A stretch of DNA of 64,000 nt from Kutzneria buriramensis. GTDB lineage: Bacteria; Actinomycetota; Actinomycetes; Mycobacteriales; Pseudonocardiaceae. Every line of letters begins with the position of its first letter. Position 1 is the stretch's first letter. The translations under genes and the position numbers were made by a program. Of this stretch, positions 1-64,000 are shown piece by piece. Under the pieces are notes generated by a model that was not told the origin of the DNA, searched no databases, and saw nothing but the letters and a program-made list of their open reading frames with translations. The stretch spans positions 310,001 through 374,000 of the forward strand of contig NZ_QUNO01000010.1 of the NCBI RefSeq assembly GCF_003387475.1, read 5' to 3'.

Positions 1-372
1 GTCCCGGTCTGGGAGGCGGCGAGCAGCGACCGCGAGCAGGGCCGAACCGGAGCCCGCTGGCTGTTGCAGCAAAACCCCAGGCCAACGGCGATCGTGTGCA
101 TGTCGGACGAACTGGCTCTGGGCGCCCTCCAAGCGGCCCGTGACGCCGGACTCTCGGTGCCGACGGACGTCTCCGTCGTCGGCTTCGACGACACACCGGC
201 CGCCGGAGTCGCGGACCCGCCGCTGACGACGGTCCGACAGCCCCTCGTCGAGAAAGGCCGGCTCGCCGGCGAACTGGCACTGACTCTCCTGGACGGCGGC
301 AGACCCAGCAGACCCGTACGGCTCGACGTCGACCTGGTGGTGCGCGCATCCAGCGCGGCCCCGATCCGGTGA
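1..372 (+). CDS. LacI-family transcriptional regulator, C-terminal fragment (cut by window edge)
   Basis: The frame is open from base 1 and ends at TGA 370-372, giving 123 visible residues. They match the C-terminal sensor half of LacI/GalR regulators, the periplasmic-binding-protein-like fold: IVCMSDELALGAL is the usual strand-helix with the effector-contacting region, followed by VVGFDDTPAAG and PLTTVRQP. The N-terminal helix-turn-helix lies outside the window, so the regulated sugar pathway cannot be named. The internal TTG at 64 is not a real start, because the homologous region continues upstream of it. Confidence 0.88.
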   Translation, partial: VPVWEAASSDREQGRTGARWLLQQNPRPTAIVCMSDELALGALQAARDAGLSVPTDVSVVGFDDTPAAGVADPPLTTVRQPLVEKGRLAGELALTLLDGGRPSRPVRLDVDLVVRASSAAPIR

Positions 373-519
373 ACCCGAACACGGATTGACAACGCCGAGT
401 ACAGAAATCGGCACCCACGGTGGTTGTCCATATCGTGATCATCCGAATGAGGGTCGACCGGAAACGACTGCGAGACTTCAAGCGATGTACCTCACGGGGC
501 GTGCAGCCGCATGCCCCAA

Positions 520-592
520 GCCTCCGTAGCTCAGCGGACAGAGCGAGTGACTTCTAATCACTTGGTCGCAGGTTCGAGTCCTGCCGGGGGCA
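520..592 (+). tRNA. tRNA-Arg (anticodon TCT)
   Basis: The cloverleaf folds completely. The acceptor stem is GCCTCCG (520-526) with CGGGGGC (585-591), the D stem GCTC/GAGC, the anticodon stem AGTGA/TCACT around loop CTTCTAA, and the T stem GCAGG/CCTGC around TTCGAGT. Anticodon TCT is at 553-555 and the discriminator A at 592. It reads AGA and AGG, which are rare codons in a genome of this composition. CCA is not encoded. Confidence 0.95.
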
Positions 593-603
593 CAGGCGAT
601 TGG

Positions 604-640
604 GCGATCCATGCCGGCAGAACGCGCGGGCATGGATCGC
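604..640 (+). terminator. Hairpin terminator after tRNA-Arg
   Basis: A perfect 12-bp inverted repeat, GCGATCCATGCC (604-615) with GGCATGGATCGC (629-640), has a 13-nt loop and a short T run at 648-651. It starts 12 nt after the tRNA, as expected for its transcript end. Confidence 0.7.
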
Positions 641-652
641 CTGCCGGTTTTC

Positions 653-702
653 TGGGGGCCGAGCCCCCAGACCCCACGCCGGGGGCAAGCCTCCGGACCC
701 CC
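653..702. repeat. Bipartite palindromic element downstream of tRNA, copy 1
   Basis: Two adjacent GC-rich palindromes: GGGGGCC-GAG-CCCCC, then CCGGGGGC-AAG-CCTCCGG, joined by ACCCCACG. A second copy with the same order and spacing lies behind the other tRNA of this window (63494-63543). Similar elements are widely scattered in actinomycete genomes. Its function is unknown. It may be an RNA-end or REP-like element. Confidence 0.6.
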
Positions 703-1170
703 ACCTGGGCTGAGCCGGATGTGGTGAGTACCAACCGGTTGGCCAACAACGGGCGAACAGTCGACTTGTCGCCGGACACAGAAATGTGATGGCGGCCATA
801 AATTCTAGGCGTAGCCAAATGAACACGGTAAGCCACAGAAGTGGGTGTCACGTAGGGTGACCAGCTGATACTTCTCGGCGACGCCCGGTTGGATTGGTTT
901 CACGCGATGGTGGCCAATACCGCGGCAAGCGACGTCCGTTCGGCGGAAGAGTTCGGGGTCCGTTAGTTCACACGAGAAAGCTATTCGGCGTAACGGCGGG
1001 TGGGTGCCGAATTGCGAATCGGCGGCGCGGTCGGCCGGGAACACGGGCCCGGACCGGCGGTTGCGAGGCTTCCGGGGCCCTTGCAGTTGTTTGACTGATG
1101 AGGGCTCGGGCGGTCGGGGCCGATGCTGGACGTCGGGAACACAACCCCTGCACCGTGAGAAAGAAGCCCC
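703..1170. other. Gene-free spacer between tRNA-Arg and the hydrolase pseudogene
   Basis: About 470 bp with no reading frame I can support. The reverse-strand frame crossing it (805-1341) has no recognisable domain, runs into the pseudogene and looks like high-GC open-frame noise. Base composition is more mixed than in the flanking genes. This and the neighbouring pseudogene suggest decayed DNA next to the tRNA. Confidence 0.5.
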
Positions 1171-6292
<5,122 letters not shown>

Positions 6293-6296
6293 CGGC

Positions 6297-9083
6297 TCAC
6301 TCGTGGACGGTCAGCAGCTGCATCCAGTCCTCCACGCGGATGGTCGAGCCCATCGCGGTCGGGTCGAGAGTGCGCTGAACGACGGCGGCGCGGCGGAGCA
6401 CCTCGGTGGCTTCCGTCCGCCGCCCCAGCGCGAGGTGGCAGCCGCTGATCCGCAGCAGCACGCTGACCTGATCCGCGTACGCGCGGAGCTCGCCGTACAC
6501 GTCGGCCGAGTGCTGGTGGGCCGAGATCGCCTCCTCGTGCCGGCCGAGGTGCGCGAACGCCTCGCCGAGCACCTCCCACGCGCCGACGAGTTCAGCACGG
6601 TCGTTCGCCGGCAGCAGGACGAGCGCCTCGAACACGAGCGGGATCGCCTCTTCGTCCCGGCCGAGCAGCGTGTAGTACCTGGCCATGGCCGTCGTCGCGA
6701 CGCCGACACCGGGCGCCCACCCAAGTTCGCGGAACAGGTCACGAGCGCGTGTGGCATGGTCGAGCGCCCGCTCGGGGTTGTGCTCAAGCTCGTCCACCCA
6801 CGTGTACTGGCGCAGCGTGTATGCGACCTCAGCGGTACTCCCCCACTGCTCGAACAGCGCGAGCGCCTCGTCCATGTGCTTGCGGGCGGCGGCGTAGCTG
6901 CCGAGGCGGCAGTCGGCACGGGCCAGCGCGCGGTGCGCGTACGCCATGCCGGACGGGTTGTCCGCCTGTTGCGCGGATCGCAGCGCGATGTGGTTGGCAT
7001 CGGCGAGGTCGTGCCAGTGCTGCTGACGGTCCTGGAAGTGCCGCAGCGCCCAGGCAAAGCGCCACACGTGCTCGTGCAATCCGTTGGCCGCCATCATTTC
7101 GAGCACGCGCATCACCGACGGCTGTTCGGCGACGTACCACCGGACCGCCTGCGCCTGGCTGTCGAGTTCGGCCGGCACTACGCCGTCGACTGTCTCGTAC
7201 AGCGTCGGCAGGTCGCTCTGCGCCGACATCAGCCGCGTGGCGCTGTCGGCGGTGACCATGTAGTGGTCGGCGAGCCGCCGGAAGGCGTCCTCGCGCTCGG
7301 CGGTGGCCTCCAGCAGCTCGGTCGCGTACGCACGGAGGAGGTCGTGCCAGCTGTAGCGGCCAGGCGACGACTCAGTGACCAGGTGCACGTCCGCGACCTC
7401 ACGCAGCAACGCGGCGGCCTCACGAGCCGGTACTGCCGCCAGGCTGGCCGCGGCGTGCACGCCGACGGTCGGTCCAGGATGCAGTGCGAGCAGTCGGAAC
7501 AGGCGTGCCGCACCGTCCGAAAGCGACGTGTACGACGACCGCAGCACCGCCCTGATGTCCACGCTCGGGTCGGACGCGGCGAAGGCATCCAGCGAGAATC
7601 CCGGGCCGAACAGCGACGCCACGATGTCTGCGAGCGGGAACCCGCCGGACTGCGCGAGGATCCGCGTGCTCACGATGGACAGTGCAAGGGGCAGCCGGGC
7701 GCAGTGGTCGACTATGGCGACGGTGGCCGCTGGTTCGGCCTCGATGCGCTCCGCGCCGATCCGCCGCGACAGCAGTTCGACGGCGTCGTCACGGGTGAGC
7801 AGGTCCAGTGTGATGGGCCGCGCGCCGGTCGCGGCGACGACACCGTCGAGGCGCCCTCGACTCGTGACGACGACGAGCGAACGCGAACGCCCCGGCAGCA
7901 GCGGCAACACCTGCGCCGACTCACGCGCGTTGTCGAGCAGCAGTAGGCAGCGGCGATCGGCGAGCAAGCTGCGGTACAGGCCGAGACGCGCCTCCGGCTC
8001 CGCCGGCACCTGCGCGGCGGGCACGCCCAGCGCCTGGAGGAAGTCGCGCACGGCGTCGTTCGGATCCACTGCGACAGGGTCATAGCCACGCAGGTTCACG
8101 TACAGCTGGCCGTCGGGGAATCGCGCGCCGACCTCATGCGCCAGGTGCAGAGCGAACGCCGTCTTGCCTACACCGGCCATGCCCTGCACCACGGTCACGA
8201 CCGTGCGGTCCGGGGCGTCGCCACCAAACGGCAGACCGCGGCGCGCCTCGGCCAGCGCGGAGGAGCGCCCTGCGAACACGTGCAGGTCCGACGGCAGCTG
8301 CGCAGGTGACACCACCGGCGACACCCGTCGGACCGGCGCTTCCAGCGACGGACAGCCGTTCAGCATGTTCCCGTGCAGCGCCCGCAGCCGCGCGCCGGGA
8401 TCGACGCCCAGCTCCTCGCGCAGCTGCCGCCGCACCTGGTCGTACGCCAGCAACGCCTCCGCCTGCCGCCCCGTCCGGCACAGCGCGAGGATCAGCAGCT
8501 CGTGCACGGACTCGCGCAGCGGCTCCGCCGCAGCGAGCACCTGGAGCTGGTCGACGATCTCGCTCTGGCGGCCGAGGTCCAGCTCGGCGCGGAACATGTC
8601 CTCCAACACGGTCAGCCGCCGCTGCCGCATACGCGCCCGCTCCGCGTCCACGTACTCGCCGGGCAGGCCGGCCAGCGCCGTGCCCTGGCACAGCGCGATC
8701 GCCGTGCGGAACAGGCGCACGGCGTCCTCGGGCCGCGACTCCTCCAGCGCGAGGGCCGCGTGGTCCACGAATTCCTGGAACTTGCCGACGTCGGTAGCTG
8801 TCGGCGGCAGGTCGAGCCGGTAGCCGGAGTTGTCGTGCACGAGCAGCTGCTGGTCGTCGCCGAGCGCACGCCGCAGGCGGTGGACGTACGTGCGCACCGT
8901 GGCGACCGCCGACGTCGGGGCGTCCACGCCCCACAGCGACCCGGCGATGTCCTCCGGCGACAGCGGCTTGCCGTCACTGAGCAGCAGCATCGCCAGCACG
9001 GCCCGCTGCTGCGGCGGCCCGAGCGGCACTTCCTCGCCGTCCCGCCAGCCGCGGACGGGTCCCAATAGTCGGAATTCCCACAC
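6297..9083 (-). CDS. AfsR/SARP-family regulator (winged helix, BTAD, NB-ARC, TPR)
   Basis: 928 residues. The OmpR-like winged helix occupies about residues 1-95, the bacterial transcriptional activation domain (BTAD) about 97-245, and an NB-ARC ATPase has P-loop GMAGVGKT near residue 300 and LLLLDNA as Walker B. TPR-like repeats run to the end. This is the architecture of AfsR and related pathway activators, in which nucleotide binding and the TPR part modulate DNA binding. The GTG at 9083 fits the conserved VWEFRLLGPVRGW opening and lies 5 nt after the stop of the upstream dehydrogenase gene, implying translational coupling. Convergent with KARI. Confidence 0.9.
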   Translation of the reverse strand: MWEFRLLGPVRGWRDGEEVPLGPPQQRAVLAMLLLSDGKPLSPEDIAGSLWGVDAPTSAVATVRTYVHRLRRALGDDQQLLVHDNSGYRLDLPPTATDVGKFQEFVDHAALALEESRPEDAVRLFRTAIALCQGTALAGLPGEYVDAERARMRQRRLTVLEDMFRAELDLGRQSEIVDQLQVLAAAEPLRESVHELLILALCRTGRQAEALLAYDQVRRQLREELGVDPGARLRALHGNMLNGCPSLEAPVRRVSPVVSPAQLPSDLHVFAGRSSALAEARRGLPFGGDAPDRTVVTVVQGMAGVGKTAFALHLAHEVGARFPDGQLYVNLRGYDPVAVDPNDAVRDFLQALGVPAAQVPAEPEARLGLYRSLLADRRCLLLLDNARESAQVLPLLPGRSRSLVVVTSRGRLDGVVAATGARPITLDLLTRDDAVELLSRRIGAERIEAEPAATVAIVDHCARLPLALSIVSTRILAQSGGFPLADIVASLFGPGFSLDAFAASDPSVDIRAVLRSSYTSLSDGAARLFRLLALHPGPTVGVHAAASLAAVPAREAAALLREVADVHLVTESSPGRYSWHDLLRAYATELLEATAEREDAFRRLADHYMVTADSATRLMSAQSDLPTLYETVDGVVPAELDSQAQAVRWYVAEQPSVMRVLEMMAANGLHEHVWRFAWALRHFQDRQQHWHDLADANHIALRSAQQADNPSGMAYAHRALARADCRLGSYAAARKHMDEALALFEQWGSTAEVAYTLRQYTWVDELEHNPERALDHATRARDLFRELGWAPGVGVATTAMARYYTLLGRDEEAIPLVFEALVLLPANDRAELVGAWEVLGEAFAHLGRHEEAISAHQHSADVYGELRAYADQVSVLLRISGCHLALGRRTEATEVLRRAAVVQRTLDPTAMGSTIRVEDWMQLLTVHE

Positions 9084-9088
9084 GGCGG

Positions 9089-10312
9089 TTACCGCAGCCG
9101 CGCGTGGCTGGGACGGAGGTCGGCGACGGCGCGCACGCCGAGTAGTTGCATGGTTCGCACGATCTCTTTGTGCAGGATGTCGACAACTCGTTGCACGCCA
9201 CGTTCGCCGCCGGCCATCAGCCCGTACAGATAGGCCCGGCCTATCAGGCAGAGGTCGGCGCCCATCGCCGTGGCCGCGACGATGTCCGCGCCGGACAGGA
9301 TGCCGGTGTCCAGCCACACCTCGGCGTCCGCCTTGACCTGGTCGACGACCTGGGGCAGCAGCTCCAGCGGCGTCGGCGCGCGGTCGAGCTGGCGGCCGCC
9401 GTGGTTGGACAGCAGCACGGCGTCGGCGCCGTGCTTGACGACGTCGCGGGCGTCGTCGACGTTCTGGATGCCCTTGACGACGAGCTTGCCGGGCCAGGCC
9501 GCACGCACCCAGTCCAGGTCGTCGAAGTTCAGCGTCGGGTCGAACATCGAGTTGATGAGCTCCTCGACGGTGCCGCCCCACTCGGTGAGCGATGCGAACG
9601 TGAGCGGCTCGGTCGTCAGCAGGTTGAACCACCACGCCGGGTGCAGTGCACCGTCCACAAAGGTGCGCAGCGTCAGCGCCGGCGGAATCGTCAGGCCGTT
9701 GCGCACGTCGCGCAGCCGCGCACCGCCGACGGGTGTGTCGACGGTGAGCATGACGGTGTCGAAGCCGGCGGCCCACGCCCGCTCCAGCAGCTCACGGCCG
9801 GCGCCCTTGTCGCGCCACACGTACAGCTGGAACCACTTGCGCGCGTCGGGGGCGGCCGCCGCGACGTCCTCAATGGACGTGGTGCCCATGGTCGACAGTG
9901 CATACGGAATGCCGACACGCTGCGCGACTTTGGCGACCGCCCGCTCCCCCTCGTGGTGCATCATGCGCGTGAAGCCGGTCGGCGCGAACGCGAACGGCAG
10001 TGCGCTCCGCTTACCCAGTACCTCGACACTGGTGTCCGGGTCGGCGACGCCGCGCAGCACGTTGGGCCGGAACTCGACACGGCGGAATGCCGTGCGCGCA
10101 CGGCGCAGGCTGTCCTCCAGCTCAGCGGCACCGTCGGTGTAGTCGAACACCGCGCGCGGCGTACGCAGGCGTGCGGCGGTGCGTAGGTCGGCGATCGTGT
10201 TCGCGGCCGCTAAGCGCCGCTCCGTCGGGTCGAGCACGAACCGCCTCGGTCGCAGCAGCTGTGCCAGCTCGCGCGGTCGCGGCAGACGGCGTTCGGTCAC
10301 GGCGCGCACCAT
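9089..10312 (-). CDS. FMN-dependent alpha-hydroxy-acid dehydrogenase (LldD/glycolate-oxidase family)
   Basis: About 407 residues covering the whole FMN TIM-barrel. It oxidises an L-2-hydroxy acid to a 2-oxo acid. Visible marks are the N-terminal RTPRAVFDYTDGAAELE, FAPTGFTRMMHHEGE, the substrate/FMN segment LSNHGGRQLD with the catalytic histidine, and VWLDTGILSGADIVAATAMG. The typical GIR of the phosphate loop reads TGI here. Some actinobacterial paralogues of this family act on mycofactocin, but no mycofactocin genes are near, so lactate or another hydroxy acid is the cautious call. The start is uncertain: ATG 10312 is used here, and a TTG 30 bp upstream is possible. First gene of a two-gene unit with the AfsR-like regulator. 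Confidence 0.85.
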   Translation of the reverse strand: MVRAVTERRLPRPRELAQLLRPRRFVLDPTERRLAAANTIADLRTAARLRTPRAVFDYTDGAAELEDSLRRARTAFRRVEFRPNVLRGVADPDTSVEVLGKRSALPFAFAPTGFTRMMHHEGERAVAKVAQRVGIPYALSTMGTTSIEDVAAAAPDARKWFQLYVWRDKGAGRELLERAWAAGFDTVMLTVDTPVGGARLRDVRNGLTIPPALTLRTFVDGALHPAWWFNLLTTEPLTFASLTEWGGTVEELINSMFDPTLNFDDLDWVRAAWPGKLVVKGIQNVDDARDVVKHGADAVLLSNHGGRQLDRAPTPLELLPQVVDQVKADAEVWLDTGILSGADIVAATAMGADLCLIGRAYLYGLMAGGERGVQRVVDILHKEIVRTMQLLGVRAVADLRPSHARLR

Positions 10313-10398
10313 CCTCGTATGTACCTGGCCTCCCTGGTTCAACTCAGCCTAGGCGGCCTGCCGCCCGTGCTGCTCGACCGGCAGATACGGTCGTCGCC

Positions 10399-11355
10399 GT
10401 GCCAGCAGTCATCGCATCGCTCAAGGACGACCACCTCCAGCAGGTCAGGGCCCTCGCCAGCCGTACCGGCCGGGCCGAGGCGGGCGGCTGCCTGCTCGAG
10501 GGCGCCGCCCTGATCACCCAGGCGGTGGAGGCCGGCGCGACGCTGCGGTTCGCGCTCGCGGCCGAGGGCGCCGCCGACTCGGTGATGTCGCTGTTGGCCA
10601 CGGCCGGGGTGCCGGTGCTGATGGCGAAGGAGTCGGTGCTTCGGCAGGCGGTGCGGCTGAATCGGCCGGTCTCCTGGTTGGCGGTCGCCGAGCTGACCTT
10701 CGATGTAGGCGACGAGCAACCGTACGGGGATTTCGCCGTCGTCCTGGACCGCGTGCTCGACCCCGGCAATCTGGGCACGATCGTGCGGACGGCCGTCGGA
10801 CTCGGCGTCGCCGACATCGTCTGCACGGACGATGAGACGGATCTGACGAGTCGTCGCGTGCTGGACGCCTCGCGCGCGGCGGTGTTGCGCGCACGACTTC
10901 GGCGTTATGAGACGCCGGCCGAGGCGGTGCGTGACCTCCGCGAACGTGGCTTCGAAATCGTCGCGACATCCGGCCACGCCCGCACGCTCCAGGGGGCGAC
11001 GCCGCTGAGCGGCCGGCCGGTGGCGCTCGTCGTCGGCAACGAAACCGACGGCGTCGGCGACGAGGTGCTGGCGTTGGCCGACCACGTTGTCCGCATCCCG
11101 ATGTCCGGCGAGGTGGAGTCGCTCAACGTCGGCGTGGCCACCGGCATCAGCGTGTACGAGCTGCGGGCCCTCATGTCGCTGGCCTCGCTCGGCGGGACCC
11201 TGGCCGCAATCGCCGCAACTGTCTCCGACCTGCGGAATTCCGGGTCCGTGGGAGAGAATGCTCAGGAACGGGCGCTGGCGGGTTTCAGCGAGGCGGAGAG
11301 GGAGCAGCTCGGCGATTTCCTCCGGCGGGTGCGGGACAATTTCCGAGAGGACTAG
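10399..11355 (+). CDS. TrmH/SpoU-family RNA 2'-O-ribose methyltransferase
   Basis: 318 residues from GTG 10399. All three SPOUT motifs are present: DPGNLGTIVRTA with the catalytic Arg (motif 1), ALVVGNETDGV (motif 2) and IPMSGEVESLNVGVATGIS (motif 3), which form the trefoil knot that binds SAM. The N-terminal 100 residues are the L30e-like substrate-binding domain. The enzyme should methylate a ribose in rRNA or tRNA; resistance-type 23S methyltransferases of this family look alike, so the target is not decided. The last 45 residues are an extra charged helical tail. The next gene starts 6 bp downstream. Confidence 0.88.
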   Translation: MPAVIASLKDDHLQQVRALASRTGRAEAGGCLLEGAALITQAVEAGATLRFALAAEGAADSVMSLLATAGVPVLMAKESVLRQAVRLNRPVSWLAVAELTFDVGDEQPYGDFAVVLDRVLDPGNLGTIVRTAVGLGVADIVCTDDETDLTSRRVLDASRAAVLRARLRRYETPAEAVRDLRERGFEIVATSGHARTLQGATPLSGRPVALVVGNETDGVGDEVLALADHVVRIPMSGEVESLNVGVATGISVYELRALMSLASLGGTLAAIAATVSDLRNSGSVGENAQERALAGFSEAEREQLGDFLRRVRDNFRED

Positions 11356-11361
11356 CGGGCG

Positions 11362-12081
11362 ATGAACGATCTGGTGACCTTCGGTGAGCCGACCGGCCAG
11401 GGCTGGACGCAGATCATCGAGCTGGCCACCGCGCTCGTGCTGTGCTCGCTGATCGGGCTCGAACGCGAACTGAAGCAGAAAAGCGCCGGCCTGCGCACGC
11501 TGACGCTTGTCGGGCTGGGCGCCGCGCTGTTCCTGCTGATCAGCAAATACGGATTCACCGACGTGCTCGTCGAGGGGCGAATCGTCCTCGACCCGTCCCG
11601 CGTCGCGGCGCAGATCGTGTCCGGCGTCGGATTCATCGGGGGCGGCCTGATCTTCGTCCGGCAGAACATCGTGCGCGGGCTGACCACGGCCGCCGTGGTG
11701 TGGGTGAGCGTCGCGGTCGGCTGCGCCTGCGCCGCCGGCCTGCCGCTGCTCGCGGTGTTCGTCACGGCGGCGCATTTCCTTGTGGTGTACGGATATCCGC
11801 CGCTGCTCCGGCTGCTGACCCGCTCCCGGCCGGCGACCACCGTGGTGCGCGCCAGCTACCGGGACGGTGAGGGCGCGCTGCGCGACATCCTGGAGCTGGT
11901 CACCACCTCGGGGTACGTGGTCGAGAACGCCTCGACCAACCGCAACGAGTCCACCAAGGTCATCGACCTGCGGCTGCGGCTGACCGGGCCGCGCCAGCTG
12001 GCCGCCGTGCTGACCGGCTTGTCCGAACAGCCCGGCGTGCTGTCGGTCGACACCGGCGAGGAGAGCGACGGCGAGGAGTGA
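11362..12081 (+). CDS. MgtC/SapB-family inner-membrane protein
   Basis: 239 residues with four or five N-terminal membrane helices and a soluble C-terminal ACT-like domain (from about residue 150, RASYRDGEGALRDILELV...). The conserved family signatures LCSLIGLERELKQKSAGLRT and VGFIGGGLIF are intact. MgtC proteins influence Mg2+ homeostasis, membrane potential and phosphate uptake; the housekeeping SapB branch is poorly understood. ATG 11362 follows GAGAGGA. Probably co-transcribed with the RNA methyltransferase (6-bp gap). Confidence 0.88.
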   Translation: MNDLVTFGEPTGQGWTQIIELATALVLCSLIGLERELKQKSAGLRTLTLVGLGAALFLLISKYGFTDVLVEGRIVLDPSRVAAQIVSGVGFIGGGLIFVRQNIVRGLTTAAVVWVSVAVGCACAAGLPLLAVFVTAAHFLVVYGYPPLLRLLTRSRPATTVVRASYRDGEGALRDILELVTTSGYVVENASTNRNESTKVIDLRLRLTGPRQLAAVLTGLSEQPGVLSVDTGEESDGEE

Positions 12082-12095
12082 CCACGCCGAGTTGA

Positions 12096-12704
12096 TCAGC
12101 TTCGGGGTCCTGTGGCGAGCACCCGGTAGCCCTTGTCGGTGGCGATCCGCTCGGTCGCGTGCCCCTGCTCGGTGAGCCACTTGGCCAGCGAGTCGGAGCC
12201 CAGGTTCTTCTGCACCACCAGGTACGCGACGCCGTCGGGCCGCAGCCGGGCGAGCCAGGTCAGCAGCAGCTCGTGCAGGGCGGGTTTGCCGATGCGGATC
12301 GGCGGGTTCGAGTAGATCGCCGCGAACCGCGCGTCGGCCGGCACCTCGTCGGGCAGCAGGCAGGTGACGGTCGTGACACCCGCCGCCTTCGCGTTGGCCC
12401 GGGCCAGTTCCAGCGCGCGGGTGTTGACGTCGACGCCGGTGATCCGCCGCTGCGGGTAGCGCTTCGCGAGCGTCAGTGCGATCGGGCCGTAGCCGCAGCC
12501 GACGTCGAGCAGGTCGCCGTCGGCGGTCGGCGCGGGCGCGTGGTCCAGCAGCACCTTGGTGCCGGGGTCGAGCTGCTTCGGCGAGAACACACCGGCGTCG
12601 GTGGTCAGCGTCAGCGTCAGGTCGGACAGCTCGACGGTGAGCAGCCGTGGGTCGCTGACCGCGTTCGGGTCGGCGGTGAAGTAGTGCTGGTGCTGCTCGG
12701 TCAC
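12096..12704 (-). CDS. Class I SAM methyltransferase, RsmC/RlmG-like small-domain protein
   Basis: 202 residues. VFSPKQLDPGTKVLL precedes the SAM site LLDVGCGYGPIALTLAKRYP and the acceptor motif YSNPPIRIG, as in RsmC/RlmG guanine-N2 rRNA methyltransferases. NPPI replaces the commoner NPPF. It lacks the N-terminal pseudo-methyltransferase half of E. coli RsmC, as is normal in actinobacteria. GTG 12704 (VTEQHQHYFTADP) is preferred because family similarity begins there; an in-frame ATG 54 bp upstream exists. Convergent with the MgtC gene, with a 14-bp gap and no terminator visible. Confidence 0.82.
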   Translation of the reverse strand: MTEQHQHYFTADPNAVSDPRLLTVELSDLTLTLTTDAGVFSPKQLDPGTKVLLDHAPAPTADGDLLDVGCGYGPIALTLAKRYPQRRITGVDVNTRALELARANAKAAGVTTVTCLLPDEVPADARFAAIYSNPPIRIGKPALHELLLTWLARLRPDGVAYLVVQKNLGSDSLAKWLTEQGHATERIATDKGYRVLATGPRS

Positions 12705-12805
12705 GTGACGATGGTAGCCAAGGGTCACTCCACCCGTGGGTGGAGCCGCCGGTTCCATCCGCGCGCCGATGTGCCGGGGCCGTCGCGTCCCTAGCGTTGG
12801 TCAGC

Positions 12806-14002
12806 ATGAGGGGAATGGTCGACACGATCACCGTCGAGGTGGTCGTTCCGGTCTACAACGAGCGTCGCGCGCTGCCCGGCTGTGTCCGGGTGCTGCACGA
12901 CTTCCTGGACGAGAACATCGACCAGGACTGGAAGATCACGATCGTCGACAACGCGAGCACCGACGGCACCAGCGATGTCGCCATGGACCTGGTGCACGAC
13001 TTCGACCGGGTGGGCGTGATCCGGTTGGACCGCAAGGGGCGCGGGCATGCGCTGCGTACCGCGTGGCAGCGCAGCACGGCGGATGTGGTGGCGTACATGG
13101 ACGTCGACCTGTCCACCGGGCTGGACGCGCTGGCGCCGTTGATCGCGCCGCTGGCCAACGGGCACTCGGACATCGCGATCGGATCGAGGCTGGCGGCGGG
13201 GGCGCGGACGGTTCGGGGACCGCGCCGCGAGCTGATCTCCCGCTGCTACAACCTGGCGATCCGGCTCTCGCACGGCGCACGGTTCTCCGACGCGCAGTGC
13301 GGGTTCAAGGCCGCCCGGCTGGCTGCGGTGCGTCCGCTGCTGGACAAGATCGAGGACGACGGCTGGTTCTTCGACACCGAGCTGCTGTTGTTGGCCGAGC
13401 ACAACGGTCTGCGCATCCACGAGGTGCCGGTCGACTGGGTCGAGGACACCGACAGCCGGGTGCAGGTGGCGAGCACGGCCTGGGACGACGTCAAGGGGCT
13501 CGTGCGGGTCGCGCGGGCGAAGGCCAGCGGCCGGGCCACGGTGCCGGGACTGCCTCGGCGACCGGAGCCCCGGCCCGCCCACCCGGACGCGATCGTGTCC
13601 ACACGGGACAGCAGAATGGCGTCGCAGTTCCTGTTGTTCGCGATCATCGGCGTGATCTCGACGGTCGCCTACGCGCTGCTGTACTCGCTGCTGCGGGGCA
13701 GTTTTCCGCCGTTGGCGGCGAACCTGGTGGCATTGACGATCACGACCGTGTTCAACACCGAGGCCAACCGGCGGGTCACATTCGCCTCCGGCGGGCAGTC
13801 CGTGGCGCGAATCCACGTGCAGGGGCTCGTGGTGTTCGCCGCGTACTACGCGCTGACCTCCACCGCGCTGCTGGGATTGCAGTGGCTGGTGTCGAATCCG
13901 TCTTGGTGGCTGGAAATTCTCGTTCTGCTGGGCGCATCGGCGGCCGGCACCGTGCTGCGCTTCATCGCGCTGCGCCTCTGGGTCTTCAAGGAGAAGTCAT
14001 GA
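12806..14002 (+). CDS. GT2 polyprenyl-phosphate glycosyltransferase fused to a GtrA membrane domain
   Basis: About 398 residues. Part one (to about residue 240) is a GT-A, dolichol-phosphate-mannose-synthase-like transferase: VVVPVYNERRALPGC, IVDNASTDGT, KGRGHALRTAW, YMDVDLSTGL with the D-x-D metal site, and DAQCGFKAAR. Part two (about 270-398) has four GtrA-type membrane helices ending LRLWVFKE. It should load a sugar onto a lipid carrier and help it cross the membrane. Start ATG 12806 lacks an obvious ribosome binding site; a TAGCGT 7 nt before it would fit a leaderless transcript (inference). ATG 12815 is the alternative. ATGA overlap with the next gene. Confidence 0.88.
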   Translation: MRGMVDTITVEVVVPVYNERRALPGCVRVLHDFLDENIDQDWKITIVDNASTDGTSDVAMDLVHDFDRVGVIRLDRKGRGHALRTAWQRSTADVVAYMDVDLSTGLDALAPLIAPLANGHSDIAIGSRLAAGARTVRGPRRELISRCYNLAIRLSHGARFSDAQCGFKAARLAAVRPLLDKIEDDGWFFDTELLLLAEHNGLRIHEVPVDWVEDTDSRVQVASTAWDDVKGLVRVARAKASGRATVPGLPRRPEPRPAHPDAIVSTRDSRMASQFLLFAIIGVISTVAYALLYSLLRGSFPPLAANLVALTITTVFNTEANRRVTFASGGQSVARIHVQGLVVFAAYYALTSTALLGLQWLVSNPSWWLEILVLLGASAAGTVLRFIALRLWVFKEKS

Positions 14003-16038
14003 CGGCCAGGTGGCCGAGATGGGCGCTCGGCGGCATCATCGCGGTGGCCGTCGTGCTGTACGGGTGGGCCATCGGGGCCGGTGGCGACTGGGGCAATCCG
14101 TACTACGCCGCGGCGGTTCGATCGATGTCCGGCGGGCTGACGAACTTCCTGTTCGGGTCGCTGGACCAGGCCGGTGTGATCACCGTGGACAAGCCGCCGC
14201 TGGCGCTGTGGCCGCAGGTGATCTGCACGTGGATCTTCGGCTATCACCCGTTCGCGGTGCTGCTGCCGCAGGTTCTCGAGGGCGGGGCGGCCGTGTTCCT
14301 GTTGCACCGCACGGTGCGCCGCTGGGCCGGCGAGCCGGCGGCGCTGATCGCCGCGGCGGCCCTGGCGGTCACGCCCATCACAGTGGCGATCAACCGTGAC
14401 AACAACCCGGACACCCTGATGGTGCTGTTCCTGATCGCCGCCGCATGGGCGTTCACGCGGGCCGTGGACGCCGAGCACCGGACGCGCTGGATGATGTTGT
14501 CCGGCCTGTTCATCGGGCTCGGCTTCACCACGAAGATGTTGCAGGCGTGGGTGGTCCTGCCGGCGTTCGCCTTGGCGTACCTGGTCGGCGTGCGGATTCC
14601 CTGGCCCCGCAAGCTGTTGGACCTGGCCGCCGCCGGCGTCGCGGTGATCGCCAGCTCGCTGTGGTGGGTGGTGCTGGTGTCGCTCTGGCCCGGCGCCAAG
14701 CCGTTCATCGGCAGCAGCGGCACCGGTTCGGTGTGGGATCTGGTGATCGGCTACAACGGCATCGGGCGCGTCGCCGGCGGCTCCGACAAGGCGTCGGAGT
14801 TCGCGACGATCCTGTCGATCGTGCTGTTCGGCGGCATTCCGGGACCGACGCGGCTGTTCAATCCGTTGCTGGGTGGGCAGATCAGCTGGTTGCTGCCGCT
14901 GGCGCTGCTGTCCCTGGTCGCCGTGATCTTCGGCCGACGGGTCGGGTCGACGGCCGGTCGCGCGGGATGGTGGCTGTGGGGCGGCTGGTTGATCGTCGCC
15001 GGGCTGGTGCTGAGCTTCTCCATCGGCGCCTTCCATGCGTACTACACGACGATGCTCGCGCCGCCGATCGCCGCCCTGACCGGGGCCGGGCTGGTGCTGT
15101 TGTGGCGCTGGTACCGGCGGCCGATCGGCGCGTGGTGGCTCGCGTTGCCCTTGGCCGCAACGGTTTCCGCCGGGTGGGCGTGGGTGCTGATCGCGCGGGA
15201 TCCGGCCTGGAACGGCTGGTTGCGGTACGCCGTCGCCGTCGTCGCGGTCCTGGCCGTAGCGGTGCTGGTGGTGGCTCGGTTCGCTCGCGGCGTCCCGGAA
15301 CCGGTGGTGAGCCAGTCCGCTGACAGCGGATCGGACCTCGGTGAGTCGGAGGAAGCCCATTCCGCGGTCGGTGCATCGGATATCCCTGAGTTGGAGACGG
15401 CTCGGTCCGGTCACGGTCGGCTGGGGGTCGCGGGTGCGCTGCTTGCCGTGGCGACCGTGCTCCTGGCGCCGGCGGCTTGGTCGGTGGCAACCGCTGTCGA
15501 GCCGTCGAATTCGTTCATGGGCACGACCAATGCGACCGCGGGACCGTATGTGATGCCGCCGTATCTCGTCGGGCTCGGTCCGAAGGCGCAGCCCAGCATT
15601 CGACGGGCCCTGAATCCACTCATCGGCAATCAGGCCACCGACGTGACCATGACCGCCGCCCAGCGCGCGATGCTCGATTACGCCGTTGCACATGGGCACA
15701 CGCCGATAGCCATGGCGGTCGAGGGCGGCGCGATTGTCGCCAGCAATTACCTGGTGCTTTCCGACGCCCCGGTGGTCGTGCTCGGCGGATTCGAGGGCGC
15801 AGACCCCGCACCGACCACCGATGAATTGGCTTCCTGGGTACGTGAGGGCCGCGTCCGATTTGTCGTCTCGCACACCGCGCCACCATCGACGAAGATCGAC
15901 ACGGGAAATCCGGCGAGCATCTTCGCCTCGATCGGCGGCCCGAACGAGGCGGCGCGGATCACCTGGGTGCAAGGCCACTGCAAGCCGGTGCCGGGACTGG
16001 GCGGCGACGGGGACGCGCTGTTCGACTGCGGTTCCTGA
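13999..16038 (+). CDS. GT39/ArnT-like membrane glycosyltransferase
   Basis: 679 residues with about a dozen membrane helices and an extracytoplasmic C-terminal domain from about residue 500. The first periplasmic loop has DWGNPYYAAAVRSMSGG and VDKPPLALWPQ, the Asp-containing region typical of lipid-phosphate-sugar-dependent GT-C enzymes; NRDNNPDTLMVLF is a further family signature. It most likely uses the polyprenyl-phosphate sugar made by the preceding GT2-GtrA gene, whose stop overlaps its ATG, to modify an envelope acceptor. The acceptor is unknown. A hydrophilic Ser/Glu-rich insert (about residues 434-470) separates the last membrane helices. Confidence 0.87.
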   Translation: MTARWPRWALGGIIAVAVVLYGWAIGAGGDWGNPYYAAAVRSMSGGLTNFLFGSLDQAGVITVDKPPLALWPQVICTWIFGYHPFAVLLPQVLEGGAAVFLLHRTVRRWAGEPAALIAAAALAVTPITVAINRDNNPDTLMVLFLIAAAWAFTRAVDAEHRTRWMMLSGLFIGLGFTTKMLQAWVVLPAFALAYLVGVRIPWPRKLLDLAAAGVAVIASSLWWVVLVSLWPGAKPFIGSSGTGSVWDLVIGYNGIGRVAGGSDKASEFATILSIVLFGGIPGPTRLFNPLLGGQISWLLPLALLSLVAVIFGRRVGSTAGRAGWWLWGGWLIVAGLVLSFSIGAFHAYYTTMLAPPIAALTGAGLVLLWRWYRRPIGAWWLALPLAATVSAGWAWVLIARDPAWNGWLRYAVAVVAVLAVAVLVVARFARGVPEPVVSQSADSGSDLGESEEAHSAVGASDIPELETARSGHGRLGVAGALLAVATVLLAPAAWSVATAVEPSNSFMGTTNATAGPYVMPPYLVGLGPKAQPSIRRALNPLIGNQATDVTMTAAQRAMLDYAVAHGHTPIAMAVEGGAIVASNYLVLSDAPVVVLGGFEGADPAPTTDELASWVREGRVRFVVSHTAPPSTKIDTGNPASIFASIGGPNEAARITWVQGHCKPVPGLGGDGDALFDCGS

Positions 16039-16073
16039 CAGCAGATGGCAGTCTTTCGGGTGATGATGGCGGC

Positions 16074-17168
16074 GTGACCACGAACGTCAGCCGCGACCAG
16101 GTGCTCTGGTACCGGGTTCGCCAGCACGGCCTGCTCCGCGACAGCGAGGAGCCGGCCGTGCTGGACATCGGTCTCCAGGACACCCAGGCGGGCTCCGCCC
16201 AATTGGCGCTGGCCGCCCGCACCACCGGCCCCGTCAATCTCGACGAATACGAGATGGCGTGGACGTTGCGCGGTGCCCCGCACCACCACCGTCCCGGCGA
16301 ACTTCGTCGACTTGCCGGTGAACTCTGGCCATGGAGCGACGCCGACGCGCAGGCCCGGCTGATGTGGCCGAAGGCCCGGACGGTGACCGACGGGCTGACC
16401 GCGATGGAGACGTACCGGCTGGTCGCGGAGTCGATGCGCAAGGTCGTCACGAAGCCGATGACCAAGGGTGCAGCGAGCACCGAGGTCACCAAGCTGGTGC
16501 CGGCCGGTCAGACCCGAGCCTGCCCTGCGTGCAAGTCGACACATATATATGAGCAGCCGTTCCGGCTCGGCTCGCTCGCCGGTGGCCTGCGGCTGCGCGC
16601 CGGCGACACCGGCCTGCTGCTGGAGCCGCTGCCCAAGCGCGGACCGATTCCGACGAAATCCACCGATCCGCACGGACTGGTCCACCGCTACCTCCGCTTC
16701 CTTGGACCGGCGACGCCCGCCGAGGTGGCGAAGTGGCTCGACACGTCGACGGCGAACGTGCGCGCCGTCTGGCCCGACGACCTCGCCGAGGTCACCGTCG
16801 ACGGTCGACGCGCATGGTTGCCGAAGGGGAATGTCGACGAACTTCTCGATTGCGACCGCGTGGACCTCGTTCGTCTGCTGCCGGCGATGGACCCGTTCCT
16901 CCAGGCGCGCGACCGCGACGTGCTCGTGCCGGACAAGGCGGAGCAGAAGGCGCTGTGGACGATCCTCGGCAATCCCGGCGCGCTGCTGGTCGACGGTCAG
17001 ATCGGCGGCATGTGGCGGTCGCGGGTGGTCGGCAGGAAGAAGTTGGAGGTGACGGTCACTTCGTTCGACGACGTCATCGACCCGTCGACCCGCGACGGTG
17101 TGCAGGCCGAGGCGGAACGGATCGCCGAGGTCCGCGGAGTGCCGACGGCGGTCGTCCGGTACGCCTGA
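16074..17168 (+). CDS. AlkZ-like winged-helix protein (HTH_42, DNA glycosylase family)
   Basis: 364 residues. The family consists of three tandem winged helices; Streptomyces AlkZ and E. coli YcaQ remove cross-linked or bulky alkylated bases. The early GLQDTQAGSAQLAL resembles the Gln-rich catalytic loop (Q-x-Q/Q-x-D). RYLRFLGPATPAEVAKWLDTS is a clear winged helix at about residue 205, and LLPAMDPFLQARDRDVLVPD matches the C-terminal conserved block. Many relatives are annotated only as winged-helix DNA-binding proteins, so catalytic activity is probable but not certain. GTG 16074 is 35 bp after the glycosyltransferase. A WYL regulator follows 6 bp downstream, a common pairing for DNA-damage-related genes. 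Confidence 0.8.
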   Translation: MTTNVSRDQVLWYRVRQHGLLRDSEEPAVLDIGLQDTQAGSAQLALAARTTGPVNLDEYEMAWTLRGAPHHHRPGELRRLAGELWPWSDADAQARLMWPKARTVTDGLTAMETYRLVAESMRKVVTKPMTKGAASTEVTKLVPAGQTRACPACKSTHIYEQPFRLGSLAGGLRLRAGDTGLLLEPLPKRGPIPTKSTDPHGLVHRYLRFLGPATPAEVAKWLDTSTANVRAVWPDDLAEVTVDGRRAWLPKGNVDELLDCDRVDLVRLLPAMDPFLQARDRDVLVPDKAEQKALWTILGNPGALLVDGQIGGMWRSRVVGRKKLEVTVTSFDDVIDPSTRDGVQAEAERIAEVRGVPTAVVRYA

Positions 17169-17174
17169 CCGACA

Positions 17175-18176
17175 ATGCCGGGTATGCGCGCGAGCCGGTT
17201 GTTGTCCACTCTGCTGTTGCTACAGACGAGGGGCCGGATGACCGCGCAGGAGCTCGCCGACGAACTCGAGGTTTCCGTCCGCACCGTCTATCGCGACATC
17301 GAGTCCCTGTCGGTAGCCGGCGTGCCCGTCTACGCCGACCGCGGCCCGACCGGCGGCTACCAACTGCTCGACGGTTATCGAACGCGTCTGACCGGGTTGA
17401 CCACCGACGAGGCCGACTCACTGTTCCTGGCCGGCATGCCCGGACCGGCCGCCGAACTCGGCTTGGGCACGGTCGTGGCGACGGCCGAGCTGAAGATGCT
17501 CGCCGCGCTGCCGCCCGACCTGCGGGCGCGGGCCAGCCGCATCCGTGAACGCTTCCACCTCGACGCGCCGGGCTGGCTCCGGGAGGCCGACGAAGTTCCG
17601 TTTCTCGCCGAAATCGCGGATTCCGTCTGGAACGAGCGGATGGTCGAGATCCGGTACCGCCGGTGGAAGACGCCGCGCGAGGTGACCCGCCGGCTCGCGC
17701 CCCTCGGCGTGGTCCTCAAGGCCGGGACCTGGTACCTCGTCGGGCTGGCCGGCGACGAGCCGCGGACGTTCCGGGTGTCGAACGTGCTCGGTGTGCAGGC
17801 CCTCGACGAGCGTTTCGACCGTCCCGCGGATTTCGACCTGGCCGCCTACTGGCAGGAGTGGGCCGACCAGTTCGAGGTCCGGATACGCGGGGAACGCACC
17901 CGCGTACGGCTGTCACCCGAAGGTGTGAGGGCGCTGCCGTATTTCATGGGACGGTCAGTCGCGGACCAGGTGATGCCGACACTGTCCGAACCGGACGCCG
18001 ACGGCTGGATGGAGGCGGTGGTCCCGGTCGAGACGCTCCGCCACGCGCACGCCGAATTCCTCCGGCTCGGCGCCGAGGTGGAGGTGCTCGAACCCGCCGA
18101 ACTGCGCGAGATGGTCGCCTCGACCGTCGGTAGGCTGACCGGGTTCTACGGGTCGCGCCGAACTCGGCCGGAGTAG
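17175..18176 (+). CDS. YafY-type transcriptional regulator (HTH_11 + WYL + WCX)
   Basis: 333 residues. The N-terminal DeoR-like helix-turn-helix is ASRLLSTLLLLQTRGRMTAQ...VSVRTVYRDIESL. The WYL domain (about 130-225) carries VEIRYRRW and GTWYLVGLAG, and a WCX extension follows. WYL domains often sense single-stranded nucleic acid or another ligand linked to DNA damage, which fits its place 6 bp after the AlkZ-like gene (inference). ATG 17175 is used; ATG 17184 is possible. Its 3' end overlaps the opposing SIS gene by 31 bp. Confidence 0.87.
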   Translation: MPGMRASRLLSTLLLLQTRGRMTAQELADELEVSVRTVYRDIESLSVAGVPVYADRGPTGGYQLLDGYRTRLTGLTTDEADSLFLAGMPGPAAELGLGTVVATAELKMLAALPPDLRARASRIRERFHLDAPGWLREADEVPFLAEIADSVWNERMVEIRYRRWKTPREVTRRLAPLGVVLKAGTWYLVGLAGDEPRTFRVSNVLGVQALDERFDRPADFDLAAYWQEWADQFEVRIRGERTRVRLSPEGVRALPYFMGRSVADQVMPTLSEPDADGWMEAVVPVETLRHAHAEFLRLGAEVEVLEPAELREMVASTVGRLTGFYGSRRTRPE

Positions 18177-18895
18177 TGGTCCTCGAGCGCATTGTTGTGC
18201 TCGTCGCCGCCGGGGATGTTCGCCGACAGGTACACCGGCGGCCGGTGGCCGGCCGCGAGCAGCCGGGCGCAGGCGTCGGCGACCATCATCTGGGCGGCGA
18301 ACGCCGAGGTGATGGAGGAGATCGCGCAGACCTTGCCGCCGTCGGGCATCGGCAGGAGCGTGTCGCCGAACGGTCCGCAGTTGTCGATGACCACGTCGGC
18401 GTAGTCGTGGAGGTGCTTGCCCGACGGATGCCGCGAGTCGACGGCGGTGGCGTGCTCCATCGACGTGAAGGCGATCAGCCGGTGACCACGCTCCTTGACG
18501 AGCGAGGCCATTTCGACGATCGAGCCGTTTCCGCCGGAGTTGGAGGCGACGACGAAGAGGTCGCTCTCGCGTGGCTCGGCGAGTTCATACACCCGGTGCG
18601 CGATCGCCGGGTCGCGCTCGCTGTGCCGGTCGAGCGCGTCGGGCGGGGCGTCGCCGTAGGTGACGATGTCACGGAGCGAGAGTCGGTTGGTCGGGATCAG
18701 GCCGCCCGCCCGTCCGGCGATCTCCATCACCAGCGCCTGCGAGTGGCCGGTGCCGAAGGCCTGGACCACGCCGTCGGCCAGCACACAGTCGGCCACCAGC
18801 GCCGCCGCGGCGGCGATCGGCTCGCGCTGGGTGGTGACCAGTCGGTCGATCACTTCCCGGGCCGCCGACACGAACTCGCCCTGGCCGATGGACAT
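18146..18895 (-). CDS. SIS-domain protein (UPF0309-type phosphosugar-binding)
   Basis: 249 residues forming one SIS domain: QAFGTGHSQALVMEIAGRAGG, LFVVASNSGGNGSIVEMA and AFTSMEHATAVDSRHPSGKH are the sugar-phosphate loops. Such proteins isomerise or sense amino-sugar or other sugar phosphates; no substrate can be named. ATG 18895 is preceded by AGGGGTGG. It lies 74 bp downstream of cobH on the same strand and may be read from the cobH promoter, with no obvious functional link. Its 3' end overlaps the WYL gene tail-to-tail. Confidence 0.83.
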   Translation of the reverse strand: MSIGQGEFVSAAREVIDRLVTTQREPIAAAAALVADCVLADGVVQAFGTGHSQALVMEIAGRAGGLIPTNRLSLRDIVTYGDAPPDALDRHSERDPAIAHRVYELAEPRESDLFVVASNSGGNGSIVEMASLVKERGHRLIAFTSMEHATAVDSRHPSGKHLHDYADVVIDNCGPFGDTLLPMPDGGKVCAISSITSAFAAQMMVADACARLLAAGHRPPVYLSANIPGGDEHNNALEDHYSGRVRRDP

Positions 18896-18969
18896 GCGCC
18901 ACCCCTCTTCGTCAGCAACTTTCCGTGACAGCCGGTGTCACGTTAGTGGCAAACCGGGGTGTGGGTGGA

Positions 18970-19515
18970 TCAGAGATACAGCAGCGCGTTGACGGCCGCC
19001 GTCGCCAGCGCCGCGCCGCCGCGCTCGCCGCGGTTTGTAAGGGCAGGCACCCCGAGCTCGCGGACCGCCCGCTTCGCCTCGACCGCGCCGACGAACCCGG
19101 CCGGCAGCGCGATGACCAGCGCCGGCCGAATCCGACCGGACCGGCAGTGCTCGACCAGTTCGGTGACGATCGACACGTCCTGACCGAGGGCCCACACCGC
19201 ACCGACCGGTGCTTTTCGTACGAACTCCTCGATTCCGTCGGCCGTCTCCGCGATGACGGCGGCCGGCCGGCTGGTGATGCCGACCGCGACCATCCGCACG
19301 TCGGCGATCAGCGGCGCGCCGTCGGCGAGGGCCTGCCGCCCGGCGACCAGCGCCGGCTCGTCGACCAGCAGGTCGCCGGCCCAGGTCGGGTCGGCGGTGG
19401 TGTGCACGAGCCGCTCCACGACCGCCCGCGACAACGGCCCCAATCCGGTGGTGTCGACGCGGCGGCGGAGGATTTCGTACGACTCCGACTCGATCGGATG
19501 AGGCACTCGCGGCAC
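18970..19515 (-). CDS. cobH: Precorrin-8X methylmutase
   Basis: 181 residues, slightly short for CobH/CbiC (about 200). The enzyme moves the C11 methyl to C12, giving hydrogenobyrinate. The segment ERLVHTTADPTWAGDL carries the expected catalytic histidine (His43 in CobH), and ALGQDVSIVTELVEHCRSG, LPAGFVGAVEAKRAVRELGVPALTNRGERGG is the conserved C-terminal half. GTG 19515 follows GAGGGGAAG. It diverges from the riboswitch-controlled cobM operon; no riboswitch is visible on its own strand. Confidence 0.92.
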   Translation of the reverse strand: MPRVPHPIESESYEILRRRVDTTGLGPLSRAVVERLVHTTADPTWAGDLLVDEPALVAGRQALADGAPLIADVRMVAVGITSRPAAVIAETADGIEEFVRKAPVGAVWALGQDVSIVTELVEHCRSGRIRPALVIALPAGFVGAVEAKRAVRELGVPALTNRGERGGAALATAAVNALLYL

Positions 19516-19587
19516 GTCGGAACTTCCCCTCGGCTGGACTGTTTCACACCGTAGTCGGCGGTGTCGGCGCGCCGGGACGTCAGTTAA

Positions 19588-19745
19588 CCTGCTCCGCGAG
19601 CGTGGTTACGGGAAGCCGGTGCGAATCCGGCGCGGTCCCGCCACTGTGACCGGGGAGTTGTCCCGCAGAGCTACAGCCACTGGGCGCGTGCGCCTGGGAA
19701 GGCGCGGCGACGGCGGCGATCCGGGAGCCAGGAGACCGGCCACGC
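19588..19745 (+). ncRNA. Cobalamin (B12) riboswitch
   Basis: The aptamer core is clear: GGGAAGCCGGTGCGAATCCG at about 19610-19629, then the B12-box-like GCGGTCCCGCCACTGTGACC, the paired arms around GGGAGTTGTCCCGCAG, GCCACTGGG...CTGGGAAGGCG, and the closing GGGAGCCAGGAGACCGGCC at about 19722-19741. Outer boundaries are approximate. It precedes the cobM-cobJ-cobA-cbiMQXO operon and should repress it when adenosylcobalamin is abundant. No T-rich terminator follows, so control is probably at translation initiation, near the GGAGG at 19764-19768. Confidence 0.95.
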
Positions 19746-19773
19746 GACCGACATGCGTCGCACGGAGGATGTG

Positions 19774-19815
19774 ATGGCTGGCACTGCGCCGCGCCTCGGG
19801 TGGTCCCCGAGGTGA
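19774..19815 (+). CDS. Possible 13-codon leader reading frame in the riboswitch expression platform
   Basis: ATG 19774 sits 5 nt after GGAGG, the best ribosome binding site between riboswitch and cobM. It encodes MAGTAPRLGWSPR and stops at TGA 19813-19815, 11 nt before the cobM ATG. Translation of this peptide could couple riboswitch control to cobM, whose own site (GAGGTGA) overlaps the stop. A non-translated spacer is the simpler alternative; no conservation evidence is available here. Confidence 0.4.
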   Translation: MAGTAPRLGWSPR

Positions 19816-19826
19816 GCTCGCCCGGG

Positions 19827-20648
19827 ATGATCTCCTTCGTCGGCGCCGGCCCCGGCGCGGCGGATCTGATGACCTTCCGCGGCGCCGACCGGCTGGCCCG
19901 GGCGGACGTCGTCGTGTGGGCGTCGTCGCTGGTGCCGGCCGAGGTGCTGACGCACGCGAACCCGGCGGCCGAGCGACACGACTCCGCGGGCATGACGCTG
20001 GAGGACGTGCTCGAGGTCTACGCCGGCCACCCGGACGCGAACATCGTCCGCCTGCACTCCGGCGACCCGACCGTGTACGGCGCGATCGGCGAGCAGATCG
20101 CCTGGTGTCGGCTGAACGGCCGGCCGTACGAGATCGTGCCGGGCGTCGGCTCGCTCGGCGCCGCCGCGGCGGCGATTGGTTGTGAACTGACTTCACCGAC
20201 GGTTTCGCAGTCGATCGTGTTAACACGCCTCGCCGGCGGTCGGACGGCCGCGTCGATGCCGGACGGCGAGACGGTCGCCTCGTTCGCGTCGCACCGCACG
20301 ACGATGGCCGTCTACCTCTCCGCCCAGCGCCCCGAGCAGCTACAGGCCGAACTGCTCGCCGACGGCGAGGGCTACTCCCCCGACACTCCGGCGGTTGTCG
20401 TCGCGAAGGCGACGTGGCCGGACGAGCGGATCGTCCGCACGACGGTCGGCGAGCTCGCGGCCGAACTTCGAGCGTCCGGTATTCGGACGGCCGCCTTGGT
20501 GCTCGTCGGTGAAGCGCTCGACGATGGTCGCGAAGTCCAACGGACCAGGTTGTACGACCCGGCCTACTCGCACGGTTGCCGTCGACGGTCGACCGAGGGC
20601 AGCACGCACGGTCGTCCCATTCCCGTCGAAAAGCGGAGGCTGCCATGA
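19827..20648 (+). CDS. cobM: Precorrin-4 C11-methyltransferase
   Basis: 273 residues, tetrapyrrole methylase fold: FVGAGPGAADLMTFRGADRL (SAM/ring loop), VRLHSGDPTVYGAIGEQ and VPGVGSLGAAAAAIGCELT. CobM adds the C11 methyl group from SAM in the aerobic pathway. ATG 19827 was chosen because family similarity begins at MISFVGAGPG and GAGGTGA lies about 11 nt upstream; GTG 19800 would add nine unsupported residues. First structural gene after the riboswitch; its stop overlaps the cobJ start (ATGA). Confidence 0.93.
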   Translation: MISFVGAGPGAADLMTFRGADRLARADVVVWASSLVPAEVLTHANPAAERHDSAGMTLEDVLEVYAGHPDANIVRLHSGDPTVYGAIGEQIAWCRLNGRPYEIVPGVGSLGAAAAAIGCELTSPTVSQSIVLTRLAGGRTAASMPDGETVASFASHRTTMAVYLSAQRPEQLQAELLADGEGYSPDTPAVVVAKATWPDERIVRTTVGELAAELRASGIRTAALVLVGEALDDGREVQRTRLYDPAYSHGCRRRSTEGSTHGRPIPVEKRRLP

Positions 20649-21418
20649 CCGGCGTGCTCACCGTCGTCGGCCTCGGCCCCGGCGACGCACGACACCGCAC
20701 ACCGGCCGCGACCACGGCGATCGCCGACGCCGAGGCCGTCTACGGCTACGCCGCCTATATAGAAGCGTGCGAGGACATCCTCCGGCCCGACCAGATCGTC
20801 GTCCGCGGCCGGATGACCGAGGAGAAGCTGCGCGCGGAGCAGGCCGTCGACGCTGCGGCCGGCGGCCGGCGGGTGGTGCTCGTGTCGTCGGGCGACGCCG
20901 GTGTGTACGGCATGGCGACGTTGGCGTTGAGCAATGCGTACGAAATCGAGGAATCCGTACGACCTGCCGTCCATGTGCTGCCGGGCGTCACCGCGGCGCT
21001 CGCGGCCTCGGCGCTGGTCGGTGCCCCGCTCGCGCATGATTTCGCCTGCCTGACGTTGTCGGACCTGCTGACTCCCTGGGAGGAAGTGGAACGCCGACTC
21101 CGGGCCGTCGCCGAGGCCGACCTGGCCATCGCGCTCTACAACCCCCGTTCCAAGGGCCGCCCCTGGCAGCTCGGCCGGGCCCGCGAAGTGCTGCTCGAAC
21201 GACGGGCACCCGGGACGCCGGTGGCCCTGGTCACCGACATCGCCCGTGACGGGCAGCGCGTCGGGCTCACCACGCTCGCCGACCTCGACTGCGACGAAGT
21301 CGGCATGACCACCACCGTGCTGATCGGTTCGTCGACCACTCTGCGGTTCGGCGACTGGCTGGTGACGCCCCGGTCCGCCGCCGGCCCCCGATCCGCGGAC
21401 GACCGGAGTGCCGGGTGA
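20645..21418 (+). CDS. cobJ: Precorrin-3B C17-methyltransferase
   Basis: 257 residues. TVVGLGPGDARHRTPAATTA, VSSGDAGVYGMATLAL, LPGVTAALAASALVGAPLAHDF and IALYNPRSKGRPWQL are the conserved CobJ/CbiH blocks. It methylates C17 and drives ring contraction. Translationally coupled at both ends: ATGA with cobM and GTGA with cobA. The C-terminal 20 residues are a low-complexity tail. Confidence 0.94.
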   Translation: MTGVLTVVGLGPGDARHRTPAATTAIADAEAVYGYAAYIEACEDILRPDQIVVRGRMTEEKLRAEQAVDAAAGGRRVVLVSSGDAGVYGMATLALSNAYEIEESVRPAVHVLPGVTAALAASALVGAPLAHDFACLTLSDLLTPWEEVERRLRAVAEADLAIALYNPRSKGRPWQLGRAREVLLERRAPGTPVALVTDIARDGQRVGLTTLADLDCDEVGMTTTVLIGSSTTLRFGDWLVTPRSAAGPRSADDRSAG

Positions 21419-22236
21419 CCGTGCACCTCGTGGGCGCCGGCCCCGGTGATCCCGGTCTGCTCACCTGCCGCGCCGTCGAACTCCTCAAGTCCGCCGAAGT
21501 CGTCGTCTACGACCGGCCGTCGATGGCCGACATCGTCGCGATCGCGGATTCCGCCGAAGTTGTGCATTGCGTCGGAAAAGCAGGAAGTCGTCCGGCGTGG
21601 CCGCAGGCCGACGTGAACCAGCTTCTCGTCGACCTCGGGCGGACCGGCCGCGACGTGGTCCGACTCAAGGCCGGCGACGCGTTCGTCGTCTCCCGTGGCG
21701 GCGAGGAAGCCGTCGCGCTCGCCGCCGCCGGCGTGCCGTTCGACATCGTGCCGGGCATCTCCGCCGCGATCGCCGCGCCAGCGCTCGCCGGCATCCCGGT
21801 GATGGTCCGCCAGGTCGCCACCACGCTCACGGTCATCGCCGGCAACGACGACCCCGAGTACCACCAGACCATCGACTGGGACGCCGTCGCCCGGGTCGGC
21901 GGCACCGTCGTCGTGCTCACCGGTCGGTCCGCGTTCCGGGACATCGCCGACAAGCTGATGGCCGGCGGTCTGGCGGCGGACACCCCCGTCGCGGCGATCA
22001 GCGCGGCGAGCCGGGACCACCAACGCACCGAGCTCGGCACGTTGGGATCGCTGCCGAACACGAGGATGCGGCCGCCGGTGACGTTCGTCATCGGCGAGGT
22101 GGCCGCGCTCGACCTGCTGGCGAGCGGACAGCCGTCGGTCGGACGACCTATCGGCAATCCATCGACCGAGCGGGTCGCCGACCAACTACTGGCAGCCGAC
22201 GACGAACCTGTGGAGGGATCGCATGCACATTCCTGA
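21415..22236 (+). CDS. cobA: Uroporphyrinogen-III C-methyltransferase (SUMT)
   Basis: 273 residues. VHLVGAGPGDPGLLTCRAVELL is the classic opening, with VRLKAGDAFVVSRGGEEAVAL, VPGISAAIAAPALAGIPV, and TGRSAFRDIADKLMAGG towards the end. It converts uroporphyrinogen III to precorrin-2, the entry to corrinoids and sirohaem. The usual Y-D-x-L is YDRPSMADIVA here, and G-R-x-P-F reads as GDAFVV, so the family call rests on the whole pattern. GTG start overlaps the cobJ stop; its 3' end overlaps cbiM by 14 bp. No HemD or CysG fusion partner. Confidence 0.9.
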   Translation: MTVHLVGAGPGDPGLLTCRAVELLKSAEVVVYDRPSMADIVAIADSAEVVHCVGKAGSRPAWPQADVNQLLVDLGRTGRDVVRLKAGDAFVVSRGGEEAVALAAAGVPFDIVPGISAAIAAPALAGIPVMVRQVATTLTVIAGNDDPEYHQTIDWDAVARVGGTVVVLTGRSAFRDIADKLMAGGLAADTPVAAISAASRDHQRTELGTLGSLPNTRMRPPVTFVIGEVAALDLLASGQPSVGRPIGNPSTERVADQLLAADDEPVEGSHAHS

Positions 22237-22885
22237 CGGGTTCGTGAACGCACCGGTCTCCATCGCGGGCGGCGTGGTCGCGGTGGCCGGCCTGGCGCTG
22301 TGCAGCCGGAACCTCGGACCGTCGCTGCGGGACCGGGACATCCCGCTGGCCGGCCTGGCGGCGGCGTTCTTCCTCGTGCTGGAGGCGCCGATCTTTCCCA
22401 TCGGCGTCGGCACCGGCGGCCACCTGCTCGGCGGCACGCTGGCGGTCGCACTGCTGGGGCCTTGGCTGGGGCCGGTGGTGATCTCGGTGGTCCTCGTGGT
22501 CCAGGCCCTGTTCGCCGGCGACGGCGGCGTGACCGCGCTGGGGGTCAACGCCGTCAACATGGCGCTGATACCGGCAGTCGTCGGCTACCCGCTGATCCTG
22601 GGCCTGCGCAAGGTCCTTCCCCGCACGAAAATCTGGGTCGCCGTCACAACGGGCATCGCCGGCTTCGTGTCGGTGGTCGCCGGATCCATCCTGTACAGCC
22701 TGGAATACGCGGTCGGTGGCGCAACCGCTGTCCCGGCGACCACCGTCGCGGTGACGACGATCGGCACCTACTCGGTGATCGCTCTGTTCGAGGGCCTGGT
22801 GACGGGACTGATCGTGGCGGCGCTGCTGCGCCTCCGGCCAGATCTGGTACGGGTCGGCCGGCACCTGACGCGGGCGAACGCATGA
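22223..22885 (+). CDS. cbiM: Cobalt ECF transporter substrate-binding membrane protein CbiM
   Basis: 220 residues with about seven membrane helices. The protein begins MHIPDGFVNAPVS, the conserved metal-binding N terminus in which the amino group and His2 coordinate Co2+, so ATG 22223 is firm. Further signatures are PIFPIGVGTGGHLLGGTLA and GVNAVNMALIPAVVGY. It is the S component of a group I ECF importer working with CbiQ and CbiO. It lies in the riboswitch operon, overlapping cobA by 14 bp. No cbiN follows; see the next entry. Confidence 0.94.
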   Translation: MHIPDGFVNAPVSIAGGVVAVAGLALCSRNLGPSLRDRDIPLAGLAAAFFLVLEAPIFPIGVGTGGHLLGGTLAVALLGPWLGPVVISVVLVVQALFAGDGGVTALGVNAVNMALIPAVVGYPLILGLRKVLPRTKIWVAVTTGIAGFVSVVAGSILYSLEYAVGGATAVPATTVAVTTIGTYSVIALFEGLVTGLIVAALLRLRPDLVRVGRHLTRANA

Positions 22886-22962
22886 GCGAGCTTGCGAGCG
22901 AATCATCCAGCGCAGCGCGTCCGCGAACGCGGACACCGAGCGCTAGCGAGGTGCCGCAGTGA
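22882..22962 (+). CDS. 26-codon reading frame of palindromic DNA in the cbiN position
   Basis: ATG overlaps the cbiM stop (ATGA) and the stop overlaps the cbiQ GTG, so the frame exactly fills the slot where cbiN or a PDGLE-domain gene usually lies. The peptide (MSELASESSSAARPRTRTPSASEVPQ) is hydrophilic and has neither CbiN's two membrane helices nor a PDGLE motif. The DNA is built of short palindromes: GCGAGC motifs, GTCCGCG-AA-CGCGGAC and GAGCGCTAGCGAGG. This resembles scattered GCGAGCGAATCATC-type elements of actinomycetes. It supplies the cbiQ ribosome binding site (GAGG). Probably a linker or inserted repeat, not a functional protein. Confidence 0.4.
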   Translation: MSELASESSSAARPRTRTPSASEVPQ

Positions 22963-23735
22963 GCGGAGCCGCCCACAATCCGGGCGCGGACCTGCTGATC
23001 CCGGCGGACACGCCGCTGCACCGCGCGGCCCCGCAGTGCAAGGTGGCGGCCACGGCGCTGTGCATCCTGCTGGTGGCCTGCACGCCGCGAGACCAGTTCT
23101 GGCCCTATCTCGGCTACGGCATCGGCCTGGCCGCGGCGGCCGCCATCGCCCAGGTGCCGGCGACGACGCTGCTTCGGCGCCTCGTGGTGGAGATCCCGTT
23201 CGTCTTCTTCGTGGTACTGCTACCTTTTCTCGCCACCGGCCCGAAAATCCACGTGCTGGGCATCCCGCTCGCGACGGCCGGCCTGGAGTCGGGGGCGTCG
23301 ATCGTGCTGAAGGCCAGCTTCGGCCTGCTGGCAACGGGTGTGCTCGCGGCCACCACTCCGCTGCCCGAGGTGATCACCGGCCTGGAGCGGCTGCACGTCC
23401 CGAAGATCTTCACAGCGGTCGCCTCCTTCATGATCCGCTACGTCGAGGTCCTCAACTCCGAACTCAACCGCCTGCGCACGGCCCGCGCCTGCCGGGGCGC
23501 GGACACCCGCTGGCTGTGGCAGGCGAAGGACACGGCCCTGTGCGTCGGCGCACTGTTCGTCCGGGCCTTCGAACGCGGCGAACGCGTCTACCTCGCCATG
23601 GCGTCGCGCGGCTACGAGGGATCACTGCCGACGACACTGACGGGCGAGCCGGCGACCAGAACCGCTTGGGCGACGACGATGACCATCCCGGCGATCTTCG
23701 CCGCGCTGACCGCGACCGCATGGGCGACGGCATGA
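22959..23735 (+). CDS. cbiQ: Cobalt ECF transporter transmembrane coupling protein CbiQ
   Basis: 258 residues with about five membrane helices. The C-terminal half carries the two coupling-helix motifs that dock the ATPases, LRTARACRGAD and LAMASRGYEG. It transmits ATP hydrolysis to CbiM. GTG 22959 has GAGG 7 nt upstream. Its stop overlaps the start of the cbiX-cbiO fusion (ATGA). Confidence 0.92.
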   Translation: MSGAAHNPGADLLIPADTPLHRAAPQCKVAATALCILLVACTPRDQFWPYLGYGIGLAAAAAIAQVPATTLLRRLVVEIPFVFFVVLLPFLATGPKIHVLGIPLATAGLESGASIVLKASFGLLATGVLAATTPLPEVITGLERLHVPKIFTAVASFMIRYVEVLNSELNRLRTARACRGADTRWLWQAKDTALCVGALFVRAFERGERVYLAMASRGYEGSLPTTLTGEPATRTAWATTMTIPAIFAALTATAWATA

Positions 23736-25426
23736 CCGCGCCGGCGATGGTGCTGCTCGGCCACGGCAGCCGCGACTCCGACGGCGTCGACGAGTACTGG
23801 GCGCTGGCCGAGGCCGTGCGAAACGCGGCCCCGGACCTCAAGATCGGCTGCGGCTTCGTCGAACTCGCCGAACCGGGCGTCGACGAGGCGATCGACCGGC
23901 TGGTCGCCGAGGGTGCGCACGAAGTCGTCGTGGTGCCGCTGGTCCTGCTCGCCGCCGGCCACCTCAAGAACGACGGCCCGGCGGCGATGGCCCGTGCCCG
24001 GCAACGGCATCCGTCCGTCCACTTCAGACTCGCACGGGATCTCGGCATCGAGCCGACCCTGCTGTCGATCGCCGAGGAGCGGATCCGGGACGCGGCCGGC
24101 GACGCCGACCCGGAGAAGCTCGGCGTGGCGCTGATCGGCCGCGGCTCCTCGGACCCGGACGCGTGTTCCGACCTGTGGAAGGTCGGCCGCCTGCTGGCGG
24201 ACAAGCGCGGCCTCGGCACGATCGAGCCGGGCTTCGTGTCCGTCGCCCGCCCGAACGTCGCGGAGGCGATGGAACGCTGCCGCCTGCTCGGCGCGACCAC
24301 GATAGTCGTGAGCCCGTTCTTCCTGTTCACGGGCATGTTGGTGCCGAGAATCCACCAACAGGCGGGCGATTGGGCGGCGCAGCATCCCGAGATCACCGTG
24401 CTCGGCGGCGCCCATCTCGGCCCCGATCCGCGACTGGCCCGAATCGTCCTGGAGCGTTACCGCGAGGCGCTGCACGGCGATGTCCGGATGAACTGCGACC
24501 TCTGCACCTACCGCGTCCAGCTGCCCGGTTACGAGGACAAGGTCGGCCTGCCGATCTCCCTTACGCCACACGGTGACGAGCCCGCCCGCGGCAAACGGAA
24601 GGCCCGGCGGGCGATCCGCACGCCCGCCCCGGCGCCGACGGTCGAGATCAGGCGAGGCCGGTTCATGCCGTCCACCAAGGCGTCCGACGAACTGCCGGCG
24701 ATCGAGATGCGCGGCGTCAGCTTCGACTACCCCGACGGCACGTCCGCATTGTCCACTGTGGATCTGACGATCGGCCGCGGCGAGCGGGTGGCCCTGCTCG
24801 GCCCGAACGGGGCCGGCAAGACGAGCCTGGTGCTGCAACTCAACGGCGTGCTCACGCCGTCCGCGGGCGAGGTCCTGATCAGCGGCACCGCCGTCGGACC
24901 GAAGACGCTCAAGGAGGTGCGCCGCAAGGTCGGCGTCGTCTTCCAGGATCCCGACGACCAGCTGTTCACCCCGACCGTCGGCCGTGACGTCGCGTTCGGG
25001 CCCGCGCATCTCGGCCTGAAGGGCGATGAGCTCAAGGCCCGTGTCGCCGAGGCACTGTCCTATGTGGGCCTCGCGGACCTGGCCGACCGGCCGCCGCACC
25101 GGCTCTCGCTGGGCCAGCGCCGCCGCGCCGCGGTCGCCACCGTGCTCGCCATGCACCCCGAGGTGCTGGTGCTGGACGAGCCATCGTCCAATTTGGACCC
25201 GGCGGCCCGCCGCGAGTTCGCGGATCTCGTCAAGCGCCTCGGCATGACCACCCTGCTGGTCACCCACGACTTGCCGTACGCGCTGGAATTGTGCCAGCGG
25301 GCCGTGGTGCTCGACCACGGCCAGGTCGTGGCGGACGGCCCGATCCGGGAGATCCTGGCCGACGCCGGCTTCATGAGCGCGCACCGGCTGGAGCTGCCCG
25401 CCGGCTTCAATCCCTTGGGAGGCTGA
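23732..25426 (+). CDS. cbiXO: CbiX sirohydrochlorin cobaltochelatase fused to CbiO ABC ATPase
   Basis: One uninterrupted 564-codon frame holds two enzymes. Residues 1-about 265 are a two-lobed CbiX/CobR-like chelatase: LLGHGSRDSDGVDEYW with the metal-binding His, VVPLVLLAAGHLKND, IGRGSSDPD and SPFFLFTGMLVPRI, ending CDLCTYRVQLPGYEDKVGLP. A basic Pro/Ala-rich linker (about 270-311) leads into the ABC domain: Walker A GPNGAGKT near 356, Q-loop VFQDPDDQLF, signature LSLGQ near 457, Walker B VLVLDEP near 478, H-loop THD. Cobalt entering through CbiMQ could thus be handed to the chelatase side. An in-frame ATG at 24665 (residue 312), with GCGAGG about 8 nt upstream, could also give free CbiO. There is no stop codon between the parts. 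Confidence 0.9.
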   Translation: MTAPAMVLLGHGSRDSDGVDEYWALAEAVRNAAPDLKIGCGFVELAEPGVDEAIDRLVAEGAHEVVVVPLVLLAAGHLKNDGPAAMARARQRHPSVHFRLARDLGIEPTLLSIAEERIRDAAGDADPEKLGVALIGRGSSDPDACSDLWKVGRLLADKRGLGTIEPGFVSVARPNVAEAMERCRLLGATTIVVSPFFLFTGMLVPRIHQQAGDWAAQHPEITVLGGAHLGPDPRLARIVLERYREALHGDVRMNCDLCTYRVQLPGYEDKVGLPISLTPHGDEPARGKRKARRAIRTPAPAPTVEIRRGRFMPSTKASDELPAIEMRGVSFDYPDGTSALSTVDLTIGRGERVALLGPNGAGKTSLVLQLNGVLTPSAGEVLISGTAVGPKTLKEVRRKVGVVFQDPDDQLFTPTVGRDVAFGPAHLGLKGDELKARVAEALSYVGLADLADRPPHRLSLGQRRRAAVATVLAMHPEVLVLDEPSSNLDPAARREFADLVKRLGMTTLLVTHDLPYALELCQRAVVLDHGQVVADGPIREILADAGFMSAHRLELPAGFNPLGG

Positions 25427-25430
25427 CGAA

Positions 25431-26507
25431 GTGGCCCGCCTTGCCGCCCTGGTCGCCGTGCTGCTGCTGGCGCTGGCCGCACCCGCCTCGGCGCACGACG
25501 AAGACGCGCACACCCCGCCGGATCGCGTCGGCGACCTGCGCAGCGCGCTCATCGAGTCACCCCTCCCGCCGGGCGTCCAGTTCCAGGTGCTCCAGAACGG
25601 CGAAGCGCTGTGGCTGCGGAATTCCACTCGAACGGATGTCGTCGTCCTCGATCCTGACGGGGCGCAGCGCTACCAGGTCGGTCCGGACGGGGCGGCCGTC
25701 AACACCGCCCTCCCGACCGAGCCGACGCCGTCGGGCGACATCAGCCAGGACCCCGAGAAGCCGTCCGGCGACGCGGCGAAGGCGCCGGCGTGGCAACGCG
25801 TCTCCACCGAGCCCGAGGTGCAGTGGCACGATCACTACGCACACTGGGGTGACGCAACACTTCCGTCGCAGGTCCTGGCCGACCCCGACCACGAGCACCT
25901 GATCCGGGCCTGGCAGGTCGACCTCGTCTCGGACGGCAAGACCTATCAGGTGCGCGGCGAGCTGCGCTGGGTGCCGGGTCCGTCGCCACTGCCATGGATC
26001 CTGGTCACGGTGTCACTGGCGATCGCCGTGTCGCTGCTGGGCCTGGTCCGCCGCAGCCAACTCCCGCTGGCCGCGGCGACGGCCGTTCTCGTCGCCGCGA
26101 GCGCCACCCACGGAATTGCGACAGTTCTTGGTCGTCAGGCCGAGAATCGGTGGACTATTCTCGCGCACGAGTACCTGCCGATCGTGCTGGCCTGGCTGGT
26201 CGGCGCCGCCGCGGTCGGACTGCTGGCCGGGCGGCGCGCCACCGGACGATGGTTCGCCGCGCTGGCCGCGGTCGGCCTGGGCGCCCTCGCCCTTCTCCAG
26301 GATCTGCCGGTGTGGTGGAGCTCCTCCAGCGTCGTGGCGTTGCCGGCAGGTCTGGACCGCGCGCTGGTGTCGATCACAGCCGGTGTCGCGCTGGGCATCC
26401 TGGTCACGGTGCTCCGCACCCCGAACATCACCCGATCGGACGCTGTAACGGCGACGCAGCGAAATGGGTCCGCCCACGCCGACGAGGTTTTACCTCAAGG
26501 CAGGTAG
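25431..26507 (+). CDS. Secreted/membrane protein of the cobalt operon, function unknown
   Basis: 358 residues from GTG 25431, 4 bp after cbiXO. A signal peptide (LAALVAVLLLALAAPASA) precedes an extracytoplasmic domain of about 160 residues with histidine/acid clusters (HDEDAH near the mature N terminus, HDHYAHWGD, DPDHEHL). Five or six membrane helices follow (about 185-340) and a short cytoplasmic tail. Last gene of the riboswitch operon. The histidines and location suggest metal capture for cobalt uptake, possibly substituting for the missing CbiN; this is inference. I recognise no named family. Confidence 0.75.
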   Translation: MARLAALVAVLLLALAAPASAHDEDAHTPPDRVGDLRSALIESPLPPGVQFQVLQNGEALWLRNSTRTDVVVLDPDGAQRYQVGPDGAAVNTALPTEPTPSGDISQDPEKPSGDAAKAPAWQRVSTEPEVQWHDHYAHWGDATLPSQVLADPDHEHLIRAWQVDLVSDGKTYQVRGELRWVPGPSPLPWILVTVSLAIAVSLLGLVRRSQLPLAAATAVLVAASATHGIATVLGRQAENRWTILAHEYLPIVLAWLVGAAAVGLLAGRRATGRWFAALAAVGLGALALLQDLPVWWSSSSVVALPAGLDRALVSITAGVALGILVTVLRTPNITRSDAVTATQRNGSAHADEVLPQGR

Positions 26508-26596
26508 ACGCCCCGTCCCCGATCACTACACTCCCCAGGGCTACCACCGAAACACCAGGTGCGCGCCGTCGCCGCACCAGGACCCCGAGGTGCGCC

Positions 26597-27403
26597 GTGC
26601 TTGACCACCCGAGCTGGGCCCACACCTACATCGACCTCGACACGCCCAACGCCGCGCGGATCTACGACTACCTGCTCGGCGGCGCCACCAACTCCGCCGC
26701 CGACCGGGAGATGGCCCGCGAGGTCATCCGCGTGATGCCCGAGGTGGAGTACCTGACGTGGGCCAACCGGGCGTTCCTGCGCCGCGCCGTGCGGCATCTG
26801 GTCGCATCCGGCGTGCGCCAGTTCATCGACATCGGCTCGGGCATCCCGACCGCCGGCAACGTGCACGAGGTGGCGCAGGCGGCGGACCCCACCTGCCGCG
26901 TGGTGTACGTGGACCGTGAGCCGACGGCGGTCGTCCACAGTGAACTCTTGTTGCAGGACAACGAGTTCGCCGCCGTCATCCAGGAGGACTTCCGCCGCCC
27001 GGGCGCCGTGCTCTCCTCCCCCGAGGTGCAGCACCTGATCGACTTCGACCAGCCGGTCGGCCTGCTGCTGTTCGCGCTGCTGCACCACGTCGGCGACGAG
27101 GACGACCCGGCCGGACTGCTGTCCGTCTACCGGGAAGCGCTGCCCGAGGGCAGCTACCTGGCGCTGTCGCACTCCACGCACGAGGCCGAATCCGACCACA
27201 TCCTCACCGTGTACGACCTGTACGCGGCCAATCGCACCCCGATCACGCTGCGGGGCCGGGCCGACATCGAGCGCATGATCGAGGGGTTCGAACCGCTGGA
27301 ACCGGGCATCGTGCACGTGCCACGATGGCGTCCGGAATTCCCGGAGGACGCCGACCACACCGAGGAAGCCGCCATCTACGGCGTGGTGGCGAGGAAGCTC
27401 TGA
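26597..27403 (+). CDS. SAM-dependent methyltransferase, DUF574/Methyltransf_19 (copy 1)
   Basis: 268 residues. The family opening HPSWAHTYIDLDTPNAARIYDYLLGG leads to the SAM site FIDIGSGIPTAGNVHEVAQ and the acidic strand RVVYVDREP; IDFDQPVGLLLFALLHHV and SYLALSHSTHE follow. These proteins are abundant in actinomycetes, often in tandem, and their substrates are unknown. GTG 26597 has GAGG 7 nt upstream. It lies 1 bp ahead of a paralogue with about the same domain order; the two appear to be an ancient tandem duplication. Confidence 0.88.
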   Translation: MLDHPSWAHTYIDLDTPNAARIYDYLLGGATNSAADREMAREVIRVMPEVEYLTWANRAFLRRAVRHLVASGVRQFIDIGSGIPTAGNVHEVAQAADPTCRVVYVDREPTAVVHSELLLQDNEFAAVIQEDFRRPGAVLSSPEVQHLIDFDQPVGLLLFALLHHVGDEDDPAGLLSVYREALPEGSYLALSHSTHEAESDHILTVYDLYAANRTPITLRGRADIERMIEGFEPLEPGIVHVPRWRPEFPEDADHTEEAAIYGVVARKL

Positions 27404-27404
27404 C

Positions 27405-28232
27405 GTGCCGATGCTGGACAGACCGGGCTGGGCGCCCAAGCAGATCGACCTCTCCCGGCCCAGCGCCGCGCGGGTGTACGACTACCTGCTCGGCGGCGGC
27501 TGCAACACCGCCGTCGACCGGGAACTGGCCAAACGCCTGGTCGACGCGATGCCGCAGGTGCGCGACACCGTGTGGCTCAACCGCAAGTTCCTGCGCCGGG
27601 TGGTGGCCTTCCTGGTCGGCCAGGGCATCACCCAGTTCCTGGACATCGGCTCCGGCATCCCGTCCGTGGGCAACGTGCACCAGCTGGCGCAGGGCCTCGA
27701 TCCGGAGTGCCGCGTGGTGTACGTCGACAACGACCCGATCGCCGTGGCGTACGCGGAACCGTTGCTGCGGGACAACAAGCTCGCGACGGCGGTGCTGGCC
27801 GACTTCCGCTCGCCCGCGCAGGTGCTGCACGCGCCCGAGGTCCGCGCGCTGATCGACTTCGACCGGCCGGTCGCCGTGCTGACGCTGATGATGATGCACT
27901 TCGTGCCGGACGCCGCCGACCCGGCGCGGCTGATGGGTCGCTACCGGGATGCGCTGGCCCCCGGCAGCTACGTGGCGCTGTCCCATCCGAGCTTCACCGG
28001 CGCCGAGGGCGAGTTGCTCGCCGACGCGCAGGCCATCGGCGCGATCGTCGAGGACACCATGGAGCCGCTGTACCCGCGGACCGCCCACGAGCTGCTGCGG
28101 ATCATCGCCGGCTTCGACCCGGTGCCGCCCGGCCTGGTGCACCTGCCGCTGTGGCGGCCCGACTCGGCCGCCGACGTCGGACGTCACCCGGAGAGTTCAC
28201 TCGTCTACGGAGTGGTGGCGACGAAGCCGTGA
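27405..28232 (+). CDS. SAM-dependent methyltransferase, DUF574/Methyltransf_19 (copy 2)
   Basis: 275 residues, paralogue of the preceding gene: PGWAPKQIDLSRPSAARVYD, FLDIGSGIPSVGNVHQLAQ, RVVYVDNDPIAVAYAE, IDFDRPVAVLTLMMMHFV and SYVALSHPSF line up block for block. GTG 27405 starts one base after the first copy's stop, so the pair is almost certainly co-translated and may form a heterodimer (inference). The C-terminal substrate half differs more than the SAM half. A diguanylate-cyclase-like gene begins 51 bp downstream. Confidence 0.88.
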   Translation: MPMLDRPGWAPKQIDLSRPSAARVYDYLLGGGCNTAVDRELAKRLVDAMPQVRDTVWLNRKFLRRVVAFLVGQGITQFLDIGSGIPSVGNVHQLAQGLDPECRVVYVDNDPIAVAYAEPLLRDNKLATAVLADFRSPAQVLHAPEVRALIDFDRPVAVLTLMMMHFVPDAADPARLMGRYRDALAPGSYVALSHPSFTGAEGELLADAQAIGAIVEDTMEPLYPRTAHELLRIIAGFDPVPPGLVHLPLWRPDSAADVGRHPESSLVYGVVATKP

Positions 28233-28283
28233 CGACGGGCTAATACACTGACCGCCCGGGATGCCGGAACGAGCGAGGTGGCG

Positions 28284-30392
28284 ATGGCCGACGACGGTCG
28301 AAGCGCCGAACTGCGCGAGTTCGCCGAGGGCTGGGCAGCCGCCATCATCGACACCAGCTACGTGCCGATGTCGCGGCGGGAGATCGAGGACTTCTTACTG
28401 GATCTGTCCGGTTCCCTGCTGACCGCGCTGCTCAGCGAGCCGTTCGACCCCGCGCCCGCCCTCGAGGTCGGGGCGCGGCTGGTCAACGCCCACTTCACCG
28501 CGCCCGAGGCGCTCGGCCGCACGCTCCAACTGCTCGGCACCGGCCTGGTGCAGCCGGCCGGCCTGTCCAGCGAGGACCAGCGGCTGCTCGACCGCGTCGT
28601 CCAGCTGCTCGGGCGGCTCAGCACCGGCTACTCGGAGGCGCTGCGCGAGCGAACCTTCGAGGAGCAGGAGGTCATCAAGCAGGCGATGTGGCTGGCCACC
28701 GATGTGGCGCAGCGCCGCCTCCAGGACAGCGAGTCGCGCTTCCTCGCGGTCTTCGACTCGGCGCCGATCGGCCTGGCCATCGGCGACTTCGACTCCAACA
28801 TCCTGGAGTCCAACCAGGCGTTGCAGGACCTGCTCGGCTACACCCGCGAGGAGCTGAACGCGCTGACCGGCGCGGACATCCTGCACCCGGACGACATCCC
28901 GGACACCCTGGAGCGCTACAACCGACTGTTCCGCGGCGAGTACCCGTCCTTTCGCAGCCGGCAGCGGCTGCTGAAGAAGGACGGCGACGTGCTGTGGGCC
29001 AACGTCACCGTGTCCGCGGTGCGGGACTCCACCGGCGTGGCCACCTACCAGGTGGCGATGGTCGAGGACGCCACCGAGCTGCACTACGCGAACCAGGCGA
29101 TGGCCACGCTCGGCATGCAGGACCCGCTGACCGGCCTGCCGACGCGGACCGCGTTCATGGCGCGGCTCGACAGCGTGCTCGGCCGGGTCGACCGGCCGCG
29201 GCGGGTGGCGCTGTGCGTGTTCGGCATCGACGGCTTCGCCACCATCAACGACGGGCTCGGCCCCGAGGTCGGCGACGAGGTACTGCTCAAGCTCGGCACC
29301 AAGCTGCGCTACCACGCCGAGGACAACAAGATGCTCGCCGCGCGCCTCGGCGGCGACGAGTTCGCGCTGCTGATCGAGGAGTCGGAGGGCACCCGGACGG
29401 TGACGCCGCTCGTCGAGGAGGCGCTGCGGCTGATCAACGAGCCGGTGACGGTGCTCGGGCACCGGCTGTCCGTGCACGCCAGCGTCGGCATCGTCGAGCG
29501 CGCCGTGGGCCGGGAGCAGCCGGCCGAGCTGCTGCGCGACGCCACGATGGCGCTGCACTGGGCCAAGCAGGGCGGCAAGGCGCAGTGGGCGCTGTTCGAC
29601 CAGCAGCGCTGCGACCGGGACCGGGCGCAGCTCCAGCTCGCGCTGACCATGCCGGTGGCGTTGGACAACGGCGAGTTCACCGTTGTGTACCAACCGATCC
29701 GCTCGCTCGGCGACAACCGGCTGGTGGCCGTCGAGGCGCAGCTGACGTGGGATCACCCCGAGCACGGCCTGCTCGCGGCCGCCGAGTTCCTGGCGCTGGC
29801 CGAGCGCACCGGGCTGGTGGTGCGGCTTTCGGAGTGGATGCTGCTCCAGGCGTGCGGGCAGGCGCGGCAATGGCAGCAGGAGTTCGGTGAGCGCGCCCCG
29901 ATCGTGAGCGTGAAGACGCCGCCGCGGCAGGCCCGCGACCCCGACTTCCTGCCGAACGTCATCCGGGCGCTGGCCGACAGCGGGCTCGACGGCGGCCTGC
30001 TGCGCCTGGAGCTGGCGCAGGACGCGATCGACTGCGACAGCGAGGAGCAGGTCGAGGACATGGAGCTGCTCGCCGAGCGCGGCATCACGTTCAGCATCGC
30101 CGGGCTGAGCGGGCACCGGCCGGAATGCCTGGTGGCACGGCCGCTGACCGTGCTCAAGAGCCGGGACCTGGCGGTGTCGCAGGTCGACGGCGAGCGGGAG
30201 ACGATCCCGGCGACGGTCACGTGGAACACCGTGTCGCTCGCGCACCAGATGGGCATGCAGGTGATCGCCGAGAACGTGGACACCCTGGACGATGTGGCGT
30301 GGCTGCGGGAGATCGGCGTGGACGCCGGTCAGGGCGTGGCGCTCGGCGAACCCGTTGACGCCGAGGAGATCGGGTCGCTGCTCACGCCGTGA
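28284..30392 (+). CDS. PAS-GGDEF-EAL signalling protein with degenerate EAL domain
   Basis: 702 residues. An N-terminal helical sensor-like region (1-140) precedes a PAS domain (about 145-265; FDSAPIGLAIGDFD, LGYTREELNALTG), a GGDEF domain (about 275-440) with intact active site LGGDEFALL near 355 and DPLTGLPTRTAF, and an EAL-like domain (about 450-702). The EAL motif reads EAQ. The metal/catalytic N and the DDFGTG loop are missing (VSVKTPP and SIAGLSG stand there). It should synthesise c-di-GMP while the EAL half only senses or binds. c-di-GMP controls sporulation timing in streptomycetes. ATG 28284 has GAGG 5 nt upstream; GTG 28278 is possible. Its end overlaps the opposing transporter by 11 bp. 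Confidence 0.88.
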   Translation: MADDGRSAELREFAEGWAAAIIDTSYVPMSRREIEDFLLDLSGSLLTALLSEPFDPAPALEVGARLVNAHFTAPEALGRTLQLLGTGLVQPAGLSSEDQRLLDRVVQLLGRLSTGYSEALRERTFEEQEVIKQAMWLATDVAQRRLQDSESRFLAVFDSAPIGLAIGDFDSNILESNQALQDLLGYTREELNALTGADILHPDDIPDTLERYNRLFRGEYPSFRSRQRLLKKDGDVLWANVTVSAVRDSTGVATYQVAMVEDATELHYANQAMATLGMQDPLTGLPTRTAFMARLDSVLGRVDRPRRVALCVFGIDGFATINDGLGPEVGDEVLLKLGTKLRYHAEDNKMLAARLGGDEFALLIEESEGTRTVTPLVEEALRLINEPVTVLGHRLSVHASVGIVERAVGREQPAELLRDATMALHWAKQGGKAQWALFDQQRCDRDRAQLQLALTMPVALDNGEFTVVYQPIRSLGDNRLVAVEAQLTWDHPEHGLLAAAEFLALAERTGLVVRLSEWMLLQACGQARQWQQEFGERAPIVSVKTPPRQARDPDFLPNVIRALADSGLDGGLLRLELAQDAIDCDSEEQVEDMELLAERGITFSIAGLSGHRPECLVARPLTVLKSRDLAVSQVDGERETIPATVTWNTVSLAHQMGMQVIAENVDTLDDVAWLREIGVDAGQGVALGEPVDAEEIGSLLTP

Positions 30393-31602
30393 CCGGCAGG
30401 CGGTTGCGCGCGGCCGGGGCCAGCTTGCGCAGGCTCAGCCCGAGCGCCAGCATGCCGAGCGTCAGCGCGGCCGTGAACGCCGTGACGGCGACCCAGCCGC
30501 CGCCCGAAAAGGCAAGCCCGCCAACGGATCCGCCGACGCTGCTGCCGAGGTAGTAGCACAGCTGGTAGCTGGCGGAGGCCTGCGCCGGGTGCGCCGCGCG
30601 GGCGCTCACCCAGCCGCTGGCGACGGTGTGGCCGGCGAAGAACCCGGCCGTCACCAGCAGCAGTCCGGCCACGACCAGCACGAGGTCGTCGGACAGCATC
30701 AGCCCGAGGCCGACGACGCTGACCACCGCGGTCCCCCACAGCACCTGGCGTCGGCTGTAGCGGTCGACCAGGCGACCGGCGACCGGGGAGCTGACCGTGC
30801 CGGCGAGGTAGGCGACCGAGATCAGGCCGACGATCGCCTGCGACAGGCCGAACGGCGCGGCGGTCAGCCGGAAGCCGAGGTAGTTGTAGATCGTGACGAA
30901 GCTGCCCATCAGCAGCATGCCGATCAGGTAGAGGCGGATCAGTCCGCTGTCCCGGAAACAGCCGGCCAGGGTGCGCAGCCTGATCGGCTTCGGCCGGAAG
31001 TTGGCCGAGGACGGCATCACCGCCCGGAACAGCAGCGCGCAGCCCAGCGAGGCGACACCGACGACGCCGATCGCCCAGCGCCAGCCGCCGAGATCGGTGA
31101 CCAGGCCGGTGATCACGCGACCGGCCATGCCGCCGATGCTGTTGCCGCCGATGTAGAGGCCCACCGCGAAACCGAGTGATCCTCGGTGAACCTCCTCGGC
31201 CAGGTAGGCCATCGCGACCGCCGGCAGGCCGGCGACCGCGAGACCCTGCAAGGCTCGCAGTACGAGGAGGACCGTGAAGTTCGGGCTCACCGCGACCGCG
31301 ATCTGGAGCAGCGCGGTGGCGAACAGCGAGGCCGTCATCACCGGCATTCGGCCCCACCGCTCGGAAAGCATGCTCAGCGGCACGATCGCGACGGCCAACG
31401 CCCCGGTGGCGACGGAGATCGCCAGGCTCGACTCGGTCGGCGTGAGGCCGAAGTCCTTGGCGAAGACCGGAAGCAGCGGCTGCACGCAGTAGAGGACCAT
31501 GAACGTGGCCAGGCCGGCGGCGAACAGCGCGAGGTTGATTCGCCGGAATCCCTTGCTGCCACGGCGGTGTGCGATTTCCTCGGGCGCCTGGGTCACGGTC
31601 AT
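30382..31602 (-). CDS. MFS transporter, YnfM-like
   Basis: 406 residues with twelve predicted membrane helices. The loop 2-3 signature is SERWGRMPVM and the second-half copy is GRLVDRYSRRQVL. The best family match is the YnfM/arabinose-efflux-like exporter group; the substrate is unknown. ATG 31602 overlaps the stop of the upstream membrane-protein gene (ATGA), so both are one unit, divergent from an Lrp-type regulator. Confidence 0.86.
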   Translation of the reverse strand: MTVTQAPEEIAHRRGSKGFRRINLALFAAGLATFMVLYCVQPLLPVFAKDFGLTPTESSLAISVATGALAVAIVPLSMLSERWGRMPVMTASLFATALLQIAVAVSPNFTVLLVLRALQGLAVAGLPAVAMAYLAEEVHRGSLGFAVGLYIGGNSIGGMAGRVITGLVTDLGGWRWAIGVVGVASLGCALLFRAVMPSSANFRPKPIRLRTLAGCFRDSGLIRLYLIGMLLMGSFVTIYNYLGFRLTAAPFGLSQAIVGLISVAYLAGTVSSPVAGRLVDRYSRRQVLWGTAVVSVVGLGLMLSDDLVLVVAGLLLVTAGFFAGHTVASGWVSARAAHPAQASASYQLCYYLGSSVGGSVGGLAFSGGGWVAVTAFTAALTLGMLALGLSLRKLAPAARNRLPVTA

Positions 31603-32411
31603 GCAGTGGAAGCTAGTTGCGGCTCGTTCATACGTCCAATACAGGAATCGACGGGTTTTGATCCATGGATGAATGTATTGAGCACGATGTGCGTGAACAC
31701 CGTTGCCGCGGCGGCAAGCGGGAACGCGGCGAGGGCACCCAGGCGCGGCAGGAGGCTCGCGATCGTGAGGAAGAACACCGACGACGTGAAGGCGCCGGTC
31801 ACGACGGCCCGCAACGAGATGATCGCCGCCGGGCCGCCGACGGTGTGCTGCCGCTGCGCGGCGAAAAGTGCCGCGAACAAAGGGAAAGACGCCAGGAGAC
31901 CGATCGCCCGGGAGCCGACGAGCGTGGCGGCCGCCAGCACGAGGGTGGTCATGACGGTGGCGACGGCGATGCGCGCCGACAGTTCTGAGGGCATCGGCAG
32001 GACCTCGCGCGGGGTCAGCGCCGGCCAGGCGGAAAGCGTCGCCGCAAGTCCGGTCGGCACCAGGAATTCCAGTGCCGGCAAGGAGAACTGGTGCAGGCTC
32101 AGTGTGAGCGCGGCGATTCCGTAGCAGCAGACGGCGACCGCCAGCGCGATCGGCCAGCGTTGGGTGAGGGCGGTTCGGACGTAGCCGAGGCAGAACGCGG
32201 CGATCGCGAGCTGCCCGGACAGGGTGGCGATCGCCGTCTGCACGGCGAAGGTGTCGCCCTCGCGGAGGGTCAGGAGGGTGAGCGAGGAGGCGGCGGTGAG
32301 CGGGAGGCCGACGAGGCGGCCGCCGAACAGCGTTGCCCAGCGGCGCTGGAGGAGGGTGGCGGCGACGATCAGCGTGGGCGTGAGCAGGAGTTTCAGCAGG
32401 TCTTGGCCCAT
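31599..32411 (-). CDS. Polytopic membrane protein, uncharacterised
   Basis: 270 residues, about eight to nine membrane helices and almost no soluble domain. I do not recognise a named family with confidence; a small-molecule permease or exporter is the natural guess from topology. ATG 32411 (MGQDLLKLLLTPTLIVAA) is taken because hydrophobic sequence starts there. It is co-translated with the following MFS transporter and faces an Lrp/AsnC regulator across a 93-bp spacer, an arrangement often seen for amino-acid export systems (inference). Confidence 0.7.
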   Translation of the reverse strand: MGQDLLKLLLTPTLIVAATLLQRRWATLFGGRLVGLPLTAASSLTLLTLREGDTFAVQTAIATLSGQLAIAAFCLGYVRTALTQRWPIALAVAVCCYGIAALTLSLHQFSLPALEFLVPTGLAATLSAWPALTPREVLPMPSELSARIAVATVMTTLVLAAATLVGSRAIGLLASFPLFAALFAAQRQHTVGGPAAIISLRAVVTGAFTSSVFFLTIASLLPRLGALAAFPLAAAATVFTHIVLNTFIHGSKPVDSCIGRMNEPQLASTA

Positions 32412-32470
32412 GACCTCGACCCTTTCAGGGATCCCACCACGTTTGTCGCGGAAATCGCGGCTGGATCGGG

Positions 32471-32498
32471 TGTGACGCTGCGATATTCTCGATAGATT
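32471..32498 (+). promoter_or_regulatory. Possible leaderless promoter of the Lrp-type gene
   Basis: GTGAC at 32472-32476 and TAGATT at 32493-32498 have near-standard spacing, and only six bases separate the -10 from the ATG at 32505. No Shine-Dalgarno sequence precedes that ATG. Leaderless transcripts are common in actinobacteria. Hexamer matches alone are weak evidence. Confidence 0.35.
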
Positions 32499-32504
32499 GG
32501 CCAC

Positions 32505-32975
32505 ATGGGTTCAGAAGTCGCAGTGGACGCCGTCGACCGGGAGATCCTCACCGTGCTCCTGCACGACGGTCGGATCACGTATCAGGAGCTGGGCCGGGCG
32601 GTTCGGCTGAGCGCCAACGCCGTCGCCGATCGGGTCCGTCGGTTGCGGAAGTCCGGGATCGTGCGCGGCTACCGCGCCGATCTGGACTTCGCCGCGCTCG
32701 GACGGCCGCTGGTGCTGGTCACCGATGTCCGCCTGCGCGACGGCGTGTCCGGCGCCGAATTCGAGCGGGGGCTGCGCGGGTTTCCGCAGATCTTCTCGGC
32801 CGCGCACGTCACCGGGGAGTACGACTACCAGCTGCGGATGGCGTGCACGGACACCGTCGACTTCGAGGAGTTGATCGAACGCCTCAAGCGCGACCACGGG
32901 GCTCGTGAGCTGCGCAGTCGGCTCGTGCTCCGGCAGATCGCGCTCGATCCGGCCGGTGTGCTGGAGATCACCTGA
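32505..32975 (+). CDS. Lrp/AsnC-family transcriptional regulator
   Basis: 156 residues. The N-terminal AsnC helix-turn-helix is VDREILTVLLHDGRITYQELGRAVRLSANAVADRVRRL, and the C-terminal RAM/ACT-like effector domain contains TGEYDYQLRMACTDTVDFEELI. Such proteins sense amino acids and often control a divergent transporter, here the membrane protein/MFS pair. The ATG lacks a ribosome binding site, and the gene is probably leaderless. Confidence 0.9.
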   Translation: MGSEVAVDAVDREILTVLLHDGRITYQELGRAVRLSANAVADRVRRLRKSGIVRGYRADLDFAALGRPLVLVTDVRLRDGVSGAEFERGLRGFPQIFSAAHVTGEYDYQLRMACTDTVDFEELIERLKRDHGARELRSRLVLRQIALDPAGVLEIT

Positions 32976-33107
32976 GACGTTCGGGTGCATTTGGGCCTTG
33001 ACGCTGGGTGTATTCGGCGGCGTCGAGGGGGCGACTTGGGACGGCCGGTCCGATACGGTGATCACAGTCACATGTCATTCCGGTCGCACTCAATGCCGAG
33101 GAGCTCC

Positions 33108-33818
33108 GTGGGATACGTCGACTCGTGGACGCAGCGCTATCGCGGCGTCGACCTGGGGCCCTACGGCCTGTTGCTCGGCCGGCTGATGGTCCGTCGACGG
33201 GCCGTCCATCTCGCCGCCGGTCTGGTCGGCGCGGTGCTCGTCCTGCGGGTCGCGCAGTTCCTCGTCGGCTCGTACGCACTGGTCTGGCCGGTGCTGCTGA
33301 CCGCGCTGGTGGCGTTGGCCGCCGGCGTCGCGCTGCTCGTTCAGCGGGTCGGCGACCGTCGGATCGCCGCCGCCCAGCACGACCGCGTCGGGCGTCTTTG
33401 GCCCGTGGACTTCACCGCCGTCCTCGGTCGCCGCACCCGAATCCTGCTCACCGTTTCCTACGTCGGCGCCGCACTGCTCGGTTTCGTCCAACTTCTCTCC
33501 GGCGACGACATCGCGCCGGCCGTCGTCTTCCTCTGTGGCGTCGCCCTGCTCGCCGTCGTCACCTACGCCTCACTGCGCAGCGCGCTGACCCGCGCCCCCA
33601 TCGCCGTCGACCACGGCTCCCTACAGGCCGACGATCTGCTCCGCGTCAACGACGCCCGACACGCCGCCGTCGCCTACCCGGTGCTGCTCGCCCTGGTGAC
33701 GATGGCCTCCACCGCGTCGATTTGGTTGTTGACTGTGTACACAGCCGTTTCGGTTGTGATCTCGGTTTACGCGATGGCCCACGAGCCGCTGACACCGAAG
33801 GTGCCGGTGCCCCGGTGA
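33108..33818 (+). CDS. Multi-helix membrane protein paired with a GntR regulator
   Basis: 236 residues, with five or six hydrophobic helices in two clusters (about 25-85 and 110-225). GTG 33108 is chosen because AGGAG stands 5 nt upstream; ATG 33072 and ATG 33093 are in frame but lack such a site. No named family recognised. Its stop overlaps the start of a YtrA-type GntR regulator (GTGA), and membrane-protein/YtrA pairs in actinomycetes usually respond to envelope stress or antibiotics (inference). Confidence 0.7.
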   Translation: MGYVDSWTQRYRGVDLGPYGLLLGRLMVRRRAVHLAAGLVGAVLVLRVAQFLVGSYALVWPVLLTALVALAAGVALLVQRVGDRRIAAAQHDRVGRLWPVDFTAVLGRRTRILLTVSYVGAALLGFVQLLSGDDIAPAVVFLCGVALLAVVTYASLRSALTRAPIAVDHGSLQADDLLRVNDARHAAVAYPVLLALVTMASTASIWLLTVYTAVSVVISVYAMAHEPLTPKVPVPR

Positions 33819-34180
33819 TCGAGCTCGACTCCGCGTCGCCCGTTCCGCCGTACGAACAGGTCAAGTCGCAGTTCGCCCGCCAGATCGCCGACCGGCAACT
33901 GGCCGTCGGCACCCGTCTGCCCACCGTCAGGCAGCTCGCCGGCGAACTCGGCCTCGCCGTCAACACCGTCGCCCGCGCCTACCGCGAGCTGGAGGAGGCC
34001 GGCCTCGTCCAGACCCGCGGCCGCGCCGGCACCTTCGTCAGCGCCGCCGGCGAGCACAGCCTCCAGCGCGCCCAACAGGCCGCCCACCAGTTCGCCGCCG
34101 CCACCGCCGACCTCGGCCTCTCTTCCGACGACCTCCTCCAGATCGTCCGCGCCGCCCTCGACCACCGGCCAACCCCCTGA
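33815..34180 (+). CDS. Short GntR-family regulator, YtrA subfamily
   Basis: 121 residues: a winged helix (PPYEQVKSQFARQIADRQLAVGTRLPTVRQLA...VNTVARAYRELEEAGLV, RGRAGTFV) and only about 45 residues of C-terminal helix, the size typical of YtrA regulators that control their own operon. Starts by GTGA overlap with the membrane-protein gene. The final codons (from about 34161) already lie in the first unit of a phased repeat array, so the C-terminal DHRPTP tail is probably repeat-derived. Confidence 0.87.
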   Translation: MIELDSASPVPPYEQVKSQFARQIADRQLAVGTRLPTVRQLAGELGLAVNTVARAYRELEEAGLVQTRGRAGTFVSAAGEHSLQRAQQAAHQFAAATADLGLSSDDLLQIVRAALDHRPTP

Positions 34181-34360
34181 TCGATGGCGGGCCCCTCGAC
34201 CACCCGGCCGGCCCTCGAACCGTCGACCAGCCCTGTGACCGTCGGCCACCCCTGGACCGTTGGCCGCGCGTAGACCATGAGGCCACGCCTAGACCGTCAA
34301 CCAACCACTTAACCGTCGGCCGACCTCATGACCGTCGGCGAATCGCTTCACCGCCCGCGA
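34161..34360. repeat. Phased degenerate 18-20 bp direct repeats at the gntR 3' end (array A)
   Basis: Units resembling GACCGTCGGCCACCCCT recur with the ACC step at 34161, 34180 (weak), 34199, 34219, 34238, 34256, 34274, 34293, 34312, 34331 and 34350. Spacings are 18-20 bp throughout. The array begins inside the last codons of gntR, crosses its stop and fills the first half of the 371-bp convergent spacer. Units differ by several bases, so these are old or mutated copies. No function known. Confidence 0.75.
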
Positions 34361-34484
34361 ATGCCGGCGTTCACCGACAGACTGCTGGCCTCCGGCGAGT
34401 TGCTCCGCGGCAAATTTGCTCGGCCGGTGACGAGCTACCCGTCCGTGCACGAACCGCTCGGCCGCCAGCCGGCCACTCGACCGT

Positions 34485-34527
34485 CGAAGTTCTCGACTTC
34501 GTTGAAAAGCTCGACTTCGTTGAACAC
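34485..34527. repeat. 18-bp tandem repeat of the TTCGACGAA/TTCAACGAA type
   Basis: CTCGACTTCGTTGAA occurs exactly twice, at 34492-34506 and 34510-34524, 18 bp apart, with a related CGAAGTT at 34485. On the reverse strand the unit reads TTCAACGAAGTCGAG. Closely related 18-bp units lie inside the TPR membrane-protein gene (54570-54614 and 55041-55106). The rest of the spacer, 34361-34551, shows no gene. Confidence 0.65.
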
Positions 34528-34551
34528 CGGGCCGGCGACCGACTGGTCGGC

Positions 34552-35385
34552 TCAAACGGCGACGCCCGGCCAGGTGAGGGTGGCCAGTTCTCGGCCGGAG
34601 GAGCCGAGGTCGGGCGGGAAGTCCGGGGAATGGCCCAGGTCGCGGAGGGCGCGGTCGACTTCGGGGGCGGCGGAGGGTGGCAGACAGAGGCGTCGGCGGG
34701 TGACGTCGACAAGTTCGGCGAAATGGGCATGCTCGGCCTCCGGCGGTCGCCGCCACCGCGTCACCTCGGGATGGACGCCGAGTTCGTCGAGGGCGGCGAG
34801 AAGGTCGTCGACGGTGGGGCCGGTGGGGCGGGCGATGCTGTGGAAGTGACGCCATAGCGGGTTGAGCTCGGTCAGCGGGTGCCGGACGGCGGTTTCGACG
34901 ACAACGGTGCCGCGGGCGTGGTCGGTGAGGGCGGCGACGAAGGGGGCGAGGTCGGCAACGTTGTAGAGCACGTTGCCGCACACCACTACGTGGACGACCG
35001 GCGTGTGGACGGCCGAGTCGGGCCACAGGCCGATCACCCGGTCGAGGGGTACTCCGATTCGGAGGGCGCGTTCGGCAAGGGAGTCGAGCAGCGAAGAGTC
35101 GCCGTCGACGGCGGTCAAGTGGGTGACACGGCCGGCAGCAGCGAGCGGCAGGCTGGTCGCGCCGGCGGCGGCACCGACGTCGAGGACGGTGCCGGGTACG
35201 GGCAGCGCCGCCATCGCTCGCTGGTAGGTCGCGCCGATGGGCTCCGCCAGTTGGGCATCGGCGCGTCGGACGAAAACGGCGCGGGGCAGCACCCACGGCG
35301 ACTCCGGTGCGCGATCAAGCACTGCCGCCGGGATCCGCCACGCATCGAGTGACTGCCGCCAGTGCTCCAGCGCCGTCGTGCCCAT
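34552..35385 (-). CDS. Class I SAM-dependent methyltransferase, uncharacterised
   Basis: 277 residues. The SAM motif is VLDVGAAAGATSLPLAAAG with acidic THLTAVDGD, followed by VHVVVCGNVLYNVADLAPFV. Nothing indicates the substrate. ATG 35385 opens MGTTALEHWRQSLDAWRIP, and the first 70 residues are an extra helical region common in actinomycete methyltransferases of this type. The gene is bracketed by repeat arrays: array B lies just upstream and array A plus the 18-bp repeat just downstream. Confidence 0.83.
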   Translation of the reverse strand: MGTTALEHWRQSLDAWRIPAAVLDRAPESPWVLPRAVFVRRADAQLAEPIGATYQRAMAALPVPGTVLDVGAAAGATSLPLAAAGRVTHLTAVDGDSSLLDSLAERALRIGVPLDRVIGLWPDSAVHTPVVHVVVCGNVLYNVADLAPFVAALTDHARGTVVVETAVRHPLTELNPLWRHFHSIARPTGPTVDDLLAALDELGVHPEVTRWRRPPEAEHAHFAELVDVTRRRLCLPPSAAPEVDRALRDLGHSPDFPPDLGSSGRELATLTWPGVAV

Positions 35386-35443
35386 GGCCAGAGCATGGCC
35401 GCCGGCCGGGCGGGCGCGCGAGCTCCCCGACGAACTCGACGCG

Positions 35444-35563
35444 ACCGCCCGACGGTCACCAAGACCGCGCCACGGTCACCCGGACCACGCGACTGTCACC
35501 ATGACCGCACCACGTTCACCCGGACCACACCACTGTCACCATGACCGCCCGACCGTCACCAGG
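35444..35563. repeat. Phased 20-bp direct repeats at the P450 3' end (array B)
   Basis: Six units with the ACC step at exactly 35444, 35464, 35484, 35504, 35524 and 35544 (period 20). Consensus is roughly GACCGCNCCACNGTCACC, and alternate units begin ATGACCGC and CGGACCAC, giving a 40-bp higher-order pattern. The last unit contains the P450 stop codon (35556-35558). The repeats fill most of the spacer between P450 and the methyltransferase. Confidence 0.85.
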
Positions 35564-36740
35564 TGACCGGCACTCCGACGAGCCCGCCGCCGAGTTGGTT
35601 GACGCGCAGCTTGAGGTCCTCGACGGGGACCGCGAGCCGCAGACCGGGAATGCGACGGAGCAGCTTGTCGAACACGATCTGGAGTTCGAGGCGCGCCAGG
35701 TTGGCGCCGATGCAGTAGCGGGCGCCGTGACCGAACGCCAGGTGCTGGTTGGACGGCCGCGCGATGTCGAAGCGCACTGCGTCGGCGAAGACGCGCTCGT
35801 CGAAATTGGCCGCACTGACGGCGAGCATCACCGCGTCGCCGGCGGGAACGGTGATGCCGGCGATCTCCATGTCCTCGCGGGCGTAGCGGAGCAGGCCGCC
35901 ACCGCCGGTCATGCTGCGACGGAGCACCTCCTCGACGGCCGCCGCGACGAGCTTGTCGTCCGCGAGGAACGCCTCGCGCTGCTCCGGGTTGCTCAGGAAC
36001 AGCACGGTGCCGACGTCGACACGGACCATCGTCGTCTCGTGGCCGGCGAACAGCAGCCCGCCGCACAGCGCGGCGAGTTCGTCGTCGCCGATCTTGTCGC
36101 CGTACTCGGCGACCAGGTCGCTGATCAGGTCGTCGCCGGGCTCACTGCGCTTCCCGTGGATGAGCCCCTTCATGTACGAGGTGAGCTTCTCCCAGGCCGC
36201 GGCCGAGCGGGCGCCGTCCATGGTGTCGCCGACGCCGTCCGACCACGACCGGAAGTCGTCACGGTCCTCGTACGGCACGCCGAGCAGGGCGCAGATGACC
36301 AGCACGGGAAGCGGCACGGACAGCCGCTCGTGCAGGTCGAGCGGCCCGCCGTCGGCCAGCATGCCGTCGAGCAGGCTGTCGACGATCTCCTCGATGTGAG
36401 GCCGCATCGCGCGCATCCGCCGCGGCGAGAACGCCGGCATGAGCATCGCTCGCATCATGGCGTGGTTGGCGTCTTCGTTGTCGTCGGCCTGCGCGCTGCC
36501 GAACAGCGCGGAGTTCGTCACCTTGGCGGCCTTCTCCGGGTCGGGGTGCGAACGCCCCAGCCGCGGGTCGGCGAACAGCTCGCGCACCTCGTCGTAGCGG
36601 GTGACCAGCCAGGCCTCGTCACCGACCGGCGTACGGACCCGCACGATCGGCACCTCGGCCTGGAGTTCCAGCAGTTGCGGCGGCACGTCCAGCACGCCGG
36701 CGCGCTCGAACGGCAACTGCGGCAGATCGGTGGTGGTCAT
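35556..36740 (-). CDS. Cytochrome P450 (bacterial class I)
   Basis: 394 residues. The I-helix AGHETT supplies the oxygen-activating Thr, ExxR is EEVLRR, and the haem loop [10 protein letters not shown] carries the cysteine ligand; all are intact. It should hydroxylate or epoxidise a small molecule using a separate ferredoxin, none of which lies nearby. ATG 36740 follows GGGGAGGA. It diverges from a TetR gene with an AT-rich palindrome between them, so it is probably substrate-inducible. The stop codon lies within repeat array B. Confidence 0.93.
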
Positions 36741-36759
36741 CGAGATCCTCCCCAGCTCG

Positions 36760-36777
36760 GTATACTTTAAAATATAC
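36760..36777. promoter_or_regulatory. AT-rich palindromic operator between P450 and TetR
   Basis: GTATACTTTAAAATATAC is an 18-bp near-perfect palindrome (one mismatched pair), strikingly AT-rich in this GC-rich DNA. It lies 20 bp before the P450 ATG and 41 bp before the TetR start, where it would overlap both promoters. A TetR dimer site is the natural reading. Confidence 0.75.
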
Positions 36778-36817
36778 ACACACGAGTCAACATCTGCGAC
36801 CTGGTAGGACAGTGCGC

Positions 36818-37441
36818 GTGACGGAGCAACGCGGGGAACGGCTGCCCAGGGCGCAGCGGCGGGAGCAGGTCCTGGCGGCGGCGACCACGGCGTTCGCACG
36901 CAGCGGCTTCGCCGCGACGAGCCTCGACGACGTCGCCCGCGAGGCGGGCATCAGCCGGATGATCGTGTACCGGCACTTCGACTCCAAGCGGGACCTCTAC
37001 CTGGAGGCGCTGGTCCGGATCGGCGACCTCATCAAGACGTCGACCGCCGGCGACGAGGTCAACACGGACACCCTGAGGGCGTTCATCGCGACGGCGGCGG
37101 CCGAGCCGGACGGGTTCCGGCTGCTGTACCGGCACGCCGCCCGCGAGCCCGAATTCAGCGACGCCGTGGAAACGATCCGGCGCGGCATGGCGGTGGCGAC
37201 CCTCGCGCAGATCGGCGACCGGATCGCCGACCCGGCGTGGGCGAACTGGGCCGCCGAGAGCATCCCGGTAGTGCTGGTTGAGACGGTCATGGCCTGGTTG
37301 GACGCCGGACAGCCGGACCCCGAGACCGCACCGGACCGGATCCAGTCGGTCATCCGGGGCATCATCGACGTGGCCGGCCGAGCGCCGGCCCCTGGCGCGT
37401 CAACGGCCACGCCGCACGCGGCGAGCGCGACCGACAGCTAG
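36818..37441 (+). CDS. TetR/AcrR-family transcriptional regulator
   Basis: 207 residues. The N-terminal helix-turn-helix is [40 protein letters not shown], and the C-terminal all-helical ligand domain follows. GTG 36818 has AGGA 8 nt upstream; GTG 36812 is the alternative. It most likely represses itself and the divergent P450 through the palindrome at 36760-36777; the ligand is unknown but may be the P450 substrate. Confidence 0.9.
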
Positions 37442-37541
37442 CTCAGCTAGCGGTTGAACTCGGCCGCCAGCTGGACAGCGGGAAGGGCAGCACAACTCCG
37501 CGCGACGGCCGCCAGCCGGCGAGGGACTGCGGGCGATACGA

Positions 37542-37575
37542 CGGCGGCCCCGTCTCGGGTGAGACGGGGCCGCCG
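37542..37575. terminator. Bidirectional hairpin between TetR and glycyl-tRNA synthetase
   Basis: A perfect 15-bp stem, CGGCGGCCCCGTCTC (37542-37556) with GAGACGGGGCCGCCG (37561-37575), and a 4-nt loop. It sits between convergent genes and can end transcripts from both sides. It lacks a U tract, as is common in high-GC actinomycetes. Confidence 0.8.
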
Positions 37576-37591
37576 TGGATAGAGCCCTGAC

Positions 37592-40576
<2,985 letters not shown>

Positions 40577-40656
40577 GGGTGAACCCTCTTGCCCTCGGTC
40601 GTGGGCCCAGCGGTCGTGGGCACTGAGCTGGCGAAACACACCGCCACAGGGCCTCG

Positions 40657-40662
40657 ATCCTA
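40657..40662 (-). promoter_or_regulatory. Probable -10 element of the glycyl-tRNA synthetase gene
   Basis: TAGGAT on the minus strand matches the actinobacterial TANNNT -10 well and lies about 80 nt ahead of the GTG start. No good -35 was found. It is placed on the synthetase side of the PEP-mutase terminator, which is consistent. Confidence 0.4.
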
Positions 40663-40672
40663 GGCGAGTGCG

Positions 40673-40705
40673 GCCCGTGGCCGCGCCGAGGGGCGGGCCA
40701 CGGGC
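40673..40705 (-). terminator. Hairpin terminator after the PEP-mutase-like gene
   Basis: A perfect 10-bp stem, GCCCGTGGCC (40673-40682) with GGCCACGGGC (40696-40705), with a 13-nt loop, 11 bp beyond the stop at 40717. It separates the upstream three-gene operon from the glycyl-tRNA synthetase. Confidence 0.65.
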
Positions 40706-40716
40706 GACCGCGCAGC

Positions 40717-41472
40717 TCAGCGCAGGCCGGCGAGCTCGTCCCGGACGGCCCGGAGGCTGACCCGCCACAGACCGGTGGCCAGGCTGATCCGGGCGACCCC
40801 CAGGCCGGCCAGCTCGGCGACCGGCGGGGCGGGCGGCCTGAGCATGATGTTGACGGGGGCTTCGACCTGCCGGACGAACTCGCCGATCAGCGCCGGGTCG
40901 GCCAGGGCGATCGGGTAGATGGAGTCGGCGCCGGCGTCGCGGTAGTGCTTGGCCCGTCCGACACCGTCGTCGAAGACGGAGGCGTGGTCGGCCGGGTCGG
41001 TGGCCTGGATGAACACGTCGACACGGGCGTTGATCACCAGCGGCACGCCGGCGGCGTCGGCGGCCGCGCGAATGCCGGCGATGCGCTCCGCCTGCGCGTC
41101 CGGGTCCTGGAGCCCGTGGTTGCCGTGGTCGGTGTCCTCCAGGTTGATGCCGACGGCGCCGGCCGCGAGCACGGCGGCGACCAGGTCGGGCCCGTCGAGG
41201 CCGTAGCCCGCCTCGATGTCTGCGGTGACCGGCAGGCCGACGGCGTCGGCGATGCGGCGCACGGCGGCGAACATGTCCGCGGCCGGGATCTTCTCGCCGT
41301 CGGGGAAGCCGAGGCTGTTGGCGACGGCGCTGCTGGACGTGGCGACGACCGGGAAGCCGGCCTCGGCGACGAGGTGGGCGGTGGCCACGTCCCAGATGTT
41401 CGGCAGCACCAGCGGGTTGCCGGGCTGGTGCAGGTCGCGCAGCGTGGCGGCGTGCGCAGCGAGCCGGCTCAT
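40717..41472 (-). CDS. Isocitrate lyase/PEP mutase superfamily protein
   Basis: 251 residues, TIM barrel of the PEP-mutase/2-methylisocitrate-lyase branch. LVLPNIWDVATAHLVAEAGF, TADIEAGYGLDGPDLVAAVL with the Mg2+-binding acids, and GINLEDTDHG are typical; the lyase K-K-C-G-H catalytic loop is absent. Such orthologues may act as oxaloacetate hydrolase, phosphonopyruvate-type or carboxyvinyl-related enzymes, so the reaction is open. ATG 41472 overlaps the stop of the AhpD-like gene (ATGA). Confidence 0.83.
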   Translation of the reverse strand: MSRLAAHAATLRDLHQPGNPLVLPNIWDVATAHLVAEAGFPVVATSSSAVANSLGFPDGEKIPAADMFAAVRRIADAVGLPVTADIEAGYGLDGPDLVAAVLAAGAVGINLEDTDHGNHGLQDPDAQAERIAGIRAAADAAGVPLVINARVDVFIQATDPADHASVFDDGVGRAKHYRDAGADSIYPIALADPALIGEFVRQVEAPVNIMLRPPAPPVAELAGLGVARISLATGLWRVSLRAVRDELAGLR

Positions 41473-41948
41473 CGGACGCCGCCGAGCGCAGGCGGCTGGT
41501 TGCGGCTGATCACGGCGATCCGGTTCCAGGCGTTGATCGTCGCGATCAGGGCGATGATCTGCGCCAGCTCGGCCTGGCTGAACTGCTTCTCGGCCTCGGC
41601 CCAGGTCTCGTCGCGGACGCCGCCCTCGGCGAGCAGCGTGCCCTCCTCGGTCAGTGCGAGCGCCGCCCGTTCCCGCGCGGTGTAGAAGGAGAGCTCGCGC
41701 CACGCCGGCAGCGCGTAGATGCGGCGCTCGTTCTCGCCGAGCTCGCGGGCGTGGGTGGCGTGCATGTCGAGGCAGAAGCCGCAGCCGTTGAGCTGTGAGG
41801 CCCGGAGCTTGATCAGGTGGGCGAGAATGGGGTCCATGCCCTCCTCGCAGGCCTTGTTCGCCAGCACCATCGCGCGGTAGCTGGCCGACGCCTCCTTCGC
41901 GAAGTTGATGCGGGGCAGGTGGGTCACGTACTCGTCAGGAGAGCTCAC
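41469..41948 (-). CDS. Carboxymuconolactone-decarboxylase/AhpD-family protein
   Basis: 159 residues. The signature LNGCGFCLDMHATHARELGE contains the redox-active C-x-x-C and nearby His of alkylhydroperoxidase-like (AhpD) proteins. These reduce peroxides or act as general thiol oxidoreductases. GTG 41948 is 17 bp after the flavin reductase, and the next gene starts at its stop, so the three form an operon. An oxidative-stress role fits both neighbours; PEP-mutase involvement is unexplained. Confidence 0.87.
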   Translation of the reverse strand: MSSPDEYVTHLPRINFAKEASASYRAMVLANKACEEGMDPILAHLIKLRASQLNGCGFCLDMHATHARELGENERRIYALPAWRELSFYTARERAALALTEEGTLLAEGGVRDETWAEAEKQFSQAELAQIIALIATINAWNRIAVISRNQPPALGGVR

Positions 41949-41965
41949 ATCGTCGACGCTAGTCC

Positions 41966-42520
41966 CTACGCAGTGCGCTGATAGGGCAACGCCGTGGTCA
42001 GCGCATGCCGGAACTCCTCGACGATGTCCGAGAACACGTGCTCGACCTCGGGATTGATCGCAAGCCCGCCGTCGGTGTCGACCTGGAGGTCCCGCTCGAG
42101 CAGGAAGTAGCTCTGGATCACGTGCCGCGGCGCGAGGGACTGCACGACGGGCCGCAGCCCGTAGTCGAGGGCCAGCACGTGCGCGAGACTGCCGCCGGTC
42201 GCGAGCGGCAGCACCGTCTTCCCGGACAGGCCGAACTGCGGCAGCAGGTCGAGGAACACCTTCAGCAGCCCCGAATAGGCCGCTTTGTACGTCGGTGTCG
42301 CCAGCACGACGCCGTCGGCGTCGGCCAGGGTCGCTGCTGCGCGGGCAATGTCGGGGTCCGAGGTGTCGGCGGCCAGCAACGGGCCCGGTGGCAGTTCACG
42401 CAGCCGCAGGTGATCGGTGACCAGACCGGCGCCGGCCAGCCGGTCCGCGACGTATTCGGCGACGCGGGCGGTCTTGGAGTTGCGGGACGGACTTCCGGAA
42501 ATGACGACAACAGCGGGCAT
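41966..42520 (-). CDS. NADPH-dependent FMN reductase (SsuE/flavodoxin-like)
   Basis: 184 residues with a flavodoxin-like fold. VVISGSPSRNSKTARVAEYV is the FMN-phosphate loop; ATPTYKAAYSGLLKVFLDLL matches the SsuE dimer region, and LPLATGGSLAHVLALDYGLRP is strongly SsuE-like. It supplies reduced FMN to a partner monooxygenase, which is not in this window. ATG 42520 has AGGAG 5 nt upstream. First gene of the operon. Confidence 0.87.
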   Translation of the reverse strand: MPAVVVISGSPSRNSKTARVAEYVADRLAGAGLVTDHLRLRELPPGPLLAADTSDPDIARAAATLADADGVVLATPTYKAAYSGLLKVFLDLLPQFGLSGKTVLPLATGGSLAHVLALDYGLRPVVQSLAPRHVIQSYFLLERDLQVDTDGGLAINPEVEHVFSDIVEEFRHALTTALPYQRTA

Positions 42521-42586
42521 CAGGGCTCCTGGGCTGTTGGTGGGCGGACGCGGCAGCCGATCTCAACGGCGACACAGCGCACTGCA

Positions 42587-42607
42587 CACGTGGCAGAGAT
42601 CCACGTG
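42587..42607. promoter_or_regulatory. Inverted repeat upstream of the flavin reductase
   Basis: CACGTGG (42587-42593) and CCACGTG (42601-42607) flank 7 nt, about 70 bp upstream of the FMN reductase start and 97 bp after the MpaB-like stop. It could be an operator of the reductase operon or part of a terminator for the upstream gene. Confidence 0.4.
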
Positions 42608-42703
42608 CGGCCTGGTGCGGAGGTCATCGAACTGCGCCACGTCCTCGACGCTAGGTCAGACCCCCAGCGCCGACAAGGTCATCCCATGGGGTGAACCCCC
42701 GTG

Positions 42704-43570
42704 TCAGTCGAGCGGCAGCGATCGGGCCGTCGGCCGCGCCGACCGCCCCAGCCGACGCATCGCCTGCGGCACGAACCCGTGCGGCGCCCGCCAGCGGATT
42801 GGGGCGGGCACGATGAACGCCGCAGACCGCAGGGTTCGGAGCATCGTGGTGGCCGTGGTCGGCGAGTACGCCCGATGTCCGTGCAGCCGGATCGCCCAGC
42901 TCGGCAGCAGTGAATACGCGAGGTGCGCGACCGCCGGCTCGTAGATCGGCAGGCCGACGCCAAGAACGCCACGCACCGGCGGTTTGTGCAGGAACTCGTA
43001 CACGACCTCGGAGTCGTCGCCCCGCCGGAGTTCGCCGCGCATGTCATGGAGGTACGCGGCCATCTGTTCCGTCGAGCCGGGCACCTCGTCCGGGTCGAGG
43101 CCAACCAGTGCGGCGGAACCACGTTGTTCGTCGAAATACCGGTCGGCTTGTGCCTTCGTCAACCCGAAACCGGCACGGCGCACGACCGACAGGAACATCG
43201 CCACCTCGGCGCAGTGCACCCAGAGCAGCAGATCGGGGCGGTCGATACGGAACGTGCGGCCGGTCGCCGGGTCCTTGCCGCGCAGGCTCCGATGCACCGC
43301 GCGGACCCTGGCGGCGCCGGCCTCGACCTCGGCGCGCGGCGCGTACGTGCTCATCGAGACGAACTTCGCGGTGCGGATCAGCCGGCCGAGCGGATCCTCG
43401 CGGAAGTTGGAGTTCTGCACGACGCCGGCCGCCGCGAGCGGGTGCAGCGACTGGAGGTACAGGCCCGCGATGCCGGCCAGCCACATCGCCGGGTCGGCGT
43501 GCAGTTGCCAGCTGACCGAATTCGGGCCGACCAGGCCCGGGTCGGCCCCGCTCGACGGCTCAGCGCTCAC
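42704..43570 (-). CDS. Oxygenase MpaB-family protein (DUF2236)
   Basis: 288 residues. SWQLHADPAMWLAGIAGLYLQSLHPLAAAGV has the conserved His near LHP, and FREDPLGRLIRTAKFVSMSTYA, LLLWVHCAEVAMFLSVV and the C-terminal RAPHGFVPQAMRRL are family blocks. DUF2236 proteins include haem-b oxygenases (rubber oxygenase Lcp) and fungal MpaB; most actinobacterial members have no known substrate. GTG 43570 is preferred, but its ribosome binding site (AGGG) is very close and the true start may differ by some codons. Confidence 0.82.
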   Translation of the reverse strand: MSAEPSSGADPGLVGPNSVSWQLHADPAMWLAGIAGLYLQSLHPLAAAGVVQNSNFREDPLGRLIRTAKFVSMSTYAPRAEVEAGAARVRAVHRSLRGKDPATGRTFRIDRPDLLLWVHCAEVAMFLSVVRRAGFGLTKAQADRYFDEQRGSAALVGLDPDEVPGSTEQMAAYLHDMRGELRRGDDSEVVYEFLHKPPVRGVLGVGLPIYEPAVAHLAYSLLPSWAIRLHGHRAYSPTTATTMLRTLRSAAFIVPAPIRWRAPHGFVPQAMRRLGRSARPTARSLPLD

Positions 43571-43595
43571 CCCTGCGAAGCTACGCCGTCGCAGT

Positions 43596-44297
43596 TCAGC
43601 CCAGGAAGCCCCTGAGCAGCGACGCGGTGCCCTCCAGGTGCTGGGCCATGGCGCGGCGCGCGCCCGGGGGATCGCCGACGAGGATGGCGTCCACCAGGAT
43701 CGCGTGCTGCCGGTTGGAGTGCGCGATGTTCTTGGGCAGCAACGGGATTCCATCGAGCAGCTCGTTCAGTCGCATCCGCACGTCGGCGACCGCGGCGGTC
43801 AGCGACGGCGACCCGCTGATCTCCGCGACGGCCAGGTGCAGGCGGGAATCCTTGCGCCGGTACTCCCCCAGCGTGGCGCCATCGCATTCGGACAGTCGCG
43901 CCGTCAGGTGCGCCCGCTCGTGGTCGGACAAGTCCCGGCCGGCGGCGAACTCCGCCGCGCCGGACTCCAACACGGACCGTAGCGTCAGGGCGTCCTCAAG
44001 ATCATCCACGCGCGACGTCACTGCCGGCGCGGCGCTCGGCGGCGCTGTGCACACGAAGGTCCCGCCGTATCGGCCACGGCGGGACTCGACGAAACCGGAC
44101 TCCTGCAAGGCGTGCAGCGCCTCGCGCAGCGTGACCCGGCTGACGTTCAACCGGCTCGCCAGCTCGCGCTCGGCGGGCAGCCGCTCGCCCGGCGGCACGA
44201 CACCCAGCTTGATCGCCTGGAGCAGCCGTTCCACCGTCTCCTCGAACGCGTTGCCCGTCCGGACCGGACGGAGCAACGCGTCGCTTGCGGCATCCAC
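43596..44297 (-). CDS. GntR/FadR-family regulator of the gamma-glutamylation operon
   Basis: 233 residues. The winged helix is LLQAIKLGVVPPGERLPAERELASRLNVSRVTLREALHALQESGFVESRRGRYGGTFV, and the FCD ligand domain (about 95-230) has the Asp/His metal-site pattern, with LHLAVAEISGSPSL and NRQHAILVDAIL. GTG 44297 directly abuts the SDR stop, so it is the last gene of the five-gene operon and probably its own repressor. FadR-type regulators of comparable Streptomyces clusters respond to amines or their breakdown products. Confidence 0.87.
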   Translation of the reverse strand: MDAASDALLRPVRTGNAFEETVERLLQAIKLGVVPPGERLPAERELASRLNVSRVTLREALHALQESGFVESRRGRYGGTFVCTAPPSAAPAVTSRVDDLEDALTLRSVLESGAAEFAAGRDLSDHERAHLTARLSECDGATLGEYRRKDSRLHLAVAEISGSPSLTAAVADVRMRLNELLDGIPLLPKNIAHSNRQHAILVDAILVGDPPGARRAMAQHLEGTASLLRGFLG

Positions 44298-45065
44298 TTA
44301 TTCAGGCGTCACATAGGCGCCGGAGATACCACCGTCCACAAGGAACTGTGAGGCGGTGATGAACGACGAGTCGTCGCTGGCCAGGAACGCGACCGCGCCG
44401 GCGATCTCCTCCGGCTCGGCGAACCGACCGACCGGCACGTGCACCAGCCGGCGGGCGGCGCGCTCCGGGTCCTTGGCGAACAACTCCTTGAGCAGCGGGG
44501 TGTTCACCGGTCCGGGGCACAGCGCGTTCACCCGCACGCCCTGGCGCGCGAACTGGACGCCCAGCTCGCGGGTCATCGCCAGCACGCCGCCCTTCGAGGC
44601 GGTGTAGGAGATCTGCGAGGTGGCGGCGCCCATCACCGCGACGAACGAGGCCGTGTTGATGATGGATCCCTTGCCCTGGGCCAGCATGTGCGGAAGCGCG
44701 TACTTGCAGCACAGGTAGACCGAGGTCAGGTTGACGTGCTGAACCCGTTGCCACGCCTCGAACTCGGTGGTGAGGATGGAGTCGTCGTCGGGCGGCGAGA
44801 TGCCGGCGTTGTTGAACGCGATGTCGAGCGAGCCGTAGGTGTCGACGGCCTGCTGGAACATCGCCTCCACCTGGCCGGCGTCGGTGACGTCGACCTTGAC
44901 GTAGAGGCCGCCGACCTCCTCGGCCGCCTTCGCGCCGGCGTTCTCGTCGACGTCACCGATCACGACCCTGGCGCCCTCGGACGCCAGCCGTCGCGCCGAG
45001 GCGAGCCCGATTCCGCTGCCACCGCCGGTGATCACCGCTACACGGCCGGCAAGTCGTTCCGCCAC
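44298..45065 (-). CDS. Short-chain dehydrogenase/reductase
   Basis: 255 residues, classical SDR: NAD(P) motif TGGGSGIGLASARRL, NNAG at about residue 86, catalytic Ser region INTASFVAVMG, Y-x-x-x-K as YTASKGG and CPGPVNTPLL. The acidic residue after strand 2 (VVIGDVDENAG) favours NAD+. In this operon it probably oxidises a hydroxylated catabolite or a cleaved gamma-glutamyl intermediate. GTG 45065 lies 3 nt after the aldehyde dehydrogenase stop with GGAG upstream. Confidence 0.88.
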   Translation of the reverse strand: MAERLAGRVAVITGGGSGIGLASARRLASEGARVVIGDVDENAGAKAAEEVGGLYVKVDVTDAGQVEAMFQQAVDTYGSLDIAFNNAGISPPDDDSILTTEFEAWQRVQHVNLTSVYLCCKYALPHMLAQGKGSIINTASFVAVMGAATSQISYTASKGGVLAMTRELGVQFARQGVRVNALCPGPVNTPLLKELFAKDPERAARRLVHVPVGRFAEPEEIAGAVAFLASDDSSFITASQFLVDGGISGAYVTPE

Positions 45066-45068
45066 TTC

Positions 45069-46433
45069 TCACTCCTCCGTCGCGATGAACACGTTCTTGG
45101 TCTCGGTGAACGCGGCAACCGCGTCCGGGCCGAGTTCCCGGCCGAGGCCGGACTGCTTGTACCCGCCGAACGGCGTCCAGTAGCGGACCGACGAGTGCGA
45201 GTTGACCGACAGGTTGCCGGCCTCGACGCCGCGGGCGACCCGCAGCGCGCGACCGACGTCACGGGTCCAGATGGAGCCGGACAGGCCGTACTCGGTGTCG
45301 TTGGCGATGCGCAGCGCGTCGGCCTCGTCGTCGAACGGCAGCACCACGACGACCGGGCCGAAGATCTCCTCGACCACCGACTTGTCCTTCTCGGACGACG
45401 GCGTGAGAACCGTTGGCGGGAACCAGAAACCGGTGCCGTCGGGGGCGCTGCCGCGGAACGCCACCGGGGCGTCCGAGGGCACGTACGAGGCGACTTTGTC
45501 GCGGTGCGAGGACGAGATGAGCGGGCCCATCTCGGACTCGGCGCTACCCGGATCGCCGACCTTGACGCCCCGCACGGCCGGTTCCAGCAGCTCCATGAAC
45601 CGGTCGTACACGGTGCGCTGCACCAGAATTCGCGACCGGGCGCAGCAATCCTGGCCGGCGTTGTCGAAGACGCCGTACGGTGCGGTCGCGGCGGCACGCT
45701 CGATGTCGGCGTCGGCGAACACGATGTTCGCGCTCTTGCCGCCGAGTTCCAGCGTCACCCGCTTCACCTGGTCGGCGCAGCCCGCCATGATGTGCTTGCC
45801 GACCTCGGTCGACCCGGTGAACACGACCTTGCGCACCGCCGGGTGCGTGACGAACCGTTGCCCGACAACGGATCCCTTGCCCGGCAGGACCTGGAAGACG
45901 TCGGCCGGGATGCCGGCGTCCCGTGCGAGTTCGGCGAGCCGGATCGCGGTGAGCGGCGTCAGCTCGGCCGGCTTGACGACCACCGTGTTGCCGGCCGCGA
46001 GCGCCGGCGCGAAACCCCAGGCGGCGATCGGCATCGGGAAGTTCCACGGCACGATCACGCCGACCACGCCCAGCGGCTCGGCGAAGGTGACGTCGATGCC
46101 GCCGGCCACCGGGATCTGCCGGCCGAACAGGCGTTCCGGCGCGGCCGCGTAGTACTCGACGACGTCGCGGGCGTTGCCCGCCTCCCAGCGGGCATTGCCG
46201 ATGGTGTGGCCGGAGTTGGCGACCTCGATCCGGGCCAGGTTCTCGAGATCGGCGTCGATGGCCGCGGCGAACCGGCGCAGCAGGCGGGCCCGGTCGCCCG
46301 GCGCCACGGCCTTCCACACCGGCAGCGCGGCCTGGGCGCGGGCGATCGCCGCGTCCGTCTCCTCGAGCGTGGTCAACTGGACGGTGTCGACCAGTTCCTC
46401 GGTCGCCGGATTGATCACATCGAAGGTGGTCAC
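45069..46433 (-). CDS. NAD(P)+-dependent aldehyde dehydrogenase (PuuC/AldA-like)
   Basis: 454 residues. Catalytic Cys in NAGQDCCARSRILV, general base Glu in LELGGKSANIVFADAD, cofactor loop FTGSTEVGKHIM, and the C-terminal NSHSSVRYWTPFGGYKQSGLGRE. It probably oxidises a gamma-glutamyl aminoaldehyde or acetaldehyde-type product to the acid. GTG 46433 overlaps the amidohydrolase stop (GTGA) and has GGAG about 7 nt upstream. Confidence 0.92.
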   Translation of the reverse strand: MTTFDVINPATEELVDTVQLTTLEETDAAIARAQAALPVWKAVAPGDRARLLRRFAAAIDADLENLARIEVANSGHTIGNARWEAGNARDVVEYYAAAPERLFGRQIPVAGGIDVTFAEPLGVVGVIVPWNFPMPIAAWGFAPALAAGNTVVVKPAELTPLTAIRLAELARDAGIPADVFQVLPGKGSVVGQRFVTHPAVRKVVFTGSTEVGKHIMAGCADQVKRVTLELGGKSANIVFADADIERAAATAPYGVFDNAGQDCCARSRILVQRTVYDRFMELLEPAVRGVKVGDPGSAESEMGPLISSSHRDKVASYVPSDAPVAFRGSAPDGTGFWFPPTVLTPSSEKDKSVVEEIFGPVVVVLPFDDEADALRIANDTEYGLSGSIWTRDVGRALRVARGVEAGNLSVNSHSSVRYWTPFGGYKQSGLGRELGPDAVAAFTETKNVFIATEE

Positions 46434-47140
46434 TGCCCGCTCCCCGTTCTCGCCACCAAAGCCTTGAACAGCCGCACTTCCAGGTCCTGCTCGGGATGCC
46501 ACTGCACGCCCAGCACGAAGTCGGCGCCCGCCATCTCGACGGCTTCGGGCACGCCGTCGGCCGACCGCGCCGTGATCACCAGGCCGTCGCCGAGGCGGTC
46601 GACGGCCTGGTGGTGCGAGCAGGACACCTCCGCCATGCCGCCGAGGATGTCGGAAACCTTGCTGCCCGGGGTCATTTCCACCGTGGTACGGCCGAACTGG
46701 CCGATCATCGGGCGGTGCGTGGGCGTGCCCGTGACGTCCGGCACGTGTTGGGTGAGCGTCCCGCCCAGCACCACGTTCAGCACCTGCATGCCCCGGCACA
46801 CGCCGATCAGCGGCAGGCCGGCGGCCAGCGCGTTTTCGACCAGCGCGAACTCGGTCGCGTCCCGATCCGGGCGCACGCCGAGGGTTTCGGGATGCGCCGA
46901 TTCGCCGTAACGGGCCGGGTCGACGTCCGCGCCGCCGGCGATCACCAGACCATCCAGAAAGGACACATCGGCGAAGCCCAGAGGTGGCAACAGGACCGGG
47001 TTCCCGCCGGCCGCCGCCACCGTGTCAACGTAGGTGCGGGGCAGCAGCGCGACGTCGGTGTCCCAAGGGCCGTAACGGGCACGTTCGATGTAGGTGGTGA
47101 CGCCGATGACCGGCCGGCGGTCAGAGCCGTTCGAAACCAC
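46430..47140 (-). CDS. Gamma-glutamyl-gamma-aminobutyrate hydrolase-like class I glutamine amidotransferase
   Basis: 236 residues. Nucleophile elbow GVCRGMQVLN, His-Glu dyad VQWHPEQD and the N-terminal RPVIGVTTYIERARYGPWD place it in the PuuD/peptidase C26 group that releases glutamate from gamma-glutamylated acids. GTG 47140 has GGGAG 7 nt upstream, inside the end of the glutamine-synthetase-like gene, which it overlaps by 20 bp. It would finish the cycle by recovering the glutamate spent in the first step. Confidence 0.9.
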   Translation of the reverse strand: MVSNGSDRRPVIGVTTYIERARYGPWDTDVALLPRTYVDTVAAAGGNPVLLPPLGFADVSFLDGLVIAGGADVDPARYGESAHPETLGVRPDRDATEFALVENALAAGLPLIGVCRGMQVLNVVLGGTLTQHVPDVTGTPTHRPMIGQFGRTTVEMTPGSKVSDILGGMAEVSCSHHQAVDRLGDGLVITARSADGVPEAVEMAGADFVLGVQWHPEQDLEVRLFKALVARTGSGQ

Positions 47141-48467
47141 GGACACGCTCCCAGTCGGTGACAGCGGAGTCGAACGCGGCCAGTTCGACGCGGGCCGCGT
47201 TGCAGTAGTGGTCGACGACGTCTTCGCCGAACGCGTCACGGGCGATCGCGCTGGCCGCGAACAGATCCCTGGCCTCGCGCAACGAGGACGGCACGGTCGG
47301 CTTGTCCGAGGCGTAGGCGTTGCCGGACAGCTCCGGCTCCAGCGTCAGCTCGTTGTCGATGCCGTGCAGGCCGGCCGCGATCAGCGCGGCGACCGCCAGG
47401 TACGGATTCACATCGCCGCCCGGCACCCGGTTCTCGATGCGCAGACCGGGGCCGTGGCCGACCAGCCGCAGCGCGCAGGTCCGGTTGTCGCTGCCCCAGG
47501 CGACGGCCGTCGGCGCGAAGCTGCCGGGCTGGAAACGCTTGTAGGAGTTGATGTTCGGCGCGAACAGCAGCGTCAGGTCACGCAGCGCCGCGATCTGGCC
47601 GGCGATGAACTGCTGCGCCGTGGTGGACATGCCGTGCGGGCCGTCACCGACAAACGTGAGACCGCCGTCCGTGCCACGGAGGCTGATGTGGATGTGGCAG
47701 GAGTTGCCCTCGCGCTCGTTGTACTTGGCCATGAAGGTGAGGCTGCGGCCCTCCTGGGCGGCGATCTCCTTCGCGCCGGTCTTGTAGATCGCGTGGTTGT
47801 CGCAGGTCGGCAGCGCCTCGTCGTAGCGGAAGACGATCTCGTGCTGGCCGAAGTTGCACTCGCCCTTGGCCGACTCGACCATCAGGCCGGCGCCGCTCAT
47901 CTCGTTGCGGATGCGGCGCAGCAACGGCTCGATACGGGAGGTTCCGAGCAGCGAGTAGTCCACATTGTACTGATTGGCCGGGCGCAGATCGCGGTAGCCG
48001 AGGTCGTGCGCCTGCTCGTAGCTGTCGTCGAAGACGATGAACTCCAGCTCCGTGCCGACGAAAGCCGCGAGACCCCGCTCCGCGAGCCGGTCGAGCTGGC
48101 GGCGCAGCACCTGGCGCGGCGACACGGTGACCGGGCTGCGGTCCTCCCACTCGACGTCGCACAGCACCATCGCCGTGCCCGGCAGCCAGGGCGTGAGCCG
48201 TAACGTGCTGAGATCCGGGCGCATGACGAAGTCGCCGTAGCCGCGCTCCCACGAGGACATCCGGTAGCCGCTGACGGTGTTCATCTCGACGTCGACCGCG
48301 AGCAGGTAGTTGCAGCCCTCGGTGGCGTGGTCCAGCACCACGTCCAGGAAGTAGCCGGCGGAGCAGCGTTTGCCCTGGAGGCGGCCCTGCATGTCCACGA
48401 TGGCCACCAGAACGGTGTCGACCTCGCCGGTCTCGACCAGTTCGCGCAGTGCGTCGACGGTGATCAC
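47121..48467 (-). CDS. Glutamine synthetase homologue, probable gamma-glutamyl-amine synthetase (PuuA/GlnA3/GlnA4-like)
   Basis: 448 residues. Glutamine-synthetase beta-grasp (DTVLVAIVDMQGRLQGKR) and catalytic domain with GTELEFIVFDDSYEQAH, ESAKGECNFGQHEI, SCHIHISL, NSYKRFQPGSFAPTAVAWG and ENRVPGGDVNPYLAVAALIAAGL. The adenylylation Tyr region of true GlnA is absent. Context with a C26 hydrolase, aldehyde dehydrogenase and FadR regulator matches amine-catabolic relatives that ligate glutamate to polyamines or ethanolamine; Streptomyces GlnA3 and GlnA4 are studied examples. Which amine is used cannot be told from sequence. GTG 48467; first gene of the operon. Confidence 0.88.
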   Translation of the reverse strand: MITVDALRELVETGEVDTVLVAIVDMQGRLQGKRCSAGYFLDVVLDHATEGCNYLLAVDVEMNTVSGYRMSSWERGYGDFVMRPDLSTLRLTPWLPGTAMVLCDVEWEDRSPVTVSPRQVLRRQLDRLAERGLAAFVGTELEFIVFDDSYEQAHDLGYRDLRPANQYNVDYSLLGTSRIEPLLRRIRNEMSGAGLMVESAKGECNFGQHEIVFRYDEALPTCDNHAIYKTGAKEIAAQEGRSLTFMAKYNEREGNSCHIHISLRGTDGGLTFVGDGPHGMSTTAQQFIAGQIAALRDLTLLFAPNINSYKRFQPGSFAPTAVAWGSDNRTCALRLVGHGPGLRIENRVPGGDVNPYLAVAALIAAGLHGIDNELTLEPELSGNAYASDKPTVPSSLREARDLFAASAIARDAFGEDVVDHYCNAARVELAAFDSAVTDWERVRGFERL

Positions 48468-48533
48468 GGGGACCGCCCTTCCTCGCCCGGCTCCAATGGA
48501 CTGATCCTGACCCATTGCACGGCCTCGGTCAAC

Positions 48534-48617
48534 ATGCGCTACGCTGACCTCGTGCGTTGGTATCCGTGGTTTAGCAAGCCGGCCCTGGGTGGGCCCGGCG
48601 GCGACCACGCGCGCTGA
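48534..48617 (+). CDS. Aromatic-rich leader peptide of DAHP synthase attenuator
   Basis: A 27-codon frame starting ATG 48534 encodes a peptide with R-W-Y-P-W-F at codons 8-13 (TGG 48558, TAT 48561, TGG 48567, TTT 48570), four aromatic residues in five positions. It ends at TGA 48615-48617, ahead of a strong intrinsic terminator and the DAHP synthase gene. This is the classic layout of ribosome-mediated attenuation: scarcity of charged Trp/Tyr/Phe tRNA stalls the ribosome at 48558-48572 and changes downstream RNA folding. Confidence 0.85.
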   Translation: MRYADLVRWYPWFSKPALGGPGGDHAR

Positions 48618-48639
48618 CCACGGAGCACCCAGAGCCGGC
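48578..48639 (+). promoter_or_regulatory. Alternative RNA pairings between leader peptide and terminator
   Basis: GCCGGCCCTGGG (48578-48589) can pair with CCCAGAGCCGGC (48628-48639) with one mismatch, or fold locally with GGGCCCGGC at 48591-48599. The two are mutually exclusive. A ribosome stalled on the aromatic codons would cover the left arm. I could not find an unambiguous antiterminator that overlaps the terminator stem, so the exact switch is inferred only. Confidence 0.5.
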
Positions 48640-48672
48640 AAGGCAGAGACTTCGGTCTCTGCCTTTTGTTTT
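48640..48672 (+). terminator. Intrinsic terminator of the DAHP synthase attenuator
   Basis: An 11-bp stem (AAGGCAGAGAC with GTCTCTGCCTT) closed by a TTCG tetraloop and followed by TTTTGTTTT. A textbook Rho-independent terminator with U tract is rare in DNA of this G+C, and it sits between the leader peptide and the DAHP synthase start. Confidence 0.92.
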
Positions 48673-48734
48673 GCCCAGACACCCAGGGCAGGCCGGCGGC
48701 GGATCTCTCCGACGGTCTGCGGAGAGGAATCCCG

Positions 48735-49838
48735 ATGTCCACCAACAACCAGCGCATCGTCAGCTCGCGGCCGATGGTGTCGCCGGCGCTGCTGCGCGAT
48801 GAGGCCCCGCTGACCGACGCCGCCGAGGCCGTCGTCGTGCAGAGCCGGACCGCCGTGACCAAGGTGCTCGACGGCGTCGACGACCGATTGCTGGTCGTAG
48901 TGGGACCGTGCTCGGTGCACGATCCCGTGGCCGGCCTCGACTACGCGCGGAGGCTGGCCGCCCTGTCCGACGAGCTGTCCGGCGACCTGTGCGTCGTCAT
49001 GCGGGTGTACTTCGAGAAGCCGCGCACCACGCTGGGGTGGAAGGGCCTGATCAACGACCCGCGGCTGGACGGCTCGTACGACGTCAACCACGGGCTGCGG
49101 ATCGCCCGCCGGCTGCTGCTCGACATCCTCGCGCTGGGGCTGCCGGTGGGCTGCGAGTTCCTCGACCCGATCACCCCACAGTACATCGCCGACACCGTGA
49201 GCTGGGGATCCATCGGCGCGCGGACCGCGCAGAGCCAGGTGCACCGGCAGCTGTGCAGCGGCCTGTCGATGCCGATCGGCATCAAGAACTCGACCGAGGG
49301 TGATGTGCAGGCCGCCGTCGACGCGGTCAAGGCGGCGGCGTCCAGCCACGTGTTCCCCGGTATCACCGACGACGGCCTGGCGGCGATCTTCTCCACAGCC
49401 GGCAACCCCGACTGCCACGTCATCCTGCGCGGCAGCAGCCTCGGGCCGAACTACGACCGGGGCAGCGTCGAGCACACCGTCGGCCGGCTGGCCAAGGCCG
49501 GGCTGCCGGAGCGGGTGATCGTCGACGGCAGCCACGGCAACAGTGGCAAGGACCACCTGCGCCAGCCGGTCGTCGCCGCTGACATCGCGGAGCGGATCGC
49601 CGGGGGCGAGACCGAGGTCGTCGGCATCATGCTGGAGAGCTTCCTGGAGGCCGGGCGTCAGGAGCTCGTGCTCGGGCACGCGGAGGACCTGGCGTACGGG
49701 CAGAGCGTGACGGACGCGTGCATGGGCTGGGATGTGACGGAGTCCGTGCTCCGGTCGCTCGCCTCGGCGGTCGGTCAGCGGCGGGCTTCGCGGTCGGTCA
49801 AGGCGACTGCGTCGGCTTCCTCGATCGCGACGGCGTAG
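48735..49838 (+). CDS. aroF: Class I DAHP synthase (AroF/AroG/AroH type)
   Basis: 367 residues. It condenses PEP and erythrose 4-phosphate, the first step of the shikimate pathway. VVVGPCSVHDP, MRVYFEKPRTTLGWKGLINDP, GCEFLDPITPQYIAD, SWGSIGARTAQSQVHRQL, MPIGIKNSTEGD, ILRGSSLGPNYD and DGSHGNSGKDH are the class I-alpha active-site blocks. Many actinomycetes rely on the class II enzyme, so this may be an additional isozyme. ATG 48735 follows GGAGAGGA. Controlled by the aromatic leader. The last 18 residues (S/A/T-rich tail) lie in DNA that already shows the repeat units of array C. Confidence 0.94.
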   Translation: MSTNNQRIVSSRPMVSPALLRDEAPLTDAAEAVVVQSRTAVTKVLDGVDDRLLVVVGPCSVHDPVAGLDYARRLAALSDELSGDLCVVMRVYFEKPRTTLGWKGLINDPRLDGSYDVNHGLRIARRLLLDILALGLPVGCEFLDPITPQYIADTVSWGSIGARTAQSQVHRQLCSGLSMPIGIKNSTEGDVQAAVDAVKAAASSHVFPGITDDGLAAIFSTAGNPDCHVILRGSSLGPNYDRGSVEHTVGRLAKAGLPERVIVDGSHGNSGKDHLRQPVVAADIAERIAGGETEVVGIMLESFLEAGRQELVLGHAEDLAYGQSVTDACMGWDVTESVLRSLASAVGQRRASRSVKATASASSIATA

Positions 49839-50050
49839 CACCCGGTCGGGGGCACAGCGCTCGGTCGACGACACAGACCTCGGTCAACGACACAGTGCTC
49901 CGTCAACGACAGAGCACCCGGGCAACGACGCACAGCACCTGGCCAACGGCTCAATACCTGGCCAACGACACAAGGCTTGGCCGGCGACGCGAGGCTCGAT
50001 CCGCGACGCAGCACTCGGGCGGGCGGCGACATGGTCGGTCAACCGATCAG
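49772..50050. repeat. Phased 19-bp direct repeats across the aroF 3' end (array C)
   Basis: Units like CTCGGTCAACGACACAG recur with the CGG/TGG step at 49843, 49862, 49881, 49900, 49919, 49940, 49959, 49978, 49997, 50016 and 50036. Spacing is 19 bp with single 20 and 21 bp steps. Weaker units at 49772, 49795 and 49822 lie inside the end of the aroF coding sequence. The array fills most of the 343-bp convergent spacer to the acetyltransferase gene, which holds no gene. Confidence 0.85.
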
Positions 50051-50051
50051 G

Positions 50052-50089
50052 CCCCGTCGTCGGTCATCAGCCCCGTCGTCGGTCATCAG
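50052..50089. repeat. Perfect 19-bp tandem duplication next to array C
   Basis: CCCCGTCGTCGGTCATCAG occurs at 50052-50070 and again, base for base, at 50071-50089 with no gap. The unit length equals the array C period, suggesting the same expansion process acting recently. Confidence 0.9.
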
Positions 50090-50157
50090 GCCACTCGTCG
50101 ACGACGGGGCCGGTCGTCGTTGCGACTGGTCGGCGGCGAACGTTGATGGTTGACGGG

Positions 50158-50197
50158 AGTGGTCAATGGTTGATTCGCCAGTCAACCATTGACCACT
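50158..50197. terminator. Hairpin between array C and the acetyltransferase gene
   Basis: A perfect 16-bp stem, AGTGGTCAATGGTTGA (50158-50173) with TCAACCATTGACCACT (50182-50197), and an 8-nt loop. It is less GC-rich than most hairpins here. It contains the acetyltransferase stop (50182-50184) and lies in a convergent spacer, so it can terminate from both sides. Confidence 0.65.
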
Positions 50198-50667
50198 GTG
50201 GACCGTGGTTGACGTAGTTGACGACTCATGAGCAAGGCGGGGTACTCCCAGTCGGCGAGATCGAGTTCGCGAACTGCCTGGAAGCCGACGGAGCGGTAGA
50301 AGCGCCGGGTGCCCGCGTAGTTGTCGGCGCACTTCTCGACGACGGACGGGCCGAGTGTCAGCACGGTGAGCAGGGTGCAGCCGTCGGCGACCAAGGCGTC
50401 GACAGCGGCCGAGACCAGCGCCTTGCCGAAGCCGCAGTGACGATGCGCCGGGTGGACGGCCATCCAGGAGATCTCCGGGTTGATGAGCTGCTCGACGGTG
50501 AGGAATCCGACGACGACGCCGTCCAGCTCGGCGGCCCAGCCGCGCTGGGTCCGCACCGCCTCGGCGCAGGCCTGGATGCCGGACTCCACGCCGAAAAACG
50601 TCGGTAGGGCGGCAATGATCTCGTCGCAGCGCGGGGCGTCGGCGGCGCTCAGGTCGCGGATCGGCAC
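50182..50667 (-). CDS. GNAT-family N-acetyltransferase
   Basis: 161 residues. VVVGFLTVEQLINPEISWMAVHPAHRHCGFGKALVSAAVD holds the acetyl-CoA loop (R/Q-x-x-G-x-G/A reads HRHCGFGKAL), and YAGTRRFYRSVGFQAVREL is the C-terminal signature. The substrate is unknown. GTG 50667 (VPIRDLSAADAPRC) is chosen by similarity; no good ribosome binding site. The last 10 residues fall in the hairpin region and may have been altered by the repeats. Confidence 0.85.
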   Translation of the reverse strand: MPIRDLSAADAPRCDEIIAALPTFFGVESGIQACAEAVRTQRGWAAELDGVVVGFLTVEQLINPEISWMAVHPAHRHCGFGKALVSAAVDALVADGCTLLTVLTLGPSVVEKCADNYAGTRRFYRSVGFQAVRELDLADWEYPALLMSRQLRQPRSTVVNG

Positions 50668-50721
50668 GGATGGCAGCCTGATCGGGCAGCGCCCAGGTCG
50701 GCAACGGGTTTTGGAGGTCGG

Positions 50722-51072
50722 ATGAAGGACGAACGGGAGTTCTTCGACGTCGAGGCGGTGCCGTGGCGGCCGGACCCGACCGCGGCGGGCATCACCGAAC
50801 GGGTGTTGAGCCGGGAGTCGGACGGCTCGGTCGGCACGCGCATCGCGAGGTGGGCCGCGGGCACCGAGACGTCGGGCGTGATCCGGCACGACTACTTCGA
50901 GGAGGTTCTCCTGCTCGAAGGCTCACTTCACGACATCACGCTCGACCGGACATTCGGCGCGGGGTACTTCGCCTCGCGGCAGCCGGGCATGCCGCACGGC
51001 CCGTACCGGACGGTAGACGGCTGCACGATGCTGGAGATCCGGCACCACATTGATCAACCACCAGTCAGCTGA
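50722..51072 (+). CDS. Cupin-domain protein
   Basis: 116 residues, single small beta-barrel cupin. HDYFEEVLLLEGSLHD corresponds to cupin motif 1 and PGMPHGPYRTVDGCTMLEIRH to motif 2, with three possible metal-binding histidines. Relatives include ChrR/anti-sigma cupins and small dioxygenases; no reaction can be assigned. ATG 50722 follows GGAGG. Diverges from the acetyltransferase; its 3' end overlaps the opposing TPR gene by 19 bp. Confidence 0.8.
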   Translation: MKDEREFFDVEAVPWRPDPTAAGITERVLSRESDGSVGTRIARWAAGTETSGVIRHDYFEEVLLLEGSLHDITLDRTFGAGYFASRQPGMPHGPYRTVDGCTMLEIRHHIDQPPVS

Positions 51073-52379
51073 CGGAACTTGAGCTGGTTGTACGGGGAGT
51101 CGGGTCGGACGCTGATCCGCTCCCCGACCAGCACCCGGGCCTGCGCACTGCGGCCGGCGCGGAGGGCCGCCTCGACGAGCGTGCGCTGCATGACGTCCCG
51201 CTGAGCGTGGCTGCCGCCGAACTCGTGCACGTACCGGCGGATGGGCCACAGCAGGTCGACGGCCTCGGCAAACCGGCCGCGGCCGAACGCGAGCAATGCT
51301 TCACAAATGGGCAGGCCGATCCGGGCGGTCATGGCGACGTTCGTCGCCGGCCCGGCTTCGGCGACGTAGCGGCGGCGGTCGGCGATGAGGTCGGCGGCGA
51401 GATTGTCCTCGCCGGCGCCGACGTACGACATGACCGCATGCATGTCGTTGAAGGCGTTGAACGGAATGGTCATGCGGGGCGGCCAGGTCGCGGCGAGCTT
51501 GGCCCATCGGTCGCCGGCGTCCTCACCGAGCAGGTGCAGCCGCCACATGAGGCTGGCGGCGTTGACCGCTTCGGTGATGCTGGACTCGTCGGTCGGCGCG
51601 AGTCGTTCGTCGTAGACGTCGAGCGCCTCGCGGTAGCGGCCGGCCTCCAGCAGGAACAGGCAGTAGTGCCACCAGATGTGCACACGCAGCAGGTTGGTGC
51701 GGTCCCAATCGGGTCGGCGGCGGTCGAGCATCGCGATGCCGATGTCGAAGGTGGCGCGCATCTCGTGGGTGTGGCCGACGGCATGCACGCTCCAGACGTC
51801 GGCGGCGTCGAGTTCCATCGCGCGCAGGCCGGTGTGTTCGGCCAGCTCCCAATGTCCGCACTCCTCCAGGCCGAACGCGTACATGCCGAGCAGGTTGGCG
51901 TAGTGCGGGTCGGCCGGACTCCAGGCCGGCAGTGCGGCGCCGATGCGGTCTCGCAGCGACGTGGCGTTGCCGGTGAGGAAGTCGAGCTGGTGGCCGACGG
52001 CCAGCGCGAGGGCGTCGCGCGGTTGATCGGCAGTCAGGTCGGCGAGCAGCGCGCCGGCGGTGATGAGGTCGCCGTCGAGCAGCTTGGCGGCCGCTTCGAC
52101 GTGGAGGCGTTCACCGTCGGTGAGGTCGCCGACGCGCCGGCGGAATTCGGCGAAATCGGCGGCGACCGGCGGCACGAACTTCGGATCGGTGCTGAGCACG
52201 GCCAGGTAGACGCGCATAGCGTTGGCGGTGGGCTGCTGCGGGTCCTCTGTGACCGCACGCTCGGACCGCTCGCCGACGTCGGTGCGGAAGTGCAACAGCG
52301 AGTCGACTGCACCGTCGAGTTCGTCGACCGCGGTGGCAGTCGCGGCGTGCACCGAAATTCCATGCTGGTCCTGGCGCAT
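51054..52379 (-). CDS. TPR-repeat protein of the TTC38 family
   Basis: 441 residues made of helical repeats. HYANLLGMYAFGLEECGHWELAE, DVWSVHAVGHTHEMRATFDIGIAML and NLLRVHIWWHYCLFLLEAGRYREALDVYD are the hallmark blocks shared with human TTC38. These proteins probably scaffold others; their function is unknown. ATG 52379 lies 18 bp from the start of the divergent 2H phosphoesterase gene, so promoters or untranslated leaders must overlap. The 3' end overlaps the cupin gene. Confidence 0.83.
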   Translation of the reverse strand: MRQDQHGISVHAATATAVDELDGAVDSLLHFRTDVGERSERAVTEDPQQPTANAMRVYLAVLSTDPKFVPPVAADFAEFRRRVGDLTDGERLHVEAAAKLLDGDLITAGALLADLTADQPRDALALAVGHQLDFLTGNATSLRDRIGAALPAWSPADPHYANLLGMYAFGLEECGHWELAEHTGLRAMELDAADVWSVHAVGHTHEMRATFDIGIAMLDRRRPDWDRTNLLRVHIWWHYCLFLLEAGRYREALDVYDERLAPTDESSITEAVNAASLMWRLHLLGEDAGDRWAKLAATWPPRMTIPFNAFNDMHAVMSYVGAGEDNLAADLIADRRRYVAEAGPATNVAMTARIGLPICEALLAFGRGRFAEAVDLLWPIRRYVHEFGGSHAQRDVMQRTLVEAALRAGRSAQARVLVGERISVRPDSPYNQLKFRQLTGG

Positions 52380-52397
52380 TCCCCCGACAATACGGCC

Positions 52398-52925
52398 ATG
52401 ACGTTGACTGTCGGCGCCACCGGCGTGATCATTCCCGTGCTGGCGGCGGAGCAGCTCCTGGACCGGCCGGGTGTGCCGCAGCGGGTGGTCGAAGCGCACG
52501 TGACGGTGCTGTTCCCCTGGCTGCCGGTGGACCGGATGACAGATCAGGACGAGTGCGACCTGGCCGCCATCTTCGCCGACACCCCGCCGATCGACGTCCG
52601 GCTCGCGGAGTTCGGTCGCTTTCCGACGGTCCTCTACCTGCGCCCCGAACCGGAGGCGCCGTTCCGTGCCCTCACCCGGCGGGTGGCCGGTCGGTGGCCG
52701 GACTACCCGCCGTACGGCGGCGAGTTCGGCGACGACATCCAGCCGCACGTGACCGTCGCGATGGACGTCTCCGACGAAATCCAGAAGTTCGTCGAAAACG
52801 AGCTTTTCGGCGAACTTCCGGTCCGCGACCGACTTGCCGAGGCGTGGTTGGTCTACTCCGACGGCGAGCGGTGGCGTCGGCGGGCGACGTTCCCGTTCAG
52901 AGCAGACCCAGCTGGGCGGCCCTGA
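52398..52925 (+). CDS. 2H phosphoesterase / 2'-5' RNA ligase-like protein
   Basis: 175 residues. Two H-x-T motifs, EAHVTVLFPW (about residue 34) and PHVTVAMDV (about 117), form the twin active site of the 2H superfamily that handles 2',3'-cyclic or 2'-5' phosphodiester bonds in RNA or nucleotides. ATG 52398 is head-to-head with the TTC38-like gene. Its final 29 bp overlap the opposing LuxR gene. A role in RNA repair or nucleotide processing is likely but the substrate is not defined. Confidence 0.85.
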   Translation: MTLTVGATGVIIPVLAAEQLLDRPGVPQRVVEAHVTVLFPWLPVDRMTDQDECDLAAIFADTPPIDVRLAEFGRFPTVLYLRPEPEAPFRALTRRVAGRWPDYPPYGGEFGDDIQPHVTVAMDVSDEIQKFVENELFGELPVRDRLAEAWLVYSDGERWRRRATFPFRADPAGRP

Positions 52926-53838
52926 CGCCGGCCTGGAACCGGCTGCGCGCGTCGAGGCTGAGCATGGCGGCGGCCATGTCGTTGCGGACGGTCCGGACGC
53001 TGACCCCGACCTGGCGGGCGATGGCGTCGTCGGTGAGGCCGTCCGCGAGCAGGCGGAGCACCTTGTGGTGGCGCGGCGTCTGGTCGGCCAGTGTGTGGTC
53101 CGGCGACACCTGGCGGCGCGCACCCGGGCTGCCCTTGCCCCAGATCTGATCGGCGAGGACGCAGAGCGGCGCGACGGCGGATGCGGTTCGGTTGACGACG
53201 GCGTCGTCGCCGTGGACGACCATGGCAACCGACCGGTCGACGAGCAGCATGGTGGTCGGCAACGTCGGCACGATCCGAGGCGCGGCACCGCGGATACGCA
53301 GCCACGTCGCGTGCGCGGCGACGCTCGGCGTGCGGATCAGGTCACTTCGCCAGACCAGCCGGAGTTGGGCCCGGCGGCGCAGCACTGCCTCGGCCAGGGG
53401 AACGGAGAACTCGTACGAGCCGGTCCGGTGCTGGCCGCTGAGCATGACGACCTCGCGGCGGGCGTTGGCGACGAGATGTTCGGCGAACGAGTTCATCTCG
53501 TCCAGTCCACGGATACGGTCTGGGCCGGGCGGCTGGTAAGCGGCGATGAGCTGGGCGATGGACAACGCCTGTGGTCGTACGTCGCCGGCGCTGAGCCCCC
53601 ACACCCGGCTCGCGGCAAGCGCCGGCAGCGCCAACGCCGGATCCACGGCACGAACGGCGCCGCTCTCCTCGGCGGAGGCGACGAGCAGACCGTCGGCGCG
53701 GAGTTGGTCGACGACGGTGGCGAATTGGCCGTCGCCCAAGTCGAGCCGGCGCGCCAGCTCCGCGATCCGCCATCTGACGCGCGTCAGCGCCGTCACATAG
53801 ACGGTCTCGGCCACAGCGTCGAGACCCAAGCCGCTCAC
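52897..53838 (-). CDS. LuxR-family regulator with TrmB-like N terminus
   Basis: 313 residues. The N-terminal 80 residues look like a TrmB winged helix (AVAETVYVTALTRVRWRIAELARRLDLGDGQFATVVDQLRADGLLV). A middle effector domain resembles the phospholipase-D-like fold seen after TrmB domains (REVVMLSGQHR, LLVDRSVAMVVH). A C-terminal LuxR helix-turn-helix ends the protein (KVLRLLADGLTDDAIARQVGVSVRTVRNDMAAAML). This three-part design is typical of uncharacterised actinomycete regulators. GTG 53838 has GGAGG 8 nt upstream. Confidence 0.87.
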   Translation of the reverse strand: MSGLGLDAVAETVYVTALTRVRWRIAELARRLDLGDGQFATVVDQLRADGLLVASAEESGAVRAVDPALALPALAASRVWGLSAGDVRPQALSIAQLIAAYQPPGPDRIRGLDEMNSFAEHLVANARREVVMLSGQHRTGSYEFSVPLAEAVLRRRAQLRLVWRSDLIRTPSVAAHATWLRIRGAAPRIVPTLPTTMLLVDRSVAMVVHGDDAVVNRTASAVAPLCVLADQIWGKGSPGARRQVSPDHTLADQTPRHHKVLRLLADGLTDDAIARQVGVSVRTVRNDMAAAMLSLDARSRFQAGVRAAQLGLL

Positions 53839-53934
53839 GACCCCCACCTCCGGCGCGGACAAGCACCACTGATCCGCCCCGAATGCTGCCGCCACCGGCT
53901 GACGCGCCGCTTGTCCGGCGCTTGTCCGGACCGG

Positions 53935-55686
53935 CTACGACTCGTTGACCAGCGACACCGCGCCCGCGCACACCGCACAGACCAGCGCGAAGACCAGCGG
54001 TTCCATGGTGCCGGCGTTGGCCCGGTCGAGCATCGCCCACAGCAGCACCAGGGCCGTGGACAACGCGAGCAACACACACGAAAGTCCGATCACCGGACGA
54101 CGTAGCGGCATGGCCAGCACGGCGAGCCGGCTGCCCGCCGGCACCCGGACCAGTTCGACGAACGCCAGCACCACGACCACACACGGGATGGCGAAGCCCA
54201 GCCAGGCCAGCACCGGCGTCGGCTTCGGCAGGCCGGCCACCATCAGGAACATGTCGGCGATGACCAGCGTCATGGCCAGTTGCCGGATGCCGCGCCAGGC
54301 CAGGCTCTCCGGGATGGGCGACACGGAGCGGTCGACAGCGCGGCTGCCGGCGGGTCGGTCGACACCCGGTCGGTCGGCGGGTCGGTCGACACCGCGACGG
54401 TTGGCCGCAGGCCGGTTGGCGCCGTGGCGGTCGGCGGTGTTGTGACGGTCGGCAGCATGACGGTCGGCGGCGGGCTGATGGCCGCCGTGAGAGCGGCCGC
54501 CGTTGGTGAACTGATCGTCGTCTGCATGTCGCCCGGTGGCCCGCCGGCCGGCAGCGCGACCGTCGCGAGAAGTTCGACGAAATCCTCGATTTCGACGAAA
54601 ACCAGAAGTTCGACCGCGGGCGTGTCCGTCGTCGGCGGGGGTGTCGGGGGTGGAGCGGTCCACGGTCGAAAACGAGGAGGGGTCGCGGCCGTGGGTGAAG
54701 CGGCCAGGATCCTGCCTGTCGGAGGCGAACGCCCGGTGGGCGGTTGACCGATCGGCCGCCGACCAAGCGGTGGATGACCGCGGTGCCGACCAGCCGGCGA
54801 CAGGCCGGTCAGTGCCGGACCAGGAGGTGGGTGACCAGGAGGCGGACCGGTCGGCGACGGGTCGGTCGATCGCGAACCCGTCGGGGGCGGACCAGGCGGG
54901 GGCGGACCAGGCAACGGGTTGGTCGGGGTCGTGTTGGTGGGCGAGCGAGCGGTCCGCTGATCGGCGAGCCGTCCACGGGTGCGCCCACGGACGTGTCGGT
55001 CGACCGGAAAGTGAGGGTTGGTCGACATCGAGGGTCGCGGCGAAGTTGGGGTTTGCGTCGAAGTTCTGGTTTTCGACGAAGTCGGGGTTTTCGGCGAAGT
55101 TCACGGCGGCCGACCGCCGGGACGTGGGTTGGCGGAGTCGGGCCAGTTCGGCGCGGACGCGGGAGTCGCCGGGTTTGCGGCGCAGGGCGGTGCGGTAGGC
55201 ACGCTCGGCGGTGACGATGTCGCCGGTCCGACGGGCGGCGTCACCCAGCACGAGGTACGGGCGGACATGGTCGGGCTGGTAACGGACGGCCTGGGCGGCG
55301 GCGTCGACGGCGTCGGGCCAACTGCCGGCGGCGCCGAAGGCCTCGGCGAGGGAGATGCGGCACCGCCAGTCGGTGGGCTCCAGACGCACGGCCTGGCGAG
55401 CGGCGGTGACGGCGTCGGCGTGGCGGTCGAGGCGACTGAGCGCCTTGCTGGCGAGACGGTGCGCCCACGCCTTGTCCCCGCCGAGCGGCATTGCCCGGCG
55501 AGCGGCGGCCAGGGCGGCGGTGGCGTCGCCGCGGTCCAGCAGCGCGGCGGCGAGCCGGCACCAGACCTCGGGACTGTCGGGATGGCTGGCAGCGATGCCG
55601 CGCAGCAGGGCAACCGCTTTGCGTCGCCGGCCGGAGGCACTCAACTTGGCAGCTCGATCGAGCACGTCTCCGAGCGGTTCGACCAT
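53935..55686 (-). CDS. TPR membrane protein with expanded low-complexity linker
   Basis: 583 residues in three parts. Residues 1-about 170 are tetratricopeptide repeats (AVALLRGIAASHPDSPEVWCRLAAALLDRGDATAALAAARRAM, HADAVTAARQAVRLEPTDW, VRPYLVLGDAARRTGDIVTAERAYRTALRRKPGD). Residues about 190-465 are a disordered linker of short repeats: NFAENPDFVENQNFDANPNF, then ADRS/DRPV-type and AADRH/VDRPA-type runs. Residues about 470-583 hold three or four membrane helices ending near the stop. ATG 55686 follows GGGAGGG. The linker DNA carries phased 15-18 bp repeats, and the length of this region probably varies between strains. Function unknown; a membrane-tethered adaptor is likely. Confidence 0.78.
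   Translation of the reverse strand: MVEPLGDVLDRAAKLSASGRRRKAVALLRGIAASHPDSPEVWCRLAAALLDRGDATAALAAARRAMPLGGDKAWAHRLASKALSRLDRHADAVTAARQAVRLEPTDWRCRISLAEAFGAAGSWPDAVDAAAQAVRYQPDHVRPYLVLGDAARRTGDIVTAERAYRTALRRKPGDSRVRAELARLRQPTSRRSAAVNFAENPDFVENQNFDANPNFAATLDVDQPSLSGRPTRPWAHPWTARRSADRSLAHQHDPDQPVAWSAPAWSAPDGFAIDRPVADRSASWSPTSWSGTDRPVAGWSAPRSSTAWSAADRSTAHRAFASDRQDPGRFTHGRDPSSFSTVDRSTPDTPADDGHARGRTSGFRRNRGFRRTSRDGRAAGRRATGRHADDDQFTNGGRSHGGHQPAADRHAADRHNTADRHGANRPAANRRGVDRPADRPGVDRPAGSRAVDRSVSPIPESLAWRGIRQLAMTLVIADMFLMVAGLPKPTPVLAWLGFAIPCVVVVLAFVELVRVPAGSRLAVLAMPLRRPVIGLSCVLLALSTALVLLWAMLDRANAGTMEPLVFALVCAVCAGAVSLVNES
54329..54480. repeat. 15-18 bp repeats inside the TPR protein linker (DR-rich part)
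   Basis: CGGTCGGC-like units occur at 54329, 54356, 54367, 54383, 54398, 54413, 54428, 54446 and 54461; from 54383 on, steps are mostly 15 bp, sometimes 18, i.e. whole codons. On the coding strand they read GCCGACCGT and encode the A-D-R-H / V-D-R-P runs. The core GACCGTC is shared with repeat array A. Further east, GGGGCGGACCAGGCG is duplicated near 54885-54915. Confidence 0.65.
54570..54614. repeat. 18-bp TTCGACGAA-type repeats, plus orientation
   Basis: AAGTTCGACGAAATCCTC (54570-54587), GATTTCGACGAAAACCAG (54588-54605) and AAGTTCGACC (54606-54615) are contiguous 18-bp units. On the plus strand they would encode K/D-F-D-E-x-x hexads, but the gene runs on the minus strand. So this block is inverted relative to 55041-55106. 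Confidence 0.7.
55041..55106. repeat. 18-bp TTCGACGAA-type repeats, minus orientation, coding
   Basis: CGAAGT steps at 55041, 55059, 55077 and 55095, exactly 18 bp apart. On the minus strand they encode the hexads NFAENP, DFVENQ, NFDANP and NFAATL at the start of the TPR protein linker. The same unit type occurs non-coding at 34485-34527 and inverted at 54570-54614. Confidence 0.8.
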
Positions 55687-55805
55687 CGCGTGTGACCCTC
55701 CCGCAAGCCGGACCAGGCAACGCCGACAAGTCTGGCAGCGGGCGGGCCACATCGGAGACACCGCCTTATACCGGCGTGTCGCGGATCGGAGAACCGCCGG
55801 ACGGC

Positions 55806-56447
55806 CTAACTGGCGAGTGCGTGCTCCCGGGCGGACTCGAGCGCGGCCGCCAGCGAGGCGTCGGCATGGTCACGGAAGGACGCGAGCGCCGGGTCGAGGT
55901 GCGCGAGGGTGAACTCGGCGGTGACGAACTGGAGGTTGCGGTCGAGCCCGACCTGGCTGAGCACCTTCCGCAGGTACGGCTCGAGGTGGTCGAAGTCGGC
56001 CCGCGGAGCGCCGGGGGCGTACGAGCCACCCTTGGAGACGGCGGCGACAACCCGGGTGTTGACGAGCGGTCCGTCGCCGGTCTGCCGGTCGACGGTCGTC
56101 GACGGGCCGATCACACGGTCAAGCCACGCCTTGAGTGTGGACGGGATCGTGAAGTTGTACATCGGCACGCCGAGCAGCACGACGTCGGCGGCGAGCAGTT
56201 CGTCGACGAGCTCCTGGCTGACGGCGGCGTCGGCGGCCTGCTCGGGCGTGTAGTCGGCGGGCGCGACCATCTTGGTGGCGAGGGTCAGCCCGTTGAGGTG
56301 CGGCACGGGCTTCTCGGCCAGGTCGCGGTAGGTGTAGCGGCCGTCGGGGTTGGCTCGCCGCCAGTGGTCGGCGAAGGCCGCGGACAGCTCCCGGGACACG
56401 GACCCCTCGTGCCGGACGCTCGTGTCGATGTGCAGCAGGGCGGACAT
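55806..56447 (-). CDS. azoR: FMN-dependent NADH-azoreductase
   Basis: 213 residues, flavodoxin-like fold: LLHIDTSVRHEGSVSRELSAAF binds FMN phosphate, VPMYNFTIPSTLKAWLDRVI is the family signature, and VVAAVSKGGSYAPG follows. It reduces quinones and azo compounds by two-electron transfer, protecting against electrophiles. ATG 56447 follows GAGAGGA. Divergent from a MarR-family gene with two copies of an inverted repeat between them, so induction by quinone-like stress is likely. Confidence 0.92.
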   Translation of the reverse strand: MSALLHIDTSVRHEGSVSRELSAAFADHWRRANPDGRYTYRDLAEKPVPHLNGLTLATKMVAPADYTPEQAADAAVSQELVDELLAADVVLLGVPMYNFTIPSTLKAWLDRVIGPSTTVDRQTGDGPLVNTRVVAAVSKGGSYAPGAPRADFDHLEPYLRKVLSQVGLDRNLQFVTAEFTLAHLDPALASFRDHADASLAAALESAREHALAS

Positions 56448-56467
56448 GCCAGTTCCTCTCGACGGAG

Positions 56468-56517
56468 ATGTTCTCGACTAAGAACATACGAAGCTAGATG
56501 TTCTGAGTCAAGAACGT
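56468..56517. promoter_or_regulatory. Twin operators between azoR and marR
   Basis: ATGTTCT-N6-AGAACAT (56468-56487, perfect arms) and ATGTTCT-N6-AGAACGT (56498-56517, one mismatch) are 30 bp apart centre to centre, about three helical turns. They fill the divergent promoter region. A MarR dimer could bind each and repress both genes. Confidence 0.85.
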
Positions 56518-56549
56518 CTCGGGCCGGCGGCGGCACGTAGGATTTGCCC

Positions 56550-57044
56550 GTGGAGACCGAGCCGCAGCACGTCTGCGCCGCCGCCGACGCCTGCGGCGAG
56601 CGCAGCGACCTGAACTGGCTGCTGCACCGCGCCGCCCAGCGGATGGGCGCGGCGATGGAGCGTCACGCGATCAAGGCGGGCGAGATCGGCATTCGCGGCC
56701 ACATCGTGTTGACCGCGCTGCTCGAGGGGCACCGGCAGACGCAACTTGCATTGGGCAATCGGCTCGGTCTCGACAAAACGACGATGACCTCCACCTTGGA
56801 CCGGATGGAGCAGCAGGAACTGATCATCCGTCGACCTGATCCGACCGACCGTCGGGTGCGTATCCCCGAACTGACAGAGAAGGGTCGTCAGGTCCAGGCG
56901 GCGGTCCGACTCGAGCTGGAACTGGTCGAACGGGCCGTGCTCGAGGGTTTGAGCGCGGAGGAGGAGGCGGTGCTGCGGCGCGTGCTGCTGCGGTTGGCGG
57001 TGCCCGAGGAGAGCGGCGCCGGCCCCGGCGGCTCGTGCGTGTAG
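56550..57044 (+). CDS. MarR-family transcriptional regulator
   Basis: 164 residues. Central winged helix: VLTALLEGHRQTQLALGNRLGLDKTTMTSTLDRMEQQELIIRRPDPTDRRVRIPELTEKGR, with flanking dimerisation helices. An N-terminal Cys pair (HVCAAADACGE) and the final Cys before the last Val could serve redox sensing, as in quinone-sensing MarR proteins (inference). GTG 56550 has AGGA 7 nt upstream. Likely regulator of itself and azoR via the twin operators. Confidence 0.9.
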   Translation: METEPQHVCAAADACGERSDLNWLLHRAAQRMGAAMERHAIKAGEIGIRGHIVLTALLEGHRQTQLALGNRLGLDKTTMTSTLDRMEQQELIIRRPDPTDRRVRIPELTEKGRQVQAAVRLELELVERAVLEGLSAEEEAVLRRVLLRLAVPEESGAGPGGSCV

Positions 57045-57071
57045 CGATCATCACTACCCGGAAGTGGTCAC

Positions 57072-57097
57072 AAGAGGGGCAACACCGTTCCCCTTTT
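57072..57097 (+). terminator. Weak hairpin terminator after marR
   Basis: AAGAGGGG (57072-57079) pairs with CCCCTTTT (57090-57097) including one G-U pair, loop 10 nt, so the 3' arm itself ends in a T run. It lies 28 bp after the marR stop. Confidence 0.5.
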
Positions 57098-57281
57098 CAG
57101 GTCATATCCCCACACTTTCGTACGGTGAATGACGAAACCGCTGGACCGCCACCCGGATGAGTGACAGATTGAGCGGGCAACTCCGCCTGGGGGCGACATT
57201 GAGTGAACGTGGACAAGTTCTCCAGAGGACTCAGCCACTGTTGACTCAGGACGAGTGTCGGGAAGCCGAGGGGTGAACACG

Positions 57282-57707
57282 ATGCGTAACGACCACATGA
57301 CGCTCCGCTCGATGGCGGTGCTGGACCTTCTGGTGCCGGACGCACCGTCGGTCCCGGTCGAGGTCGAACTGCGCTACGACACCCGCGACCCGTACGCCGT
57401 CACCGCCGCCTTCCGCTCCGGCCCGTCCGGCTGGGTCGAGTGGTGCTTCGCCCGCGACCTGCTCGCCGACGGCCTGATCGCCGAGGCCGGCTCCGGCGAC
57501 GTGCGCATCCGTCCCGCAGTGGACGACATCGAGCTGGTGGTCCTCGTCGTCAGCTCGCCGGCCGGCCTGGCCATGTTCGAGGCCTCCGCCCAGGAGCTGG
57601 CCGACTTCCTCGACCGCACCTACGACCTGGTCCTGCCGGGCACCGAGAACCAGTGGGTCAGTGTGGACGACGCGCTCACCACCCTGATGCCGTACGACCT
57701 GGGCTGA
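57282..57707 (+). CDS. ssgB: SsgA-like sporulation/cell-division regulator (SsgB-type)
   Basis: 141 residues, one SsgA-like (SALP) domain: VPVEVELRYDTRDPYAVTAAFRSGPSGWVEWCFARDLLADGL, then GDVRIRPAVDDIELVVLVVSSPAGLAMFEAS and the C-terminal RTYDLVLPGTENQWVSVDDALT. SsgB recruits FtsZ to future septa in sporulating streptomycetes, and most other morphogenic actinomycetes have a single SsgB orthologue. ATG 57282 follows GAGGGGTGA. About 235 bp of upstream spacer may hold a developmental promoter; I could not identify it. Confidence 0.88.
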   Translation: MRNDHMTLRSMAVLDLLVPDAPSVPVEVELRYDTRDPYAVTAAFRSGPSGWVEWCFARDLLADGLIAEAGSGDVRIRPAVDDIELVVLVVSSPAGLAMFEASAQELADFLDRTYDLVLPGTENQWVSVDDALTTLMPYDLG

Positions 57708-57749
57708 AACCACCCCGGAACCAGGAACAACCTCCCGTCCACCCCTGTT

Positions 57750-57780
57750 GGAATGTTTCGTTGTCGCATGCAAACATTCC
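57750..57780. promoter_or_regulatory. Inverted repeat upstream of the DHA2 exporter
   Basis: GGAATGTTT (57750-57758) and AAACATTCC (57772-57780), extendable by one base pair, flank 13 nt and end 16 bp before the exporter start. This overlaps the expected promoter or leader, as a repressor site would. No regulator gene is adjacent, so the repressor is encoded elsewhere. Confidence 0.7.
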
Positions 57781-57796
57781 ATGAGGGGACCGTGCG

Positions 57797-59215
57797 GTGG
57801 GGTTACGCCAGCTCAGCCCGAGGGTCGTCGTCAGCGTCGTCTTCGTCGCGGCGCTGTTCGTCAACATCCTCGACACCACCATCGTCAACGTCGCGCTGCC
57901 GACGATCGCCGGCCAGTTCCGGGTGAGCCCGGCCGACGCCGACGCGGTGGTGGTCGGCTACCTGCTCAGCCTCGCCCTGGTGATCCCGGCGTCCGGCTGG
58001 CTGGGTGACCGCTTCGGCAGCAAGCGGGTGTTCCTGACCGCGCTGGCGATCTTCACGGTGGCCTCCGCGCTGTGCGGCCTGGCCCAGTCCCTCCCCCAGC
58101 TCGTCGCGTTCCGGCTGCTCCAGGGCCTGGGCGGCGGCATGCTCGCGCCTGTCGGCCTGGCCATGCTCTACCGGGTGTTCCCGCTGGCCGAGCGCATGCG
58201 CGCGATGCGCGTGCTGATCCTGCCGACGGCCGTCGCGCCGGCGATGGGTCCGGTGCTCGGCGGCCTGTTGGTGGACACGCTGACCTGGCGGTGGGTGTTC
58301 TACGTCAACCTGCCGGTGGGCGTCCTGACCTTCCTGTTCGGACTGTTCCTGCTCAAGGAGCACCGCGAGCCGGGCGCCGGGAGGTTCGACCTGGCCGGCT
58401 TCGCGCTCTCCGGCTTCGGCTTCGCGCTGCTGATGTACGCGCTCACCGAGGGCTCGTCGCGCGGCTGGGGCTCGCCCTCGATCCTGATCACCGGCGCGCT
58501 CGGCGTGCTGCTGCTGACCGCGACCGTGCTCGTGGAGCTCCGGGTGCCCTCGCCGATGTTGGATCTGCGCCTGTTCTCCGACCGGCTGTTCCGGACGATC
58601 AACGTCGTCCAACTGGTGTCCACGGCCGGCTTCCTCGGCACGCTGTTCGTGTTCCCGCTGCTCTACCAGGCCGGCCTCGGCGTCTCGGCGTGGCAGACCG
58701 GGCTGACCACCTTCCCCGAGGCGGTCGGCGTGCTGGTCGGCACCCAGATCGCCAGCCGGGTGTACTCGACGCTCGGCCCGCGGTTGCACATCGTGCTCGG
58801 CGTGGTGAACGCGGCCGTCGCGATGATGCTGCTGACGCTGCTCGGCCCGGCCACCCCGCAGTGGCTGGCCATGCTGATCATGTTCTATCTGGGGCTGGGC
58901 ATGTCCAACAACTTCAACCCCGCCCAGACGGCCGCGTTCGCGCAGGTGCCGCGGGCCAGCACGGGCGCCGCGTCCACGCTGTACAACTCGGGCCGGCAGG
59001 CCGGCTCGGCCGTCGGCGTAGCGGTGCTGGGCAGCGTGCTCGCCGCGGCGGGCGCGGGTCCCGGCCACCTGGTCGGCTACCACGTGGCGTTCGCGGTGGC
59101 GGCCGGGCTGATGATCGCCGCGGCAGTGGCGGCGCTGTTCGTCAAGGACGGCGACGCGGCGGCGACCATGGCGAGCCCGGTCCGGCCGGAGGCCGCCGCC
59201 GAGGCGGTCGCCTGA
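57797..59215 (+). CDS. DHA2-family MFS drug exporter (EmrB/QacA type, 14 helices)
   Basis: 472 residues. Motif D1 FVNILDTTIVNVALPTIA, motif A GDRFGSKRVFLTALAIF, motif C APAMGPVLGGLLVDTLTWRWVFYVNLPVG and NSGRQAGSAVGVAVLGS near the end are standard for DHA2 exporters that expel drugs by proton exchange. GTG 57797 lies 8 nt after GAGGGG. The inverted repeat upstream suggests inducible expression. It is followed by a spacer of about 270 bp with no clear terminator. Confidence 0.9.
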   Translation: MGLRQLSPRVVVSVVFVAALFVNILDTTIVNVALPTIAGQFRVSPADADAVVVGYLLSLALVIPASGWLGDRFGSKRVFLTALAIFTVASALCGLAQSLPQLVAFRLLQGLGGGMLAPVGLAMLYRVFPLAERMRAMRVLILPTAVAPAMGPVLGGLLVDTLTWRWVFYVNLPVGVLTFLFGLFLLKEHREPGAGRFDLAGFALSGFGFALLMYALTEGSSRGWGSPSILITGALGVLLLTATVLVELRVPSPMLDLRLFSDRLFRTINVVQLVSTAGFLGTLFVFPLLYQAGLGVSAWQTGLTTFPEAVGVLVGTQIASRVYSTLGPRLHIVLGVVNAAVAMMLLTLLGPATPQWLAMLIMFYLGLGMSNNFNPAQTAAFAQVPRASTGAASTLYNSGRQAGSAVGVAVLGSVLAAAGAGPGHLVGYHVAFAVAAGLMIAAAVAALFVKDGDAAATMASPVRPEAAAEAVA

Positions 59216-59484
59216 GCGAGTAGCCCGAACGGTCGCGGCCCGCTTCCGCCCTTCTCCGTAAAAGCGGTGGTAAGCGGTGCGTGCAGGAGTGCCTGATCAC
59301 CCTCCCAGGTGACAATCGGCGGCTCGGTCGTGCGAGGCTAGGCGCTGCACGGCGTGATCATCCACGGGGAATTGCACGATCTGGCCGCGAAACCCGCGTC
59401 ACGTCGTCGGCCGGGGTGCGTCACACCGCTGCGAGCGCCGCGACGAAGGACCGGGACGCGCCGATGGGCTGGGAGGCGGAAGAC

Positions 59485-59682
59485 GTGGTTGACCGCAAGG
59501 AATGGTTGGTGACCTGTCGGGACGTGGCGGGCCGTCGCCGTGACCTCACGGTGTTCGTCAGCCAGGGCCATGTGGTGCTGGTCGCGCCGCCGGGCGAGAC
59601 CGCCGTGCTCGCGCCGCTCGAGGTCGGCCGGCTGCGGGCAGCGCTGCGCGACGCCGTGGTGACGGCGTCCGACCCGGCCTGA
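59485..59682 (+). CDS. Small conserved actinobacterial protein, unknown function
   Basis: 65 residues from GTG 59485 (GGGAGG 8 nt upstream): VVDRKEWLVTCRDVAGRRRDLTVFVSQGHVVLVAPPGETAVLAPLEVGRLRAALRDAV. The ending APPGETAVL.PLEVGRLRAALRDAV is a recurring pattern in short proteins of mycelial actinobacteria. A compact beta-hairpin plus one helix is likely. Function unknown. An in-frame ATG at 59464 would add seven residues. Confidence 0.7.
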   Translation: MVDRKEWLVTCRDVAGRRRDLTVFVSQGHVVLVAPPGETAVLAPLEVGRLRAALRDAVVTASDPA

Positions 59683-59686
59683 GCAT

Positions 59687-59902
59687 CTACTCGCCGGAAC
59701 CGCGCCGGCGCTGACGCAGCAGCGCCCACGAGACGAAGCCGAGCCACACCAGGCCGGCCATGCCCAACACGATCCAACCGGCGCGCAGCGTGGCGTCCTC
59801 CATGAGCGCGGCGCTGACCACCGCGCATGCGATCGCAAGCGCGCCGAAACCCAGATGGAACGGCCTGGCCCGGAACTCTCCCCACCTCGCCATGGCCAGC
59901 AT
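59687..59902 (-). CDS. Small two-helix membrane protein
   Basis: 71 residues with two hydrophobic segments (about 18-36 and 42-60) and a basic C terminus (RQRRRGSGE). Typical of small actinobacterial membrane proteins with no known role. ATG 59902; ATG 59893 is possible. Convergent with the 65-residue gene (4-bp gap) and divergent from the SDR gene, so the palindrome at 59914-59939 might control both. Confidence 0.65.
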   Translation of the reverse strand: MLAMARWGEFRARPFHLGFGALAIACAVVSAALMEDATLRAGWIVLGMAGLVWLGFVSWALLRQRRRGSGE

Positions 59903-59913
59903 GCTGCCACGAG

Positions 59914-59939
59914 CACTACCTACTCACGAGTAGGTAGTG
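59914..59939. promoter_or_regulatory. 26-bp perfect palindromic operator upstream of the SDR gene
   Basis: CACTACCTACTC (59914-59925) and GAGTAGGTAGTG (59928-59939) are exact reverse complements around a 2-bp centre, 13 bp before the SDR ATG and 11 bp before the small membrane protein's start. This looks like a TetR-type operator. No TetR gene is adjacent, though a truncated one lies at the window's right edge. Confidence 0.85.
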
Positions 59940-59952
59940 GCATCATCGGACC

Positions 59953-60756
59953 ATGAGCCGATCGTCGCCGCTGGCCGACCGACACATCCTCAACGGCCAG
60001 CGCATCCTGATCACCGGCGCCTCCTCCGGCATCGGCCGCGCCACCGCCTTCGCGGTCGCCGGCCTGGGCGCGGTGCCGCTGCTGGTCGCCCGCCGCGCCG
60101 ACGAGCTCGCGCAGGTCCGCGACCAGATCGTGGCCCGCGGCGGCGAAGCGCACAGCTATCCGTGCGACCTCACCGACGCCGAATCGGTGGACACGCTGAT
60201 CAAGCGCGTGCTCGCCGAGCAGCCCGTCGACATGCTGGTGAACAACGCCGGCCGCTCCATCCGGCGGTCGCTCTACCGCTCGCAGGACCGCCATCACGAC
60301 TTCGAGCGCACGATGGCGATCAACTACTTCGCGCCGGTCCGGCTGATCCTCGGGCTGCTGCCGCACTTCCGGGCCAACGGCGGCGGGCACGTCGTGAACA
60401 TCTCGTCGATGGGCGTGCAGACGCGCACCCCGCGGTTCGCGGCCTACCTGGCGTCCAAGGCCGCGCTGGACGAGTTCAGCCAGGTGGCGGCGACCGAGAC
60501 GCTGCGCGACCGGATCACCTTCACCACCGTGCACATGCCGCTGGTGCGCACGCCGATGATCGGCCCGACCCGGATCTACGACCGGATGCCGGCGGCCACG
60601 CCCGAACAGGCCGCCCGGCTCGTGCTGCGTGCGCTGATCCGGCGTCCGAAGTCCGTGGACCGGCCGTTCGGGCTGCTGGCGGCAGCCGGGTATGCGGTCG
60701 CGCCCAAACTCGCCGAACGCGTCCTCAACATCGCCTACCGCACCAAATCCATCTGA
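59953..60756 (+). CDS. Short-chain dehydrogenase/reductase (lipid/ketoacyl type)
   Basis: 267 residues. NAD(P) loop ILITGASSGIGRATAFAV, NNAG at about residue 96, INYFAPVRLILGLLPHF, NISSMGVQTRTPRFAAYLASKAALDEF with the catalytic Ser, Tyr and Lys, and VHMPLVRTPMI. VARRADELAQ after strand 2 favours NADP. The C-terminal extension (RRPKSVDRPFGLLAAAGYAVAPKLAERVLN) resembles SDRs of mycobacterial lipid metabolism that are often fused or linked to acyl-activating enzymes. No partner here. Controlled through the palindrome just upstream, judging by position. Confidence 0.87.
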   Translation: MSRSSPLADRHILNGQRILITGASSGIGRATAFAVAGLGAVPLLVARRADELAQVRDQIVARGGEAHSYPCDLTDAESVDTLIKRVLAEQPVDMLVNNAGRSIRRSLYRSQDRHHDFERTMAINYFAPVRLILGLLPHFRANGGGHVVNISSMGVQTRTPRFAAYLASKAALDEFSQVAATETLRDRITFTTVHMPLVRTPMIGPTRIYDRMPAATPEQAARLVLRALIRRPKSVDRPFGLLAAAGYAVAPKLAERVLNIAYRTKSI

Positions 60757-60760
60757 CGGA

Positions 60761-60940
60761 TCAGGCGGCACGCCAGTTCTGAGCCGGCCGGGCCTGCTGC
60801 GAGGGCAGCCAGGTGCCGACGTCACTGACCAGCGGCACCACCTGGCGCGCATGCCAGTCCCGCTGGCACTGGTCCGAGCAGAAGTAGTCCGACGGAGAGT
60901 TGGCCCGCTCCGCACCGCATACGGCACAGGGTTCGGTCAT
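60761..60940 (-). CDS. Small zinc-ribbon protein
   Basis: 59 residues. CAVCGAERANSPSDYFCSDQCQRDWHARQ has the C-x2-C...C-x3-C pattern of a treble-clef/zinc-ribbon knuckle seen in short actinobacterial proteins with similar wording (YFCSDxCQxxWH). It may bind nucleic acid or protein; function unknown. ATG 60940 has GGGAGG 8 nt upstream; a GTG 9 bp further upstream is possible. Convergent with the SDR, 4-bp gap. Confidence 0.75.
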   Translation of the reverse strand: MTEPCAVCGAERANSPSDYFCSDQCQRDWHARQVVPLVSDVGTWLPSQQARPAQNWRAA

Positions 60941-61051
60941 CCCACCCACCTCCCGGGTCGACGTCCACCATGGACGCTAAATCGGCAAAGGGACGGTGAT
61001 GTTTCGGCTCGATGTCGACTCGACACCGGAATTCACGCAGGTGGCGGACAT

Positions 61052-62614
61052 TCAGCGCCGTCGGCCGGTGCCGAAGATGCCTCGGGTGATCTCCCGGCCC
61101 AGCGCGGAGCCGGCCGAGCGCAGGAACGACTTCACCGCGGGATTGCCCAGCACCTGGCCGATCAGACCCGAATCGTCGGCCTCGTTGCGGTGCGGCCGCT
61201 CGGCTTCCGCCGCCGGCGCGTCCTCGGCCGGCGGGGCCACCTTGGCCAGCAGCATCTCGTACGCCGACTCCCGATCGACGGTCTGGCCGTACTTGCCGTA
61301 CAACGGCGACGAAGTCGCCGCCTGCTTCACGGCGTCCACGCCGATCGAGGCCATCAGCGAGCGCGGCGGCCGCAGCCGGGTCCAGGCGACCGGCGTCGGA
61401 GCGCCCTGCTCGCTGAGCACCGTCACGATCGCCTCGCCGATGCCGAGCGTCGTCAACGCCTTGCCCAGGTCGTAGTGCGGCGTCGTCGGATACGTCTTCA
61501 CGGTCTGCGCCAGCGCCTTCTGGTCGTCCGGCGTGAACGCCCGCAACGCGTGCTGCACCCGTGCGCCCAGCTGCGACAGCACGGAGTTCGGCACGTCCGT
61601 CGGCAGCTGCGTGCAGAAGAACACGCCAACGCCCTTGGAGCGGATCAGCTTCACCGTCTGCACGATCTGCTCCAGGAACGCCTTCGACGCGTCCGCGAAC
61701 AGCAGGTGCGCCTCGTCGAAGAAGAACACCAGCTTCGGCTTGTCCAGGTCGCCTTCCTCGGGCAGCTGGTGGAACAGCGCCGCCAGCAGCCACATCAGGA
61801 ACGTGGAGAACAACGCCGGATTGCCCTGCAGCTCGGACAGTTCGAGCAGGCTCACCACGCCCCTGCCGTCCTCGACGCGCATCAGGTCGGCCGGATCCAG
61901 CTCGGGCTCGCCGAAGAACGTGTCGCCGCCGTTGGCCTCCAGGTTCAGCAGCGCGCGCAGGATCACGCCGGCCGTCGCCGAGGACACCCCGCCCAGGCCC
62001 TTCAGGTCCTCCTTGCCCTCGTCGTCGGTCAGGTGCTGGATCACCGAGCGCAGGTCCTTGGTGTCCAACAGCGGCAGCCCGCGCGAGTCGGCCCAGTGGA
62101 AGATCAACCCCAGCGTGGACTCCTGGGTGTCGTTGAGCCCCAACACCTTCGACAGCAGGATCGGGCCGAAGCTGGTGATCGTCGCCCGCACCGGGACCGC
62201 GCTGCCGCCCTCCCCCAGCGACAGGAACTGCACCGGGAAGCCCGCCGCCTGCCAGTCGTCCCCCGTCTCGGTGGCCCGCTTGGACACCTTGTCGCCGCCC
62301 GCACCCGGCCGCGACAGCCCCGACAGGTCACCCTTCACGTCGGCCATCACCACCGGCACCCCGGCCGCCGACAGCTGCTCGGCCATCAGCTGGAGGGTCT
62401 TCGTCTTGCCGGTGCCGGTCGCGCCCGCGATCAGCCCGTGGCGGTTCAGCGTCGCCAGCGGCAGCCGCACCCGGGCCGCCGTGCCGACCGCGCCGTCCAC
62501 CACCGCCGAGCCCAGCTCCAGCGCACCGCCCTCGGTCGCGTACCCGGCGGTGATCTCCTCGAACGCGTCCACCCCGACCTCCCGACCCGATGACCCGAAC
62601 GGCAGAGAAGACAC
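61052..62614 (-). CDS. HerA-like ATPase, DUF853 family
   Basis: 520 residues. Walker A GATGTGKTKTLQLMAEQ near residue 65, Walker B KLVFFFDEAHLLFADA, and the arginine-rich VQHALRAFTPDDQKAL; the N-terminal LPLATLNRHGLIAGATGTG is typical for DUF853 (YjgR). The family belongs to the HerA/FtsK superfamily of DNA-pumping or remodelling ATPases, but the housekeeping role is unknown. GTG 62614 starts SSLPFGSSGREV. Divergent from orn across 66 bp. Confidence 0.88.
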   Translation of the reverse strand: MSSLPFGSSGREVGVDAFEEITAGYATEGGALELGSAVVDGAVGTAARVRLPLATLNRHGLIAGATGTGKTKTLQLMAEQLSAAGVPVVMADVKGDLSGLSRPGAGGDKVSKRATETGDDWQAAGFPVQFLSLGEGGSAVPVRATITSFGPILLSKVLGLNDTQESTLGLIFHWADSRGLPLLDTKDLRSVIQHLTDDEGKEDLKGLGGVSSATAGVILRALLNLEANGGDTFFGEPELDPADLMRVEDGRGVVSLLELSELQGNPALFSTFLMWLLAALFHQLPEEGDLDKPKLVFFFDEAHLLFADASKAFLEQIVQTVKLIRSKGVGVFFCTQLPTDVPNSVLSQLGARVQHALRAFTPDDQKALAQTVKTYPTTPHYDLGKALTTLGIGEAIVTVLSEQGAPTPVAWTRLRPPRSLMASIGVDAVKQAATSSPLYGKYGQTVDRESAYEMLLAKVAPPAEDAPAAEAERPHRNEADDSGLIGQVLGNPAVKSFLRSAGSALGREITRGIFGTGRRR

Positions 62615-62680
62615 TAGGCCGAACGCCCTGAACTCGCGCGTTCAGACGAACACGCACCGTGTCGGGATAAGCTGCTGCGG

Positions 62681-63292
62681 GTGACTGATCGTCTGGTGTG
62701 GATCGACTGCGAGATGACCGGGCTCGACCTGGGCAAAGACGCCCTCATCGAGATCGCCGCCCTGGTCACCGACGCGGACCTGAACGTGCTCGGAGACGGC
62801 GTCGACGTGGTGATCCACGCCGACGACGAGGCGCTGGGCGCGATGCCCGACGTGGTGCGGGACATGCACGCCCGCTCGGGCCTCACCGACGAGGTGCGCC
62901 GCTCCGCCACCACGCTCGAGCAGGCCGAGCAGCTGGTGCTGGAGTACATCCGGCAGTGGGTGCCCGACCCTCGGACCACACCGCTGGCCGGCAACTCGAT
63001 CGCCACCGACCGCGGCTTCATCGCCCGCGACATGCCCGAACTCGACGGCCACCTGCACTACCGCATGGTCGACGTGTCCAGCATCAAGGAACTCTGCCGG
63101 CGCTGGTACCCGCGCATCTACTACGCGCAGCCCACCAAGGGCCTGGCCCATCGCGCGCTGGCCGACATCCACGAGTCCATCCGCGAACTGGCGTACTACC
63201 GGGCCACGGCATTCGTGCCGCAACCCGGTCCGACCAGCGAACAGGCCCAGGCCGCGGCGGCGGAGATCCTCCGTGAGGCCGGCCAGGGGTAA
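62681..63292 (+). CDS. orn: Oligoribonuclease
   Basis: 203 residues, DEDDh 3'-5' exonuclease: [25 protein letters not shown] (first D and E), [20 protein letters not shown] (second D) and [22 protein letters not shown] (His and last D) are complete. It degrades two- to five-nucleotide RNAs, including pGpG from c-di-GMP, and is needed for normal growth and morphology in Streptomyces. GTG 62681. An actinobacterial housekeeping gene; tRNA-His follows 73 bp downstream. Confidence 0.95.
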
Positions 63293-63299
63293 CCCGTTT

Positions 63300-63327
63300 T
63301 TGAGCTCCGGCGAGCGTGCGCTAGCCT
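63300..63327 (+). promoter_or_regulatory. Probable promoter of tRNA-His
   Basis: TTGAGC (63300-63305) and TAGCCT (63322-63327) are 16 bp apart, close to the housekeeping sigma consensus, and would start transcription about 30 bp ahead of the tRNA. Confidence 0.5.
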
Positions 63328-63365
63328 TACGGAGGTCGACGTCGGAAACGACGGAGACGTCCAAT

Positions 63366-63439
63366 GGTGGGTGTAGCTCAGTCGGTAGAGCACTGGGTTG
63401 TGGTCCCAGGTGTCGCGGGTTCGAATCCCGTCACTCACC
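63366..63439 (+). tRNA. tRNA-His (anticodon GTG)
   Basis: Complete cloverleaf: acceptor GTGGGTG (63367-63373) with CACTCAC (63432-63438), the extra G(-1) at 63366 opposite C73 at 63439 that marks tRNA-His, D stem GCTC/GAGC, anticodon stem CTGGG/CCCAG with GTG at 63400-63402, and T stem GCGGG/CCCGT around TTCGAAT. CCA is not encoded. Confidence 0.96.
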
Positions 63440-63444
63440 CGCGC

Positions 63445-63479
63445 GAAATGGCCCGGCGATGCTCTCGCCGGGCCATTTC
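63445..63479 (+). terminator. Hairpin terminator after tRNA-His
   Basis: A perfect 15-bp stem, GAAATGGCCCGGCGA (63445-63459) with TCGCCGGGCCATTTC (63465-63479), loop 5 nt, beginning 6 nt after the tRNA and followed by TCTTG. Confidence 0.85.
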
Positions 63480-63493
63480 TCTTGGGATGCCTT

Positions 63494-63543
63494 GTGGGGC
63501 CCGGCCCCCACACCCCCACGCCGGGGCTGCGCCCCGGACCCCA
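63494..63543. repeat. Bipartite palindromic element downstream of tRNA, copy 2
   Basis: GTGGGGC-CCG-GCCCCCAC followed by CCGGGGC-TGC-GCCCCGG, linked by ACCCCCACG: the same order, linker and spacing as the copy at 653-702 behind tRNA-Arg. Both lie within 70 bp of a tRNA terminator. The spacer 63544-63617 holds nothing else recognised. Confidence 0.6.
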
Positions 63544-63617
63544 TCGTGGTGGGTTTCGACCAGCGTGATGGTCGCCGGTCATCGTGTTGCGGTCGTGCTG
63601 TGCGTGTTTGTGTGCGT

Positions 63618-64000
63618 CTACTTCGGACTCACCAGGCCCGGCAGGCGGGCGGTCACCGTCGGGGAGCTGCCGAGCAGCGATGTGACCATGCTCGCACCGA
63701 TGATGAGGATCATCAGGCCCTGGGCGTCCACCGGCGGACGGCCCTCAGCACGCAGCAGGTCCTCCAGCGAGGCGAGGCCGGGCGTGCCGAACTCCTTCCA
63801 CAGCGCGGCCTGGAGCTCCGGATGGTCGCGCAGCGAGGCCAGCAGGCCCGGCAGCGCGGCACGGACCTCCGGCCGGGCGAAAAGCTCGGCGGTGTAGGCG
63901 AAGGACCCGCGGACCCACTCGCCCGAGTCGGTCGCGTCGAGCACGGTGGTGGGCGCGTCGCGCCAGCCGAAGACGGCCTCGAACACCAGGTGCGTCTTGG
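63618..64000 (-). CDS. TetR/AcrR-family regulator, C-terminal part (cut by window edge)
   Basis: The frame runs open off the right edge. The visible 127 residues begin KTHLVFEAVFGWRDAP, the helix that follows the TetR recognition helix (usually ...RWPSKTHLVFEA), then the ligand domain of the TetR_C group (RGSFAYTAELFARPEVRAALPGLLASL). The helix-turn-helix lies outside. The GTG at 63986 is not a real start. It is the nearest TetR candidate for the SDR palindrome at 59914-59939, though 3.7 kb away and so speculative. Confidence 0.87.
   Translation of the reverse strand, partial: KTHLVFEAVFGWRDAPTTVLDATDSGEWVRGSFAYTAELFARPEVRAALPGLLASLRDHPELQAALWKEFGTPGLASLEDLLRAEGRPPVDAQGLMILIIGASMVTSLLGSSPTVTARLPGLVSPK

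Follow-up and report, generated by a model that had tools for sequence, protein, structure and literature searches.

The aroF gene of Kutzneria buriramensis (48735-49838, + strand), which encodes a DAHP synthase of 367 amino acids (Pfam PF00793, 2e-82) with orthologues in congeners, ends in a stop codon at which a tandem array of short degenerate units begins. This arrangement raises the questions of how such an array arises and persists beside a gene end, and whether the process that makes it can rewrite the end of the adjoining protein. We addressed these questions in genome G000 (12 Mb, 65 contigs), within a window that comprises the whole stretch of 64,000 nucleotides at bases 310001-374000 of contig C10 (coordinates refer to this window unless stated otherwise), and compared it with six congeners, G001 to G006, each species being represented by one genome. 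The best-ranking named relatives of AroF come from Amycolatopsis, in a search that may omit close records.

In the 3' untranslated space at 49839-50036 (+ strand; array C), the identity of bases 19 positions apart is 0.62, with lag 38 as the runner-up (0.49). The lag-19 value was reached by 0 of 2000 dinucleotide shuffles, and likewise by 0 of 2000 when the best of lags 10-40 was taken. TRF reported 49853-49929 (period 38, 2.0 copies) and 49868-49982 (period 19, 5.9 copies). The original prediction described a 19-bp phase over eleven units; the periodicity is confirmed, but by eye about ten units follow the stop codon, one of which has 21 bases (a 2-base slip) and breaks the phase. The units are about 62% alike. 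The only perfect copies are those of the predicted 19-bp tandem duplication, which was recovered as 20 consecutive identities at lag 19 and spans 50051-50089 (+ strand), in a region where TRF reported 50046-50100 (period 19, 2.8 copies). With head-to-tail units of about 10-60 bp repeated above chance, as judged from lag-19 identity and TRF, array C has the composition of a minisatellite.

The convergent gap between aroF and its neighbour, a GNAT acetyltransferase gene (50182-50667, - strand; gene call, with Pfam on 50182-50889), is closed by a palindrome at 50158-50197 that has an 18-bp stem and no T run (fold z = -5.42 over 50145-50215), and array C lies between the aroF stop codon and this strong palindrome. 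Counterparts of the palindrome are present in G001, G002 and G006 (by eye) and in G005. We infer that it is terminator-like; the terminator scan did not call it, its sole call at this locus being a site upstream of aroF. Upstream of aroF (48534-48665) lies a short ORF rich in aromatic residues, MRYADLVRWYPWFSKPALGGPGGDHAR, followed by a terminator-like hairpin, and the two together likely form an attenuation leader. In a permissive scan of 12 loci (seven from this genus and five from other actinobacteria), aroF is preceded in 12 of 12 by a short ORF in which aromatic residues cluster.

The segment between the aroF stop codon and a TTGAC motif at the palindrome is 304 bases long in G000, 433 in G002, 249 in G006, 201 in G001, and 27 in G005, in which the palindrome is present and the array is absent. 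The segment therefore turns over fast, and, as in minisatellites, array length varies between related genomes. The best lag of the segment is 19 in G000 (0.57) and 37 in G002 (0.57), the only two species in which TRF at score 40 reports arrays in this segment; lags 37 and 74 are best in G006 (0.55 each, without a shuffle control), and lag 37 in G001 (0.45, likewise without a shuffle control) barely exceeds other lags. An identical array in relatives, which would speak against expansion, was looked for and not seen, the segment length differing in five congeners. Expansion with decay, as originally proposed, agrees with these differences in length, and the expansion may still be ongoing.

Older units had also been predicted to extend back into the coding end of aroF and to have given rise to the C-terminal tail of AroF. 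Neither was borne out in G000. The region 49772-49838 shows a lag-19 identity of only 0.33 (shuffle p = 0.33). Its best match to an array unit, 14 of 19 bases (shuffle p = 0.25), is equalled elsewhere in aroF by 19 of 52 windows. The part of AroF that starts at CMGW and runs to the C-terminus is 39 residues long in each of the five species with the array-bearing zone described below (G000, G001, G002, G005 and G006), at any array length, compared to 30 residues in G004 and 29 in G003. The length of the tail is thus constant while the adjoining array varies, and a repeat-derived tail is not supported for G000, where the tail has no 19-bp phase and has the C-terminal length common to the five species. 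In G002, the last coding stretch of aroF matches the local array at 16 of 19 bases (p = 0.013; 0 of 52 control windows), and the TRF array begins 18 bases ahead of the aroF end; given this match, the extra AroF tail of about 10 residues may have an older origin in repeats.

Array C is not isolated. Counting noncoding arrays with units of 17-20 or 36-38 bp and a TRF score of at least 60, we obtained 32 in 623 kb of a zone around aroF vs. 5 in 2031 kb outside it (five species; G003 and G004 not counted), the zone bounds having been drawn post hoc, after the arrays were seen, and the outside having been sampled in part; compared on noncoding sequence (111 vs. 288 kb), the difference is highly significant (p = 1.5 × 10−13). 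Within the sequence sampled and searched, this zone is a roughly 100-160 kb syntenic stretch in five congeners (G000, G001, G002, G005 and G006). The numbers of arrays inside and outside the zone are 9 and 1 in G000, 9 and 1 in G001, 4 and 0 in G002, 6 and 0 in G005, and 4 and 3 in G006; G005 and G006 show a weaker signal, and three of the five outside arrays belong to G006. A genome-wide property was not supported by either the scattered sampling or the whole-genome searches.

Exact GAAGTTCGNCGAA sites, a pattern itself derived from zone arrays, were found 34 times in the five whole genomes, and 22 of these lie inside the zone, which makes up about 1.1% of the sequence (5 of 8 in G000, 9 of 12 in G001, 7 of 8 in G002, 0 of 3 in G005, and 1 of 3 in G006); reversed as a control, the pattern has 3 sites in the five genomes. 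A sequence-only profile of three units, trained on 16/17 zone windows, was searched over seven genomes, where scoring was confined in each genome to the 150 best among thousands of first-look candidates. At E ≤ 1e-4, 47 of the 49 rows obtained this way lie in the zone, many of them being training arrays, and the other 2 lie at one place in G001 (3.3145 Mb); none of the 49 rows comes from G003 or G004. This strong G001 outlier lies in coding sequence and consists of about sixteen 18-bp units that resemble the zone unit; the gene that holds it (L264, G001:C1:3313832-3315148) by eye looks like that of a PP2C phosphatase. Among 200 genomes of the family, searched with stricter filters, 11 match at E ≤ 1e-5, namely the five zone congeners and 6 others (best 1.7e-6). 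A looser pattern, consisting of the unit of array C itself with two mismatches allowed, was discarded as it gave 199 to 217 matches per genome vs. 59 to 74 for reversed controls.

The arrays are not placed at random with respect to genes. Of the 24 array-bearing gaps in the zone, 15 are convergent and 0 divergent, the two codirectional classes contributing 7 and 2; among the 280 zone gaps of 60-1500 bases, the corresponding numbers are 52 and 80, with 67 and 81 in the codirectional classes (p = 2.5 × 10−6 for the convergent excess, 15 of 24 vs. 52 of 280). Two divergent gaps contain weak arrays below the threshold (scores 58 and 56). Turnover between species is directly observed in gap lengths. 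One set of orthologous gaps measures 373, 344, 249, 163 and 203 bases, with arrays in all five species and different units, and a convergent gap measures 363, 51, 172, 108 and 212 bases across the five species; some orthologous sites are free of arrays in some species (gaps of 8-60 bases). Several divergent gaps are constant between species (e.g., 150, 150, 150 and 150 bases, or 130, 128, 130, 130 and 129), and other divergent gaps are variable (e.g., 161, 72, 81, 73 and 68). Two further arrays in the window show the same changes in length: array A (34211-34339, + strand; period 19/37), 3' of a gene for a GntR-type regulator, lies in a gap of 371 bases in G000 vs. 81 in G002, and array B (35443-35563, - strand; period 20/40), which overlaps the last 8 bases of a P450 gene, in a gap of 263 bases vs. 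102.

The prediction that repeats can rewrite proteins holds for other genes, although not for AroF itself. A conserved protein of G000 (contig positions 267729-268550), which we take to resemble ComB, 2-phosphosulfolactate phosphatase, contains a 24-residue insertion made of four 18-bp units, and 0 of 4 orthologues have the insertion. The flank of the insertion site in G001 holds GACGAACTCCAGCAGTGCGTCG, an evident local precursor, and the array therefore probably arose in place. A second case is a gene at 53935-55686 (- strand, start codon inferred) that encodes a TPR domain and a C-terminal hydrophobic domain joined by a repeat-rich linker, in which TRF identified coding arrays of 27-, 18-, 15- and 18-bp units (54329-55101, - strand). 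After the TPR match there are 392 residues in G000, 352 in G001, 331 in G002, 432 in G005 and 398 in G006, and 151 in G004 and 142 in G003, in which the linker is short; by eye, the difference in length corresponds to the repeat-rich linker. The best unit length is a multiple of three in 32 of 35 coding arrays (3 exceptions) vs. 15 of 36 noncoding zone arrays, counting units of 14-60 bp with a score of 60 or more, some of the coding arrays being unlike the zone unit. Within genes, core matches show no concentration at the 3' end (17 of 164 in the last 90 bases, which hold 9% of coding bases). The arrays of the TPR gene are treated as coding in the unit-length count and in the comparison of 32 vs. 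5 arrays, and as noncoding in the dyad, gap-length, gene-end core and unit-similarity counts and in the count of core occurrences in array positions given below.

We consider it fairly probable that these arrays arise when local seeds of 18-19 bp are duplicated in tandem in a zone-restricted manner and the copies then decay neutrally, array C being one case: a decaying minisatellite that would have been active fairly recently. Under this explanation, local sequences of about 18-19 bp would be duplicated in tandem, mainly in the one syntenic zone of the five congeners, probably through slippage or template switching during copying, or through unequal exchange among the copies; the copies would then decay by point mutation, presumably neutrally, and later be deleted. 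Selection would allow arrays to survive at convergent 3' ends and purge them from divergent promoter gaps, and within genes it would keep mostly in-frame units, yielding disordered-looking insertions. With considerably more reserve, we suggest that an array-making activity is itself restricted to this one zone of roughly 100-160 kb, has lasted through the divergence of the five species without raising point mutation, and supplies disordered protein segments. Such an activity could stem from some feature of replication, from a site of local breakage, or from an enzyme that recognises GAAGTTCGNCGAA-like sequences.

Many arrays share a core, GAAGTTCG, which occurs 31 times in 8030 array positions vs. 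5 times in 262632 noncoding positions elsewhere (both strands), and pure local slippage alone fails to explain this shared core, the single zone and the narrow range of unit lengths. An explanation that we regard as unlikely is that the arrays form one dispersed, small-satellite-like repeat family, spread by array-to-array copying in the zone, either through gene conversion or through template switching inside a replication neighbourhood. The occurrence of the core in unlinked arrays is consistent with this, as are profile matches in the zone away from the training windows. In G000, these include 34481-34528 beside array A (- strand; profile R1, E = 1.6e-5), 52769-52819 in the gap 52353-52896 (+ strand; profile R1, E = 6.7e-8) and contig position 331472, among others; further matches lie at 2196871, 2225070, 2248668, 2274050 and 2297569 in G002, at 9275792, 9282246 and 9359620 in G005, at 3898348 and 3944818 in G001, and at 6758981 in G006. 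Unit similarity is in slight excess within species compared to between species (0.207 vs. 0.187; label-shuffle p = 0.03), which hints at exchange between arrays. However, the one insertion that could be traced has a local precursor at its site in a relative, orthologous arrays carry different units between species, and the core is absent from many arrays, including array C (by reading of its sequence). Arrays without the core are tied to the zone through position, unit length and gene-end placement.

The restriction to one zone across five species also fits the idea, improbable in our assessment, that the arrays are binding sites of a zone-organising protein, like MatP on matS in the Ter domain of E. 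coli, and so does the distance of aroF from dnaA, which is 1.8-2.0 Mb in G001, G002, G005 and G006, where the zone lies on the dnaA-carrying contig. Against such a role, the units are degenerate, unlike at orthologous sites and missing in some species, and they also form amino-acid repeats in genes. Moreover, Pfam searches of the window (25 queries, two overlapping) identified five ordinary regulators (two GntR, one TetR, one GerE/LuxR-type and one MarR) and one HerA-type ATPase, among which no candidate binder stands out.

We find it very hard to maintain that the arrays function at the RNA level, as 3' hairpins or terminators. Some 37-bp units are dyadic (G005 9384387, 0 of 500 shuffles), the strongest 60-nt hairpin after aroF falls inside the array segment in G002 (-39.6 kcal/mol), G006 (-32.6) and G001 (-30.1), without a shuffle control, and 50040-50140, which contains the perfect pair and, downstream of it, a partial copy in inverted orientation, folds with z = -2.95 (1 of 200 shuffles). 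Yet few noncoding units have dyad symmetry above shuffles at 0.05, namely 6 of 71 in the blocks analysed and 2 of 20 elsewhere, folding of arrays A, B and C is no stronger than that of most shuffled sequences (z = -0.61, -0.21 and -1.42, respectively, with -1.46 for the - strand of array C), and G005 keeps the aroF palindrome without an array. Hairpin units were thus rejected as a general rule, although single places fold well. A known RNA family at the array C locus was rejected as well, Rfam giving only two sub-threshold matches in 48300-51000 (E = 0.25 and 0.077); over the whole window, it returned one cobalamin riboswitch (19586-19758, RF00174) and two tRNAs at the gathering score.

Finally, the many length changes in the zone could be taken as signs of a general mutation hot spot, the least credible of these explanations, but median divergence at fourfold sites in the zone and outside it in the same blocks (0.241 vs. 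0.267, 0.260 vs. 0.268, and 0.249 vs. 0.244 in three comparisons) is not raised, which contradicts the point-mutation version and led us to reject regional hypermutation at these sites.

Bacterial minisatellites, or VNTR loci, consist of tandem units of tens of bases, vary in length, and lie in intergenic or coding sequence; VNTR loci are scattered, and minisatellites are usually treated as isolated loci. Unlike these, dozens of zone arrays with similar unit length are clustered. REP/REPIN elements are short repeats shared between loci, and the zone arrays differ from them in having no general dyad and in not being genome-wide. A dispersed 22-bp repeat of G004, GGAAGCGCCGACACG, with 216 sites at up to one mismatch (7 for the reversed control), looks closer to the REP/REPIN class; its copies often stand in tandem or inverted pairs, and it is a different, genome-wide repeat, so that the zone unit family was rejected for G004.

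Two published systems come closer: the tandem repeats of archaeal Borg elements are the closest parallel in behaviour, and matS is the closest in regional restriction. Borg repeats, some with units of 18-21 nt, are found both in gaps and in ORFs, where units are divisible by three, form disordered insertions, turn over fast, and are thought to arise from local sequences; they are perfect and A-rich, are spread throughout the element, and are very rarely common to different loci (PMC9879509). The zone arrays likewise occur in gaps and genes, with coding units mostly divisible by three, but unlike the Borg repeats, they are degenerate, lie mainly within one zone of a G+C-rich chromosome, and in many cases share a core. 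The zone is, moreover, on the dnaA-carrying contig (G001, G002, G005 and G006) and not on an extrachromosomal element such as a Borg. The 13-bp matS site, present in 23 copies over 800 kb and bound by MatP in the Ter macrodomain of E. coli, is a short motif with many copies restricted to one chromosomal region (PMC3330122), as the zone motif largely is, whereas the zone units are tandem, degenerate, missing at some orthologous sites and not known to be bound by a protein.

Among the titles and abstract openings listed, we found no zone-restricted repeat of a similar kind, which is a weak negative. A zone of mostly ordinary core genes in which, across five species, tandem arrays are in strong local excess yet fourfold-site divergence is normal would make positional control of the rate of tandem duplication testable, and the in-frame insertions show a route from repeats to new protein segments.

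The window also contains, near a P450 gene and a TetR regulator gene, a glycyl-tRNA synthetase with fused alpha and beta subunits (37592-40576). Elsewhere in the genus, tandem arrays of 77-78 bp units occur at several chromosomal places (L167:9629-9942, G006:C1:6582913-6583148, L208:7024-7251, L211:9307-9466, G001:C1:3970172-3970402 and G004:C6:697017-697169); most of them fill the space between gene calls, and they may represent an unrecognised gene family.
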